Positions 1 through 50,586 of a stretch of DNA of 50,586 bases are shown piece after piece. Source of the stretch: Methanobacteriota archaeon (GTDB lineage: Archaea > Thermoplasmatota > Poseidoniia > Poseidoniales > Thalassarchaeaceae); assembly GCA_004195715.1 (NCBI GenBank), contig PSPX01000009.1:1-50586 (forward strand), in the 5' to 3' direction. Below the pieces are notes generated by a model. That model ran no database searches, had not been told where the DNA came from, and saw only the letters and a program-made list of their open reading frames with translations. Positions within the stretch are counted from its first letter, which is position 1; every line of letters begins with the position of its first letter. A program made the translations under genes and the position numbers.

Positions 1-2
1 TG

Positions 3-3000
3 CAAGCCGCACTCGAAGCTGGTCAGATCGAGTCATTCTCGCCGCTGGTCCTGAAGAAACAGACTCCGCGTGCCAATCCCAACGACCCCGAGTTCAGCGC
101 CCAGTGGCACCTTGAGAACACCGGCCAGACCAACGGCTTATCGGGAGAGGATGTCAACGTAACCAGCACCTGGGACACCTACACCGGATCGGGAGTGGTA
201 ATCAGCGTGGTCGATGACGGACTCGACCACACCCACAGCGACCTCAGCCCTCACTACTCATCGTTGTTCTCGTACGACTGGTGCGACGACGATAGTGACC
301 CCAGTCCCTCCAGCTGGAACGGTCACGGCACGGCCGTAGCCGGAGTGGCCGCCGCAGTCGGGAACAATGGATTGGATGTTACTGGAGTCGCATTTAACGC
401 AACCATCGCTGGATCAACTCTGATTGCGTGCTGGGCTGGTGACGCGACCGAGGCCGACGCGTTGAGCTATGAGAGCGACGACATCGACATCTACACCAAT
501 TCGTGGGGCCCTGCTGACGACGGTCAGACTCTCGAGGCACCCGGGCCGCTGACTCTGGCGGGCGAGGGCCTTGGTAACCTGATAACTTGGGCTGCAGGAA
601 ACGGTCTGGGCTCAAACGATAACTCGAACTATGACGGTTATGCCAACAGTCGCTTCACCATCGCCGTCACCGCAATCAACCACGACGGCGACCAGTCCTA
701 CTACGCCGAGCCAGGAGCAAACATCCTCGTCGCTGCACACTCCAATGGTGACGGTGAGGGCATTACCACGACCGACATCACCGGAACGGGTGGCTACAAC
801 AGCAGTGGCAACGTGACTCACACCTTCGGCGGCACCTCGAGCGCCACCCCGTTGGCCGCCGGAGTCATTGCGCTGGTGCTCGACGCCAACGAGAACTTGA
901 CTTGGAGGGACGTGCAGCACGTTCTGGTCAACAGCGCGCGCATGAACGATGCAAGTGACTCGTCATGGGGCCTCAACGGCGCCGGTCACGACGTCTCGCA
1001 CAAGTACGGATTCGGAACGGTGGACGCCGGCGCCGCTGTAGCAGTGGCTGAGAGTTGGGTGAATGTGGCAGAGGAACTCAATGCCACATACGGCCCCTAC
1101 ACTCCATCTGTTGACATTCCGACCAGCACCACCTCGTGGACCGAGTTCACGACCGTGGTGACCGACGAGTACTCCCTAGAGAGCGTGGACCTAGTGGCTG
1201 ATATCTCGCACACATCCCGAGGAGATTTGGACATCGTGCTGGTTTCACCCTCAGGCACAGAATCTTGGCTTGCCGAATCGCGCAACGACAACGGCAACGA
1301 CTACTCTGACTGGATGTTCAGCACCGTGAGGCACTGGGACGAATCGTCTCTGGGCACCTGGACGCTGAAAGTGCGGGACACCTCGGCTGGCACCAACGGG
1401 ACACTCAACTCCTGGGAGTTGATACTGCACGGCGTCGACGTCGACTACGACCACGACGACGACGGGCTGAGCGACGAGAACGAGACGCTGCTCTACGGCA
1501 CTGATCCATATGATGCTGACACCGACGACGATGGGTTGAACGACTACGACGAGGTGATGGTATACGGAACCAACCCGTTGGCCATCGATTCTGACACGGA
1601 CGGACTGACAGATGGCGCCGAAGTCATGAATACCGGCACTGACCCGCTCGACTCTGACACCGACGACGACGGACTGTCAGACGGAGCAGAGGTGAACTAC
1701 TGGTCCAGTAATCCACTTATCTACGACCCGGATGACGACTCGGACCTGTTCTACCACTTCAACGACTGCAACGACACCGATCCGAACGTCAATCCGGGCA
1801 AGCCGGAGTTGCTGAACGGCATCGATGACAACTGCGACGATTACATCGATGAGGGCTACAATTTCACCGATAGGGACAATGACGGACTCAAGGACTGGAG
1901 CGAGTACCACGTCCACGGCACTGACTACATGGACTCCGACACCGACGACGACGGGCTGGATGACGGTGAGGAGGTCAACACCTACGCCGCCCTTGGCTCA
2001 GACCCGCTGGTGTACGACCCCGACTCGGACTCGGACTTGTGGTACTGGTTCGAGGACTGCGATGACGAGGACGGTGATCGATCCCCTGGCCACATCGAAC
2101 TGCTTGATGGCTTCGACAACGATTGCGACTTCCTGATCGACGAGGATTATTGGAACCGCGATACCGACAATGACGGGCTGACCGACTACGACGAGTACCA
2201 CAACATTACCACCGACCACCTTGACGGGGACACCGACGACGATGGGCTCTCTGACGGCCTAGAGTACAACGAGTACTCCTCGATGGGGGCCGACCCACTG
2301 GTCTACGACGACGATGCTGATTCCGACGGCTGGTACTGGTTCCAAGACTGTGATGACGAGGACTTCGACAGAGCGCCGCTCAAGCCCGAGGTCCTCGATG
2401 GCAAGGACAACGACTGCGACGAAGTCGTTGACGAGGACTTCTTTGAACTCGACAGTGACGACGACGGACTGACTGACTTCGACGAGTTTCACAACTTTAC
2501 TACTAACCCGGAATTGGCCGACAGCGACGCGGACGGGATGTCGGACGGTCACGAGGTATTGGTCAGTGGCTCGGACCCCATGCAGTTCAACTTCGACCGC
2601 GATGAGGATGAGTTCTATGACTTTGAGGACTGTGATGACCTTGCCAGCACCATCAACCCTGCAGGAGTCGAGGCTTGGAACGGCCGAGATGACGACTGCA
2701 ACAATGCAGTCGATGATGGATTGAGCAGGAAGAACTTGGTCACAACTACCCCTGACTTCCGCCAGGTGCACTTGTGGGACGCGGTCAATGAGAGTCTTGT
2801 CCTCAGCATCGGCTCGATACCGAACAATGTCGCCGCCTCGCTGTCATGGCAGTTTGGCGATTACACATTGACGGAGAACGTCAGCTCAGACGGGAGGAGC
2901 ATCGTCATCGAGCCTATCGACTGCGATGCCGGAGACACCACCCTAACCATCTACCTGTGCGGCCAAGGTAGCGGACCGCAACAGATCACTGCGACCCTAG

Positions 3001-3386
3001 TCGACTCAGGTCAAACTACTGTCTTCGTTTGGGACATAGACATGGATGTATGGATACCGCCAGAGACACTCTCAGAGAAGTTACTCTCCTTCGTCACTTC
3101 TCCTATCGGCCTCGCTGCGACCCTCGTGGTGCTACTATCCACGATAGGCGGTTGCGTCTACGCAGTGAGAAGATTCTCGCACAAGCGCAAGCTCAAGGAC
3201 GCTTACGAGGCGTACGATCTGAAACCAGAGAAGTTCTCACTCTCACCGGAGTTTCAGGACTACGATCTGCCTTCCGCACCTGATCTGAGTGCTCTCAGGG
3301 GGCATCAGAATACTCCTGTTGAACTGCCATCCGTACCGGTATTCGAAGATGAGGACGAAATACCTCGAGCCCCTAAACTGGACTGA
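3..3386 (+). CDS. Kexin-like S8 subtilase, P domain, Ca-binding/MopE repeats, C-terminal anchor (5' truncated)
   Basis: The reading frame is open to the left edge, so the N-terminus (signal and propeptide) lies outside; 1127 residues are visible. The first ~60 residues carry a segment (PNDPEFSAQWHLENTGQT) typical of the start of proprotein-convertase catalytic domains. The catalytic triad is visible: Asp in VVDDG (nt 213), His in NGHGTAVAG (nt 324), Ser in GGTSSATP (nt 837); the AAGN oxyanion segment is at about nt 590-602. A P/Homo-B domain follows (about nt 1100-1435, ending in SWELILHG). Next come thrombospondin-type-3-like DxDxDGL units alternating with MopE-like DCDD...DNDCD units, then a membrane segment (about nt 3095-3155), a basic stop-transfer run and an acidic cytoplasmic tail. 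It is probably a surface-anchored calcium-dependent protease; the substrate is unknown. Its stop abuts the stop of the convergent next gene. Confidence 0.93.
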   Translation, partial: QAALEAGQIESFSPLVLKKQTPRANPNDPEFSAQWHLENTGQTNGLSGEDVNVTSTWDTYTGSGVVISVVDDGLDHTHSDLSPHYSSLFSYDWCDDDSDPSPSSWNGHGTAVAGVAAAVGNNGLDVTGVAFNATIAGSTLIACWAGDATEADALSYESDDIDIYTNSWGPADDGQTLEAPGPLTLAGEGLGNLITWAAGNGLGSNDNSNYDGYANSRFTIAVTAINHDGDQSYYAEPGANILVAAHSNGDGEGITTTDITGTGGYNSSGNVTHTFGGTSSATPLAAGVIALVLDANENLTWRDVQHVLVNSARMNDASDSSWGLNGAGHDVSHKYGFGTVDAGAAVAVAESWVNVAEELNATYGPYTPSVDIPTSTTSWTEFTTVVTDEYSLESVDLVADISHTSRGDLDIVLVSPSGTESWLAESRNDNGNDYSDWMFSTVRHWDESSLGTWTLKVRDTSAGTNGTLNSWELILHGVDVDYDHDDDGLSDENETLLYGTDPYDADTDDDGLNDYDEVMVYGTNPLAIDSDTDGLTDGAEVMNTGTDPLDSDTDDDGLSDGAEVNYWSSNPLIYDPDDDSDLFYHFNDCNDTDPNVNPGKPELLNGIDDNCDDYIDEGYNFTDRDNDGLKDWSEYHVHGTDYMDSDTDDDGLDDGEEVNTYAALGSDPLVYDPDSDSDLWYWFEDCDDEDGDRSPGHIELLDGFDNDCDFLIDEDYWNRDTDNDGLTDYDEYHNITTDHLDGDTDDDGLSDGLEYNEYSSMGADPLVYDDDADSDGWYWFQDCDDEDFDRAPLKPEVLDGKDNDCDEVVDEDFFELDSDDDGLTDFDEFHNFTTNPELADSDADGMSDGHEVLVSGSDPMQFNFDRDEDEFYDFEDCDDLASTINPAGVEAWNGRDDDCNNAVDDGLSRKNLVTTTPDFRQVHLWDAVNESLVLSIGSIPNNVAASLSWQFGDYTLTENVSSDGRSIVIEPIDCDAGDTTLTIYLCGQGSGPQQITATLVDSGQTTVFVWDIDMDVWIPPETLSEKLLSFVTSPIGLAATLVVLLSTIGGCVYAVRRFSHKRKLKDAYEAYDLKPEKFSLSPEFQDYDLPSAPDLSALRGHQNTPVELPSVPVFEDEDEIPRAPKLD
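1741..2718 (+). repeat. Composite ~97-residue coding repeat (TSP3-like plus MopE-like metal-binding units)
   Basis: Inside the subtilase gene, four MopE-like units (pattern DCDD, then LDGxDNDCD, then IDE) recur with their first Cys codon block (gactgc/t) at about nt 1764, 2055, 2346 and 2628. The period is therefore 291, 291 and 282 bases. Between them are pairs of DTDDDGL-type acidic loops followed by ...E(Y/V)...DPL. Each MopE-like unit has two Cys, so disulphides or metal binding are possible. Isolated acidic loops without the MopE unit start earlier, at about nt 1450. The DNA is also visibly repetitive (gacgacgacgg). Confidence 0.88.
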
Positions 3387-4757
3387 TTAAGCCCAGTTTG
3401 GATCGGCCTCACCAGCTTCCTCATCTGCTGGATCCTCCTCGTTGCGCCCCCATTCCGCGTCGGGTGAGCCACCGGACCATTCCCCCGCCACGGAGATATC
3501 CTCGACGTCCTCGTCCTCCCTCCAAGGGGGCTCGCCGTCTGAGCCGCTGGTGACGAGGCATCCCTCCGGATCCAGTCGCTTGCGAAGAGTCTTGATGCCG
3601 CGGGACACCGGAAGGAGATGGCCAATTGGTGTGCCGGCGTTGACGAACGGGTGGGTAGCGGTCGAAATCAGCAGGCCTCTGGTTGGAGAGAGAATGTCGT
3701 AACTCTCACCAGGCCTCTCTGGGTCTGTCACCGTGGCAACCGTCTCACCGTCCTCGACGAAACTGCCTGCTGGGGTCAATACATCGAGCAGCCCGCCCTG
3801 GTCGGAGCGAATCCACACCGACCCGGAGGCTAATATCCTGAATCTTGGTCGGCTCGGGTAGCCAGGTAGAACCTTGAGGCTGCGGAGTACATTCAGGATC
3901 CCATAGATGGCGACCTGTACGGATTCCGGGTCAGCCTCGTTCGAACCGCCGCCCTCGTAGGTTATGGCCCCAATTCCAGCATCATTGGCGGTCTTGCGCA
4001 GAGAGCCCTTCGGACCTACATTGTCGAGTATCGTCTCAATGCCGAACGACCTAGCAATCCGATTGCTGGGGCGATCTGCTAAATTAGAGCGAATCTGGGG
4101 CATGTTGGTTCGACCGACAGCAGCAGTATGGAGGTCAATCACATGATCGCTGCCCGAGATAATTTTGTGCCACAACCGGTGTGCCACTCTTGAGGTGGTG
4201 TTGCTATCGGGCTTTCCGGGGAAGCTCCTGTTCAAATCTCTGCCATCCGCCATGTACCTGCTCTGTCGCCGATATCCAGGTAGATTGACCACGGGGACTA
4301 TTCGAAGCGTTCCAGCCATAGCAGCAGGGTCAATCGCCTTGCCCTCACCGAGGAAGTTTGGTCCGCATAGGTAGGTCAGAGCTAGCGGTCCGACGAGCTC
4401 GTTTCCGTGAAGGGCCCCGAGCACGGTGACCACAGGTCCTGGCCTGGCTCCATGAACTACAGTGATGGGGATTGGCCACGACTCTCCGATGTCAACATCC
4501 AGTAAATCAAATTCAATCTGTCTCACGGTGCCGGGACCTATTCTCTTCTTGAGGAACCTGTGATACTTCGGACCGTTCTTCCTCGACCACCTCTTCGGAG
4601 TGCCCTGGGTGTCTTCGAGGGCTTTCTCTATCTCCTCGCGTCGACTCTGTGGAATTTGATTGGCGACCTTCAGCGGTTGCGATCGTCTTCGCTTGGATCT
4701 TGGAGCCGCTGCCTCAACAGGGCCGTCATCCTGTGAACTCGAATTCGCGTCTGTCAC
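3387..4757 (-). CDS. Succinylglutamate desuccinylase/aspartoacylase (AstE/AspA) family zinc deacylase
   Basis: 456 residues, GTG start. The M14-like zinc fold of this family is shown by GALHGNELVGP (first His and Glu ligands), DLNRSFPG, VIDLHTAA (third ligand His) and an ITYEGGG segment placed where the family has its catalytic Glu. After the catalytic domain comes a C-terminal lipoyl-like beta-barrel (GLLDVLTPAGSFVEDGETVA) common in the longer prokaryotic members. An N-terminal ~90-residue basic extension (SKRRRSQ, SRRE) and an acidic C-terminal tail of ~60 residues flank the domain. The family hydrolyses N-acyl amino acids; the actual substrate cannot be told. The gene is divergent from the thioesterase at 4845, with a perfect palindrome between them. 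Confidence 0.85.
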   Translation of the reverse strand: MTDANSSSQDDGPVEAAAPRSKRRRSQPLKVANQIPQSRREEIEKALEDTQGTPKRWSRKNGPKYHRFLKKRIGPGTVRQIEFDLLDVDIGESWPIPITVVHGARPGPVVTVLGALHGNELVGPLALTYLCGPNFLGEGKAIDPAAMAGTLRIVPVVNLPGYRRQSRYMADGRDLNRSFPGKPDSNTTSRVAHRLWHKIISGSDHVIDLHTAAVGRTNMPQIRSNLADRPSNRIARSFGIETILDNVGPKGSLRKTANDAGIGAITYEGGGSNEADPESVQVAIYGILNVLRSLKVLPGYPSRPRFRILASGSVWIRSDQGGLLDVLTPAGSFVEDGETVATVTDPERPGESYDILSPTRGLLISTATHPFVNAGTPIGHLLPVSRGIKTLRKRLDPEGCLVTSGSDGEPPWREDEDVEDISVAGEWSGGSPDAEWGRNEEDPADEEAGEADPNWA

Positions 4758-4805
4758 TGGTTCACGGAAAAGGTCCCTCGATTAAGAGCATGCGTCGGCC
4801 AGACT

Positions 4806-4826
4806 CTAGGAATTTTCAATTCCTAG
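4806..4826. promoter_or_regulatory. Perfect inverted repeat, candidate operator between divergent genes
   Basis: CTAGGAATT, loop TTC, AATTCCTAG: 9-bp perfect arms. It sits in the 87-bp gap between the divergent deacylase (GTG at 4757) and the thioesterase (ATG at 4845), centred about 29 bp upstream of the thioesterase start, where an archaeal TATA box would lie. A dimeric regulator bound here could block this promoter. The role is inference; the symmetry is seen directly. Confidence 0.5.
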
Positions 4827-4844
4827 TGCGCCCTCGCAAGTAAT

Positions 4845-5318
4845 ATGAGACAGAGGGGGGCATCAGTACAGGAGGAGCACGCCCCGAACAGTATCTGCTT
4901 CGGCTGTGGACCGGCCAATCAGAACGGCTTGAAAATTCGCTCGTTCCGCAGCGAGCACGGGTTGGAGATGGAATTCTCGCCCAAGGCTGAGCATCAGGCA
5001 TTTCCGGGCATGATTAATGGGGGGATAATCGGGACACTGCTGGACTGTCACGGCAACTGGACAGCAGCGATGGCCCTAATGGACCAATCCGGTGAGTCTG
5101 AGCCGCCCTGCACCGTGACCGCATCTTACTCGATTAAGCTCAGGAGACCCACCCCCTACGGGGTTGCTCTGCAGGTCAGTTCGGAGATTGAGGAGATCGA
5201 AGAAGGCAGAGCGAAGGTGAGAATGACCTTGAGAGCTGATGGCGAGATCTGTGCCACTGGAGAGGGGCTCTTTGTCGCCGTAAAGGAGGGGCATCCCGCC
5301 TTCCATCGCTGGAATTAG
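4845..5318 (+). CDS. PaaI-like hotdog-fold acyl-CoA thioesterase
   Basis: 157 residues. The N-terminal motif CFGCGPANQNGLKI is typical of the PaaI/4HBT hotdog thioesterase family, and AFPGMINGGIIGTLLDCHGNW matches the segment before and along the hot-dog helix, which holds the active-site acidic residue. The beta-strand-rich second half (SIKLRRPTPYG, ARVRMTLRADGE-like pattern) also fits the fold. It probably hydrolyses an acyl-CoA; the chain is not predictable. It is followed after 47 bp by the helicase on the same strand, so it may head the operon that runs to 10540. Confidence 0.85.
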   Translation: MRQRGASVQEEHAPNSICFGCGPANQNGLKIRSFRSEHGLEMEFSPKAEHQAFPGMINGGIIGTLLDCHGNWTAAMALMDQSGESEPPCTVTASYSIKLRRPTPYGVALQVSSEIEEIEEGRAKVRMTLRADGEICATGEGLFVAVKEGHPAFHRWN

Positions 5319-5365
5319 TCCTCACTACTCGGCATCCTTTAGAACGGCCGAATCGAAGACGTGGC

Positions 5366-7915
5366 GTGACCCAATCAGCAGAGCCTCCCTCGCGCAGGCT
5401 CGAAGACCTCGGGCTGGACGAGAGAATCGTGTCAATGCTGCGCGAGAACTGGGGCATTGAGGAGCTGTTTCCGCCTCAGGCGGAGGCTTTGCCGCACGCC
5501 CTATCAGGACGTAACGTGATGCTTACCATCCCGACAGCCAGCGGCAAGTCGCTGGTAGCTTATTTGGCCATCGTTCACCGGTTGATCAGTGACCTAGAAG
5601 GTGCTCGCGCTCTGTATGTGGTGCCGCTGAAGGCTCTGGCCACTGAGAAGGTGGCTGAGTTGAGGGAAATTGCCTCTGCAGTCGGTCTGCGCGTCGGCCT
5701 CGCCATTGGCGATAGAGGGAGCGAGACCGGGATGATAGAGGAGGCAGATATTCTCGTGTGTACCAGCGAGAAGCTGGATTCGCTCCTACGGACTCGCTCT
5801 GAAATGATGGACAGGGTCGGCATCGTCGTCAGCGACGAGTTTCATCTGCTGCATGACCCGGGGCGTGGCCCGACTCTCGAGGTCTTGCTATCGCGCATCC
5901 GTCACAGGAGGCCTGAAGCTCAGATTATCGCGCTTTCCGCCACCGTAGGAAACGCCACAGAGATGGCAGAGTGGCTTGACTCCGAGCTGATTGTATCCGA
6001 CTGGCGCCCCGTCACTCTGCGCTACGGCATCTTGACAGGGCTGGATGCTAAAGTGCACCGAGTAGATGGGTCTGGAGAAGAGGTGGTGCCTGAGTCACGC
6101 GAGTTGGAGGGCAAGACCACCCGCCCACTGCAGGCAGTTCTGCAAGACACTATCCAAAACGGTGGACAGCTCCTCGTCTTCGTGTCCTCACGCGCCTCTG
6201 CTCAGAAGGAGGCGCGCGAGCTCTCCAAACACATCCGGCGGATGCTGATTGAGGGCAGCCATGACTTCGATGATGGAATAGTCGAGAGGTGGGGGGATAT
6301 CGCTGACAGACTCGACGGGAGCGGCGACTCCTCTGCCACGGTGGGCTCGCTGGAATCTTCGCTCAGAGGTGGTGTTGCCTTCCACCACGCAGGACTAACC
6401 AGTAAACACCGCAATATTGTCGAAGACTCGTTCAGAAGCGGCGATCTGTACTGCGTGGTTGCCACACCGACGCTCGCGCAGGGAGTCAACCTGCCCGCGC
6501 GAACGGTAGTGGTCAGGGACTACAGGCGGTGGAGCGCGGCTGCGGGCACGACAATGCCCCTTCCCGTACTCGAAATCTTGCAAATGATGGGCAGGGCTGG
6601 CCGACCAAAGTACGACGACGTCGGTGAGGCGTGGTTGCTTGCAAAGAGCCGTGACGAGGAGTCCCATCTGGTCGACCTGTACCTGCACGGCGAACCTGAA
6701 GAAGTGACTTCAAAACTCGCCAATCCAAACGCCCTGAGGGCAGAGGAGGATCCTGCTTTGCTCACTCACGTCCTATCCATGGTGGCTACCGGAGGCACTG
6801 CTGACAGGGACGCCCTCGGGAAATTCTTCTCCAAGACATTTCTTGCAACCCAGTTGGATTCTGAGTCTCTGGCTGCTAGAATAGACGACGTAGTCAGCTG
6901 GCTCACATCGAACGGGATGATCGACAGACTCGGAGAATCTGACGAGGTGCGGGCGAGAATTCTCGAAGAGCCTTCCGTCGAACAATCTGAGGATTGGGAG
7001 GACGAGCTTCCGTCATGGGTCGGCTCCGCCTCCGAAGTGACAGGCCTAGATGTCGCATCTGAGCCGAATAGGGGATATGGTGAGAGGCCTCGTCGCGGCC
7101 CCCCTATCTTTGGTTTCCGTAAGGCCAGTGTGCATGACTCGTACGAGGCTGACCCTCCTGAGTCGCCTTCGATGGCCTACAACGCCACACCTCTAGGAAA
7201 AAGGGTCGCGCAGTTGTACCTCAATCCAATATCCGGGCGCATCATACGCGATGGTTTAGGCAGGGCCATGGCCACTCTCACAGGAGAGGATGACTACGGG
7301 CAGGTCTCCCCTCTGAGCCTCTTGCATCTGGTCTCTTGCACCCCCGACTTCCTGCCACTGTGGCCGAGGAAGGGTGATTACGACGCCATTCAAGCCGCTC
7401 TGCACGGTCATGAGAGGGAGTTTCTCACCGAGGCAGTGGACCTTGACGAGGAGCGTCGGATGAAAGGCGTCCTCGTACTCCAATCGTGGACCGAAGAAAC
7501 CCGTGTAGAGCATGTAGAGAGGGACTGGGGGGTACAGCCGGGGGACCTGCGAGGACGTGTCGAGTTGGCCGAGTGGCTACTCTACGCGACTAGAAGGATT
7601 CTAGCCGAGGACGAGAAGCTCTCTTCGATGGACAGGAATGCTCATCGCACCCTAGTGGAGGCAGTCGACGAAATTCACCGCAGGGTGCGGTACGGATGCA
7701 AGGCAGATCTCCTAGGCCTGGTGGCCCTGCGCGGAGTCGGCAGATCCAGAGCGAGGCAGATGGTGGACCTGCTGGGTGTCTCCAACGCCGCAGATGTGGC
7801 TGCTCTGACCGAGCGAGACATACAGAAATTGTCCGACCTGCGTGGATGGAGTCCCCAACTGGTGGACGGAGTGGTCACAACAGCTGGTCGCGCCGTTAGG
7901 CGGGGTTCGCGATAG
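5366..7915 (+). CDS. hel308: Hel308/Ski2-like ATP-dependent DNA helicase with an extra insertion
   Basis: 849 residues, GTG start. Superfamily 2 motifs in order: Q-motif region FPPQAEAL (~36-43), Walker A PTASGKS (~56-62), Walker B SDEFH (~154-158), SATVGN (motif III), HHAGL (~340), ATPTLAQGVNLPAR (motif V) and QMMGRAGRP (motif VI, ~405-413). The C-terminus has a helix-hairpin-helix stretch (LRGVGRSRAR) and a short basic tail, as in Hel308. Archaeal Hel308 remodels stalled forks with 3'-5' polarity. The protein is longer than the usual ~700 residues because of an acidic/proline-rich stretch at about residues 530-605, between the winged-helix and ratchet regions. The gene lies directly upstream of cgi121. 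Confidence 0.9.
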   Translation: MTQSAEPPSRRLEDLGLDERIVSMLRENWGIEELFPPQAEALPHALSGRNVMLTIPTASGKSLVAYLAIVHRLISDLEGARALYVVPLKALATEKVAELREIASAVGLRVGLAIGDRGSETGMIEEADILVCTSEKLDSLLRTRSEMMDRVGIVVSDEFHLLHDPGRGPTLEVLLSRIRHRRPEAQIIALSATVGNATEMAEWLDSELIVSDWRPVTLRYGILTGLDAKVHRVDGSGEEVVPESRELEGKTTRPLQAVLQDTIQNGGQLLVFVSSRASAQKEARELSKHIRRMLIEGSHDFDDGIVERWGDIADRLDGSGDSSATVGSLESSLRGGVAFHHAGLTSKHRNIVEDSFRSGDLYCVVATPTLAQGVNLPARTVVVRDYRRWSAAAGTTMPLPVLEILQMMGRAGRPKYDDVGEAWLLAKSRDEESHLVDLYLHGEPEEVTSKLANPNALRAEEDPALLTHVLSMVATGGTADRDALGKFFSKTFLATQLDSESLAARIDDVVSWLTSNGMIDRLGESDEVRARILEEPSVEQSEDWEDELPSWVGSASEVTGLDVASEPNRGYGERPRRGPPIFGFRKASVHDSYEADPPESPSMAYNATPLGKRVAQLYLNPISGRIIRDGLGRAMATLTGEDDYGQVSPLSLLHLVSCTPDFLPLWPRKGDYDAIQAALHGHEREFLTEAVDLDEERRMKGVLVLQSWTEETRVEHVERDWGVQPGDLRGRVELAEWLLYATRRILAEDEKLSSMDRNAHRTLVEAVDEIHRRVRYGCKADLLGLVALRGVGRSRARQMVDLLGVSNAADVAALTERDIQKLSDLRGWSPQLVDGVVTTAGRAVRRGSR

Positions 7916-7948
7916 AGACCCTTCTTCAACGGGAGGCCATCGCAGCGC

Positions 7949-8518
7949 ATGGACCAATCCTCGTCAATACCATGGTTCCCAGCTTGGGGCATCGGCTTCG
8001 AAGAAGTGATGGTTGAACCGAACGAGGTGGTTGCGCTGTTTAGAGAATGGAGACCTAGTGAGAGATGGCTGCTTCTGGCCTACGACGCCGCTTGCAGCGA
8101 GGTTCGACTGTGGGCGGCTTGGACAGCCCTCAGGAGACTGGAGGAGTCGGGTCGCATGGTGGCAAGGACCTGCGATGCAGAGTTCCTAAGGCTAATCTCA
8201 GGCACGCATCAACTCAGTTCCGCCTTCGAGCGTGCCGGCATCAGCATCGGCGACCAGTCGGCTTGGATAATCCACCTGCCGGAAACAGTGGTCGGAGAGG
8301 AGTTCGGCCAAATGAAGGTTTCACGCACTAGCTATCTGGACAACGAGATCGAAGCAACTAGGCTGATAGAGCACCTTGGAGCGAGGCTGCTTGCCTACAG
8401 GCCTGTTCCAAGCGAAGCCGGCTTACTGAGACTAGGTGTCATCGAGAGTGGGGACTCAATAGAGGATGTGAGGAGAGAAGATGCCTTCCTTCTCCACACC
8501 GCTCTCGCTGATATGTAG
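7949..8518 (+). CDS. cgi121: KEOPS complex subunit Cgi121-like protein
   Basis: 189 residues, ATG start with a GGGAGG ribosome site about 11 bases upstream. The signature stretch AEFLRLISGTHQLSSAFERAGI corresponds to the Cgi121/TPRKB core (typically ..FLRyLaGtrQI..Ai...Gi). In KEOPS, Cgi121 binds the tRNA CCA end and helps Kae1 make the t6A37 modification. Position right after the Hel308-like helicase supports the call, since the two genes are often neighbours in euryarchaea. The N-terminal ~40 residues are not recognisable. Confidence 0.78.
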   Translation: MDQSSSIPWFPAWGIGFEEVMVEPNEVVALFREWRPSERWLLLAYDAACSEVRLWAAWTALRRLEESGRMVARTCDAEFLRLISGTHQLSSAFERAGISIGDQSAWIIHLPETVVGEEFGQMKVSRTSYLDNEIEATRLIEHLGARLLAYRPVPSEAGLLRLGVIESGDSIEDVRREDAFLLHTALADM

Positions 8519-8522
8519 ACGA

Positions 8523-8541
8523 TTGACCCCTGTGGGGTCAA
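8523..8541. promoter_or_regulatory. Perfect inverted repeat after cgi121 (hairpin terminator or operator)
   Basis: TTGACCCC, loop TGT, GGGGTCAA: 8-bp GC-rich perfect arms starting 5 bases after the cgi121 stop and ending 13 bases before the next ATG. It could be an intercistronic hairpin or an operator for the small CxxC gene. No T-run follows, so a bacterial-type terminator is unlikely. Confidence 0.5.
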
Positions 8542-8554
8542 ACTCATAGGTTAG

Positions 8555-8824
8555 ATGCCCGAGGGTTCTTCGGAGAAAATGGCGAAATTTCACGGATTCA
8601 GGCACTGCGTCACCTGCAAGGTGAACTGCACTCCGGGTAATTTCGTGGACTTCGAAAGCAAGAGGTACTGCACAGCATGCTGGATTGAGGAGAACAACCC
8701 TGAGCATCCCGAACTTGAGCTAATCAGACAGCAGGTCATCGACATGGCAGAGGAGTGGAAGTGTGCCAAGTGGAGTCGCCAAGAGGGGCCTCTGCCAGAT
8801 GGCCCGAGACCGGCTCGCAAGTGA
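8555..8824 (+). CDS. Small CxxC zinc-ribbon-like protein, function unknown
   Basis: 89 residues from ATG at 8555; an alternative ATG at 8579, closer to a GGAG, would shorten it by eight residues. Two CxxC knuckles (HCVTCK and YCTACW, about 25 residues apart, with a further Cys in between) suggest a single zinc-binding module, followed by an acidic helix and a basic/proline tail. I do not recognise a named family. It lies between cgi121 and the M3 peptidase on the same strand with short gaps (36 and 9 bp), so it is probably co-transcribed with them. Confidence 0.7.
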   Translation: MPEGSSEKMAKFHGFRHCVTCKVNCTPGNFVDFESKRYCTACWIEENNPEHPELELIRQQVIDMAEEWKCAKWSRQEGPLPDGPRPARK

Positions 8825-8833
8825 GGTGATAGT

Positions 8834-10540
8834 TTGGGTTCTGGATTCATCACTGAGGATTTCGATGCTGCTCAGTGGGAGAACATTGAGCCCTATGCCC
8901 ACGACCTCTTGAATCGCGAGTTGAACTGCTCGGGCTGTCTCGAAACTCTGATCAAAGACTGTTCGACCCTTGCCGAGCACATCTCTGAGGCGGGGACGCT
9001 TCTGAGCATTGCTATGACATGCGACACCGAGAGCGAGGCCAAGCGTCAAGCCTACCTAGACTTCATTGAGAACGCCCAGCCCAAGTTGTCGGAGTTCGGT
9101 GACGCCTTCAACCGCAGGCTTGCTGATCACCCCGCAGTCGGCGATCTGCCGCCTCGCTACGACTTGATGATTAAGTGCATCCGGACCGATATCGAGACCT
9201 TTCGAGAAGAAAACATCCCCCTGCAGATTGAAGAGGCCAAACTGGAGACGGAGCACAGCACCATCACCGGAGCCATGACCGTGGAGTTCGAGGGTGAGGA
9301 GAAGACATTTCCACAGATGGCCCTCTACTTCGAGAGTACTGATCGCAGTATCAGGGAGGCTGCTTGGAGGGCGGTCGTGGAGAGGATGAGTCAGGACACA
9401 GAGAGACTGTCCGAGATTTACGACAAACTGATTCGAATCCGGCATCAGATAGCGGTAAACGCTGGATTCGATGACTACCGGTCCTACATCTTCGAGGCCA
9501 AGCATCGCTACGACTACTCTATGGAGGACTGTCTCGAGTTCCACGACTCAATCGAGCGCGTCTGCGTGCCGATGATGCACGAAATCCAAGGGCTCAGGCG
9601 TGAGGCTCTCAGAGTTGCCACGTTACGACCGTGGGACGTCAGCGAAAAGAGCGGTGGTGGAGTGGACATCCACGGAAGGCCGCCGCTGAGGCCCTTCGAG
9701 GATGTCGAGGGGCTAATCACAGGCTGCTCGAATGTCTTCCACGACATGTCACCCGAGCTGGGGGGCATGTTCGACATGCTGAGAGAGAGGGAATCTCTCG
9801 ACCTTGAGAGCAGGAAGGGCAAGGCACCGGGCGGCTACCAGGCCAATCTTGAGAAGACTCGGATACCGTTCATCTTCATGAACGCGGCTGGCACTCACGA
9901 CAACCTGTCTACGATGTTGCACGAAGCCGGACACGCGTTCCACTCGTGCTACAGCTCCGACTTGGAGCTCATAGGGGAGCGTAACCCGCCTCTCGAGTTC
10001 GCAGAGGTAGCCTCGATGTCTATGGAGCTGATGAGTCACCCCCAATGGAGTGTGTTTTACAGTGACGAGGAGGCTCGTAGAGCGAAGCTCGATGATCTCG
10101 AAAAAATCGTCTGCTTTTTGCCGTGGATGGCTACTATAGATGCCTTCCAGCACTGGGTCTACGCCAATCCCGAACATACTCGTGAAGACCGATCTGAACA
10201 CTGGCTGGAGTTGAGGAGAAGATTTGGTCCGAAGACCGATTGGAGCGGTTTTGAGGAACTGAAAGAGACCTCCTGGCAGGGTCAACTTCATCTGTTCCAA
10301 GTTCCTTTCTACTACATCGAGTACGGAATAGCGCAACTCGGAGCGCTGCAAATGTGGCATTACCACAGAAGAGACGCGGCGGACGGCCTCGCCCGCTACG
10401 CACGGGCTATGAGGCTGGGCAACACTAAGCCGCTCCCAGAACTGTTCAGAGCCGCCGGACTCGACCTTGGTTTTGACGAGGAGCACGTTGCATCGCTGAT
10501 TGGCGAGTTGAGCGAGGCGATGGCAGAGATTCGGGCCTGA
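8834..10540 (+). CDS. M3 family oligoendopeptidase (PepF/thimet-like)
   Basis: 568 residues. It starts at TTG 8834, preceded by a GAGGTGAT ribosome site overlapping the stop of the small upstream gene; no ATG fits as well. The zinc motif is TMLHEAGHAFHS (HExxH, about residue 360), followed by the downstream Glu in LEFAEVASMSMEL, the usual third ligand region of M3. The length matches bacterial PepF-type enzymes (~600 residues). No signal peptide, so it should cleave short peptides in the cytoplasm. It ends the probable 4845-10540 operon and fits a peptide-using metabolism. Confidence 0.92.
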   Translation: MGSGFITEDFDAAQWENIEPYAHDLLNRELNCSGCLETLIKDCSTLAEHISEAGTLLSIAMTCDTESEAKRQAYLDFIENAQPKLSEFGDAFNRRLADHPAVGDLPPRYDLMIKCIRTDIETFREENIPLQIEEAKLETEHSTITGAMTVEFEGEEKTFPQMALYFESTDRSIREAAWRAVVERMSQDTERLSEIYDKLIRIRHQIAVNAGFDDYRSYIFEAKHRYDYSMEDCLEFHDSIERVCVPMMHEIQGLRREALRVATLRPWDVSEKSGGGVDIHGRPPLRPFEDVEGLITGCSNVFHDMSPELGGMFDMLRERESLDLESRKGKAPGGYQANLEKTRIPFIFMNAAGTHDNLSTMLHEAGHAFHSCYSSDLELIGERNPPLEFAEVASMSMELMSHPQWSVFYSDEEARRAKLDDLEKIVCFLPWMATIDAFQHWVYANPEHTREDRSEHWLELRRRFGPKTDWSGFEELKETSWQGQLHLFQVPFYYIEYGIAQLGALQMWHYHRRDAADGLARYARAMRLGNTKPLPELFRAAGLDLGFDEEHVASLIGELSEAMAEIRA

Positions 10541-10543
10541 CCG

Positions 10544-10553
10544 GCAGTATATT
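10544..10553 (+). promoter_or_regulatory. TATA-like element for the MFS gene
   Basis: CAGTATATTG lies 35-44 bp before the MFS start, followed by an AGAGGTGGAAGG ribosome site directly before the ATG at 10588. Placement fits a transcript with a short leader. Called by eye only. Confidence 0.35.
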
Positions 10554-10587
10554 GCCTCCTACGGCCTAGCGGTTTAGAGGTGGAAGG

Positions 10588-11889
10588 ATGGAAGGTGCAT
10601 CCGAGGTAGGCTACGTAGGGCGACTGAGGCAATTCAGCCGTAATGCCCGGTTGTACCTGCTGCACGTCATCGGGATGGACCTGATTCACGGGGCTTGGGA
10701 GGTCCTGTTCAACCTCTACCTGCTGGCTGTAGGCTTCGATGTCAAGTTCGTTGGTATCAGAATCGCCGTTCTGGGCATAGCGGGTTCACTGGCCTCGATT
10801 CCGGCGGGCAAGTTGGCCGATCGCATTGACCGCAAATGGGGATTCATCATCGGCGATGGAGGAGGGGCCGTGTGCGCGCTGATACTCATTATGTCCACCA
10901 ATGCGAACACAATCCTAGCGTTCTCGGCCGTCTCAGCCTGCTTCAGCGCGCTGCACCATGTCACTGAGTCTCCGTTCATGGCGGAGAACTCCGAGCCAGA
11001 TGAGAGAATCCACCTATTCAGCGTCGAGACAGGATTGGCCACTCTCGCAGCGATGGTAGGGGCACTAATCGCGGGGTTCCTGCCCCAGTACCTCATCGCC
11101 TCAGAGGGACTGTCTCTTGTCGAGGCCTACAGGTGGGCGGTCCACATCGGAATAGCGTGGTGGTTCCTATCTCTGATACCAGCTATCATGCTCAAGCGGC
11201 ATGTCTCGGAAGAGGTAGCCAAAGCGAGAGCGGAGGTCGCGCACGATGAGCACAGCGGCTGGTTCTCGGCTCTCAGTAACCCGAAAACAGTGTACCGATT
11301 CGTGGCTATAGGAGCTCTGCTATCGCTGGGAGGGGGTTTCGTTCTCAGGCTCGCGAACGTGTTCTTCCACTACGACCTGCACGCTCACGAGCACCAGATC
11401 GGGATGGTCTTTGCAACCGGCTCGTTCTTCCTCGCCATAGGAGCGTTCTCTGTTCCCTTGGTGGTCGAGCGGCTGGGAGAGGTCGCTACCATCGTGTGGA
11501 CGAGGTTCGCAGCGATTCCTTTCATCCTCCTCATAGGCTTCGCGCCGGAGCTAGCCTCACCCGAGGCCGTGGTTTCCTTAGCTGGTCTCGCATGGGTCCT
11601 GAGGACAACCCTGTTCAATATGTCAGGCCCAGCATTCGAGGCATTCAGTATGGGTCAGCTGCATCCAACAGAGCGGGCCACATACATCGGCATATCGCGC
11701 TTGTTTGGAAGTGCGATGGCCGCAGTGGGCGGATATCTGGGGGCGGTCCTGATGAGCGGGGGTGACTTCCGCACCCCATTCATCGTGATGGCAGTGCTGT
11801 ACGCGATATCCACTGCCCTGTTCATGCAGTGGTTCAGGGGCACCCCTGGTCTTTCGGACTCGAGGAGCCTACGGGAATCAGTCCCGTAG
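10588..11889 (+). CDS. Major facilitator superfamily transporter
   Basis: 433 residues with about 11-12 hydrophobic segments. The loop after the second/third segment reads [14 protein letters not shown], the MFS inter-helix 2-3 motif (GxLaDRxgRr). A basic/acidic central loop (about residues 200-230) divides two six-helix halves. The substrate cannot be inferred; the overall form resembles drug- or sugar-type exporters. Strong purine-rich ribosome site. Its 3' end overlaps the 3' end of radA by 12 bp on the opposite strand. Confidence 0.88.
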
Positions 11890-12879
11890 GCCCTCGGATG
11901 TCACGGTAAAGACCGCTTCACCATCAGGCAGGTTAGGACTGTCGACGAGGCGGGCTATGCGTCGGCCCCCCTTCGACTTCCTGAGGTACAAGCGGAATGT
12001 GCTGGCGTGTGCTACGATGTGCCCTCCAATGGCTCTCGTCGGATCTCCCCACATCGCATCGGGCTTCGACATGACCTGATTGGTCACTAGAATCAGAGCA
12101 TTCTGGACGTCTGCAACTTGCTTGAGCTCCTTCAGGTGACGATTGAGCTTCTGCTGCCTAGGGGCCAGCATGCCGCGCCCGATGTACTCGGCACGAAAAT
12201 GACTGGTCAACGAGTCGACGATGATTAACTTGACATCGATGTTCTTTGACATCCTCTTGATCTCATCCACTAGGAGCATCTGGTGGGCTGAGTTGTAAGC
12301 CCGGGCGACGTGAATTCTGTCAAGGGCATCCTGTGGATCTATGCCAACAGCTTCGGCCATCTGCGTTATCCGCTCGGGCCTAAAAGTGTCCTCAGTATCG
12401 ATGTAGAAGACCTCGCCGTCGAATCCTCCCTGATCTAAGGGCAGGATCGTATTGACTGCGAGCTGGTGCCCAATCTGAGTCTTACCACTGCCGAACTCGC
12501 CGTAGACCTCTACGATAGCCTGGGTCTCGAAGCCACCACCGAGTAGCTCATCCAATGCCGAGGTTCCCGATGTGAGCTTCTGCACCTGTCGGCGGCGGTC
12601 TAGAAGTGCTGTGCCACTGATGAAGCCGCCTATGTTGGCCATCTTCTTCGCGCCAGAGATGATTTTGGCCGCTACGGCCTCGCCCAGTTCGGCCTGCTCG
12701 GCCAGCTCATTCGGACTCAACACCGCTATGGAGAGCAATTCGTCGAAGCCTGCTTCGCGCAACTTCTCCGCTGTCGCGGGGCCGACCCCTGGAAGGTCAT
12801 CTACGGTACTCTCAGGCTCGTCCACATCAATCACTATCTTGCTTTCTTCAACCTTCTCACTTGCTGTTTTCTTGACCAT
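11878..12879 (-). CDS. radA: DNA repair and recombination protein RadA
   Basis: 333 residues from the ATG at 12879, which has an AAGGTGAG ribosome site; an in-frame GTG three codons upstream lies within that site and is less likely. An N-terminal helix-hairpin-helix domain ([17 protein letters not shown]) is followed by the RecA/Rad51 core: Walker A GEFGSGKT, Walker [13 protein letters not shown] and the L2-region segment [14 protein letters not shown]. This is the archaeal Rad51/RecA orthologue, forming filaments on ssDNA and driving strand exchange. No intein. The leader contains a TATA-like box and a short hairpin. Confidence 0.97.
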
Positions 12880-12901
12880 CTCTCTCACCTTATTACGACC
12901 T

Positions 12902-12918
12902 CTATCGGGGTTCGATAG
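12902..12918 (-). promoter_or_regulatory. Inverted repeat in the radA promoter/leader
   Basis: CTATCG, loop GGGTT, CGATAG: 6-bp perfect arms between the proposed TATA box and the ribosome site of radA, i.e. over the expected transcription start. It could be an operator or a 5' RNA hairpin. Weak on its own because the arms are short. Confidence 0.35.
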
Positions 12919-12926
12919 TATTTGAA
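12915..12926 (-). promoter_or_regulatory. TATA-like box for radA
   Basis: On the minus strand this reads TTCAAATACTAT, about 36-47 bases upstream of the radA ATG, leaving room for a ~15-base leader with the AAGGTGAG ribosome site. Called by eye only. Confidence 0.4.
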
Positions 12927-13018
12927 CAAACGATTGACCCCTGCCGGCGGTTGAAAGTGCTTCACCTCGTCGTTTGCTCTCAGTACAACGATTTTCACTT
13001 TCAGTTATGTTTCGCCTA

Positions 13019-13096
13019 TGGTAGCGGGTGGTAGATTTGAACTACCGGTCTCCGGGTTATGAGCCCGACGAGATAACCTGGCTACTCCAACCCGCT
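13019..13096 (-). tRNA. Initiator tRNA-Met (CAT), 3' CCA encoded
   Basis: On the minus strand the gene starts AGCGGGT and ends ACCCGCT, discriminator A, then an encoded CCA (13021-13019). Anticodon CAT is at 13061-13059 in a 7-base loop CTCATAA. The T arm GGTAG/CTACC with loop TTCAAAT, the 5-base variable loop and the D arm GAG/CTC all fold. It has the archaeal initiator marks: an A1-U72 pair and three G-C pairs (GGG/CCC) at the bottom of the anticodon stem. No intron. A TATA-like element lies about 26 bases upstream. Confidence 0.95.
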
Positions 13097-13117
13097 ATGT
13101 CCTTGGGTCTACGGTTG

Positions 13118-13128
13118 GTTATATGAAC
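13118..13128. promoter_or_regulatory. Shared TATA-like element between tRNA-iMet and pyrC
   Basis: GTTATATGAAC is nearly symmetric. Read on the minus strand (GTTCATATAAC) its centre is ~26 bp upstream of the tRNA 5' end; read on the plus strand it is ~30 bp before the ATG at 13152 that precedes pyrC. One element may position transcription both ways. Inference from spacing only. Confidence 0.45.
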
Positions 13129-13151
13129 AGCACCTTAGACGGAAGGAAGGC

Positions 13152-13229
13152 ATGAATGCGTACGCGAACAGTCAAGGGACTTCTCGCACCGCAGCCTTTC
13201 AGGTGAGAGAGTGGTTGGCGGCCTTCTGA
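13152..13229 (+). CDS. Putative 25-residue leader ORF overlapping the pyrC start
   Basis: An ATG directly after the strong purine run GGAAGGAAGG opens a 25-codon frame that runs through the pyrC GTG start (13211) in another frame and stops with TGA at 13227-13229. Start, ribosome site and spacing from the TATA-like element look better than those of pyrC itself, although pyrC has its own AGGTGAGAGA site. It could be a translated upstream ORF that couples or attenuates pyrC, or chance. The peptide has no recognisable motif. Confidence 0.3.
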   Translation: MNAYANSQGTSRTAAFQVREWLAAF

Positions 13230-14584
13230 TTCGAAATTCGGCAATGGTCATCGACGGAGACATCGTTCAAGGGGACCTGCGAGTAGTTGCTGGAAAGATC
13301 GCCTCGGTCGCCCCAGGAGGGGGCCTAGATCCGCTTGACGGCGAGACCATGATTGATGGCGAGGGTTTGCACCTGCTTCCGGGTGCAATCGATCCTCAGG
13401 TGCATTTCCGTGAGCCCGGACAATCCGAGAAGGAAGACATCGGTAGCGGTAGCAGGGCTGCGGCTGCCGGTGGAGTCACTGCCTTCCTAGACATGCCGAA
13501 CAACGTCCCCGCCGCTACTACCATGGAAGCTATGCAGGCCAAGCTAGACTCGGCGGCTCACAGCGCGGTGACTCATCACGGCTTCTTCATCGGTGCCACC
13601 CCGAACAATGTTGTTGATCTACAGCAGGCCGTGGGCACCCCTGACGCTCCATCGCCTACAACTGGAATCTGTGGCATCAAGGTGTTCATGGGTAGCAGCA
13701 CGGGGGACCTGTTGGTGCACCAGCAGCAGCACCTCGAAGACATTTTTGCGGGCACCGCGGGCATCATCGCAGTTCACGCTGAGGACGAGGATAGACTGAA
13801 CGCGCGCAAGCCCGAGTTCGCTCACAGAACCGATGTCGCCGCGCACGCCGAGTGGCGGGACAGCGAGACCGCTCTCATCGCCACCCAGAGAGCAGCGGCG
13901 CTGGCGGAGTCGCACGGACACAGACTGCATGTCCTACACCTGACCAGCGCTCTCGAAGCCGACTGGTTGGCTAGCAACAAGAGCGCCCTAATCACCACGG
14001 AAGTCTGCCCGCAGCACCTCACTTTCGACGACAGTGACGTGGCTGAGCGCGGCACTAGGCTGGTGATGAATCCGCCAATCCGATACGCCGAGGACCGCGA
14101 GACGCTGTGGCGGCGTCTGAGGGACGGTACCATCGACTGCATTGCCACCGACCACGCCCCGCACACGCTTGAGAACAAGAAACTTGGATTCCCGCAAGCA
14201 CACTCGGGGATGCCTGGTGTGGAAACTTCACTGCCGCTGATGCTGACGCACGCGGCTGACGGCAAATGCAGTGTGACCGACGTGGTCAGCTGGATGTGCG
14301 AGGGGCCTGCCCGGGTCTACGGCATGACCGGCAAGGGCAGACTGGCCGAGGGCATGGACGCCGACCTCGTCCTCGTCGATATGGAATCTCGCAGGAAGGT
14401 CCACGACACGGACACCTGGACCCGTGTCGGTTGGACAGCACTCGAGGGGATGGCACTGACAGGATGGCCGATGCTCACCATCGTCGACGGGGTGGTGGTG
14501 CATTCGCGTGATGCGGGTGGTACACTGCGCGGCAACACTGTGACTACGCCCGGATCTACCGGGCGCGCTCTCGAGTTCTCCTGA
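13211..14584 (+). CDS. pyrC: Dihydroorotase
   Basis: 457 residues, GTG start after AGGTGAGAGA. Class I amidohydrolase-type dihydroorotase: metal His pair in DPQVHFREPGQSEKED, GGVTAFLDMPN, a KVFMGSSTG segment with the Lys that is normally carbamylated, metal-binding His in VHAED and LHVLHLTSA, and the catalytic Asp region CIATDHAPH. It makes dihydroorotate in de novo pyrimidine synthesis. No other pyr gene is in the window. The stop codon abuts the stop of the convergent lipoprotein gene. Confidence 0.96.
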   Translation: MVGGLLIRNSAMVIDGDIVQGDLRVVAGKIASVAPGGGLDPLDGETMIDGEGLHLLPGAIDPQVHFREPGQSEKEDIGSGSRAAAAGGVTAFLDMPNNVPAATTMEAMQAKLDSAAHSAVTHHGFFIGATPNNVVDLQQAVGTPDAPSPTTGICGIKVFMGSSTGDLLVHQQQHLEDIFAGTAGIIAVHAEDEDRLNARKPEFAHRTDVAAHAEWRDSETALIATQRAAALAESHGHRLHVLHLTSALEADWLASNKSALITTEVCPQHLTFDDSDVAERGTRLVMNPPIRYAEDRETLWRRLRDGTIDCIATDHAPHTLENKKLGFPQAHSGMPGVETSLPLMLTHAADGKCSVTDVVSWMCEGPARVYGMTGKGRLAEGMDADLVLVDMESRRKVHDTDTWTRVGWTALEGMALTGWPMLTIVDGVVVHSRDAGGTLRGNTVTTPGSTGRALEFS

Positions 14585-17032
14585 TTAGCCCTCGAGAGTT
14601 GCGGAGTTCTCGTCATCCTCTCGATCCTCGCCGTCAGACGAGGTGGTGTCCGGGTCAGTGGTCTCGCCTCCATCGTCGTCGTAGTAGATCTCGGGCGCAT
14701 CGTATCCAGGAATCTCTATCTCGACCATGAGTTCGAGGTCGTCGGTCCGGTGAACCGAGGCGCCGGCGGTGGAAAATGCGTAGATGTAGTCGCCCATGAA
14801 TATCGAACGGCGGATGCTAGTCGAACCTCCCCACCAGCCTGACAGACCATCCTCGTTGTAGAACTCGGAGTGGTTGACCATTCCGTGGGTGCTGAGCGTA
14901 CCGCTCTCGACGTCTACGTCAATGAGCTCAAGGGTGGAAACAAACTCGTAGCCGGAGTAGGTGTAGGTGCGCCCGTCAATGGTGACCTCGTCCCAGGTGT
15001 AACGGTAGGTGGACAGTGGTATTGCGAGCAGTTGCTCGGGCGCCCAGTAGGTGAATGCCTTGTGCTCGTAGGTGGCCTCGGAGAATGACCACGACCAGCC
15101 GCAACCCCACTCGTCGCAGCCCTCGTCCTCGTAGGCCGGAGACAGTGGCAGTGAGTCAGCGAGCACCGGGTTAGTAGGGTCGCTGACATCGAATAGAGAG
15201 ACCTGGGTGATGGACCAGTCGAGTCCTTCGCCGTCGGGCCCGGGTCCGATGCCGATGGTCAGCAGAGTGTTAGCATCGACCGGGTGGATATAGGTCGAGA
15301 CGCCTGGGACCTCGAGCTCGCCGAGTATCTTCGGGTCGGTCGGATTGGTGAGATCGATGACCCAGAGAGGATCCATGTTGCGGAAGGTGACTAGGTATGC
15401 GCGGTCGCCCACGAAGCGTGCGCTCCAGATACGTTCGCCTTCGGCGATGTCGCCGACGTGGCCGATTTGTACCAGCTCGGTGGAGTCGTCCTCACATCCC
15501 TCGGGAATCATGCACTCCATCGCGAATAGAGTGAATACATTGTTTGTGGGACCTGTCCCCTCTTCGTCCTCAAGCCACCAGCGGCCCCATGCGTCCTCGG
15601 TGGTAGCGACGCGGATGACCCCGTTGTGCTCCGAGAGTGAGAATTGGTCCTGCACCGTACCGTCTACCCTGCCAGAAGCGACGTAGGTTGTCTCTGAGGG
15701 ATCGCTGATGTCGAAGACGTGAATGTTAGTGGCGTCATCCCAGCCGGAGTTACGCCAGAACCACCACCAGTCGTTGGCGGGCTCTGCTAACACCATGACA
15801 TCCTGAGAGGCGTACACATGCGCCCATGAGGAGGTGATGTGATCGACTTCCATTTCAGAATCATCGCCGAGCATCTGGATCGTCATGATGGTCGTGAAGC
15901 CACGGCCGGCGCTGTCGGCGCTGGCCGAGTACTCACTACAGTCTCCCGAGCTTATCGGGTGTTGGAACAGGCCCTCCTCACCAATCTCGTAGATGTGCGG
16001 GGCGAAATCGTCGAGGGTCAGGTCGTCGATGATGGCCTGATTGGCGGCGATGGTCTCTTCCATACTCTCATTCCAGATCTCCATCCTCGCCTCGTCGCTG
16101 TCTGACTCCCAGTAGGTTTCAGGCAGGTAGACCCATGTGCGCATGCCCTCGATGTAGGTCCACAGGTGGGTTACCGAGCGCATGGTTCCGTTGACCAGTC
16201 TAGCAGTGTGGTAGTTACCCTCGATATAGATCTCGCGCTCGACCTCTGGAGCAGTTCCGTCGGAGACGTTGATGACGGTGTACTTCACGAGATTTTGTAC
16301 GCGGGTGTAGGTGTAGGAGTACTTCTCCTCTCCAGGGTAGCTGACGGTGACTTCTTCCGACATCAGTTCCCTCAGCGGGTCATCGACTGGAAGGTTCCAG
16401 TAGTATATCGAGGAGGCGATGACGAGTCTGTCGCCATCAAGCATCATCTGCATCGGATAGCCCTGCACGCTCATGTTGGACTCGAGCGTCAGTTCGCCGA
16501 ACTCGGGGACACCCATAATCACCAGCAAGTTGCCGTTGAGCATGTAGATGTGGTAGCCGTCGGTCTTCAGGAAGTCGGCCTCGTCGACGCCATCCTCCTG
16601 GTTGTTGGTCTCGGAGTACTCACCTTCGCGGCTAGTGTCGTCGGTGTTTGACCCGAAATCAGCCGATCCAGCTTCGGCGGTCATGGGCGCGCCGTCCATC
16701 TCCACCATCACATCATCTTCCATCCAGCCGCCGCGCCAGACGGGGGCAGCCCAGTGCCAGTACGCCTGCTGGTCCAGTGCGACCAGCATCTCGTTGTAAA
16801 TCGAGTCCTGAAGATTCGTCAGCAGGAGTTCGCACTCGTCATAGATGTCAAGCACCGGCGAGGTGCGCTCACGGATAGGTAGATCGAGCCGAGGGTACTC
16901 GCCCTCAAGCCAGTCGAGGATTGGATCGATGATATCGTCGTCGATGTCATCGAGGTCATCTATAGCACCCAGGCAACCTGAGTTCAGCATCATCAGCAGT
17001 ACCAGAATTGCAGCCCGCGGACTTCGCTTCAT
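14585..17032 (-). CDS. Secreted beta-propeller lipoprotein (PF09826-type)
   Basis: 815 residues from the ATG at 17032, chosen because it gives MKR plus a hydrophobic run and a lipobox-like MLNSGCLG; an in-frame ATG at 17086 would add 18 residues. The stretch TNNQEDGVDEADFLKTDG is the hallmark of the archaeal/bacterial family of secreted proteins with a C-terminal beta-propeller distantly related to WD40 (Pfam Beta_propel). Repeated blades follow (e.g. WVIDLTNPTDPKILGELEVPG and SLFDVSDPTNPVL). Highly acidic (DDLDDIDDDIID after the Cys; acidic C-terminus). Probably membrane-anchored outside the cell; function unknown. Confidence 0.88.
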   Translation of the reverse strand: MKRSPRAAILVLLMMLNSGCLGAIDDLDDIDDDIIDPILDWLEGEYPRLDLPIRERTSPVLDIYDECELLLTNLQDSIYNEMLVALDQQAYWHWAAPVWRGGWMEDDVMVEMDGAPMTAEAGSADFGSNTDDTSREGEYSETNNQEDGVDEADFLKTDGYHIYMLNGNLLVIMGVPEFGELTLESNMSVQGYPMQMMLDGDRLVIASSIYYWNLPVDDPLRELMSEEVTVSYPGEEKYSYTYTRVQNLVKYTVINVSDGTAPEVEREIYIEGNYHTARLVNGTMRSVTHLWTYIEGMRTWVYLPETYWESDSDEARMEIWNESMEETIAANQAIIDDLTLDDFAPHIYEIGEEGLFQHPISSGDCSEYSASADSAGRGFTTIMTIQMLGDDSEMEVDHITSSWAHVYASQDVMVLAEPANDWWWFWRNSGWDDATNIHVFDISDPSETTYVASGRVDGTVQDQFSLSEHNGVIRVATTEDAWGRWWLEDEEGTGPTNNVFTLFAMECMIPEGCEDDSTELVQIGHVGDIAEGERIWSARFVGDRAYLVTFRNMDPLWVIDLTNPTDPKILGELEVPGVSTYIHPVDANTLLTIGIGPGPDGEGLDWSITQVSLFDVSDPTNPVLADSLPLSPAYEDEGCDEWGCGWSWSFSEATYEHKAFTYWAPEQLLAIPLSTYRYTWDEVTIDGRTYTYSGYEFVSTLELIDVDVESGTLSTHGMVNHSEFYNEDGLSGWWGGSTSIRRSIFMGDYIYAFSTAGASVHRTDDLELMVEIEIPGYDAPEIYYDDDGGETTDPDTTSSDGEDREDDENSATLEG

Positions 17033-17093
17033 GTTGATGGCCAATGGTTTGGAGGATATCAAGCGGTTGGTTAGATGGTTGGACATTTTCTAC

Positions 17094-17300
17094 TCAGACT
17101 GTCGGCCCTATGGGTTGGAACGGAGGGAAAGGGGTGTTACGCGACCTCGGGGCGGGGATCGGCTCCTCGGGATCCTCCTCCGCTAGGGTAAGGGCGTTCG
17201 TCGTTCCTACATCTCCTTCCTCGGAACCGGAGACTAGGGCTTGCGTGCCGCTCATGAAAATCAGGGCGGCGATGTGTAGGTCCAGGTTTCGGTCCATCAA
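17094..17300 (-). CDS. Possible small exported protein upstream of the beta-propeller gene
   Basis: A 68-codon frame (two adjacent ATGs at 17300 and 17297) with a moderately hydrophobic early stretch (LHIAALIFMSGTQALV) and a proline-rich C-terminal half. It fills most of the ~370-bp gap between the lipoprotein start and the hydrolase start. A GGATATGCC element lies ~22 bases upstream on the minus strand. No family recognised and no clear ribosome site; it may be chance. Nothing else was found in this gap apart from the hydrolase promoter. Confidence 0.25.
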   Translation of the reverse strand: MMDRNLDLHIAALIFMSGTQALVSGSEEGDVGTTNALTLAEEDPEEPIPAPRSRNTPFPPFQPIGPTV

Positions 17301-17365
17301 GCAGCAATCATCGGCATATCCGTGATAAGCGACTTGGGCCCTTGAGTCACCCCTGCATCAGACCC

Positions 17366-17379
17366 AAAAGAAAGATACC
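17366..17379 (+). promoter_or_regulatory. BRE/TATA-like element for the hydrolase gene
   Basis: AAAAGAAAGATACC: an A-rich BRE-like run and TATA-like GATAC centred about 27 bases before the ATG at 17401. A GGAG also precedes the ATG, so the transcript may be leaderless or start slightly upstream. Confidence 0.35.
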
Positions 17380-17400
17380 TGACAACTCCGGAGATAAGCC

Positions 17401-18438
17401 ATGGAGTCTCCCCCCGACCTCTCGGACGGCCGGATAGGTATCATCGAATATCCATCTGCAAGTCCCTTCGAGATTCATCACATCCTGTGCAAGATGGACT
17501 CGACTCCCCAACATCCAGTGTTCGGCTCCCTCCTGATGCCAGAGCACCCCGCCAGTGACCCCATGCCGTGCGTGGTCGCCGTGCACGGGAGTCTGAACTG
17601 GCGGGGCCACCACCACGAGCACATAGTGGGCTGGCTAGAGGCTGGATTCGCGGTCTTCAGGGTGCACAGCTTCGACTCGCGGCTCATCGAATCCACAGTC
17701 GAGGATCAGATGAGTGTGACATACGCCATGATGCTGACCGATGTATACCAGGCCCTCAGGATGCTGAGTACCCATCCTGCGATAGATGCTGCCCGAATTG
17801 GCATAGCTGGTTGGAGTCTAGGAGGCACGGTCGCCCTCTACTCCTCTTGGGAACCTCTGGCAGAGGCGCTGGCGCCTGACGGCGAGCGCTTTGCTGCCCA
17901 TCTCTCTCTCTATCCAGCGGCCCATCTAAGAATGGATGACCAGCGCTGGTCGAAGAGTCCAATCTTGGTATTGCACGGCGATGAGGACGATTGGGTGCCT
18001 CTGAGTCTTGTCGAGAGTCTGGTAGATGATATCACACCGCACGGTGCGAACATCGAGGTTCACGTCTACGAGGGCGCGCAGCACTCGTTCGACTCGATCG
18101 AGTCCCTGAGCTTCGACCCCAAGGCCATCAGGCTTGACAGTCACAGGACCATCCGCATCGATATGCAGGGTGATATGTCGGCGGAGATTATGCCTGGTAT
18201 CGTCATTCCACTCAACGAACCCGAAGAGCGTTTGGCGGCCTTCGCAGCCGCCCCCAACCTGGGGGTCCACAAGGGAGGTCAGTGGACGGCGCGAAGGCAC
18301 GCGCTTGGTTGCAGCACTGAGTTCTTCCAGAGAAGTCTCAGCAGCTGCCTAACTGGTAGTGGAATGTTTTCTGAGCCGTTGATGTTGGCTCCCTATGATT
18401 CGTTACTCTGGACCCCAGGGCGTGACTTGGCGGGTTAG
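17401..18438 (+). CDS. Alpha/beta hydrolase (dienelactone hydrolase/acyl-peptidase-like)
   Basis: 345 residues. Alpha/beta-hydrolase core with an early strand-turn VVAVHGSLNWRGHHHEH (oxyanion region), nucleophile elbow GWSLGG, acid-site region LVLHGDEDDWVP and catalytic His in YEGAQHSFD. The order and spacing fit the dienelactone hydrolase/prolyl oligopeptidase-like superfamily. No signal peptide. The ~90-residue C-terminal extension (NLGVHKGGQWTARRHALG) is not recognised. The substrate is unknown; an ester or small peptide is likely. The 3' end overlaps the GT2 gene by 36 bp. Confidence 0.85.
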   Translation: MESPPDLSDGRIGIIEYPSASPFEIHHILCKMDSTPQHPVFGSLLMPEHPASDPMPCVVAVHGSLNWRGHHHEHIVGWLEAGFAVFRVHSFDSRLIESTVEDQMSVTYAMMLTDVYQALRMLSTHPAIDAARIGIAGWSLGGTVALYSSWEPLAEALAPDGERFAAHLSLYPAAHLRMDDQRWSKSPILVLHGDEDDWVPLSLVESLVDDITPHGANIEVHVYEGAQHSFDSIESLSFDPKAIRLDSHRTIRIDMQGDMSAEIMPGIVIPLNEPEERLAAFAAAPNLGVHKGGQWTARRHALGCSTEFFQRSLSSCLTGSGMFSEPLMLAPYDSLLWTPGRDLAG

Positions 18439-19134
18439 TCCTAGCCTGTGGGTGAAGAGGAATCGTAGGTTGAGCAAACCATCTCCCCAAGTGTTGATTT
18501 CCGCCTCGCCGACACGTGGACGGTATGGGACACTCACCTCAGCTGTATTCTTCTTATCCAGATACCGGCATGCCCTGATTTTGAACTCCTGAGAAAGTGG
18601 CATACCATCGTGCTTAGGGCGCACGCGCTCGTCCTCAAATATCGACTTGTAGAACACCCACATACCACTTTGAGAATCGTGCACACCGTACCAGTAGAGC
18701 AGGCTTGCAGTTGTACTCAGAACCCAATTACCGAAACCGTGGATTCCGGGCATCGCTCCTTCCTCAGCACGGCGCAACCTGTCGCAGGTAATCCACTGCA
18801 GTTCCTCATTGAGCAGTTTCCGCACCAGTCTGGGAACCTCTTCACCGGGATATGTGCAGTCCGCATCCATAGTCACAATAACATCTCCCGGAGCCATTGA
18901 GAAACCTGTCTTGTATGCTCTACCGTATCCTTTCCTAGGTTCGACGTACACAGTCGCTCCCTCTCCCTCGGCGAGTTCTCTAGTGCGGTCGGTCGAGTTG
19001 CCGTCGATAATGAGGAAGTCTAGTTTCTCGCACCAGCCATCATTCGGGATGGAGCGAATTGTGTCCACGATGGCGGCTTCCTCATTGCGCGTCGGTATCA
19101 CCACAGTGACATGAACTGGTAGAGAGTCGGCCAT
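18403..19134 (-). CDS. Family 2 glycosyltransferase (dolichyl-phosphate sugar synthase-like)
   Basis: 243 residues from the ATG at 19134; a longer reading to 19245 would add 37 residues that precede the GT-A fold and overlap the divergent gene, so the shorter start is preferred. The GT-A core is clear: VTVVIPTRNEE, LIIDGNSTDRT, GYGRAYKTGF and the DxD motif in VTMDADCTYP. This matches DPM1-like enzymes that load sugars onto a lipid carrier. There is no C-terminal membrane domain. It probably serves glycan or N-glycoprotein synthesis with the divergent GT4 next door. Confidence 0.88.
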   Translation of the reverse strand: MADSLPVHVTVVIPTRNEEAAIVDTIRSIPNDGWCEKLDFLIIDGNSTDRTRELAEGEGATVYVEPRKGYGRAYKTGFSMAPGDVIVTMDADCTYPGEEVPRLVRKLLNEELQWITCDRLRRAEEGAMPGIHGFGNWVLSTTASLLYWYGVHDSQSGMWVFYKSIFEDERVRPKHDGMPLSQEFKIRACRYLDKKNTAEVSVPYRPRVGEAEINTWGDGLLNLRFLFTHRLGLTRQVTPWGPE

Positions 19135-19239
19135 GCTATCGAAGGCGGCGACCAAAGGCCTCGTTTTGAACAATGCGAAGCGCTGCCCAGAGGTCGTGCT
19201 CTTGAAATGCGGGTGCTGCGCCCCGAATAAGGGGGAACC

Positions 19240-20460
19240 ATGCACATAGCCATGCTGTCAGCCGAATATCCGCCTCGCTGGGGCGGGATGGGTTCGACGG
19301 TGTACCACCTGTCCGCCGCTCTGGCTGCTAGAGGTCACCGAATCACCGTCATCACCCGATCAGGAGGAGGCATTGCGCCAAAAATCGAGGGCGTCGAGGT
19401 ACTGAACGTGGGTTGGGTCCCTCTCCCAATGGCATTCACACGCTCTTACGGTCGCAGTGCGATGCGTGCTCTGAAGCACCTGCACGCTCGCGACCAGGTA
19501 GACATCGTCCATCTACACTGCCCGATGATATCGTGGAATACCAAACAGTTTGAGAGTTGTCGGGAGAACATTGCTCCGGTGGTCTCCTCGCTGCACGGCT
19601 CATGGCTGGGCGAGCGGGATGGGCTGGTTGCCGCCTCGAAGCAGAAGGAGGCAGCGGTCTGGGCCAACCCCAATGACCTCGCGATACTCTTGACAGCCAA
19701 GCACTACGCCGGCTACGAGAGGGCTGCGGTCCGTGGCTCTAGCGTGTGCGTGGCCAACTCCGAGGCTACCAAGAACGACTTCGAGGCGCGCTACTCACCA
19801 CCGTCCGACTGGGACTGCGAAGTGGTACACTGGGGCGTTGACACCAGCATGTTCGTGCCACTGCACCGTGATGATGAGGATTCTGCCGCAACCCACAAAG
19901 GGATTCGATCCAGATATGGTGGCTCGCGTCTGCTTCTGGCAGTGGGGCGTCTCGCGGCGAGGAAAGGCTACGGCCTGCTGCTCCGGGCCTTCGCCAATGT
20001 CCATTCATTGGACTCCCAGATTCGTCTGGTAATCGTCGGACGTGGCCATCTGCGCTCGCGCTTGCAGAGGCAGGCCCAAGCTCTCGGTGTGGCTGACGCG
20101 GTAACAATTGAGTCGGGGATGCCTTTCGAAGAGTTGGCGGCGCTGTTCCGCTCTGCGGACCTCGTGGTCTACCCCTCTTACTACGAGGGTCAGGGTCTTA
20201 TTCCGCTAGAAGCCATGGCTTCGGGCACTCCCGTTGTGACAGTCGACCACGGGCCGCTGCCAGAGATGGTGGACGAGAGCGTTGGCAGGCTGTTCGTGAT
20301 GGGGGATCCAGATTCCATGGCGGGTGCCATCATGGCCGAACTGGCCGATCCTGAGAGGTTGCAAGAGAAAGGAGAGGCTGGTCGACGCAGAGTGCTTGAG
20401 AAATTCACCTTTGAGTACGATGCAGGGCGTTTTGAAGCCATATACGAAAGGGCGGAGTGA
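19240..20460 (+). CDS. Family 4 glycosyltransferase
   Basis: 406 residues. GT-B fold: the N-terminal glycine-rich loop YPPRWGGMGSTVYHLS, the mid-protein start of the nucleotide-binding domain LLLAVGRLAARKGYGLLLRAF, and the EGQGLIPLEAMASGTPVV stretch with the two Glu of the GT4 E-x7-E motif. A retaining transferase using a nucleotide sugar, probably in surface glycan or glycolipid synthesis. A GGGGGA precedes the ATG. Divergent from the GT2 gene with a ~105-bp gap. Confidence 0.92.
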   Translation: MHIAMLSAEYPPRWGGMGSTVYHLSAALAARGHRITVITRSGGGIAPKIEGVEVLNVGWVPLPMAFTRSYGRSAMRALKHLHARDQVDIVHLHCPMISWNTKQFESCRENIAPVVSSLHGSWLGERDGLVAASKQKEAAVWANPNDLAILLTAKHYAGYERAAVRGSSVCVANSEATKNDFEARYSPPSDWDCEVVHWGVDTSMFVPLHRDDEDSAATHKGIRSRYGGSRLLLAVGRLAARKGYGLLLRAFANVHSLDSQIRLVIVGRGHLRSRLQRQAQALGVADAVTIESGMPFEELAALFRSADLVVYPSYYEGQGLIPLEAMASGTPVVTVDHGPLPEMVDESVGRLFVMGDPDSMAGAIMAELADPERLQEKGEAGRRRVLEKFTFEYDAGRFEAIYERAE

Positions 20461-20518
20461 AAATCCCAGTTGGGGAATTATTCATGCGTTGGTCGCACTG
20501 GCAGGGGTAGGGGAGAGC

Positions 20519-21592
20519 ATGGGAGAGACTCAGAGCCTGCGTGATTTACCTTCGGGCACAGTAGCCAACATCGCTATCATCCTGATGGTCTCGGTGCTAG
20601 CGATAATCCAGCTCAAGGCGGTGATACAGCCCCTAGTGATTGCAACTCTTCTCTTCCTGCTCATCCGACCCGCTGCACAGTGGTTGGAGGAGCGCCAGAT
20701 AATGCAGAAGTACGGCCATCCACTGATGCCATACGGCGTCCTCGTAGTGATACTCTTCCTAGTGATGTGGATAGCATCACAGTTACTCTACTCCAACCTG
20801 ACCTTGTTCACTGAGGAGATACCTGGACTGACAGAGAAGCTCAACACCAAGCTGATCTGGCTGGAGGGACTGGAGTTCTGGGGATACTCCTTCGACGTCA
20901 GCGGCCTGACGGCGCTCTTGAGTTTGGACACCATCAACAACTACCTGACTGGATTCGTTGGCTCGTTGGCGAGTTTTACCGCCAGTGCGGCGACTGTTCT
21001 CATCTTCTTGCTCTTCATCATCCTCGAGGCCGAGACTCTGCCTCGCCGCTTGAAGGCGGCTTACCCAGAGGATGCCGCGAGAGTGCAGGCTGTAGCAAGC
21101 TCCTCGGGAGAGGGGATCAACACCTATGTCGTTACTAGAGCCACTGTAGCCTTCGGTCAGGCCGTAATCGCGGGGATTGTCCTCTGGTACCTCGATATCC
21201 CTGGCTGGTTCATGTGGGCATCAATCACCTTCATGATGGACTTCATTCCCTACGTGGGAGCGTTGATTTCACTGATTCCTCCAATCTTCCTCGGCTTCAT
21301 CGTACTGAGCCCGACTTGGGTTGCCATACTCATTCTGGTGTTGGTCCTCAACCAGCAGGCATGGGGGGCTGTGGTCGAGCCGCAACTGGCCGGACAGCGG
21401 CTTGACATGTCCCCCATCGTGCTGCTTCTCCTAGTGGCCTTCTGGGGCTGGGCGTGGGGAGTAATGGGAATGGTCCTCGGAGTTCCTCTGGCTGTAATCA
21501 TGAAGATTGCTTTGGAGTCCGACGCTAGAACACGTCCAATCGCCATGCTGCTCTCCCGCGATCCCAAGCAACAGGCTGTAGAAGAGGAGTGA
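20519..21592 (+). CDS. AI-2E family (PerM/YdiK-like) membrane permease
   Basis: 357 residues from the ATG at 20519, chosen because an AGGGGAGAG ribosome site precedes it and the coding potential upstream overlaps the GT4 gene. About seven to eight hydrophobic segments; the first pair, the long soluble loop (~residues 95-150), and the C-terminal FMMDFIPYVGALISLIPP followed by GAVVEPQLAGQRLDMSP are the signature of the AI-2E transporter family (PF01594). Despite the family name most members have unknown substrates; some export AI-2 or act in Na/H exchange. Confidence 0.9.
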   Translation: MGETQSLRDLPSGTVANIAIILMVSVLAIIQLKAVIQPLVIATLLFLLIRPAAQWLEERQIMQKYGHPLMPYGVLVVILFLVMWIASQLLYSNLTLFTEEIPGLTEKLNTKLIWLEGLEFWGYSFDVSGLTALLSLDTINNYLTGFVGSLASFTASAATVLIFLLFIILEAETLPRRLKAAYPEDAARVQAVASSSGEGINTYVVTRATVAFGQAVIAGIVLWYLDIPGWFMWASITFMMDFIPYVGALISLIPPIFLGFIVLSPTWVAILILVLVLNQQAWGAVVEPQLAGQRLDMSPIVLLLLVAFWGWAWGVMGMVLGVPLAVIMKIALESDARTRPIAMLLSRDPKQQAVEEE

Positions 21593-22201
21593 TTAGTCCC
21601 GCGGGACTATCACTACTAGGACTCCATCAGCCCGGATGTGCACTGACTCACCTGAGCCGACATTGTGGAGTCCTTCCGTAGACAGGCTCATCGGCGTACC
21701 GTCCAACTCCCACCGGGCGCCGTGCAGGTGTACGCTACGGCAGGGAGTTAGTGCGAACATTGAGAATTCGCCTCCGGAGCGCACCGCGAACTCGCGCTCG
21801 CCTTCCTGGGGATGTACCCGATGGGTTACCGAGTCCTCGTGGTGGAGTCGTATGACTGCCCCTGAAGGTACCTCGCACAACGCCGCCCAACTCCCGAGGA
21901 AGTGGCTTGTAGCGCCTCCATCAGAGCCGACGACGTCGATCTCATTGTAACCACGCTCAATGAGTAGTGAGAGAGACTTGGCTAGGTCGCTACTCGACTG
22001 GTCGGCTAATTCATGGGTCCGACCTCGCCACCTGTCGGAATCGACAGAATCGAGGTCTCCGAGGACCTGCTCGACCTCATAACCCGCCTCAGCAGCCCTA
22101 TCGGCCCCTCCGTCGACCCCGAAGCAAACAGCACCCTTGAGAAGGCCATCGACGATAGCTTCCGAGGGTTGTTGTCCATTGCACCAGAGTAGTGCGCGCA
22201 A
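21593..22201 (-). CDS. Thiamine pyrophosphokinase
   Basis: 202 residues, TTG start at 22201 with the GAGGTG at the end of the upstream gene as ribosome site. Family marks: CFGVDGGADRAAEAG, the Mg-binding VLGDLDSV, SSDLAKSLSLLIERG (equivalent of the usual D-x-T/S-D-x-x-K-A segment) and a C-terminal thiamine-binding-type beta domain with MSLSTEGLHNVGSGESV. The enzyme transfers pyrophosphate from ATP to thiamine. The usual GGRxDH motif reads GGATSHFLG, a partial divergence. It lies four bases after the M29-like gene, so the two are co-transcribed. Confidence 0.82.
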   Translation of the reverse strand: MRALLWCNGQQPSEAIVDGLLKGAVCFGVDGGADRAAEAGYEVEQVLGDLDSVDSDRWRGRTHELADQSSSDLAKSLSLLIERGYNEIDVVGSDGGATSHFLGSWAALCEVPSGAVIRLHHEDSVTHRVHPQEGEREFAVRSGGEFSMFALTPCRSVHLHGARWELDGTPMSLSTEGLHNVGSGESVHIRADGVLVVIVPRD

Positions 22202-22205
22202 TTCA

Positions 22206-23237
22206 TCACCTCTTGCGGGCGGTTATCTTGCCGTCGACCACGAGGTCGACGTCGTTCAGTTCGATTGTCGGCTTCAACATGACCCCTCGCATGTGGATAC
22301 CTACTCTTACCGAACCACCGAGAGCGGAGTTGTCACCGATTCCGAAGTAAGCCGAACCGCGGACCACCTGATCCTCAAGCCTGTTTCCAGTCATCCTCGC
22401 CCTCGGGTTCATCCCGAAACCAAACTCAGCCACTGTTTTGACCAGTCCGGCCCTAGACGGACGCAAACCGACCTTGGCCTCGGCGAGCACCGACCCAACA
22501 CTCTCTGCCAGTTCACCACCGGAGATGCTGACCACCATGCCTTCCTCGACTAGGAAGGTGAGGGGCTCGTCTAGAAGGACGCCCTCCCACGAACCGTCGA
22601 TGACGATTTTGCCGCTCAGGGTCTGCTCCTTTGGTAAAACGAAGACCTTTCCGGCCGGCAGGTTGGTCACCTGCCCGGGCCGGTTGCATATGCCGTTGTC
22701 CTCGAGCACCCAGCGGGCTCCGGTCCTGAAGGTCACATCGGTGCCCGCTGGAGTCGTCACCCTAACGTCGCGCCTGCGCCGCAGCATCGGATTCAGTCCC
22801 GATATCTCCTTCTGCAGGGCGTTGTAGTCGGCGGTCATTCCACCCATCGCCATCATCTCCTCGTCGATTCCAGGCATCGAAGCTATTCTAGCCCCCTCTC
22901 GCGATGCGGTCAGTCGTGCACGGGTGTGAGTCAGGGAGTGGCGAGTGGCGAGCAATACGACGTTCTGACGGCGCATCAGATCACCGACCGAGGCCGGGGG
23001 CTCGTTGCCCTGCATATGTCTACGAGGCATCATCATCATGAGTATGCGATCGGTAACCTCCGAGGCGGCCTCGTATAGTGAGCGACCGACTTCGGAAGTC
23101 GACGGGTCGGTGACCACCAGCACGTGCTCGTGGGGTCGCACCTGCATGCACGTCATCACTACTGAACGGGCCGCGGTCAGCATCGCCTCCTCGCGTTCGG
23201 TGTCATCACCGATGGAAACATCAGACTCCTCGGCCAT
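22206..23237 (-). CDS. M29-type (aminopeptidase T-like) metallopeptidase
   Basis: 343 residues from the ATG at 23237, which has a GAGGAG ribosome site; an in-frame ATG at 23279 would add 14 residues reaching almost to the divergent gene. The C-terminal half carries the family layout: a GMNPRAR segment with a preceding Glu-containing helix (TVAEFGFG), GSAYFGIGDNSALGG and VGIHMRGVMLKP, where metal-binding His and acidic residues lie in aminopeptidase T/AmpS. It would remove N-terminal residues from peptides in the cytoplasm. Some ligand positions differ from the classic M29 pattern (IHMRG rather than IHxD), so activity is not assured. Confidence 0.72.
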   Translation of the reverse strand: MAEESDVSIGDDTEREEAMLTAARSVVMTCMQVRPHEHVLVVTDPSTSEVGRSLYEAASEVTDRILMMMMPRRHMQGNEPPASVGDLMRRQNVVLLATRHSLTHTRARLTASREGARIASMPGIDEEMMAMGGMTADYNALQKEISGLNPMLRRRRDVRVTTPAGTDVTFRTGARWVLEDNGICNRPGQVTNLPAGKVFVLPKEQTLSGKIVIDGSWEGVLLDEPLTFLVEEGMVVSISGGELAESVGSVLAEAKVGLRPSRAGLVKTVAEFGFGMNPRARMTGNRLEDQVVRGSAYFGIGDNSALGGSVRVGIHMRGVMLKPTIELNDVDLVVDGKITARKR

Positions 23238-23285
23238 CTCTCCTCGGCTCGTGATGAGAGTTCTGTTATTCAACACCACTACGTA

Positions 23286-24164
23286 ATGTCAAACCAATTC
23301 ACCACGGCAGTCATAGGTGAAGGTGGGTTGCGCAAAGTAATGGAAGGCGTCCGTACGGTGCGACTCGTAACTGCTCTTGCGGTAGCTGCTATGCTCGCCG
23401 GTGGCTGGATGATGAACACGCCGCTGGACGAAATCACCGATGACGGGAGTACAGTAAACGACGAGATGTCTGGAGCCGCCGAAGGAGACTCCGAGGAGGC
23501 ACAGCCTGTCATCAAGCGAGGAGAGAAAGAGGATGATTCCGGTTCCACCCTGCCGCAGAGGCTCCTAGCTGGAGGAGTGGGTGCCCTAGGGTCACTCGTT
23601 CTCGGATCGTTCGTACTTGAGTTTGTGAAGGTGACAGTTCTAGTGGCGCTGATATCCCCTATGCTCGCGAGGATGAAGAGCAATCGAGAAGACATGCTCA
23701 CCCGCGGCCGTCTGCTCGGATACCTCGAGGCAAACGCGGGAATTCACTTCTCCGCACTGCGCGACGCCCTCGGGCTCGCCAACGGAGTGACAGCTTACCA
23801 CCTCCACACTCTGGAATCGACCGGTCAGATTATCTCGTGGAGGGATGGTAAACTGCGCCGCTATGCAATTTCCAGTCTGTCTAGAGAGGAAATTGGGCGA
23901 ATTAGGAACCCTATCGCCGGGACTCGCCTAGCCATACTCGAGGTACTATCCGAATCCGGCAACATAGGGCTCTCGGGTACCGATATCCGATTGAAGTTAG
24001 AAATTTCAAGGCAGTTGCTGAGCCACCACCTCAACGAACTGCGCAATGGTGAGATGGTCGAAGCTGCCTCAGAGGCACGACGCCCCAAGTGGCGACTGTC
24101 AGACAGTGGGATGGACGCACTGGTCACCTCTAGAGAGGTAGCCCGAATCGAGGCTGTAGCTTGA
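23286..24164 (+). CDS. Membrane-tethered regulator with two winged-helix domains
   Basis: 292 residues. A hydrophobic segment near residues 25-43 (LVTALAVAAMLAGGWMM), a ~45-residue acidic loop, a second hydrophobic stretch (~residues 95-125), then two consecutive winged-helix modules: the first around YLEANAGIHFSALRDALGL...YHLHTLESTG, the second around ILEVLSESGNIGLSGTDI...LSHHLNELRNG. Both resemble ArsR/MarR-type wHTH folds. The order suggests a one-component membrane sensor whose DNA-binding part faces the cytoplasm. Target genes unknown; the divergent M29/TPK pair is the nearest candidate. Confidence 0.8.
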   Translation: MSNQFTTAVIGEGGLRKVMEGVRTVRLVTALAVAAMLAGGWMMNTPLDEITDDGSTVNDEMSGAAEGDSEEAQPVIKRGEKEDDSGSTLPQRLLAGGVGALGSLVLGSFVLEFVKVTVLVALISPMLARMKSNREDMLTRGRLLGYLEANAGIHFSALRDALGLANGVTAYHLHTLESTGQIISWRDGKLRRYAISSLSREEIGRIRNPIAGTRLAILEVLSESGNIGLSGTDIRLKLEISRQLLSHHLNELRNGEMVEAASEARRPKWRLSDSGMDALVTSREVARIEAVA

Positions 24165-24169
24165 ATAAT

Positions 24170-24937
24170 TCAAGGAATCAAACGTCCTTCCATACCGCCT
24201 GCGACCTCGATTACCTGGCCTGTGATGTGTCCTGATATCTCGTCCGAAGCTAGCATGACTACCGCGTTAGCCACATCCTCAGGGGTAGCGAGCTTCTTCA
24301 GTGCCATCGTCGCAGTTGCACGCTCTACTAGCTCCTCGTCCACACCCTGTTCGACCTTCTTTGGAGTGACAGTCCATCCCGGAGCGACCGCATTAACACG
24401 GACACCGCCAATATGCGAGACGTCGTTCTTCAGTGACATCAGCAGACCTGATGTGATAGCGCCCTTCGCAGCAGCGTAGTCAGCATGTCCTGATTCACCG
24501 TAGATACCTGCTGTCGACCCGATCAGAACGATTGACCCCTGTCCGACTTCTGCGGCGTAGCCAAGGAAGGCGCGAGCAGTGCTCACTGTAACCCCCAGAT
24601 TGGAGTCAATAGTGGAGGCCCAACGCTCACTATCAATTTCCCAAAGCGGCTTGGGCGGTGTAGGATAGTGGCCGGCATTGGCGATGCAAACATCGAGGCC
24701 TCCTAATTCAGAGACAATGCTTCGAACCATCGATAGTGCTTCCTTGTCATCGCGTAAATCCGCACGGATGGCTATTCCGTCGATTTCCTCAGCCAGAGAT
24801 ATGGCCGCGGCGGTCGAAGAAAAATGATGCACGACCACGCGAGCGCCCTCGGAGGCGAATGCTCTGCAGATGGCCTGACCTATGCCACCAGCACCGCCGG
24901 TGACGAGCACAACCTTGCCATGCAACCCGGTTTCCAC
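24170..24937 (-). CDS. Short-chain dehydrogenase/reductase (FabG-like)
   Basis: 255 residues. Rossmann glycine motif VTGGAGGIGQAI (TGxxxGIG), cofactor-loop residues RADLRDD, CIANAGHY (the NAG motif), catalytic Ser in IGSTAGIYG and the YAAAK Tyr-x3-Lys motif. The C-terminal pattern (DVANAVVMLASDEISGHITGQVIEVAGGM) is that of 3-oxoacyl-ACP reductase-type SDRs. An NAD(P)-dependent alcohol/ketone oxidoreductase; the substrate is not predictable. Divergent from the dimethylargininase gene. Confidence 0.93.
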   Translation of the reverse strand: METGLHGKVVLVTGGAGGIGQAICRAFASEGARVVVHHFSSTAAAISLAEEIDGIAIRADLRDDKEALSMVRSIVSELGGLDVCIANAGHYPTPPKPLWEIDSERWASTIDSNLGVTVSTARAFLGYAAEVGQGSIVLIGSTAGIYGESGHADYAAAKGAITSGLLMSLKNDVSHIGGVRVNAVAPGWTVTPKKVEQGVDEELVERATATMALKKLATPEDVANAVVMLASDEISGHITGQVIEVAGGMEGRLIP

Positions 24938-24959
24938 GCAAGACGGGAGATGTTCCGCT

Positions 24960-24967
24960 ACTTTATG
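24960..24967 (+). promoter_or_regulatory. TATA-like element for the dimethylargininase gene
   Basis: ACTTTATG lies 19-26 bases before the preferred ATG at 24986, with no ribosome site between, so transcripts are probably leaderless. Read on the opposite strand (CATAAAGT) its centre is ~26 bases before the SDR start, so it could work in both directions. Confidence 0.35.
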
Positions 24968-24985
24968 TTCTCAGACTATCTGCCT

Positions 24986-25762
24986 ATGAAGCGAATGCGT
25001 GTAGCAATCACCAGAGGAGTTAGTCCGGCCATTGGGGCCTGCGAGCTGACCTTCCTCGAGCGCGAAGCGATTGATGTCGAAAACGCGCGGACCCAGCACA
25101 GCCTCTACGAAGAGATTCTCGAGGGTCTCGGCTGCCGAATCAAACACCTTGATGAAGAGCTAGATTTTCCTGATTCAGTGTTCGTCGAGGACATTGCCAT
25201 CGTGCTTGACGAGATTGCGATAATCACGAGGCCGGGGGCGCTTTCCCGGCGTGGCGAACGACCTTCAATCGAACAGGCGCTCGCACCACACCGCTCGCTC
25301 AAGCACATCCAGGCGCCCGCGATACTCGATGGAGGGGACGTCATGGTCGTGGCCAAGGACATCTATGTCGGCATCTCCACCCGCAGCAACGCCGAGGCCG
25401 TGCGCCAGCTGAGGGCGCTGGTCATCGACCACGGCTACCGCGTTGTGGAGGTCGAGTTCAACGGGTGTCTCCACCTGAAGTCAGCGATGACCGCGGTCTC
25501 GGACGACACCCTTCTCATCAACCCTGAATGGGTCGATGCCGGTGCCTTTCCCGAGTATGCCTGCATCTCGGTCGACCCATCGGAGCCGAGCGCGGCCAAC
25601 GTTGTCCGCATTGGTAGTACGGTCCTTTTCGCAGCTGACTTCCCTAGGACCGGTCAGCGCCTCTCTGCCCTAGGCTATGACGCACGACCAGTAGTCGCCT
25701 CAGAATTGGCGAAGGCCGAAGGTGCGCTGACATGCTGTAGCCTCATCTTTGAGGTGCCGTAG
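24986..25762 (+). CDS. N(G),N(G)-dimethylarginine dimethylaminohydrolase (dimethylargininase)
   Basis: 258 residues from the ATG at 24986; longer in-frame readings upstream overlap the divergent SDR gene and add no conserved sequence. Family marks: FPDSVFVEDIAIV (substrate-binding and the Glu/Asp pair), IITRPGALSRRGE, ILDGGDVM, active-site His in CLHLKSA and the catalytic Cys near the C-terminus in ALTCCSLIFE. These match the guanidino-modifying enzymes of the DDAH type, which hydrolyse methylated arginine to citrulline. Arginine-deiminase-like activity is a possible alternative. Length (~255) is typical. Confidence 0.9.
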   Translation: MKRMRVAITRGVSPAIGACELTFLEREAIDVENARTQHSLYEEILEGLGCRIKHLDEELDFPDSVFVEDIAIVLDEIAIITRPGALSRRGERPSIEQALAPHRSLKHIQAPAILDGGDVMVVAKDIYVGISTRSNAEAVRQLRALVIDHGYRVVEVEFNGCLHLKSAMTAVSDDTLLINPEWVDAGAFPEYACISVDPSEPSAANVVRIGSTVLFAADFPRTGQRLSALGYDARPVVASELAKAEGALTCCSLIFEVP

Positions 25763-25790
25763 GAACTGTCACTATCCGGTAAGTCCCACT

Positions 25791-25807
25791 GTGGCCCATA
25801 GGGCCAC
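25791..25807. terminator. Hairpin between convergent genes, candidate bidirectional terminator
   Basis: GTGGCCC, loop ATA, GGGCCAC: 7-bp perfect GC-rich arms in the 53-bp gap between the ends of the dimethylargininase and the giant beta-helix gene. Symmetric, so it could act on both strands; no T-run is attached. This is one of only three convergent junctions here with real intergenic space. Confidence 0.4.
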
Positions 25808-25815
25808 CGCTTTCC

Positions 25816-28800
25816 TCAGTCGTCGAACTCCTCGTCGAGCTCGCGCGGATCGAAGCCGGACCACGACTCGATCATCTCGAGATCCTTCGAGACCTGCCTC
25901 CTGCGGGTGCTCGTGTAGGCTATCCCCGCCATTATCGCCAGGGTCAGGGCCGCAATCAGGAACGGCAGACCCGTTCCCATCAGCCAGTCGAACATGCTCG
26001 TGTCCTCGGGCGACTCGATAGGAATGACTTCAACGAGACCTGGGCTGACCATGTCGCCGTCGAGCGCCCATACCTCTACCCTCGCACTGCTCCCCGCTAG
26101 GGTCCAGACCGATACGTAGGTCCAGATGTCGTCACCGGCGAACTGGTCGCCCTCCGTGCCATCATCCCGGAACTCGAGGGACTGCGACACTCCGCCAGCG
26201 CGCAGCTCTCCGTTCACGGAGGAGGTGGTGCCATCGGGGTCTACGAGCCGTACCGTAATGAGGACTGATGTCGGCTCCTCAAGGTCGATGCTGCTCGGCG
26301 AGACCTCGAGCTCGTACAACTGCGGCGAGCTAGAGCCGATTGTGAGGTTGATCGAGGCCGAGGATGAATCACCCCTCGAGTCCTTGACCAGTAAGTCGAT
26401 GCGCACGGGCCCGGGCGGGAAACTCGCAGTGTGGACTATCTTGTCGCTCAGCAGCGTTCCATCATTCAGGACCCATTGGTAGAGTACGATGTCGTCATCG
26501 TAGTCATAGGAAGCCGAGGCGTTGAGTACCACGGGCTCGCCCGGTGGGATGTACTGGCCCTCCGAGAGGCCGGAGATTCCCGCCACGGGCCCGGTCTCCA
26601 GCACCTTGAGTGCTTGTGAGTGGGTGCGCTGCATCCCGTTGGAGTCTATCAGCTCAAAGCGTAGTATGTGCTCTCCGGCTGGCAGGTAGTCGTTGTACCA
26701 GTAGTCCGCCGTCTTGTCCTCAAGTATCGGCTCGGCCATCAGGTCTGAGTACACGCTTACGGTGAAGTCGTCACCGTCGGGATCGAACGAGCGGCGGAAG
26801 TCGAACAGCACAGGCAGATTGGAGTAGACCTCGATATCAGGCATCGGCGAGTCAAGGACGAGGACCGGGGCCGACTCATCGACCCTGAGCATGATCTCAG
26901 CCACGTCCGGGGCCCCTGAGCCGTCCTCGACAGTCAGGGTGACCTGATGCACGCCCTCCGGCAACCTAGTCTCTAACACCCATCCGCTACCCATCGGCTC
27001 GCTCAACAGATCGCTCTCCCAGAGCACACTGACTAAATCGGTGCTGAATGCCGCAAAGGGATTGCAAACCAGCCCACTGCCGTTGTCAGGCAGGTCGATG
27101 CAAGCAACGTCCCAGTCTCCCGAGCCAGTGGCATCGAAGACCAGTAGCTCGCCGGAGTCAGTTAGTATCCCGTCGGACGGGCTGGCAATCAGCGCCACGG
27201 GCGGTGAGTTAGATACGCTGAGCTCGGCGGTGGCAGAGTTCCACATGCCTGCATGATTAGGGCGATTGTCGCTCGCGTACATCGTGATGATGTGGCCTCC
27301 TTTCGACAAGGTCCCAATCCACTCGACTGTCGAGTCAGGTGTCACCCCAGAGGCGAGAAGGCCGTCGCGGTCGCTCCAGAACTCAAACTTGACTCCGTCA
27401 CCCTCGGGGTCGAAGGTCGCAGTTCCGTCGAGTCGCACGGTTGCCGACGATGTCATGCCCGTGCGAGTAATCTCCATATTTGCCACTGGTATCTCATTGT
27501 AGAGCTCGACGTTGAAGGTCCACGAGACGGGGACATTGACGCCGTCCGAGGCGTACACCGTCACTGAGAACTGGTTGGGTGCGCCCGGGAAAGTGTGGAT
27601 GATTGTGGCAGGGCACTCTGCATCTCCTGCGGGTGGTTGACCGTTGCCTTGCTCGTAGGAGACCTCCACCCAGCAGTGCAGCTCGTCTCCTTCTGGGTCG
27701 TACGTGCTGCCTAGGTGGATAGTGACGTTGGCAGTGATTCCAAGGTAGAGAGTGCCCCAGGCCGAGATCTGCGGCGTTGTTCCGACCGAGAGCACCGGAG
27801 GCAGGTTGACCAGTTCAATCTCACGGGCCTCCTGCACGCATTGATTCTGGCTGTCGCAGACCTCGAGGGTAATCTGATGAACTCCATCTGAGAGACAGAG
27901 GGCGGCGTTGAGGTTGGCAGTGAACGACGAACCGTTTCCGCCCGGGGGCGAGCCACACGCGCTCAACAGGTCGCCGTCGATGCTGCTAGTCCAACTGTAA
28001 CTAAGTTCGTCGAAATCGAGGTCCCAGGACCGATTGGCGTCGAAGACCACCTGGCTACCGCTGGCGTAGACCGCCTCGTGCTCGGGCGAGTCCCACAGGA
28101 TGAAAGGCGGCTGATTGGACAACTCAAGGCGGCAGAACACCGAGATATCCGCGTCGAGGTCGACTGCTGAAGTGTCGTTGTGGACGCCGTCGTAGTCGCA
28201 ACCGGTGTGGACCGTGTTGACGTCGGACCAGCCCTGCATTGGAGTCCAGCGCTCACCGATGAAGGGGCCGTACGAGTAGTGTCCTGAGTAGGGTAGGGTG
28301 CCTGTGTGCTCGGACTCGTACAGGTCAAAGGTGAGGTTGAATTCGGCGTGAGGGATGTGTAGCAGGTGTTGATTGACAGAGTGGACCTCGACCATCCACA
28401 TCACATCGAGGATGTTGTCCTGTCCGGCGTAGGTCGGTGTGTCGATATCGCCTGAAGATATCCAACGCAGATGGCTGTCTCCCAACATCTCGAAACTATC
28501 GGCGAATCCATTGGTGAACCATGAGCCGGAGAAGTTGACGAAACTGGAGGTAGCGCTTGCCGGAGCGCCGGAATAACAAGCCATTGCGACGTTGTGGACA
28601 AACAACTCGCTGTGATCTACCATGTCGAAACAGGAGTCGGTATTGCCGCGGATTACGCTGTTCTCAAGGTACGAGACCTCCTGACTACTGGCGTCCCACT
28701 TCAGGCCGCCATTGTCGCCGTTCATGTCGAGGCCTCGGACCAGACCGTCGACTTCGACCAGCGTGACTGAGTGACCGGTCGAATTGAGGTTGATCTTGAT

Positions 28801-30459
28801 GTCGTCCATGATGACCGTGCCGTCGTGGTCCATCCCACTGTTGTCGATGTCCAGTGCTGGGGCGTTAACGGAGTCCCTGATGTCAACTGAAAGCAATTGT
28901 AGGTCGATGCTGTCGCGCACCACGAATCCATGCTGGTCCTCAATTGATGTGCACTCAAAGCAGGTCGAGTTCTTGCCGCCGCTCATGACGTCATTAGACT
29001 CGTGGAAGTAGAAACCGGCCCCGAGTTGAGGCAGTGCCGCGCCGAGTCCGTTCTGATAGGTCGTCACGTATGCCAATTCGACATTGCTGGAGTCTCTTAC
29101 CGAGACACCGTGTCCGCCGTTGCCGGTGCTGATTACCCCAGATAAGTCGGGGTGGAATTCGCGGATATCCACCCCGGTAGCCCCATTGTCGGCTATCACC
29201 CAATCAGCGCCCTGAGCGCCTCCCTTCCACAGTAGTACGCCTGGCCCCGTTGAGTTGCGGACCACTAGGTCGTTGATGGTAGGGGCCCAGTTGACGCTGC
29301 GCATGAACATGCCAGCCCTGTCGTTGAGAGGAGCTGTGGCACTCGGCCTGCCGTTCCTCAGCAGATCGATCTCGTTGAGTATAGTCGAGGAACCAATCAT
29401 GTAGGCCTTGAAGCCGACAGCAGCGTTGTCCTCGATTAGCGCGTCAGTGACCTGTACCCCGCTGGTATTGACCTCGAATGCGGCGTAAGCAAGCCCAGGT
29501 GTCTTGGCTCCCGGCCCCCCCGTCCCCCTCACCTCGAGGTCGTTGAAGACAGCGTTGTGAGGCACGTTGGAGTACTGGCTGTGGTTGTATTGCTCGACCA
29601 TGATGCCATAGTACTGGCTGTCCTCCACTGTCATTCCCACAAAGGTCGGTCGGGTGGTCCATCCAGAGGTGATGTGGCGCACGAAGATACCGCTGTCACA
29701 GCGGCTCACGCTGGAGTCTGATATCAGTGGTATCGAGTCCTCCACCCATATCCCGGCAGCGATAGCGAGAGTGGAGCCGCTGACATTGGATATCTCTAGG
29801 TTTGAGATTAGACCGCCCGAGTTACCCCAGTAGTTCAGTCCACGGGTAATTAGGCCGTCGGCGGTCATGCCATCAATGATGGGGGCCGAGTACGCCCCAA
29901 CGGAAAGTCCGATGCCGTAGCGCCATGAGGTGGAAAATCCGTGGACATCCTGACCGCCGCCGTCTATGACGAGGTCATTGATTCGTGGCGACGCCCCGTC
30001 GAACAGGTCGACGGCGACCCTGTCAGCATTGATGATCGTGAGATCGTTCATGGTCGGATCGCTGTCATAGATGGTGACGCCGTACTCCGCATCGGTGATT
30101 GTGAGATTCTCTATCTTGGAGCCCAGCCCGCTGCTGCTCGAATTGAACACGATGCCGTCATGATTGCCCAAGATGGATTCGAGTAGCACTGGCGCTGTGT
30201 TCGTGCCCTGTACGGTGATTCTTCCAGCCACGAGTATGTTCTCGTCATCGCCAAGCTGGATGGTGGTTCCAGATTGGACTACGAGTATTTCCCCACTCTC
30301 GACTGTATAGCCGTCCTGAAGCACCACAGTTCCCGACCACACGGTGGTCGAGCGGGATACAGCACCAAATGTAGCCGGGACCAGTGGAGAGGCTGAAAGC
30401 AGCAGCAGGAGAATAAGTGCTACAGCACGCCTGCGAACCACCGAAACAGATGCTTGCAT
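25816..30459 (-). CDS. Giant surface protein: beta-helix repeats, PKD/Ig-like domains, C-terminal anchor
   Basis: 1547 residues from the ATG at 30459, chosen because it begins a clean signal peptide (basic VVRRR then a Leu-rich run ending near ASPLVPATFG); an in-frame GTG at 30501 adds 14 residues. Residues ~50-700 are rich in parallel beta-helix (PbH1/NosD-like) turns, e.g. IENLTITDAEYGVTIYDS and ISDSSVSRCDSGIFV. Residues ~800-1450 hold several PKD/cadherin-like units (VVFDANRSWDLDFDELSYSW, ATFDPEGDGVKFEFWSDRDG, NASASYDYDDDIVLYQW). A membrane segment (~20 residues), TRRR stop-transfer and acidic tail close it. A cell-surface or glycan-binding role is likely; no catalytic domain is seen. Confidence 0.88.
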   Translation of the reverse strand: MQASVSVVRRRAVALILLLLLSASPLVPATFGAVSRSTTVWSGTVVLQDGYTVESGEILVVQSGTTIQLGDDENILVAGRITVQGTNTAPVLLESILGNHDGIVFNSSSSGLGSKIENLTITDAEYGVTIYDSDPTMNDLTIINADRVAVDLFDGASPRINDLVIDGGGQDVHGFSTSWRYGIGLSVGAYSAPIIDGMTADGLITRGLNYWGNSGGLISNLEISNVSGSTLAIAAGIWVEDSIPLISDSSVSRCDSGIFVRHITSGWTTRPTFVGMTVEDSQYYGIMVEQYNHSQYSNVPHNAVFNDLEVRGTGGPGAKTPGLAYAAFEVNTSGVQVTDALIEDNAAVGFKAYMIGSSTILNEIDLLRNGRPSATAPLNDRAGMFMRSVNWAPTINDLVVRNSTGPGVLLWKGGAQGADWVIADNGATGVDIREFHPDLSGVISTGNGGHGVSVRDSSNVELAYVTTYQNGLGAALPQLGAGFYFHESNDVMSGGKNSTCFECTSIEDQHGFVVRDSIDLQLLSVDIRDSVNAPALDIDNSGMDHDGTVIMDDIKINLNSTGHSVTLVEVDGLVRGLDMNGDNGGLKWDASSQEVSYLENSVIRGNTDSCFDMVDHSELFVHNVAMACYSGAPASATSSFVNFSGSWFTNGFADSFEMLGDSHLRWISSGDIDTPTYAGQDNILDVMWMVEVHSVNQHLLHIPHAEFNLTFDLYESEHTGTLPYSGHYSYGPFIGERWTPMQGWSDVNTVHTGCDYDGVHNDTSAVDLDADISVFCRLELSNQPPFILWDSPEHEAVYASGSQVVFDANRSWDLDFDELSYSWTSSIDGDLLSACGSPPGGNGSSFTANLNAALCLSDGVHQITLEVCDSQNQCVQEAREIELVNLPPVLSVGTTPQISAWGTLYLGITANVTIHLGSTYDPEGDELHCWVEVSYEQGNGQPPAGDAECPATIIHTFPGAPNQFSVTVYASDGVNVPVSWTFNVELYNEIPVANMEITRTGMTSSATVRLDGTATFDPEGDGVKFEFWSDRDGLLASGVTPDSTVEWIGTLSKGGHIITMYASDNRPNHAGMWNSATAELSVSNSPPVALIASPSDGILTDSGELLVFDATGSGDWDVACIDLPDNGSGLVCNPFAAFSTDLVSVLWESDLLSEPMGSGWVLETRLPEGVHQVTLTVEDGSGAPDVAEIMLRVDESAPVLVLDSPMPDIEVYSNLPVLFDFRRSFDPDGDDFTVSVYSDLMAEPILEDKTADYWYNDYLPAGEHILRFELIDSNGMQRTHSQALKVLETGPVAGISGLSEGQYIPPGEPVVLNASASYDYDDDIVLYQWVLNDGTLLSDKIVHTASFPPGPVRIDLLVKDSRGDSSSASINLTIGSSSPQLYELEVSPSSIDLEEPTSVLITVRLVDPDGTTSSVNGELRAGGVSQSLEFRDDGTEGDQFAGDDIWTYVSVWTLAGSSARVEVWALDGDMVSPGLVEVIPIESPEDTSMFDWLMGTGLPFLIAALTLAIMAGIAYTSTRRRQVSKDLEMIESWSGFDPRELDEEFDD

Positions 30460-30575
30460 GGCTAGTCCGCTCGCTGTCCGCCTGTTATCCCTTGCGCACA
30501 CGTGAGCAATGCCGAACTAACGTATAGCAGAGGTCATAAACGGCAACCGAGCGCGATGCCCGTCGAGGACTGAGA

Positions 30576-30809
30576 ATGAGTACTGCCTTCGTTCTGATTA
30601 AGGTAGAGCCGGGACTCGAGAAAGATGTGTATCTGGCACTTCTAGAAATTGACAGTGTCACAGAAACTCATGTCTCCTATGGGGAGTACGATCTGGTGAC
30701 ACGTATTGACTTCGCCGACGAAGGAGAGATGGCCAAGACCCTGATTGGTAAAATGCGCTCAGTGGCTGGAATCATCAAGACTGAGACGCTGATTGCGGTG
30801 GAGGTGTGA
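30576..30809 (+). CDS. Stand-alone Lrp/AsnC ligand-binding (RAM) domain protein
   Basis: 77 residues. The whole protein is one RAM/ACT-like alpha-beta domain (AFVLIKVEPGLEKDV...YGEYDLVTRIDF...MRSVAGIIKTETLIAVEV), with no helix-turn-helix. Such single-domain proteins form dimers or octamers that bind amino acids and may modulate full-length Lrp regulators. The next gene is a tandem paralogue that aligns without gaps. No Lrp with a DNA-binding domain is in the window. Confidence 0.88.
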   Translation: MSTAFVLIKVEPGLEKDVYLALLEIDSVTETHVSYGEYDLVTRIDFADEGEMAKTLIGKMRSVAGIIKTETLIAVEV

Positions 30810-30811
30810 GA

Positions 30812-31045
30812 ATGGCTGTCGGATTCGTCCTCATCACGACCGAGGTAGGCTGCGAGATTGCTGTCAGGGAGGCCGTAGGTGCCATCGAGGGAGTGGTTGG
30901 GCAGTGGATTGTCTTCGGACCTCACGACCTATTCGTCAAGATTGAGGCCGATGACGAGGCCGAACTGACTCGTTGCATCGTTCAGGAAGTCAGGTCGGTT
31001 CCCGGAATCACCGAGACACGCACCCTCATCGGTGCAGAGATCTAG
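30812..31045 (+). CDS. Second stand-alone Lrp/AsnC RAM domain protein
   Basis: 77 residues from the ATG at 30812, placed after a GGAGGTG that overlaps the end of the preceding gene; a GTG two codons earlier is within that site. Same RAM fold (GFVLITTEVGCEIAV...FGPHDLFVKIEA...VRSVPGITETRTLIGAEI). About 29 of 77 positions are identical to the upstream paralogue with no gaps, so the pair arose by duplication and may form a hetero-oligomer. Its TAG stop shares the tetranucleotide CTAG with the stop of the convergent STAND ATPase. Confidence 0.88.
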   Translation: MAVGFVLITTEVGCEIAVREAVGAIEGVVGQWIVFGPHDLFVKIEADDEAELTRCIVQEVRSVPGITETRTLIGAEI

Positions 31046-33237
31046 ATTGCTCTCGCCATTCTGCCGATGAGCTCTGTTGCTGCTGCACTGCACTCAGCCA
31101 TCCTGAACCTGCCTACCGCCTCTCTCCAGTGTGACAATCTGCGTTCGGGTTCGAGGACGCCGCGCCAGTACCAACGCTGGGCGCACAGACGACGGTGCAT
31201 TGCGAGGTCCTCCCGCAGCGGCATGGCGGCAACTGAGGCGTGGGCCTCAACAAGCCAGTCAGGGTGGCTGTCGGTAGCCTCGAGAGTTGCGTGGATGAGG
31301 CGAATCCTCTCACTGAGGTCTTCACGCGACTCAATCAGTGACCTAGCTAAGCTGAGTGTTTCTGCTGAGGCGCTCCCACCGGTCCGCGATGAGAGACGCG
31401 CACGTAGGTCGAGAACTGCCATGCGAGGATGTTCTGGACCCATAGCAGATTCAAGGGCGCCGTGCGCCTTCGCGGCTGCGGAGACATCGTCGATTTCGAG
31501 AGCGATGCCGTGCCTGATGAGGTCGAGGGCGAGGCTGCCAGCGCTGCGCTCTGATTCCGGCAGTGAGGACACGTTCACCGCATCTACGGCTCTAGTCAGC
31601 TCTTGCGCTAGTCGGCGGTCGATGCGACCGGGCAACCGGTCGTCGTATCGGCGCACTAGGGACGCGATGGTTGCCTTGGTGTGCTCGGCGGGAGCCATTT
31701 CAGCCATCGCGCTAGCCTCGATGTCTTCTGCGGACCTCGGATCACCTCGGAGACGAGCCAGTCGAGCGGAGCGGAGTTTTCTGCCGACACCTACGCTCAG
31801 GCCATCAATGTGGGACTCGGCTATCTCAGCCTCGCCGCGCTCCAGAGCGAGATCGGCGGCCGCCTCTCTGATGGACTCGTCCTCGCTTAGGCTAACAGCC
31901 TGTTCGAGCAGGACCGCTGCCGCAGCGCTGTCCTGCTCGGCTATGGCTTGGATGTGCTTGGAAACCCATTCGGCGTCTGGCTCTCCAGAGTGAACCATGT
32001 GATGACCCTCCATCCTGCGTGCTCTGGCTCCTTGTCTGGTGGCCCATCTGCCGACCGCCTGCGCGTGCAGTGCATTGGACTGCTCATCTGACCAGGAGCC
32101 CCTACGGACATTGCGAATCAAGTGGTGGGGCTCGGCCATGACGCCGCTCCACCTCAGTATGGCGGAATCGTCGAGTTCGTTAGCACCCTCTCCCTCGAAG
32201 AGTTCACTGACCAGTAGCGACGAAGGGGAGATGCAGAACTCGTCCAGAGTTTTCGTACCTTCGTCGCTGAGTCTTTGCATCACCGTGGACTCGACGTACT
32301 TCTGGACAGCCTCGCCGAGCTCGGGTACCTCTTCGCCGGGCAACCACAGGCGGAGAGCGAGGGGGTGGCCACCTAGGGCCTCTGCGACGCTCCTAGCAGT
32401 AGCGCTGTCGGTGTCGCTCGGGAGTAGGAATCTAGCGTGCTTGAGAGTCAGTCCCTCGAGCTTGAACTCGGAGAAGCCCTCTGGAAGTCCGAAGGGGCTC
32501 GGGGATCTTGACACCGCAAGCACAGAAGAGCTACCTGGTGATGCCTCGTCAAGCAATTCCGCCACACCTGTAGCGTGACGCAGATGCAATTCCTGGGCCT
32601 CGTCGAGGACCAGTAGGGTCCTCGAACCGTCCGAGGCGCCAATGATGGCTGAAGGGGAGGAGGGTGCATCCTCACCCAGCCACATCTTACCTACACCCGC
32701 TGCATCAGTATCGGAGCCACAGGAGGCCCATCGCACGGTCCAGCCCATGCTCAGGACCTGCTCTGCGACGGCACGGGCGAGACTGGATTTGCCGACACCG
32801 GGCAGACCACTTAGGAGTACGTTGGATCCGGCGAGTAGTGAGTCCGAGAGGTTGGTTGCATCTTCGTCCCTACCGTGCAGAGAAATCTGCTCAGGCAGGG
32901 GGCCGAAACTGCGTCCTCTGCGAGCCGGCGATGGCTCTTCGAGTTCCGAGATGGCCTCGCGGCCAGTATCTGTAATGTGAACGACTGTGCGACGACGCGA
33001 GCCGCCGCCGGTGACGTGAGCTGAGCGGGTCGAAACGTAACCCTCAGCTTCGAGTGAGGAGAGTGGCGCGTGCAGGGCCGACCTGACTACTCCTAGCGAC
33101 TCTGCGAGACCGGGCAGAGACAACGCTCTGGGCACGTCCCATGCAGCCTCCAGCTCGCCTCCATACTGCGCGAGGCGGGATAGGATTCGCGACTGCGCCT
33201 CGGAGAGCATGACGCCCGAGCGAAGGCACGGGTTCAT
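31042..33237 (-). CDS. Winged-helix STAND ATPase (NB-ARC-like) with helical repeats
   Basis: 731 residues. Residues ~10-100 form a winged-helix domain (LSEAQSRILSRLAQYGG...LEAEGYVST...VVHITDTGREAI). The ATPase domain follows: P-loop SGLPGVGKSS (~143-152), Walker B LLVLDEAQ (~210), and a GGHPLALRL segment, the GxP-type motif of NB-ARC/STAND proteins. The rest (~400-731) is Ala/Leu-rich helical sequence of TPR-like character (AAADLALERGEAEIAESHI). STAND proteins act as ligand-triggered switches; the wHTH suggests a transcriptional regulator. The ligand is unknown. Starts 29 bp from the divergent uvrC; an ATG nine codons in is an alternative start. Confidence 0.8.
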   Translation of the reverse strand: MNPCLRSGVMLSEAQSRILSRLAQYGGELEAAWDVPRALSLPGLAESLGVVRSALHAPLSSLEAEGYVSTRSAHVTGGGSRRRTVVHITDTGREAISELEEPSPARRGRSFGPLPEQISLHGRDEDATNLSDSLLAGSNVLLSGLPGVGKSSLARAVAEQVLSMGWTVRWASCGSDTDAAGVGKMWLGEDAPSSPSAIIGASDGSRTLLVLDEAQELHLRHATGVAELLDEASPGSSSVLAVSRSPSPFGLPEGFSEFKLEGLTLKHARFLLPSDTDSATARSVAEALGGHPLALRLWLPGEEVPELGEAVQKYVESTVMQRLSDEGTKTLDEFCISPSSLLVSELFEGEGANELDDSAILRWSGVMAEPHHLIRNVRRGSWSDEQSNALHAQAVGRWATRQGARARRMEGHHMVHSGEPDAEWVSKHIQAIAEQDSAAAAVLLEQAVSLSEDESIREAAADLALERGEAEIAESHIDGLSVGVGRKLRSARLARLRGDPRSAEDIEASAMAEMAPAEHTKATIASLVRRYDDRLPGRIDRRLAQELTRAVDAVNVSSLPESERSAGSLALDLIRHGIALEIDDVSAAAKAHGALESAMGPEHPRMAVLDLRARLSSRTGGSASAETLSLARSLIESREDLSERIRLIHATLEATDSHPDWLVEAHASVAAMPLREDLAMHRRLCAQRWYWRGVLEPERRLSHWREAVGRFRMAECSAAATELIGRMARAI

Positions 33238-33266
33238 GGGCGTTCACCTGCAGCGCATCAACCTAC

Positions 33267-34994
33267 ATGGCGCTCGACCCTACTGGTATTGACTTGCCCC
33301 GCAAGCCCGGAGTCTACCTATTCCGGCGGGCTGATGAGCGGGTCACCTACGTCGGGAAGGCCACTGACCTACGTTCTCGTGTCAAGTCGTACTTCGTACC
33401 CAATCCCGATCGGAAGATGATTCCTCGACTGGTTGAGGACTCTGACCGCGTTGACTTCATTGTTACCAAGAGTCCGGGCGATGCCTTGATTCTCGAGAGG
33501 CAGCTGATTAGAGAGCACAAACCTCGCTACAACTCGATGCTGAAGGACGACAAATCGTACCCCTTCATCGCCCTGACTGATCATGAGCACCCTCGCATCA
33601 TCTACACACGACACCCTCCTGAGGGCTCGCTCCGATGGGGTCCTTTCGCCGATCCCGGCGCAGCCAAGCGAGTGATTCAGTTGTTGCGCCGCCAATTCGG
33701 CATCCGCGATTGTCCTGAGCTACTGCCGCAAGGTTGCCTAGCGATGCACATTGGACTGTGCCACGGACCCTGTATCGATGCGAGGGGGTACGATGAGCGC
33801 ATTGCGGCTGCAATCGGTGTCCTTGACGGTGACGCGGGCGTCCTAATCGAGTCGCTCCAGAATGATATGGATACCTCTTCGCTGGCACTGGACTACGAGG
33901 CGGCGGCTAGGACGCGTGACCTGATCGGCTCGGTCCAGAGGACTGTCTCGCAGAGAGTAGTGCACAGCAGATTCTACCAGGATTGCGACGCCATTGGTTT
34001 CGCCTCTAGAGGAGATAACGGAATGGTTGTGGTCCTGAACGCGAAGGACGGCATCGTCCAAGGGCAACTCGAGTACCCGTTGGTTCACAGAGGCGATATT
34101 GCCGATTCGGTCGCCTGTGTCCTCGCTGAGCACTACTCGGGCACCAAACCCCCGCGCACTGTCCTAGTCCCGACGCCTATCGGTGAGTCAATGGGGGCTT
34201 GGTTGGTCGAACGGCGCGCCGGCGCCGTCGAGGTTAGAGTGCCACAGCGTGGCGAACTGGCTCTACTGCGCGGGATGGCTGATCAGAACGCCGAGGTGCA
34301 GGTTGAACGACACCAGAAGAGACGATCGGGCAGCCTTGAGCAGGCTGCCGCTGATGATGCAGCGAAACTGCTCGGACTTGATTCGCTTGACCATATCGTG
34401 TGCTTTGACATGGCCCAGTTGCAGGGTGACGAGCGCGTCGGAGCGTCGGTCGTACTACGCAATGGCAGACCGGCGAAGAAGGAGTATCGGACCTACCGTG
34501 TCAAGAGCGACGCTCCGGACGACCTCAGGATGATGTCTGAGGTGGTCGAGCGATGGTTGAAGCATCAAGACGGCTGGCCTGACCTGCTGCTGCTAGACGG
34601 CGGCAAGACACACCTGTCGAGCATCCTGAGAATGCTGGACGGCCACGGCCTAGCCGGGCGCTTCCCGGTGGCGGCGCTGGCCAAGCGTGAAGAGACTCTG
34701 CACATGGATGGTCGCGAAGCGCAGATTCTAAGCAAGCACGGCAGGGTTCTCGTCCATGCTCGCGATGAGGCTCACCGTTTCGTCAACCGCTACCACAGGA
34801 AACGACGTGGCAAGGGTGCAATAGGCGACCCTCTAGAGGAGATTGATGGGCTTGGGGCGAAGAAGATCCAAGCCCTGCTCCGCCACTTCGGAGGCAGGCG
34901 CGGAATAGAACATGCGAGCGTCGGAGAACTGCGCGAGGTTCCAGGAATAGGCAAGGCGATGGCTGAGCGGGTCCACGGGCACCTGAACAACTAG
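33267..34994 (+). CDS. uvrC: Excinuclease ABC subunit C
   Basis: 575 residues. N-terminal GIY-YIG nuclease (PGVYLFRRADERVTYVGKATDLRSRVKSYF region), UVR helix pair (LALDYEAAARTRD), the RNase H-like second nuclease domain (CFDMAQLQGDERVGASVV and LLLDGGKTHLSS), and two C-terminal helix-hairpin-helix units (EIDGLGAKKIQALL and VPGIGKAMAERVHG). It makes both incisions in bacterial-type nucleotide excision repair. Slightly shorter than the bacterial ~600. UvrA and UvrB are not in the window. The stop shares CTAG with the convergent gene. Confidence 0.96.
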   Translation: MALDPTGIDLPRKPGVYLFRRADERVTYVGKATDLRSRVKSYFVPNPDRKMIPRLVEDSDRVDFIVTKSPGDALILERQLIREHKPRYNSMLKDDKSYPFIALTDHEHPRIIYTRHPPEGSLRWGPFADPGAAKRVIQLLRRQFGIRDCPELLPQGCLAMHIGLCHGPCIDARGYDERIAAAIGVLDGDAGVLIESLQNDMDTSSLALDYEAAARTRDLIGSVQRTVSQRVVHSRFYQDCDAIGFASRGDNGMVVVLNAKDGIVQGQLEYPLVHRGDIADSVACVLAEHYSGTKPPRTVLVPTPIGESMGAWLVERRAGAVEVRVPQRGELALLRGMADQNAEVQVERHQKRRSGSLEQAAADDAAKLLGLDSLDHIVCFDMAQLQGDERVGASVVLRNGRPAKKEYRTYRVKSDAPDDLRMMSEVVERWLKHQDGWPDLLLLDGGKTHLSSILRMLDGHGLAGRFPVAALAKREETLHMDGREAQILSKHGRVLVHARDEAHRFVNRYHRKRRGKGAIGDPLEEIDGLGAKKIQALLRHFGGRRGIEHASVGELREVPGIGKAMAERVHGHLNN

Positions 34995-37900
34995 TTCTCC
35001 CACCAGTCCTCCTCGTCTTCCTTAGGCTTCTCTTCTGCCACGTCCTCTTCGAAGTACGCCTCATCGACTACCACTATCTTGTCGTCGAGTTTGCCGAACT
35101 CAGACTCCATGGCCAGCTCGGCGATTTTCTGCTCCTCCGCTGAGGACTCCTCCTGCTTCTTCTCATTACGCTCCATCTTGAGTCTTCTGCGTCTGCTAAT
35201 CAAAAGTCCCAGACCGACCAGCAGCACGAATAGGTACGGAGCGAGTTCGCCTAGCACGAACATCCAACTGACCTCAACAGAGTAAGATACAATGTCCGAA
35301 TTCTTGCTACACTGCGCCCAAGTCGTCGCTTCGGGGCATACTGGAGTCCTGTACACCACCACTTGCCTGCCGTCGACCTCGATCAACTCTCCGAGGTCCA
35401 TTTGACTCTCAAAGCTGAGCAGCCTAACCGAATTCGGCAGGTGTATCTCCATCCTCGCAGAGGAGCGGATGGTCCCGAACACGGTGTGCTCCATCAGCGG
35501 CGTCACTTCGAGGAAGAACTCCGCCCCCTCCACCTGGATCCCCGAATCGGTCAGTATCGGTGATCCAAAGGCAGCAGCCATCTGGTTGGCTATGATGAAG
35601 CCGATGGCCGCGGGCTGGGCCTTGATGTCTATGTCGTCGCCCCTGAGTGCGGCTGTAACGACAGTGTGTGCGATTTTGAAGCCAAAGCGCAGCGGGACGC
35701 TGTCACCGACCTCGGAGTTGCTCGGCATCGTGGTTTCCCCGAACCCCAACGAGGGAGACACAGGCAAATGAAGCAGGTCGGCAGAGATAGTGTATGGGCC
35801 CATCCCGAAGTCCTGCACGGTATTGAACGAACCTTCGGCATCTATGACCTCGCTCGATCTCATCTCCAGTTCCTCGCCCAGCATCTCCATCCCAAGATTG
35901 GATATCTCGACATCAATCGGCTCTCCCACCCCCAAATCCAACGGTGCCTCGAGGTCCGAGCCTGCGAGCAGCCCGCCTTGCAGGCGGTCTCCCATTACGA
36001 TGGCGCGTCTCAACAGATCGGCGGGGACTGGGTGCAGGGTGATATCGTCCTCGCCTAAGTCGATTTCCAGTCGGTAGATTTCCAGCACTACCTCGGCATT
36101 GAACTGGACCTCAGCGGCGAACGAGGCCTCCCGAATCGCGAACTTCTCGATGTCGACCACAATGTCGAGCGATACGCAGGTCTTCTGGTTCGAGCCGCAA
36201 ATCAGGTCGGGGCTGTCATCCTTGCAAGGGTCGGACTCGAGGCATATGGGGTGTCTCCAGTCGAAGATCCTAGTTCCGGCGAAGCCGAAGTCCAGCTCCC
36301 CTCCTCCTGTTATGGGGGCTGTGATGACAACTGTCGAGGGGTCGCCGATGGTCGACTCTATCCACTCCGGCAAGTGCAAGGTCAAGGTCAGCTCGGTGCT
36401 CGGCATGCCGTCAGGAAGCAGGTCCTGCAGCCATCCGGTGTCAGTGGAAAGCTCGACTTCGACCACGTTCATGATCGAGGCGAGGTCATCGTCGGTGACC
36501 TTTGAGAGGTCAATGGTGGTGATGTCTCCGCCGCTGTTCTCAAGCATCCTCTCGACTACCGATGAGACCCTCATCGGGGTCGACTGCGAGGTGGTTTCAA
36601 GGACGACGGGCCAGGTCCCGCCCATGGCGTCCTTGCCCTCGACGCAGTAACTGACTTCGAGTGCCTCCTCACAGGTCACTCCAGGGGTGTGACGGAAGTC
36701 CAGCCCGCCTTCGGAGTCGGCTTGTGCGAACTGCGGGGCGCCGAACCAGATGTCGGCACCCAGAGCATCGGAGAACGCCGAGGACAGTTCCTCCACGGGT
36801 ATCCCCTGAAGGATTGCTGATAGGTCCTCGTCGACTTCCTGATTGAGTAGCCTGATGCCATCGGAGGTCACCCAAGGAATCTCGATGGTGCCATCATGCA
36901 GGTCGGCGCTCCAGTCGTCGAGGGTGACGGAATCTAGGTAGTGAATCGATATCTCGAGGTCGAATCGCGAGTTCTGGGTGTCGGTGGCGTCCACTATCAG
37001 GTCAATCTTCAGTGATGGCTCTCTCAGGTCGATGCTCGCGGTCGGGGTGGTAATCGACCTGTGAACGAGTTCGGAAACAAGCCGGACCGAGTCGAGGGCT
37101 GCCTCAGTCACCGCTTGGGTGTTGTCGACGGCGATGAGAGAGTAAGTCTGAGGGTGGCCGTCGCGCATCGTCATCTTGATCGAACCGGGGGCCTCCACGC
37201 TGCTCACGTCGGCGTAGTCAGGGGGAATCACCGAGAGCTCGACCGAATGACCCATCGGCGAGCTGGCGTTGAACTCGGAGGTCAGGACCGCCCCCATCGT
37301 CAGCATGCCCTGCATCATCCGGTTGATGTCGGAGGTTTCCGGTTTCAGGCCGAAGGCGCTGGTATCGACCTCCATCTGCAGCACGACCTCGAAGCACAAC
37401 GGCGGCTGGAACGGGTCGTTGTCGAAGCCGTTGACCTCGTCTATCGAGTCGTGATCGGAGTCGTAAACGCAGCTAGCGTCCGGTTGTGCCTTGAAATCGA
37501 CCTCAGAGACAGTGGTTATGGTGGTGGTGTTGACATTAGGGAAGTTGATGTCGATGAATTCCTCCATTATCTCCTCAATCCTCTCCAGCATCAAATCTGA
37601 CACGGTGTCGCCGCCACCCCTGTGGAGACTCTGGTAGTTGCGGATGTAATCTGCAGGAATCCCATCCCATGGGGCGCTATCGCCTTCGAGGTCGAGGTCG
37701 CTGAGCTGCAAATCATCCCTTGACATCTCGTGAACTGAGAGTCCGACCTTCATCTCGACCATCTCTGCGTCCTCGATTCCTATCTCGACGGAACTCCGCA
37801 TCCACTCCTGCCCAGGAGTCTGGTCCAACGACGAGTCGTAGTCGTCGCAGACCCCACTGGCGCTATTCCATGTCGCGCAGATGTTGTTCACGACATCGGG

Positions 37901-38002
37901 TTGCCCAGGAGGGGGGTCGGCTGCCGCAATAGGCGCCATCAGGAGCATGATGAGGAGTACGGCAGTACGCTGCACAAACGCAGGCATGAACATCAGAGCC
38001 AT
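34991..38002 (-). CDS. Large signal-peptide-bearing surface protein with C-terminal anchor, family unknown
   Basis: 1003 residues from the ATG at 38002; two more in-frame ATGs (37993, 37987) also precede the signal peptide (FVQRTAVLLIMLLMAPIAAADPP). Longer readings to 38194 run into the divergent taw2 and are rejected. The ectodomain is rich in beta-type and amphipathic sequence with several Cys (e.g. CVYDSDHDSIDEVNGFDNDPF, a Ca-loop-like stretch; CSKNSD near the end). A membrane segment (PYLFVLLVGLGLLISRRRR) and a ~65-residue highly charged cytoplasmic tail ending EDEEDWWEN close it. I recognise no named family. Confidence 0.8.
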   Translation of the reverse strand: MALMFMPAFVQRTAVLLIMLLMAPIAAADPPPGQPDVVNNICATWNSASGVCDDYDSSLDQTPGQEWMRSSVEIGIEDAEMVEMKVGLSVHEMSRDDLQLSDLDLEGDSAPWDGIPADYIRNYQSLHRGGGDTVSDLMLERIEEIMEEFIDINFPNVNTTTITTVSEVDFKAQPDASCVYDSDHDSIDEVNGFDNDPFQPPLCFEVVLQMEVDTSAFGLKPETSDINRMMQGMLTMGAVLTSEFNASSPMGHSVELSVIPPDYADVSSVEAPGSIKMTMRDGHPQTYSLIAVDNTQAVTEAALDSVRLVSELVHRSITTPTASIDLREPSLKIDLIVDATDTQNSRFDLEISIHYLDSVTLDDWSADLHDGTIEIPWVTSDGIRLLNQEVDEDLSAILQGIPVEELSSAFSDALGADIWFGAPQFAQADSEGGLDFRHTPGVTCEEALEVSYCVEGKDAMGGTWPVVLETTSQSTPMRVSSVVERMLENSGGDITTIDLSKVTDDDLASIMNVVEVELSTDTGWLQDLLPDGMPSTELTLTLHLPEWIESTIGDPSTVVITAPITGGGELDFGFAGTRIFDWRHPICLESDPCKDDSPDLICGSNQKTCVSLDIVVDIEKFAIREASFAAEVQFNAEVVLEIYRLEIDLGEDDITLHPVPADLLRRAIVMGDRLQGGLLAGSDLEAPLDLGVGEPIDVEISNLGMEMLGEELEMRSSEVIDAEGSFNTVQDFGMGPYTISADLLHLPVSPSLGFGETTMPSNSEVGDSVPLRFGFKIAHTVVTAALRGDDIDIKAQPAAIGFIIANQMAAAFGSPILTDSGIQVEGAEFFLEVTPLMEHTVFGTIRSSARMEIHLPNSVRLLSFESQMDLGELIEVDGRQVVVYRTPVCPEATTWAQCSKNSDIVSYSVEVSWMFVLGELAPYLFVLLVGLGLLISRRRRLKMERNEKKQEESSAEEQKIAELAMESEFGKLDDKIVVVDEAYFEEDVAEEKPKEDEEDWWEN

Positions 38003-38037
38003 AAGTCTGAATCCAAAATGCTTCGACCAGAGGTCAG

Positions 38038-38955
38038 ATGCATAGGGAAGATCCGCACCGCCGTCTCGTCGAGTCTGTCGGAGAGGTGTTGCGTGGGGCT
38101 GGATTGAGAGATGAGGAGTGCATAGCACTCCTAGACCGGTTGCCGAGCAAGTGGGAGAGATTTTCCGATGTCGTTCTGCTGCCGAACTCAGCATTCCAAG
38201 GGAAATGGGATTTGCATGTCTCGGAGGAGCTTTGGAGGGCGGTTGCCGAGGCGTTGAAGGTCAACAGATTGGCAAAGCTCGGAGAGATATCGGGGGAGAT
38301 GCGCGAGAGTTCTGTCGAGATGTTACTCGGCGAGGACGACTGGGTCGTACGCCGGGAGAACGGGGTGGATTACGGATACAACCTCACCCAGTGCATGTTC
38401 TCAGCGGGCAACGTCAACGAGCGGCGCAGGATGGGAGAGGTAACCGGCGCCGGCGAGGTCGTGGTCGACCTGTACGCCGGCATAGGCTACTACTCGCTGC
38501 CTATGCTGGTCCACTCGCAGGTCGATCACATCCACTGCTGCGAGTGGAATCCGAACGCTGTGCGGGCGCTCGAGTCGAATCTCAAGAGCAACGGGGTGAC
38601 GGGGCGCTGCACCGTTCACTTCGGTGACAATCGAGTCACTGCGGCAAATCTGGAAGGAGTTGCTGATCGTATCATCCTCGGTTTACTACCGTCAGCCGAG
38701 GACGGGTACGCCATCGCTATGGCTGCTCTCAGACCCGCCGGCGGCGTGCTACACGTGCACGGCGTGGCAGCATCTGGGAATCACGTTGCTTGGGCCGCTG
38801 ATGTTACTGAGGCGCTGCGTGAGAGGGGGAGAGGATTCGCAGTAGATGCAGTCGAGGCGCTGAGGGTGAAGAGCTACGCGCCGCACTGGGACCACGTTGT
38901 GCTCGACGTCACGGTCTCGGCTGCTAGCCGTCGAACTCAAGTCGAGCAACCCTAG
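38038..38955 (+). CDS. taw2: tRNA(Phe) wybutosine enzyme Taw2 (TYW2-like aminocarboxypropyltransferase)
   Basis: 305 residues. Trm5/TYW2-type class I SAM enzyme: motif I VVDLYAGIGYYSLPM, acidic ribose-binding CEWNPNAV, and the motif LGLLPSAEDG, which in TYW2/Taw2 replaces the NLP/NPP motif of Trm5 methyltransferases. The N-terminal region (VLLPNSAFQGKW and VNRLAKLGEI) also matches the family. Taw2 transfers the 3-amino-3-carboxypropyl group of SAM to the imG-14 base at position 37. The first pathway enzyme, Taw1, begins at the right edge of this window. Confidence 0.88.
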   Translation: MHREDPHRRLVESVGEVLRGAGLRDEECIALLDRLPSKWERFSDVVLLPNSAFQGKWDLHVSEELWRAVAEALKVNRLAKLGEISGEMRESSVEMLLGEDDWVVRRENGVDYGYNLTQCMFSAGNVNERRRMGEVTGAGEVVVDLYAGIGYYSLPMLVHSQVDHIHCCEWNPNAVRALESNLKSNGVTGRCTVHFGDNRVTAANLEGVADRIILGLLPSAEDGYAIAMAALRPAGGVLHVHGVAASGNHVAWAADVTEALRERGRGFAVDAVEALRVKSYAPHWDHVVLDVTVSAASRRTQVEQP

Positions 38956-38964
38956 CCCGTAGGC

Positions 38965-39651
38965 ATGGCTGCCGATTGGCTACTAGAGGCCGCTGTCCAG
39001 TACAACGAGCAATCGTTGGAGGGCAGGGACGGCTACCCAGCTCATCTCTTGATGCCGGTAGATACTCTGGCGCAGATACTCGATTGGACCTTCCAGTCGT
39101 TGCCCGATGAGATTCTCGTGGGGATAGACGTGAATCCTGACCTCCCTCACTCAGGAGAAGTCGAAAAGACCTACTGCGGGGCTGATTTCGAAAGTGGTTT
39201 GTTCTCGGGCCAAGGCTTCGTTCTCGGTGAGCCGCATCTTGTCAACCGGGGTGACTCATATTCTGTCCACCACGTCCCCGAGGAGTGGATGGACGGTCTA
39301 TTCGATGAATCCAGAGGAGTGAGGGGGGGACGTTTCTCGCACTGGCTGCACACCCATCCGAATGCTCCTGCGATACCGAGTGGGGCCGATGCCGAGTCCG
39401 CTCAGTGGACTGAGGGTTGTGACATGATTCTCGGCGTTCGCTACTCTCCAGAGGGCATGCTGCCGTGGCTCGAGGGTATCGAGGGCGAGCGTCGAGAGTT
39501 GACTCCAGACGACGATGGTCGCCCTGTCATCGGCAGAGCCGTGACGGGGCATCTTATTCACGGACTCGAACTGATCGCCTTCCACAGAAGAGGTTTTGCG
39601 GTCAATGTGGTCTTGACCGACGCTGTAGGTCTGCCAATTGAGCGGCAATAA
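38965..39651 (+). CDS. JAMM/MPN-domain metalloprotease
   Basis: 228 residues. The motif HTHPNAPAIPSGAD (residues 129-142) is a canonical JAMM centre: H-x-H, seven residues, Ser, two residues, Asp. An acidic residue upstream (DEILVGI, ~49) fits the JAMM Glu. Archaeal JAMM enzymes can remove ubiquitin-like SAMP modifiers or process sulphur carriers; the substrate here is not shown. It is larger than minimal archaeal JAMMs, with an N-terminal ~45-residue helix and a C-terminal strand-rich part. It starts nine bases after taw2, so the two are co-transcribed. Confidence 0.85.
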   Translation: MAADWLLEAAVQYNEQSLEGRDGYPAHLLMPVDTLAQILDWTFQSLPDEILVGIDVNPDLPHSGEVEKTYCGADFESGLFSGQGFVLGEPHLVNRGDSYSVHHVPEEWMDGLFDESRGVRGGRFSHWLHTHPNAPAIPSGADAESAQWTEGCDMILGVRYSPEGMLPWLEGIEGERRELTPDDDGRPVIGRAVTGHLIHGLELIAFHRRGFAVNVVLTDAVGLPIERQ

Positions 39652-39771
39652 ACTAGAATTTATTACAGAACAACTACGCAGTACGCTGTTTTATCTTTCT
39701 TAATAATTATTAAATATAATGGTGAGCGAAATACTCCAAACATCAAGGAATCGTTCCTAGAAAGGACCGTT
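39652..39771. terminator. AT-rich convergent intergenic region with 14-bp palindrome
   Basis: The 120-bp space between the convergent JAMM and oligoribonuclease genes is strikingly AT-rich compared with its surroundings. It contains T-rich runs (TGTTTTATCTTTCTT) and the perfect palindrome TTAATAATTATTAA at 39700-39713, plus AGGAA-TCG-TTCCT at about 39748-39760. T-rich tracts on both strands fit archaeal termination from both sides. No ORF of note. Confidence 0.5.
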
Positions 39772-40308
39772 TTAGTCACGGAATACGTGCTCTCGGTAGT
39801 GCTCCAGCTCAGCAATGCTGCCTCGGATATCGTCGAGCGCCCGGTGCCCTGCGGGCTTGGTCGCTCGGGGCAGATTCGGGTACCATCTGTCGACTAGTTG
39901 CTTGATCGAGGTCACATCGACGCTGCGATAGTGAAAGAAGTCGTGCAACTCGGGCATGTAACGTCGCAGGAAGCGCCTATCTTGGCCGATAGTATTGCCG
40001 CAAAGCGGCGATACACCCTCGATGCAGTGTTCACGCAGGAACCCAATTGTCAACATCTCGGCCTCGGCAATCGGAATTCCATGGTTCCTGACTCTGTCCA
40101 GGAGCCCGTTCTCGGTGTGGTGTGTGAGATTCCAATTGTCCATCTTAGCCAGTTCCGACTCGGGCTGTGAAATCGCGAAAGCCGGTCCCTCGGCAACCAC
40201 AGTCAGGTCGCCCTCGGTTACTATGGTGGCAATCTCAATAATGGTATTCTCTTCAGGATCGAGACCGGTCATCTCGAGGTCCATCCAGACCAGTCGCTCC
40301 TCGACCAT
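39772..40308 (-). CDS. orn: Oligoribonuclease (DEDDh 3'-5' exoribonuclease)
   Basis: 178 residues, the usual length. All DEDDh residues are present: D10 and E12 (VWMDLEMTG), D110 (CGNTIGQDRRFL), H155 and D160 (GHRALDDIRGSI). FFHYRSVDVTSIKQL is another family hallmark. Orn degrades 2-5 nt RNA to mononucleotides and in bacteria also clears pGpG. It is very close to bacterial Orn in every motif, and Orn is not a usual archaeal enzyme, so transfer from bacteria is likely. It stands alone, flanked by an AT-rich region on one side and a divergent transporter on the other. Confidence 0.95.
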   Translation of the reverse strand: MVEERLVWMDLEMTGLDPEENTIIEIATIVTEGDLTVVAEGPAFAISQPESELAKMDNWNLTHHTENGLLDRVRNHGIPIAEAEMLTIGFLREHCIEGVSPLCGNTIGQDRRFLRRYMPELHDFFHYRSVDVTSIKQLVDRWYPNLPRATKPAGHRALDDIRGSIAELEHYREHVFRD

Positions 40309-40375
40309 GCGACTGGCGCTGGCGGGACAGACTTAGGGCTTCTCATGCAAGGGCGAGTATCATAGTGCCCTGACC

Positions 40376-41641
40376 ATGCGCATGGACATGAGTGGTGTAG
40401 GTTACATCGAGTTGCTGAGAAGGAACTCCTCCTTCCGTCGCCTGTTCATTGCGAACGAAATCTCGTTCATTGGCGACTGGTTCACCGTAATCGCCCTCTT
40501 CATTCTCGCGGGGGAAGCCACCGACAACTCGCCACTGGCGATTGCTGGTGTGATGGCCTCGAGGAGTTTTGCACTGGCTTTGGTAACTCCGTTCACGGGG
40601 ATGCTGGCTGACCGATATTCACGCAAGGGACTCATGTTGGGTGCTAACATCGCTTCTCTGGTTATTCTCGTTTTCGTACTTGCTTTAGATTTGCTAGGGA
40701 GTCTGACATCGGTGTATGTACTGGCGGTGGTGATGGTGGCTGCTAGAGCAGTCTTCGACCCCGCTGAGTACGCATATCTTCCCAACATCTGTGACGATCA
40801 GGAGCTGTTGACTGCCAATGCCTTGGCCTCCGGAGGATGGTCGGTGGCACTGGGGCTGGGTTCCGCAATAGGCGGGCTGACCATCTCCATTTACGGCATC
40901 CAGACGGCGCTGTGGATAGACACTGTGACCTTCATTGCGGCCGCCATAGGAATCATGACACTGCCCCCCGGTGGCCCAGACACCACAGAGAGGAAGAGCG
41001 CCACCCCCCGAGTGGTCGTCGGCGAGATTGTCGCTGGATGGAGGTACATCCTATCCAGCCCGCCGCTGCGCAGGGTGGTGTTTGCCAAGGGCCTGTGGGC
41101 ATCTGGAGGCGGGGCTCAGGTTTTCCTTCTAATTCTGATTGGGATGGAAGCAGGATTCGGTGAGGCCGCGGCGGGCATCGGCATCCTATTCATGGCTAGA
41201 GGATTCGGTAGTGGTTTCGGACCCATCGCAGGAAGGCCACTGATGGAGAACCCACGTCTGAGGCCGTATCTTCTGGGACTCTCTGTGGGAGTCTGCGGGC
41301 TGTTCTACATCGCCGTCTCGGCCGTGGAGTGGACTGAGATGGTTCTGATTCTGGTGTTCTTCTCGCATGCTGCGAGCGGTCTTAACTGGGTACTTTCAAC
41401 CACTTTCCTACAGGAGAGATCTGCCGACGAATGGCGCGGTAGGGTGGCTGGAACCGACCACTTCGGAATCACCTTGACGATGGGAATCTCAGCAGTAGTC
41501 GGGGGACTCATCATGGAGAACGGTCTTCTCGAACTCAGAGAGTTGATTGCCCTGACCGGGATGGTTCAGATTGTCCTCGGACTGGCTTGGATTGTGCTAG
41601 CCTCTTCACATGAGAAGAGACTGCTAGACCAGACTCTGTAG
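40376..41641 (+). CDS. MFS transporter (MFS_3/EntS-like exporter)
   Basis: 421 residues with about 12 hydrophobic segments. SFRRLFIANEISFIGDWFTVIALF is the characteristic opening of the EntS/MFS_3 efflux group, and TGMLADRYSRKGLMLG is the loop 2-3 MFS motif; RAVFDPAEYAYLPNI also fits. Probably a drug or siderophore-like exporter; the substrate is unknown. Three in-frame ATGs occur within the first five codons. Its last 18 bp overlap the end of the convergent membrane-protein gene. Confidence 0.88.
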   Translation: MRMDMSGVGYIELLRRNSSFRRLFIANEISFIGDWFTVIALFILAGEATDNSPLAIAGVMASRSFALALVTPFTGMLADRYSRKGLMLGANIASLVILVFVLALDLLGSLTSVYVLAVVMVAARAVFDPAEYAYLPNICDDQELLTANALASGGWSVALGLGSAIGGLTISIYGIQTALWIDTVTFIAAAIGIMTLPPGGPDTTERKSATPRVVVGEIVAGWRYILSSPPLRRVVFAKGLWASGGGAQVFLLILIGMEAGFGEAAAGIGILFMARGFGSGFGPIAGRPLMENPRLRPYLLGLSVGVCGLFYIAVSAVEWTEMVLILVFFSHAASGLNWVLSTTFLQERSADEWRGRVAGTDHFGITLTMGISAVVGGLIMENGLLELRELIALTGMVQIVLGLAWIVLASSHEKRLLDQTL

Positions 41642-42460
41642 ACCGGCTAGCACGACCAGCGGCACTATCGAGAAAATGGTGTCGCGCAGCAGTGAGCGGG
41701 TAGACGCCTTGACGCGAGCAGTGATTTTCAACTGGATGTCCTCATCCAGCTTATCCATCATGTCCCCAGCGGGCCCTCTGACCTGTTCCAGAGCGCTCTC
41801 GACGGCGTCAGCGCCCATGTCCAACAGACCCGATACAAGATCTGAAAGCGGTCCGCGCTTGGGCGCTGGGACATGCTCGCCATCTACAGTGTGCTCCACA
41901 TCCACCACTGTTCGCCATGGCCTTGGTACCTCGATTTTCCCGACCCCCTTGAGGATCTCACGACCCACCACAGCCGCTTGCACCGCCATCTTGGCTGTGG
42001 TGAGATTGTACTTAGTCAGCAACTGGATGCCGCGGCGCGAGCGGGTAATCTTTCCAAAGTCAGCAATCAACCAAGCCGCTCCGGCTATGAGGAGTAAAGC
42101 CACTCCTATCTGAGGAGTTTGTTCCCAGCTGGGCCAGCCGATTGGACCGAACCATATGCGAGCAGTAATTGCTATGATTGCAGGGAGTAGGAAAGCCAGC
42201 ACCTCATTGGCGACTATCAGCCAGAAACCCTCGATTGGGAGTTTCTTCAGTCTTACGAAAAACCACCTGATGTGTTTCGTCCTCTCGCCGGGTGGGGCGT
42301 AGGTATTCACCAGATCAATCAAAGGCGGCATCACGAAAACCATCCTCATGATGAAAGGAATCGCCAGCATCAGCAGGTAAGCGTCCCAAGGAGATGCGGG
42401 GGGCAGACTAGGGAAGGCGATGGCCTCTGACATTGGCGCTGAGTGGAGTCTGACCCCCAT
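41624..42460 (-). CDS. Membrane protein of unknown function with C-terminal amphipathic domain
   Basis: 278 residues from the ATG at 42460, preceded by GTGAGG; an ATG at 42433 is an alternative. Three hydrophobic segments in the first ~150 residues (LLMLAIPFIMRMVFVM, WLIVANEVLAFLLPAIIAI, VALLLIAGAAWLIADF), then a ~120-residue soluble part (KEVPRPWRT-like basic stretch, acidic amphipathic helix MGADAVESALEQV) and a final hydrophobic segment (TIFSIVPLVVLAGLQSLV). No family recognised. Gap of 16 bp to the upstream membrane gene, so both are co-transcribed. Confidence 0.72.
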   Translation of the reverse strand: MGVRLHSAPMSEAIAFPSLPPASPWDAYLLMLAIPFIMRMVFVMPPLIDLVNTYAPPGERTKHIRWFFVRLKKLPIEGFWLIVANEVLAFLLPAIIAITARIWFGPIGWPSWEQTPQIGVALLLIAGAAWLIADFGKITRSRRGIQLLTKYNLTTAKMAVQAAVVGREILKGVGKIEVPRPWRTVVDVEHTVDGEHVPAPKRGPLSDLVSGLLDMGADAVESALEQVRGPAGDMMDKLDEDIQLKITARVKASTRSLLRDTIFSIVPLVVLAGLQSLV

Positions 42461-42476
42461 CAACCTCACTACGGCC

Positions 42477-42953
42477 TCACATAGAGGACTCACGCAGGAC
42501 GGCGGCCTGGTTCGAAGCCGACCTGACCAGCACAATGGCGATTATTGCCCCTGTGGCGAAAGCGATGCCGATGTACTGGTGCGTATTGAAGAACAGCCAC
42601 GCTAATCCAAGTAGGGACAGGTAAGACACCATCTGGCAGATGATTGACAGTCTCAGCAGTATGATATACTCGACGTCATTGGGATTATCGAATTCTTGGA
42701 TGTAAGAGTTGATGAGGAAGAAGACTGCTTGGAAAGGTAGCGCGGCTGCAAGGATGGCGAGGCCGATTACGGTCCCCATGTCTGGATTATCCGGACTCAA
42801 CTCCAGACCTCGGAACAGCATATTACCCATGTTGACACCGATAATCGCAGCGTGGATTGTCCACGCCTTGTCCGAAGGAGCGTTGTCTCTACGGGCATTC
42901 TCCGGAACCATGTCGGCGCTCGGTTTCGCGGCACTGTTGAATATTACGCTCAC
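42477..42953 (-). CDS. Small four-helix membrane protein, function unknown
   Basis: 158 residues. An N-terminal ~30-residue soluble part, then about four hydrophobic segments (IHAAIIGVNMGNMLF, TVIGLAILAAALPFQAVFFLI, LLRLSIICQMVSYLSLLGLAWLFF, YIGIAFATGAIIAIVLV). An acidic loop FDNPNDVEY lies between the second and third segments. No family recognised. First gene of a two-gene minus-strand operon with the 278-residue membrane protein. Confidence 0.7.
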   Translation of the reverse strand: MSVIFNSAAKPSADMVPENARRDNAPSDKAWTIHAAIIGVNMGNMLFRGLELSPDNPDMGTVIGLAILAAALPFQAVFFLINSYIQEFDNPNDVEYIILLRLSIICQMVSYLSLLGLAWLFFNTHQYIGIAFATGAIIAIVLVRSASNQAAVLRESSM

Positions 42954-43023
42954 AAAGCAATGCTCAGACGGTGTTACGAGGTATGCGCATACCTACCCAG
43001 CGCTTCCAGACAGATGGAATCCT

Positions 43024-44463
43024 TCAGGGAATATCTTCCGCAGGGCCATTTACTTCCAGCAGTGCCGCCGTCCAGTCATTCTGAAAAACACTTTGCGGGT
43101 CAAACGTATTGCAGACGGTGCGAAAAGCATCGAACCTGGGATAGAGGGATGTTATCTCGTCGGCCTCAAGTGGGCACACCTTCCCCCAGTGCGGGCGCGC
43201 ATGGAACAGTTTTGACATGCTTCGGGCCATGAAGCTCGCGAACAGGAGAAAACTAGCATATCGAGCCGGCTTCGCATAGCTGATGAAACTCAGCGCGTAC
43301 CAGTCCTCACCCGCGCCGCTGGCCATCGAAATCAAGGTATCATCTGGAAGCACCCGCCTCACACAAATGGGGAAGTGGTGGCAGTACTGGTCGTGAAGTC
43401 CGGCCAGTTCCTCCTGCATACCGAGCCCCTCAATCTGTCTCTGGTTGTCTGCAGACAACGCTGACTTCCTCCCGCCAGCAACCTCGATGGTTTCTTGGGC
43501 GAACCCAAGCGCTTCCGCCAACTGGTCTCGGCGCACAAACAATTCGATCTCGATGTGACGGAAGGCATCGTGCCTCATCACCAGCATGGACGAGGAGCGG
43601 TCTGTGACCTTCCAGTTGCGAATCAAGAAGACCGGGATGATACGCCGAAAGGCGAGCCGAATCAAGCGCCGGCTGCGCACGATGCGTTCCATGAAAAGAA
43701 TTTGTAGGATTAAGCCGTAGTCCATTGTTCCCATCCAGTAGAGACGGTACAACCTAGCGAGGCGGGAACGCGGTCGGTCATCCTCTCTCCGGTGCTGGAT
43801 GAAGTAAGACCAACGCCAGGGCAAGAGGTAGAACTGCTGGAGCGGGAATGACGCTTCGGCGTCCAGAACGTCCGACAGCTGACGGGACTCGGTGAAATGC
43901 TCCTGCACGTTGTACTGTTCGCGACAGCGAATCTTCACAGCTAGGATTATTCCGAGCGATCCCAGTGAGCAGCGCGCTGCCTGCAGAGATTCTCCAGCGT
44001 TCAGTTCCTCGATGGTCGCCTGACCACTGGAATCGTCATAGCGCGCCAGTCGCACCCCCACGACATAGTGCGACATGCTGTTGCGTCCCGAACCGTGAGT
44101 GCCGGTAGAAATCGCCCCGGCGATCGTCTGGGCCGTAATCAGCCCCAGCGAATGCAGGGTTGCTCCCTCGCGATTGAGTTCTTTGAGGAGGTGCTTAATC
44201 TGGCATCCGGCACCAACTGTGGCAACTAGTTGGTCGTCGTCGGACTGGAGCTGGACGTCGTTCAACCGCCGCAGGTCCAGCAGCACGTCGTCGCTGAGGA
44301 CCGTTTCGCTCCAGCTATGCAATCTGCCGACGGCGCGGATGCGCTGGCCGTTGTGCCTATCGAGAATCTGAAGGACTTCCTGCTCATCGGATGGGGTGTA
44401 GGCTGACGACGGTCGGAGCACCTGGTTGCGGCCGAAATTCTCGCGTTGCACGCTTTGAACCAC
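43024..44463 (-). CDS. FAD-linked sugar-lactone oxidase (ALO/gulonolactone oxidase-like)
   Basis: 479 residues, GTG start. Vanillyl-alcohol-oxidase type FAD domain: RAVGRLHSWSETVLSDD with the HSWS segment, VGAGCQIKHLLKEL, and GLITAQTIAGAISTGTHGSG. The C-terminal ALO domain is shown by HARPHWGKVCPLEADEI and TFDPQSVFQND, matching the HWGK motif and final segment of D-arabinono-/L-gulono-lactone oxidases. It would oxidise an aldonolactone or alditol with oxygen or another acceptor. A TTCTATACC element about 24 bases upstream suggests a leaderless transcript. Confidence 0.87.
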   Translation of the reverse strand: MVQSVQRENFGRNQVLRPSSAYTPSDEQEVLQILDRHNGQRIRAVGRLHSWSETVLSDDVLLDLRRLNDVQLQSDDDQLVATVGAGCQIKHLLKELNREGATLHSLGLITAQTIAGAISTGTHGSGRNSMSHYVVGVRLARYDDSSGQATIEELNAGESLQAARCSLGSLGIILAVKIRCREQYNVQEHFTESRQLSDVLDAEASFPLQQFYLLPWRWSYFIQHRREDDRPRSRLARLYRLYWMGTMDYGLILQILFMERIVRSRRLIRLAFRRIIPVFLIRNWKVTDRSSSMLVMRHDAFRHIEIELFVRRDQLAEALGFAQETIEVAGGRKSALSADNQRQIEGLGMQEELAGLHDQYCHHFPICVRRVLPDDTLISMASGAGEDWYALSFISYAKPARYASFLLFASFMARSMSKLFHARPHWGKVCPLEADEITSLYPRFDAFRTVCNTFDPQSVFQNDWTAALLEVNGPAEDIP

Positions 44464-44501
44464 GCATCTGCGAAGGATGGTCTGGTATAGAAATCTCCGA
44501 C

Positions 44502-45023
44502 TTACCTATAGAGGTGCGAGAATGTGGCACGCACCTTCGCCAACTTCGGAGACACCACTATCTGACAGTACTGGTTATTGGGATTGTTAGAATAATAGTT
44601 GACGTGATAGTTCTCTGCAGGCCAGAACCTCTCCAGCGACACCACCTCGGTCACGATGGGGTCAGTATAGTCGTCCGAGATCTCCTCGATAACTGCTAAT
44701 GCCTCCTCGCGCTGTTCTTGGGTGGAGTGAAGTATAATGCTCCTGTATTGGGGACCCACGTCATTGCCCTGCCTGTTGAGTTGGGTGCTATCATGGATGC
44801 AGAAAAATACATCGAATAATTGTCTGCGGGAGATTACCTCGGGGTCGAATGAGACCATTACGGCCTCGGCGTGGCCGGTGCGCTTACCGCACACCTGCTC
44901 GTAGGTCGGGTCATCGACATGACCGCCCGAGTATCCCGGAATCACCTCGCTCACCCCACGCAGCTCCTTCAGCGCGCCCTCGACACACCAGAAGCAACCT
45001 CCTCCAAGGACTATGCTCTCCAT
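44502..45023 (-). CDS. msrA: Peptide methionine sulfoxide reductase MsrA
   Basis: 173 residues from the ATG at 45023, chosen for its AGGTGATCC ribosome site and because the conserved sequence begins there; a longer reading would overlap guaB. The catalytic GGGCFWCVEG motif, GYSGGHVDDPTYEQVCG, GHAEAVMVSFDP and FWPAENYHVNYY are all standard MsrA. It reduces the S-epimer of methionine sulfoxide in proteins. The gene begins five bases after the guaB stop, so it is probably co-transcribed with guaB. Confidence 0.97.
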   Translation of the reverse strand: MESIVLGGGCFWCVEGALKELRGVSEVIPGYSGGHVDDPTYEQVCGKRTGHAEAVMVSFDPEVISRRQLFDVFFCIHDSTQLNRQGNDVGPQYRSIILHSTQEQREEALAVIEEISDDYTDPIVTEVVSLERFWPAENYHVNYYSNNPNNQYCQIVVSPKLAKVRATFSHLYR

Positions 45024-45027
45024 TGGA

Positions 45028-46491
45028 TCACCTACGGTAGTTGGGTGCTTCGCGGGTGATTTCGACATCGTGGACGTGACTCTCAGAGAGTCCCGCGGTG
45101 GTGATTCGTACGAAATTGCAGTTGGCCTTCATCTCGACTATACTGCCATTGCCGGTGTAACCCATCGAGGAGCGCAGGCCGCCTACCATCTGGTAGAGCA
45201 CATTGTCCACGGGGCCTCTTGCGGGCACTCGGCCCTCGATTCCCTCTGGAACGTACTTCCTAGTATCGCCCTGCTCTGACTGAAAGTACCTCTCGTGAGC
45301 TCCCTGACTCATCGCCGAGACAGAACCCATGCCGCGGTACACCTTGTATGACCTGCCTTGGTATAGAATGGTCTCACCTGGAGATTCATCTGTTCCTGCT
45401 AGCACTGAGCCAGCCATTACCGAGTCGGCTCCTGCGGCTATCGCCTTGGCGATGTCTCCACTATACTTGATGCCGCCATCGGCAATCACCGGGACGTCGT
45501 TCTTGACACAGGTCTCGACCACGCCAAGTACGGCAGTGAGTTGCGGGACCCCCACTCCGGAGACTATCCTAGTCGTGCAGATGGATCCTGGGCCGATTCC
45601 CACTTTCACGGCGTCCGCCCCGGCATCGATGAGCATCTCGGCGGCCGCCCCGGTGGCGATGTTGCCGGCGATTATCTGGGCGCCGTCTGCGGCCTGCTCG
45701 CGGATCTCCCTGACCGTGTTGATGACGCCGTGGGAATGGCCGTGGGCGGTGTCCACTACCACAGCGTCAGCGCCGGCCTCGTACAGCGCTAGGGCGCGCG
45801 CGACGCCCTTGTCACCGGTTCCGGTGGCCGCTGCCACCCTCAGCCTACCCTGCGAGTCCTTGCACGACTTCGGATTGTCCCGACTTTGCTGGATGTCGCG
45901 CACCGTCATCATGCCAGCACAGCCGCCGTCGTCATCGACCACGATTAGTTTCTCAATGCGGTTCTGGTGGAGGAGCTTCTTGGCGACCTCTGGGTCGACA
46001 TGCTCTGGGACTGTGACAACCTCGGTGGTCATCATCGTCGAGACCTTTACCGAGTCGTCTGAGACAAATCTGATGTCGCGATTGGTGATGATACCCACTA
46101 GAGTTCCAGAGTCGTCCACCACAGGGAATCCAGAGAAACCGTGCTGCGACTTAATCGCCCTCAGTTCTCCAATGGTGCTGTCGGGCGAGATAGTCACCGG
46201 GTCAAGGACTAGACCGGCCTCGAAACGCTTGACACGGTAGACCTCCGTGGCCTGGGACTCCACGCTCATGTTGCGGTGGATAACACCGATTCCACCAGCT
46301 TGAGCCATGGCGATGGCCATGGCGCTCTCGGTCACGGTGTCCATCGCCGCTGAGATGAGCGGGATGTTCAGAGGAATTGAATTTGTCAGACGGGTTGTGG
46401 TGTCTACTTCAGCCGGTAGGACCGCCGATTCAGCGGGCATCAGAAGGACATCGTCGAAGGTCAGAGCCTCGGGCATACCGTCTAGCGCCAT
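45028..46491 (-). CDS. guaB: Inosine-5'-monophosphate dehydrogenase
   Basis: 487 residues from the ATG at 46491; upstream in-frame sequence is not conserved. [19 protein letters not shown] opens the barrel, followed by two CBS domains (~residues 95-205; e.g. [17 protein letters not shown]), then [31 protein letters not shown] with the catalytic Cys loop, [15 protein letters not shown] and the [10 protein letters not shown] flap region. It converts IMP to XMP with NAD in guanine nucleotide synthesis. A TATA-like element 24 bases upstream suggests a leaderless transcript. Confidence 0.97.
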
Positions 46492-46510
46492 TAGGTACGG
46501 CCTAAGGAGG

Positions 46511-46519
46511 CGATACTTG
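46511..46519 (-). promoter_or_regulatory. TATA-like element for guaB
   Basis: CAAGTATCG on the minus strand, centred ~24 bases before the guaB ATG at 46491, with no ribosome site in between. Spacing fits a leaderless archaeal mRNA. The rest of the 194-bp gap to the next plus-strand start holds a possible GGAAATACTG element (46571-46580) for the plus-strand operon and nothing else evident. Confidence 0.4.
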
Positions 46520-46685
46520 AACGATTCTGTCTTAGCGGTTGAATGTGGTCTCCGAGGCGCCGAAATAGTTGGAAATACTGTAGAACAATGGCTTGATTTT
46601 GATGGCTTTGCATGAGCAAATTCCCGCAGCGAAACCGACGACTTCAAGAACCACTGTTAGCCGGCCGCGGAACGAGGAGAGGACC

Positions 46686-47129
46686 ATGTACGAGCTTGCT
46701 ATGATTGGCTGGCGTGAATGGGTTGGGATACCCGAGCTCGAGGGCGAGCCTCTATTGGCTAAGATGGACACTGGAGCATGGTCGAACACGCTGCATGCCA
46801 GTGACATTGAGATCATAGAGTCGGACCTTGAGAGTCGGGTCAAATTTCGCCTTGAGGATGGCGGTGAGTGGATCGAGCGGCCAGTCCACGATTGGAGGCG
46901 TGTTCGCGACACCGGGGGCCACGAGACCATGCGTCCAGTGATTCGGACAACTCTGCAGATAGCCGGAATGGATTTCGATATCGAGGTCTGCCTGAAGGAC
47001 CGTTCACTGATGCGCCACAGGTTCATCCTCGGACGCCGCTTCCTACGCAAGCATTTCTGTGTCCACCCTGGCAGGCAGTGTATTCACTCAAGTGAGCAGA
47101 CGCAACCTAGGATAGTACTGGAATACTGA
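46686..47129 (+). CDS. Retropepsin-like ATP-dependent zinc protease family protein (RimK-associated type)
   Basis: 147 residues from the ATG at 46686 (GAGGAGAGGACC before it); an in-frame ATG at 46602 with a TATA-like box 26 bases upstream is an alternative leaderless start but adds non-conserved sequence. The opening IGWREWVGIPEL and the AKMDTGAWSNTLHA segment with the aspartic-protease D-T-G are diagnostic of the family (PF05618), and RFILGRRFLRKHFCVHPGR matches its C-terminal part. These proteins often neighbour RimK-type ligases; none is here. First gene of a probable four-gene operon. Confidence 0.85.
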   Translation: MYELAMIGWREWVGIPELEGEPLLAKMDTGAWSNTLHASDIEIIESDLESRVKFRLEDGGEWIERPVHDWRRVRDTGGHETMRPVIRTTLQIAGMDFDIEVCLKDRSLMRHRFILGRRFLRKHFCVHPGRQCIHSSEQTQPRIVLEY

Positions 47130-47145
47130 TTTCACCAATTCTCAA

Positions 47146-47829
47146 ATGCACTCTCTTCCACGGCCTCCCATGGCCATGGCGGGAGCAGAGGCACCGTATG
47201 ACCCCGGTGAACCGTCGCCATGGTGGCTGAAGGGACTGGCCATCTTCATGGCACTGATGGTGGTGTTCATGCTATTCAATACCGCATCGGGTATTCTTTC
47301 TCCCATGCTGATTGATAGTTTCATGCCTGAAGATTTCGAAGATCTTGAGCCCTATCCAGAAGATGGGACGGAGGAGGAGAAGGCGGAATGGGACAGGTCG
47401 AATGCGGAATGGGATGCGTTGGTGGAATACATGGACGACATGATGGGGGTGTTGGAGTTCTCAGCCGTACAAAGCGGCTTGCTGGCCCTCATGGGACTGT
47501 TTTGCATCCCAGTGCTGTGGAGGGGTGACAGGGAACTTGGGGTAAAACTGGTAGGGGCCTGGATTGGGGTCAACTTCCTAGGAGGCATGGGCATGATGTG
47601 GATGATGTCGAGGATTGGTTTCATGCCTAATTTTGATTATGGCCCTGAGGCGGAGGCGGTGGATCTTGAGTTCATAGAAACGTTCAGCATGATTGCTGGA
47701 TATGGTCAGATAATAATCTGCAATATTTGTTTCCTCGGGATTCTAGGCCTAGTCGCTAGTAAGTCCAAGCCTAGTACATCCTTCGACATACCCTCTGGAT
47801 TCCGTCCTGACAACCCGCCCCAATCTTGA
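47146..47829 (+). CDS. Four-TM membrane protein with acidic loop, function unknown
   Basis: 227 residues. Hydrophobic segments at about 28-55, 108-128, 135-155 and 180-205; between the first two is a long, strongly acidic loop (EDFEDLEPYPEDGTEEEKAEW). The N-terminus is proline-rich and the C-terminus short and polar. No family recognised. It follows the retropepsin-like gene by 16 bp and precedes the YbjQ gene by 25 bp on the same strand. Confidence 0.72.
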   Translation: MHSLPRPPMAMAGAEAPYDPGEPSPWWLKGLAIFMALMVVFMLFNTASGILSPMLIDSFMPEDFEDLEPYPEDGTEEEKAEWDRSNAEWDALVEYMDDMMGVLEFSAVQSGLLALMGLFCIPVLWRGDRELGVKLVGAWIGVNFLGGMGMMWMMSRIGFMPNFDYGPEAEAVDLEFIETFSMIAGYGQIIICNICFLGILGLVASKSKPSTSFDIPSGFRPDNPPQS

Positions 47830-47834
47830 ACATC

Positions 47835-47849
47835 TACCACTATGTGGTA
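47835..47849. promoter_or_regulatory. Inverted repeat just before the YbjQ start
   Basis: TACCAC, loop TAT, GTGGTA: 6-bp perfect arms ending five bases before the ATG at 47855, in a gap of only 25 bp that lacks a ribosome site. It could hide or present the start codon as an RNA hairpin, or be a small operator. Confidence 0.35.
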
Positions 47850-47854
47850 AAAGC

Positions 47855-48190
47855 ATGGAACAGACGGTCCAAGGCATACTAGTGGTGAACACGGAAACAA
47901 TTCCGGGCATGATGATAACCGAAACTTTTGGAGTGGTCAGCGGCTCGACAGTGAGGGCCAAGCATGTAGGAAAGGATATTTTTGCAGGCCTTAAGAACAT
48001 AATTGGCGGGGAACTGTCACAGTATACGGAGCTTCTTCAGGAGTCCCGTGAGGAGGCTATCGGAAGAATGGTCGCAGATGCGATGTCGCGAGGAGCCAAT
48101 GCGGTTGTGAATGTCAGATTCGCGACTTCGGCAATCACTGCAGGTGCTGCAGAACTGTTCGCCTACGGTACAGCGGTTAAGGCCGAGTAA
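47855..48190 (+). CDS. YbjQ/UPF0145 (DUF74) family protein
   Basis: 111 residues, the full family length. Marks: VVNTETIPGMMITETFGVVSG at the N-terminus, REEAIGRMVADAMSRGANAVVNVRF in the middle and ELFAYGTAVKAE at the end. Family members form pentamers with a central channel; a metal-binding role has been suggested but the function is unproved. The next gene carries a diverged copy of the same domain behind two membrane helices. Confidence 0.92.
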   Translation: MEQTVQGILVVNTETIPGMMITETFGVVSGSTVRAKHVGKDIFAGLKNIIGGELSQYTELLQESREEAIGRMVADAMSRGANAVVNVRFATSAITAGAAELFAYGTAVKAE

Positions 48191-48204
48191 TCGGGGGTTT
48201 TTCG

Positions 48205-48744
48205 ATGGCAGATGTAGTTGGCTTGCTGGTACTAGGAATAATCTTAGTAGTACTCCTTCCCTTCTTACTTCTTGCTCTAATCGGAATGTTGTGGGCGGTA
48301 GTCTATCCAGTGATGCTCATTTGGGCTGTCCTATTCAGCGGCAAGAAACTGGATCAGCAGATTGTCAACACTGCATCTAGAGAGGCCTCGCTAAGAAAGA
48401 CACTCGGTCGCGACCCCCTCACAACCATTGACGGTGGATACCGCACCGGCATCACCTCTTGCGGGGTGGTTTGGGCCGGAGTAGTCTACGGACCCAGTCA
48501 CTGGCACCTCCTGATAGGCTGGATTAACAATCTGGTAGGGGGTTCGGTTGACATATTCCAGAAGGTCATCTCTGCAGGAAGGGCTGAGGCCATGCAGCGA
48601 TTGCGAGAGAATGCTCTTCGTGACGGATGGGAAGATGTGATAAATGTCCGAATAGATACCTCCGATATGACTCCTCAAGGAGCGCGGAAGAGCATCAAGG
48701 CAGTAGAGGTCTTCGCTTACGGAACTGGTGTGAAGTACACCTAG
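48205..48744 (+). CDS. Membrane-anchored YbjQ-like protein
   Basis: 179 residues. The first ~45 form one long or two short membrane segments (VVGLLVLGIILVVLLPFLL, GMLWAVVYPVMLIWAVLF). The remaining ~125 residues follow the YbjQ layout: TTIDGGYRTGITSCGVVWAGVVYG, RAEAMQRLRENALRDGWEDVINVRI and KAVEVFAYGTGVKY, with recognisable similarity to the upstream YbjQ in the last two blocks. It is likely a membrane-bound paralogue that may co-assemble with it. Its stop shares CTAG with the convergent M28 peptidase gene. Confidence 0.78.
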   Translation: MADVVGLLVLGIILVVLLPFLLLALIGMLWAVVYPVMLIWAVLFSGKKLDQQIVNTASREASLRKTLGRDPLTTIDGGYRTGITSCGVVWAGVVYGPSHWHLLIGWINNLVGGSVDIFQKVISAGRAEAMQRLRENALRDGWEDVINVRIDTSDMTPQGARKSIKAVEVFAYGTGVKYT

Positions 48745-50225
48745 GACTCGTTGTAGATTGGTGTCTCATCTAGGTGCATGGCGAGATTGAACAGCCACCA
48801 CGATATCAGGTCGAATGATTCCACGAGGTTCTGCACACCAGTACCGTTGTCAGTCACCATCATGTCGACCATCGTATCGAGAGTGTCGCACGGACCGTGG
48901 TAGCAATCCGAGCCGCCAGTGAGCGAGCCGAAGTCCATCGAGACTACTCCGAGCTGGTCTGCTATCCTCTCGTAGTCGCTCCTCCCCCTCTGTGACTCGT
49001 GCACCGATATCGAGAGTCTCTTCTGGTCGCTGGAGTCAACGTCCTTCATCGAGGCGTAGCCCTCGGTGTTGTAGATCTCCCTCCCTAAGCGCAGCGCCTC
49101 GGCGATGTCGTTGTTGTTCGAACCAACCCACTCAGCGAGTCTAACCATGGGCCACTGCTCGTTGATCTGATTGTCCGTCTCGGGAATGATGTCGACTACT
49201 AGGGTGTAGTAACCCGGCCAGTTAGTCCCGACTGCATCCGCATTGAGGTAGTTTGACAGGGTGACTCCTGACGGGATGTTCTCTATCCATCTGTCAACTC
49301 CATCGTAGCCGTTCTCCTCGTTGGACCAGAAGCAGACGGCGATGGTTCTGCGGTGATCGAACTGCGCGAGACCTCGGGCCGCCTCTAGGACCAAGGCCAC
49401 GCCAGCACCGTTGTCGTGTGCTCCGATGTGGGTTCCTCCTCCGGGTGGGCTTCCCGCCTCGGCGATGTCGAGATGGGCCCCCAGAACCAGCCATTCGTCG
49501 GGGAATGTTGTCCCCTCCTTGTAGCCGCAGACATTGACCGCGTAGGAAAAGTCAGAAATCCAGTAACGGTGAATCTGCGTGTCGTAGCCCATCACCTGAA
49601 GTTCGCTCTGCATGAAATTCGCAGCCCTCATGTACACCGGGTCGTGCAGGGTGAAAGGACCCCAGCGATCGTTGTAGCCTGAATCGGGATCAGCGAACAA
49701 CTCTAACCACTCAAAGACGTTGAGGCCGTCGATTATACCGGTGCTGTGCAGTGCTCCGTCCTCCACTGTGTACGCTGAATCGTTCTCCCTTGCCACAGGA
49801 TGCTCGATGTAGGCGTATGGTGACTGCTCGAACTCACTCGAGGAGAACCATTCCGTCCAACTCTGGTTGGTCGCTCGCAGCGGCCAGGTGTCTCTACCCA
49901 ATTCTCCCAGTAGGAAGTGAGTTGAATTGAGATTTGATGGGGCCAGCATCTCTACGCTTGCAGTGCCAGCCCCATCGAAATCGAGCGTAGTCCCATTCAC
50001 GATGTATCCGGACTCCTCATCCATGACGAGATATGGGACATGTACGCTCATCGAGCTTGATGCAGTGACCTCTACAGTCTGGAACTGCGCACCTATGAGT
50101 ACCTCGGGAGAAATTGTCAGGTCGTCGGTCGAAATCAACTCGGCATCCCCCCCGGGGGAGAAGCATCCGGTTAAGCTGGTAGCAATAATGACGAGCGCGA
50201 GACACGCTGCGCGGACACGGGTCAT
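48741..50225 (-). CDS. M28 family zinc aminopeptidase, lipoprotein
   Basis: 494 residues from the ATG at 50225, chosen because it begins a signal peptide with a lipobox-like SLTGCFSP; a reading to 50336 would overlap the divergent taw1 promoter and adds nothing conserved. M28 zinc ligands are visible: His-x-Asp in VLGAHLDIAE, Asp in AHDNGAGV, Glu-Glu in WSNEENGYDG, a later Asp region (NADAVGTN) and His in GSDCYHGPC. It probably removes N-terminal residues from peptides outside the membrane. A TATA-like element lies 25 bases upstream of the start. Confidence 0.92.
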   Translation of the reverse strand: MTRVRAACLALVIIATSLTGCFSPGGDAELISTDDLTISPEVLIGAQFQTVEVTASSSMSVHVPYLVMDEESGYIVNGTTLDFDGAGTASVEMLAPSNLNSTHFLLGELGRDTWPLRATNQSWTEWFSSSEFEQSPYAYIEHPVARENDSAYTVEDGALHSTGIIDGLNVFEWLELFADPDSGYNDRWGPFTLHDPVYMRAANFMQSELQVMGYDTQIHRYWISDFSYAVNVCGYKEGTTFPDEWLVLGAHLDIAEAGSPPGGGTHIGAHDNGAGVALVLEAARGLAQFDHRRTIAVCFWSNEENGYDGVDRWIENIPSGVTLSNYLNADAVGTNWPGYYTLVVDIIPETDNQINEQWPMVRLAEWVGSNNNDIAEALRLGREIYNTEGYASMKDVDSSDQKRLSISVHESQRGRSDYERIADQLGVVSMDFGSLTGGSDCYHGPCDTLDTMVDMMVTDNGTGVQNLVESFDLISWWLFNLAMHLDETPIYNES

Positions 50226-50244
50226 CGATTCGGATTGGTGTTGG

Positions 50245-50255
50245 CTGTATATCAG
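50245..50255 (-). promoter_or_regulatory. TATA-like element for the M28 peptidase
   Basis: On the minus strand CTGATATACAG, centred 25 bases before the ATG at 50225. No ribosome site precedes that ATG, so the mRNA is probably leaderless and this spacing also supports the chosen start. Confidence 0.5.
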
Positions 50256-50323
50256 TTCAGCCGAACAGGGCAGTTTCAAGGCTGAGTGGCCCCACGCAAG
50301 TCTCCTGACTCGGAGGTGAGTGT

Positions 50324-50586
50324 ATGCAGAATCCAATTACGCGCATTGAGCCAAAGATAGCCGCGCGGCTATCCAAGCAGAAGTACCAGCTCGTAGGTGA
50401 GCACGGTGGCGTTAAGGTCTGCCACTGGACCAAGCAGAGCCTGATTGCCGACCGCTCGTGCTACAAGGGCACCTTCTACGGCATCGAGAGCCATGGCTGC
50501 ATGCAGATGGCGCCCAATGTAGACACCTGCAACCTCGCCTGTACATACTGCTGGAGAGAGCCTCACTCGGAGACCCTGCACAAGAT
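50324..50586 (+). CDS. taw1: 4-demethylwyosine synthase Taw1/TYW1 (3' truncated by the window)
   Basis: The first 87 codons only. ATG at 50324 follows a GGAGGTGAG ribosome site. The visible part has the Taw1 start: SCYKGTFYGIESHGCMQMAP, then the radical-SAM cluster motif C-x3-C-x2-C in DTCNLACTYCWRE. The enzyme condenses pyruvate carbons onto m1G37 of tRNA(Phe), the first wyosine step after Trm5, upstream of Taw2 in the pathway (gene at 38 kb). Confidence 0.93.
   Translation, partial: MQNPITRIEPKIAARLSKQKYQLVGEHGGVKVCHWTKQSLIADRSCYKGTFYGIESHGCMQMAPNVDTCNLACTYCWREPHSETLHK

Follow-up and report, generated by a model that had tools for sequence, protein, structure and literature searches.

A probably bacterial-derived oligoribonuclease settled in the archaeal class Poseidoniia

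The orn locus and its protein

The window, a stretch of 50,586 nucleotides from a genome of the archaeal family Thalassarchaeaceae, carries a gene for oligoribonuclease (Orn) among the features collected in Table 1. The open reading frame lies on the minus strand and begins with ATG, while the plus strand of the same interval is broken by stops. Its GC content (0.561, with 0.576 for the window) and GC3 (0.682) are within the range of the neighbouring genes. The short gap between orn and the divergent transporter gene probably holds both promoters.

Table 1. Features at and around orn in the window
Feature	Position	Strand	Basis
TRM5/TYW2-type enzyme (Taw2-like)	38038..38955	+	Best NCBIfam match archaeal Taw2, 141.6 bits, below equivalog cut-off of 550
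JAB-like protein, convergent neighbour of orn, kept in own family	38965..39651	+	Pfam Prok-JAB, 20.9 bits, below cut-off of 25
orn, oligoribonuclease, 178 aa, DEDDh exonuclease (stop codon included)	39772..40308	minus	ORF, profile, structure-sequence matches, residues
67-bp gap between divergent orn and MFS genes	40309..40375		Sequence read
MFS transporter, neighbour of orn kept in own family	40376..41641	+	Pfam MFS_1, 116 bits

The encoded protein matched the NCBIfam oligoribonuclease equivalog NF003765 at 244 bits, over the curated cut-off of 106, and did so at full length (residues 3-177 on profile positions 5-180 of 189). Pfam RNase_T was matched at 101.6 bits (cut-off 24). All 24 distinct sequences of solved structures matched at E <= 0.001 are Orn or REXO2 (E-values 1.4e-64 to 3e-39), the nearest being Orns and not RNase T or DnaQ. 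Judged by its sequence, the gene is a genuine and complete oligoribonuclease, and a chance match is out. A second RNase_T-type protein of the same genome (L002, contig C39) was considered as a further Orn and rejected, being a DnaQ/PolC-type exonuclease that the Orn profile did not recover.

Residues were compared in an alignment of 233 Orn-type rows with profile scores of 120 or more, in which there is some duplication among own-family loci of one genome (L001 duplicates the window). In E. coli Orn numbering, the protein keeps the DEDDh set D12, E14, D112, H158 and D163. Also kept are the leucine wedge L18, the base-stacking pair W61 and Y129, and residues Q111 and R130. For the Vibrio cholerae enzyme, D12 and H158 have been named as catalytic, roles have been described for L18, W61 and Y129, and the phosphate cap has been assigned to S108, R130, S135 and Y129 (PMC6613908). 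Within this cap the archaeal protein retains R130 and Y129 and carries Thr for both S108 and S135, so that the hydroxyls are retained. T108 recurs in 6 of 108 mainly gammaproteobacterial rows (all Pseudomonadota apart from L169, a Desulfobacterales row) and in 13 of 23 prophage-edge rows; position 135 is Ser in every row of both sets (108/108 and 23/23). The original prediction of a full-length Orn with all DEDDh residues was thus confirmed, and its near-textbook motifs held for the catalytic and substrate residues but not for the two cap serines.

The protein resembles the bacterial Orns of E. coli, Vibrio cholerae and Coxiella in length, family, DEDDh residues, L18, W61, Y129 and R130, and is 52-58% identical to the E. 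coli, Acinetobacter and Aeromonas rows (E. coli 53%, Aeromonas 58%). It differs from them in its archaeal host, in Thr at positions 108 and 135, and in coming from a phylum whose sample gave no GGDEF match. Eukaryotic REXO2 (mitochondrial Orn) belongs to the same family, and its chains match the window protein at 162-166 bits, below the scores of bacterial Orns (up to 220 bits).

Three genomes of another own-family genus, g4, carry strongly diverged Orns beside the usual neighbours (L132, L133 and L134 in G201, G330 and G363). These score 154-166 bits on the Orn profile, compared with 239-270 for L126, L127 and L131, and have Phe for Y129 with the catalytic residues kept. Within the same genus, G107 has a normal Orn and G073 matches neither Orn nor DHH.

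Gene neighbourhoods were compared at 48 orn loci, at 43 of which the Orn group itself was recovered, longer overlapping frames having displaced it elsewhere. MFS neighbours were found at 27 of the 48, JAB-like ones at 24 and Taw2-like ones at 20, all in the window's own family or in MGII-type records without a family code, and the order MFS - orn - JAB-like - Taw2-like is common to many own-family loci. A different block recurs in the second family (gene groups 8, 10, 11, 12 and 13, at 8 to 11 loci each) and another in the third (gene groups 19 and 20, at 6 loci each). A 1067-aa frame at 34991-38194 on the minus strand, which has no Pfam match and whose C-terminal part looks membrane-anchored, adjoins the Taw2-like gene at 13 of the 48 loci.

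Distribution of orn and of other nanoRNases

Thalassarchaeaceae (f1) is placed by the NCBI taxonomy in class Candidatus Poseidoniia of phylum Thermoplasmatota. The window's genome (G000) measures 1.448 Mb in 42 contigs and is 91.9% complete and 0.28% contaminated. The second (f2) and third (f3) families we take, from rank and recall, to be Poseidoniaceae and marine group III.

In the window's genus, Orn was found in 12 of 13 genomes, the one miss being 66% complete. A draw of 389 genomes across the phylum recovered it in 51 of 55 genomes of f1, 67 of 71 of f2 and 7 of 8 of f3, the non-matching rows listed for these families in a table ordered by kinship being taken as complete. This amounts to 125 of 134 sampled genomes for the three families, read as Poseidoniia, with 124 of the 125 matches over cut-off and the remaining one a contig-end piece (G382). 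No Orn match was obtained in four own-family genomes (G073, which is 92% complete, G168, G250 and G386). Outside the three families none of the 255 sampled genomes of the phylum had an Orn over cut-off, the eight weak matches there being under 32 bits. Three of the 14 control genomes matched (E. coli, Thermotoga maritima and Corynebacterium glutamicum) and the archaeal controls did not; for absence beyond the phylum we rely on these archaeal controls and on the literature, in which Orn is widespread in eukaryotes and, among bacteria, found mainly in Proteobacteria and Actinobacteria (PMC8492067).

Since orn is present in 125 of 134 genomes of the class and over cut-off in none of the 255 elsewhere in the phylum, it is native to one class, Poseidoniia, where it is old and settled and not a recent arrival. 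A recent bacterial transfer into one or a few genomes was rejected given the 125 of 134 class genomes that carry the gene. The original prediction, a bacterial-type gene acquired by an archaeal genome through transfer, is partly borne out, as a class-wide and old acquisition and not one specific to this genome; the wide native distribution in archaea that would have spoken against it was found by half, Orn being wide within one class and absent over cut-off from the rest of the phylum.

Other known nanoRNases were then considered. DHH-DHHA1 proteins of the NrnA/NrnB kind do the same job as Orn in organisms without it and belong to a different protein family. Orn, NrnC and NrnA/NrnB have been described as largely mutually exclusive (PMC8492067), NrnB homologs have been reported in archaea (PMC12709177), and among archaeal DHH proteins one is pAp-specific and another cleaves nanoRNA (PMC8268124). 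The archaeal DHH pApase, too, is of another protein family than Orn. The search for DHH-family nanoRNases that had been proposed as a check gave no DHH domain (PF01368) in the 13 genomes of the window's genus, by profile and in incomplete genomes, and no RNase D/NrnC domain (PF01612) was found in the six genomes of that genus surveyed. With no DHH-domain protein of any kind, the 13 genomes also hold no recognisable RecJ/GAN-type protein.

Across the own family, DHH occurs in 54 of 148 genomes and 7 of 11 genera, which by elimination leaves none in g1, g7, g9 and g10; Orn was found in 9/9, 8/8 and 1/2 genomes of the DHH-free genera g7, g9 and g10, respectively. In a phylum draw of 145 genomes, DHH was present in 5 of 12 from f1, in all 22 from f2 and all three from f3, and in 105 of 108 from other families. 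Two of the f1 DHH proteins were examined and are 328-aa DHH-DHHA1 proteins below the NrnA equivalog cut-off. PF01612 was found in 6 of 60 f1 genomes, all of genus g6. With DHH in 0/13 and PF01612 in 0/6 genomes, Orn alone among the known nanoRNase types was detected in the window's genus, for which it is probably the sole nanoRNase. As to the proposal that Orn replaces or adds a nanoRNase, it looks to be alone in this genus, and other genera have it side by side with a DHH-DHHA1 protein.

Origin of the archaeal Orns

Trees were built from 183 alignment columns with 87 rows, with 76 rows after removal of long branches, and with 76 rows after Desulfobacterota had been added. One duplicate and one long-branch row were left out of the first; 12 more, among which were the Desulfobacterales row and four Orns of the own family with diverged sequences, were left out of the second, and eight rows, together with L293 and L294 (51-55 bits), out of the third. 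The trees were made up of archaeal and bacterial rows alone, the latter from two phyla and from prophage edges, and the Desulfobacterota tree was rooted on prophage-edge rows taken as actinobacterial.

In the phylogenetic check suggested at the outset, the three family types fall beside different bacterial Orns. In the Desulfobacterota tree, f2 groups with four of the eight Desulfobacterota rows (support 95/85), f1 with Gammaproteobacteria and the other four (82/73), and f3 lies outside both groupings (100/97). The f2 rows are 48-53% and the f3 rows compared 49-50% identical to the window Orn, and the Orn of one f1 relative (L011) is 65% identical to that of E. coli. Both f1 and f2 Orns fall outside the sampled gammaproteobacterial rows and are not nested among them, hence the donor would be either ancient or unsampled. 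The root used leaves the archaeal types outside the gammaproteobacterial one, but a donation of Orn from archaea to bacteria is not read from this, given that only two bacterial phyla and the prophage-edge rows were sampled.

The reading we moderately prefer is that Poseidoniia gained Orn independently two or three times, f3 from an actinobacterial-like or unsampled source, f2 from a Desulfobacterota-like one and f1 from a gammaproteobacterial-type stem. The tree positions of the three types point this way, as do the three different loci and the type-specific residues; against it, the fork joining f1 with Gammaproteobacteria is weak, the columns and the bacterial phyla sampled are few, and the approximately unbiased (AU) test on the Desulfobacterota-added tree gave p 0.071 for f1 and f2 as one clade. 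A single gain by the Poseidoniia ancestor, after which the gene diverged and moved, so that each of the three families came to have it at a locus of its own, is possible but the less probable account. It would explain the class-wide distribution most simply, and the AU test does not reject f1 and f2 as one clade (p 0.225, 0.426 and 0.071 for the 87-row, 76-row and Desulfobacterota-added trees). One clade of all archaeal rows was left unrejected by one of three AU tests (p 0.123, on the second tree), but was rejected on the other two (p 0.0048 and 0.034, respectively), and it appeared in none of the bootstrap trees (0/400, 0/1000 and 0/1000). The three conserved neighbourhoods are moreover unrelated, and residue types differ by family, W61 being Tyr or Phe in f3 and position 111 being Thr in f3, nearly always Asn in f2 and mostly Gln in f1. 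Two or three ancient gains are therefore favoured by the sequence comparisons, with a single gain keeping a real share of the probability.

Vertical inheritance of an Orn ancestral to archaea and then lost almost everywhere else is very improbable; the archaeal types do lie deep, outside the sampled Gammaproteobacteria, but the absence over cut-off from all 255 genomes in the rest of the phylum and from the archaeal controls argues against it. A contaminating bacterial contig can practically be dismissed: the bacterial affinity of the protein is what it would explain, and against it stand the 89-kb length of the orn contig, the low contamination of the genome, the presence of the same gene block in many Thalassarchaeaceae genomes, and the Taw2-like neighbour, whose archaeal wyosine-pathway type points to an archaeal contig. 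Genus-wide presence in a conserved block rules this origin out, and the contaminating contig named beforehand as a possible undoing of the prediction was not found.

Plasmid and phage records also hold Orns, but as a vehicle they were rejected, all matches being below 60% identity to the window's protein; the IMG/VR Orns (55 loci) reached at most 52% identity to the first row of their alignment, and a viral vehicle was likewise set aside. A second, diverged type of Orn (H10-H54, about 33-38% identical to the window's) occurs on numerous large plasmids of Pseudomonas and on some of Vibrio. In many predicted prophage contigs of IMG/VR (L210-L231), Orn is located at the very end, and a tRNA-His gene lies near orn in 12 of the 19 prophage-edge contigs scanned. 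The orn/tRNA-His end of these prophages marks a recurrent site of integration, probably in actinobacterial hosts.

In the f2 genus g20 (G307 and G384, both of the two examined), the genes on either side of orn are closest to those of f2, but the Orn (L152/L279, L278) is of f1 type, with 61-63% identity to f1 rows. Either an in-place replacement by the f1 type or retention of an older state may account for this. Taken as a whole, the fuller scenario, in which the class gained Orn two or three times at three loci, passed one type between families, and came to use it as the sole nanoRNase in four DHH-free genera, the window's among them, is put forward tentatively, at slightly less than even odds.

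Function and biological meaning

As a member of its family, the protein would act as a homodimeric DEDDh 3'-5' exonuclease with two-metal catalysis, hydrolysing diribonucleotides to 5'-mononucleotides and cutting other RNAs of 2-5 nt more slowly. It would thereby complete the RNA decay begun by the exosome and other RNases. The gene, presumably gained long ago from bacteria and by now settled in Poseidoniia, would supply the one nanoRNase of a known type that was detected in the window's genus, where it is for that reason probably indispensable. That this is a functional Orn, bacterial-derived and settled in the class, and the only nanoRNase type detected in the window's genus, is given a probability of about 0.85; its activity, essentiality, donor and number of gains we infer from sequence comparison.

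A drift from diribonuclease to some other short-oligonucleotide substrate through the double Ser-to-Thr change in the cap appears improbable. The change itself and the much more divergent, Y129F-bearing Orns of the three g4 genomes would be in keeping with it, but Thr keeps the hydroxyl, T108 is also found in the bacterial-type sets, and the remaining substrate residues checked are all kept.

An effect on cyclic-dinucleotide turnover, raised as a possibility in the original prediction, is unsupported. The synthase families sought were GGDEF and DAC (the c-di-AMP cyclase). GGDEF was found in none of 116 genomes of the phylum with a profile that matches 8 of the 14 controls, and DAC in 38 of the 116 (11/15 in f2, 0/3 in f3) but in none of nine from the own family, the window's genome included. 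With neither family found, there is no known source here of pGpG or pApA from c-di-GMP or c-di-AMP, and the substrate of Orn in this organism is most likely the dinucleotides left by RNA decay. A link to c-di-AMP is possible in f2.

Early import of bacterial genes into these archaea is documented, with 416 early-transfer gene clusters in GII/III-Euryarchaeota (PMC4122925), so the kind of event is already known; the main text of that paper contains no word beginning with "ribonuclease". Among the titles and abstract openings listed from the open-licence literature, none reported an oligoribonuclease in Marine Group II, Poseidoniales or Thalassarchaeaceae, and its occurrence may be recorded in the survey figure of archaeal classes in PMC8492067. 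The enzyme family is a known one and its archaeal host has been little noticed; the interest lies in the probable repeated gains and in the genus with no DHH match. To the genes that marine group II/III archaea took early from bacteria, Orn would add one for an enzyme of housekeeping RNA metabolism. To our knowledge, little is understood of how the dinucleotides left at the end of RNA decay are disposed of in archaea; the question becomes testable in a lineage that has Orn and in which neither DHH nor RNase D-type proteins were detected, and where Orn should be indispensable.
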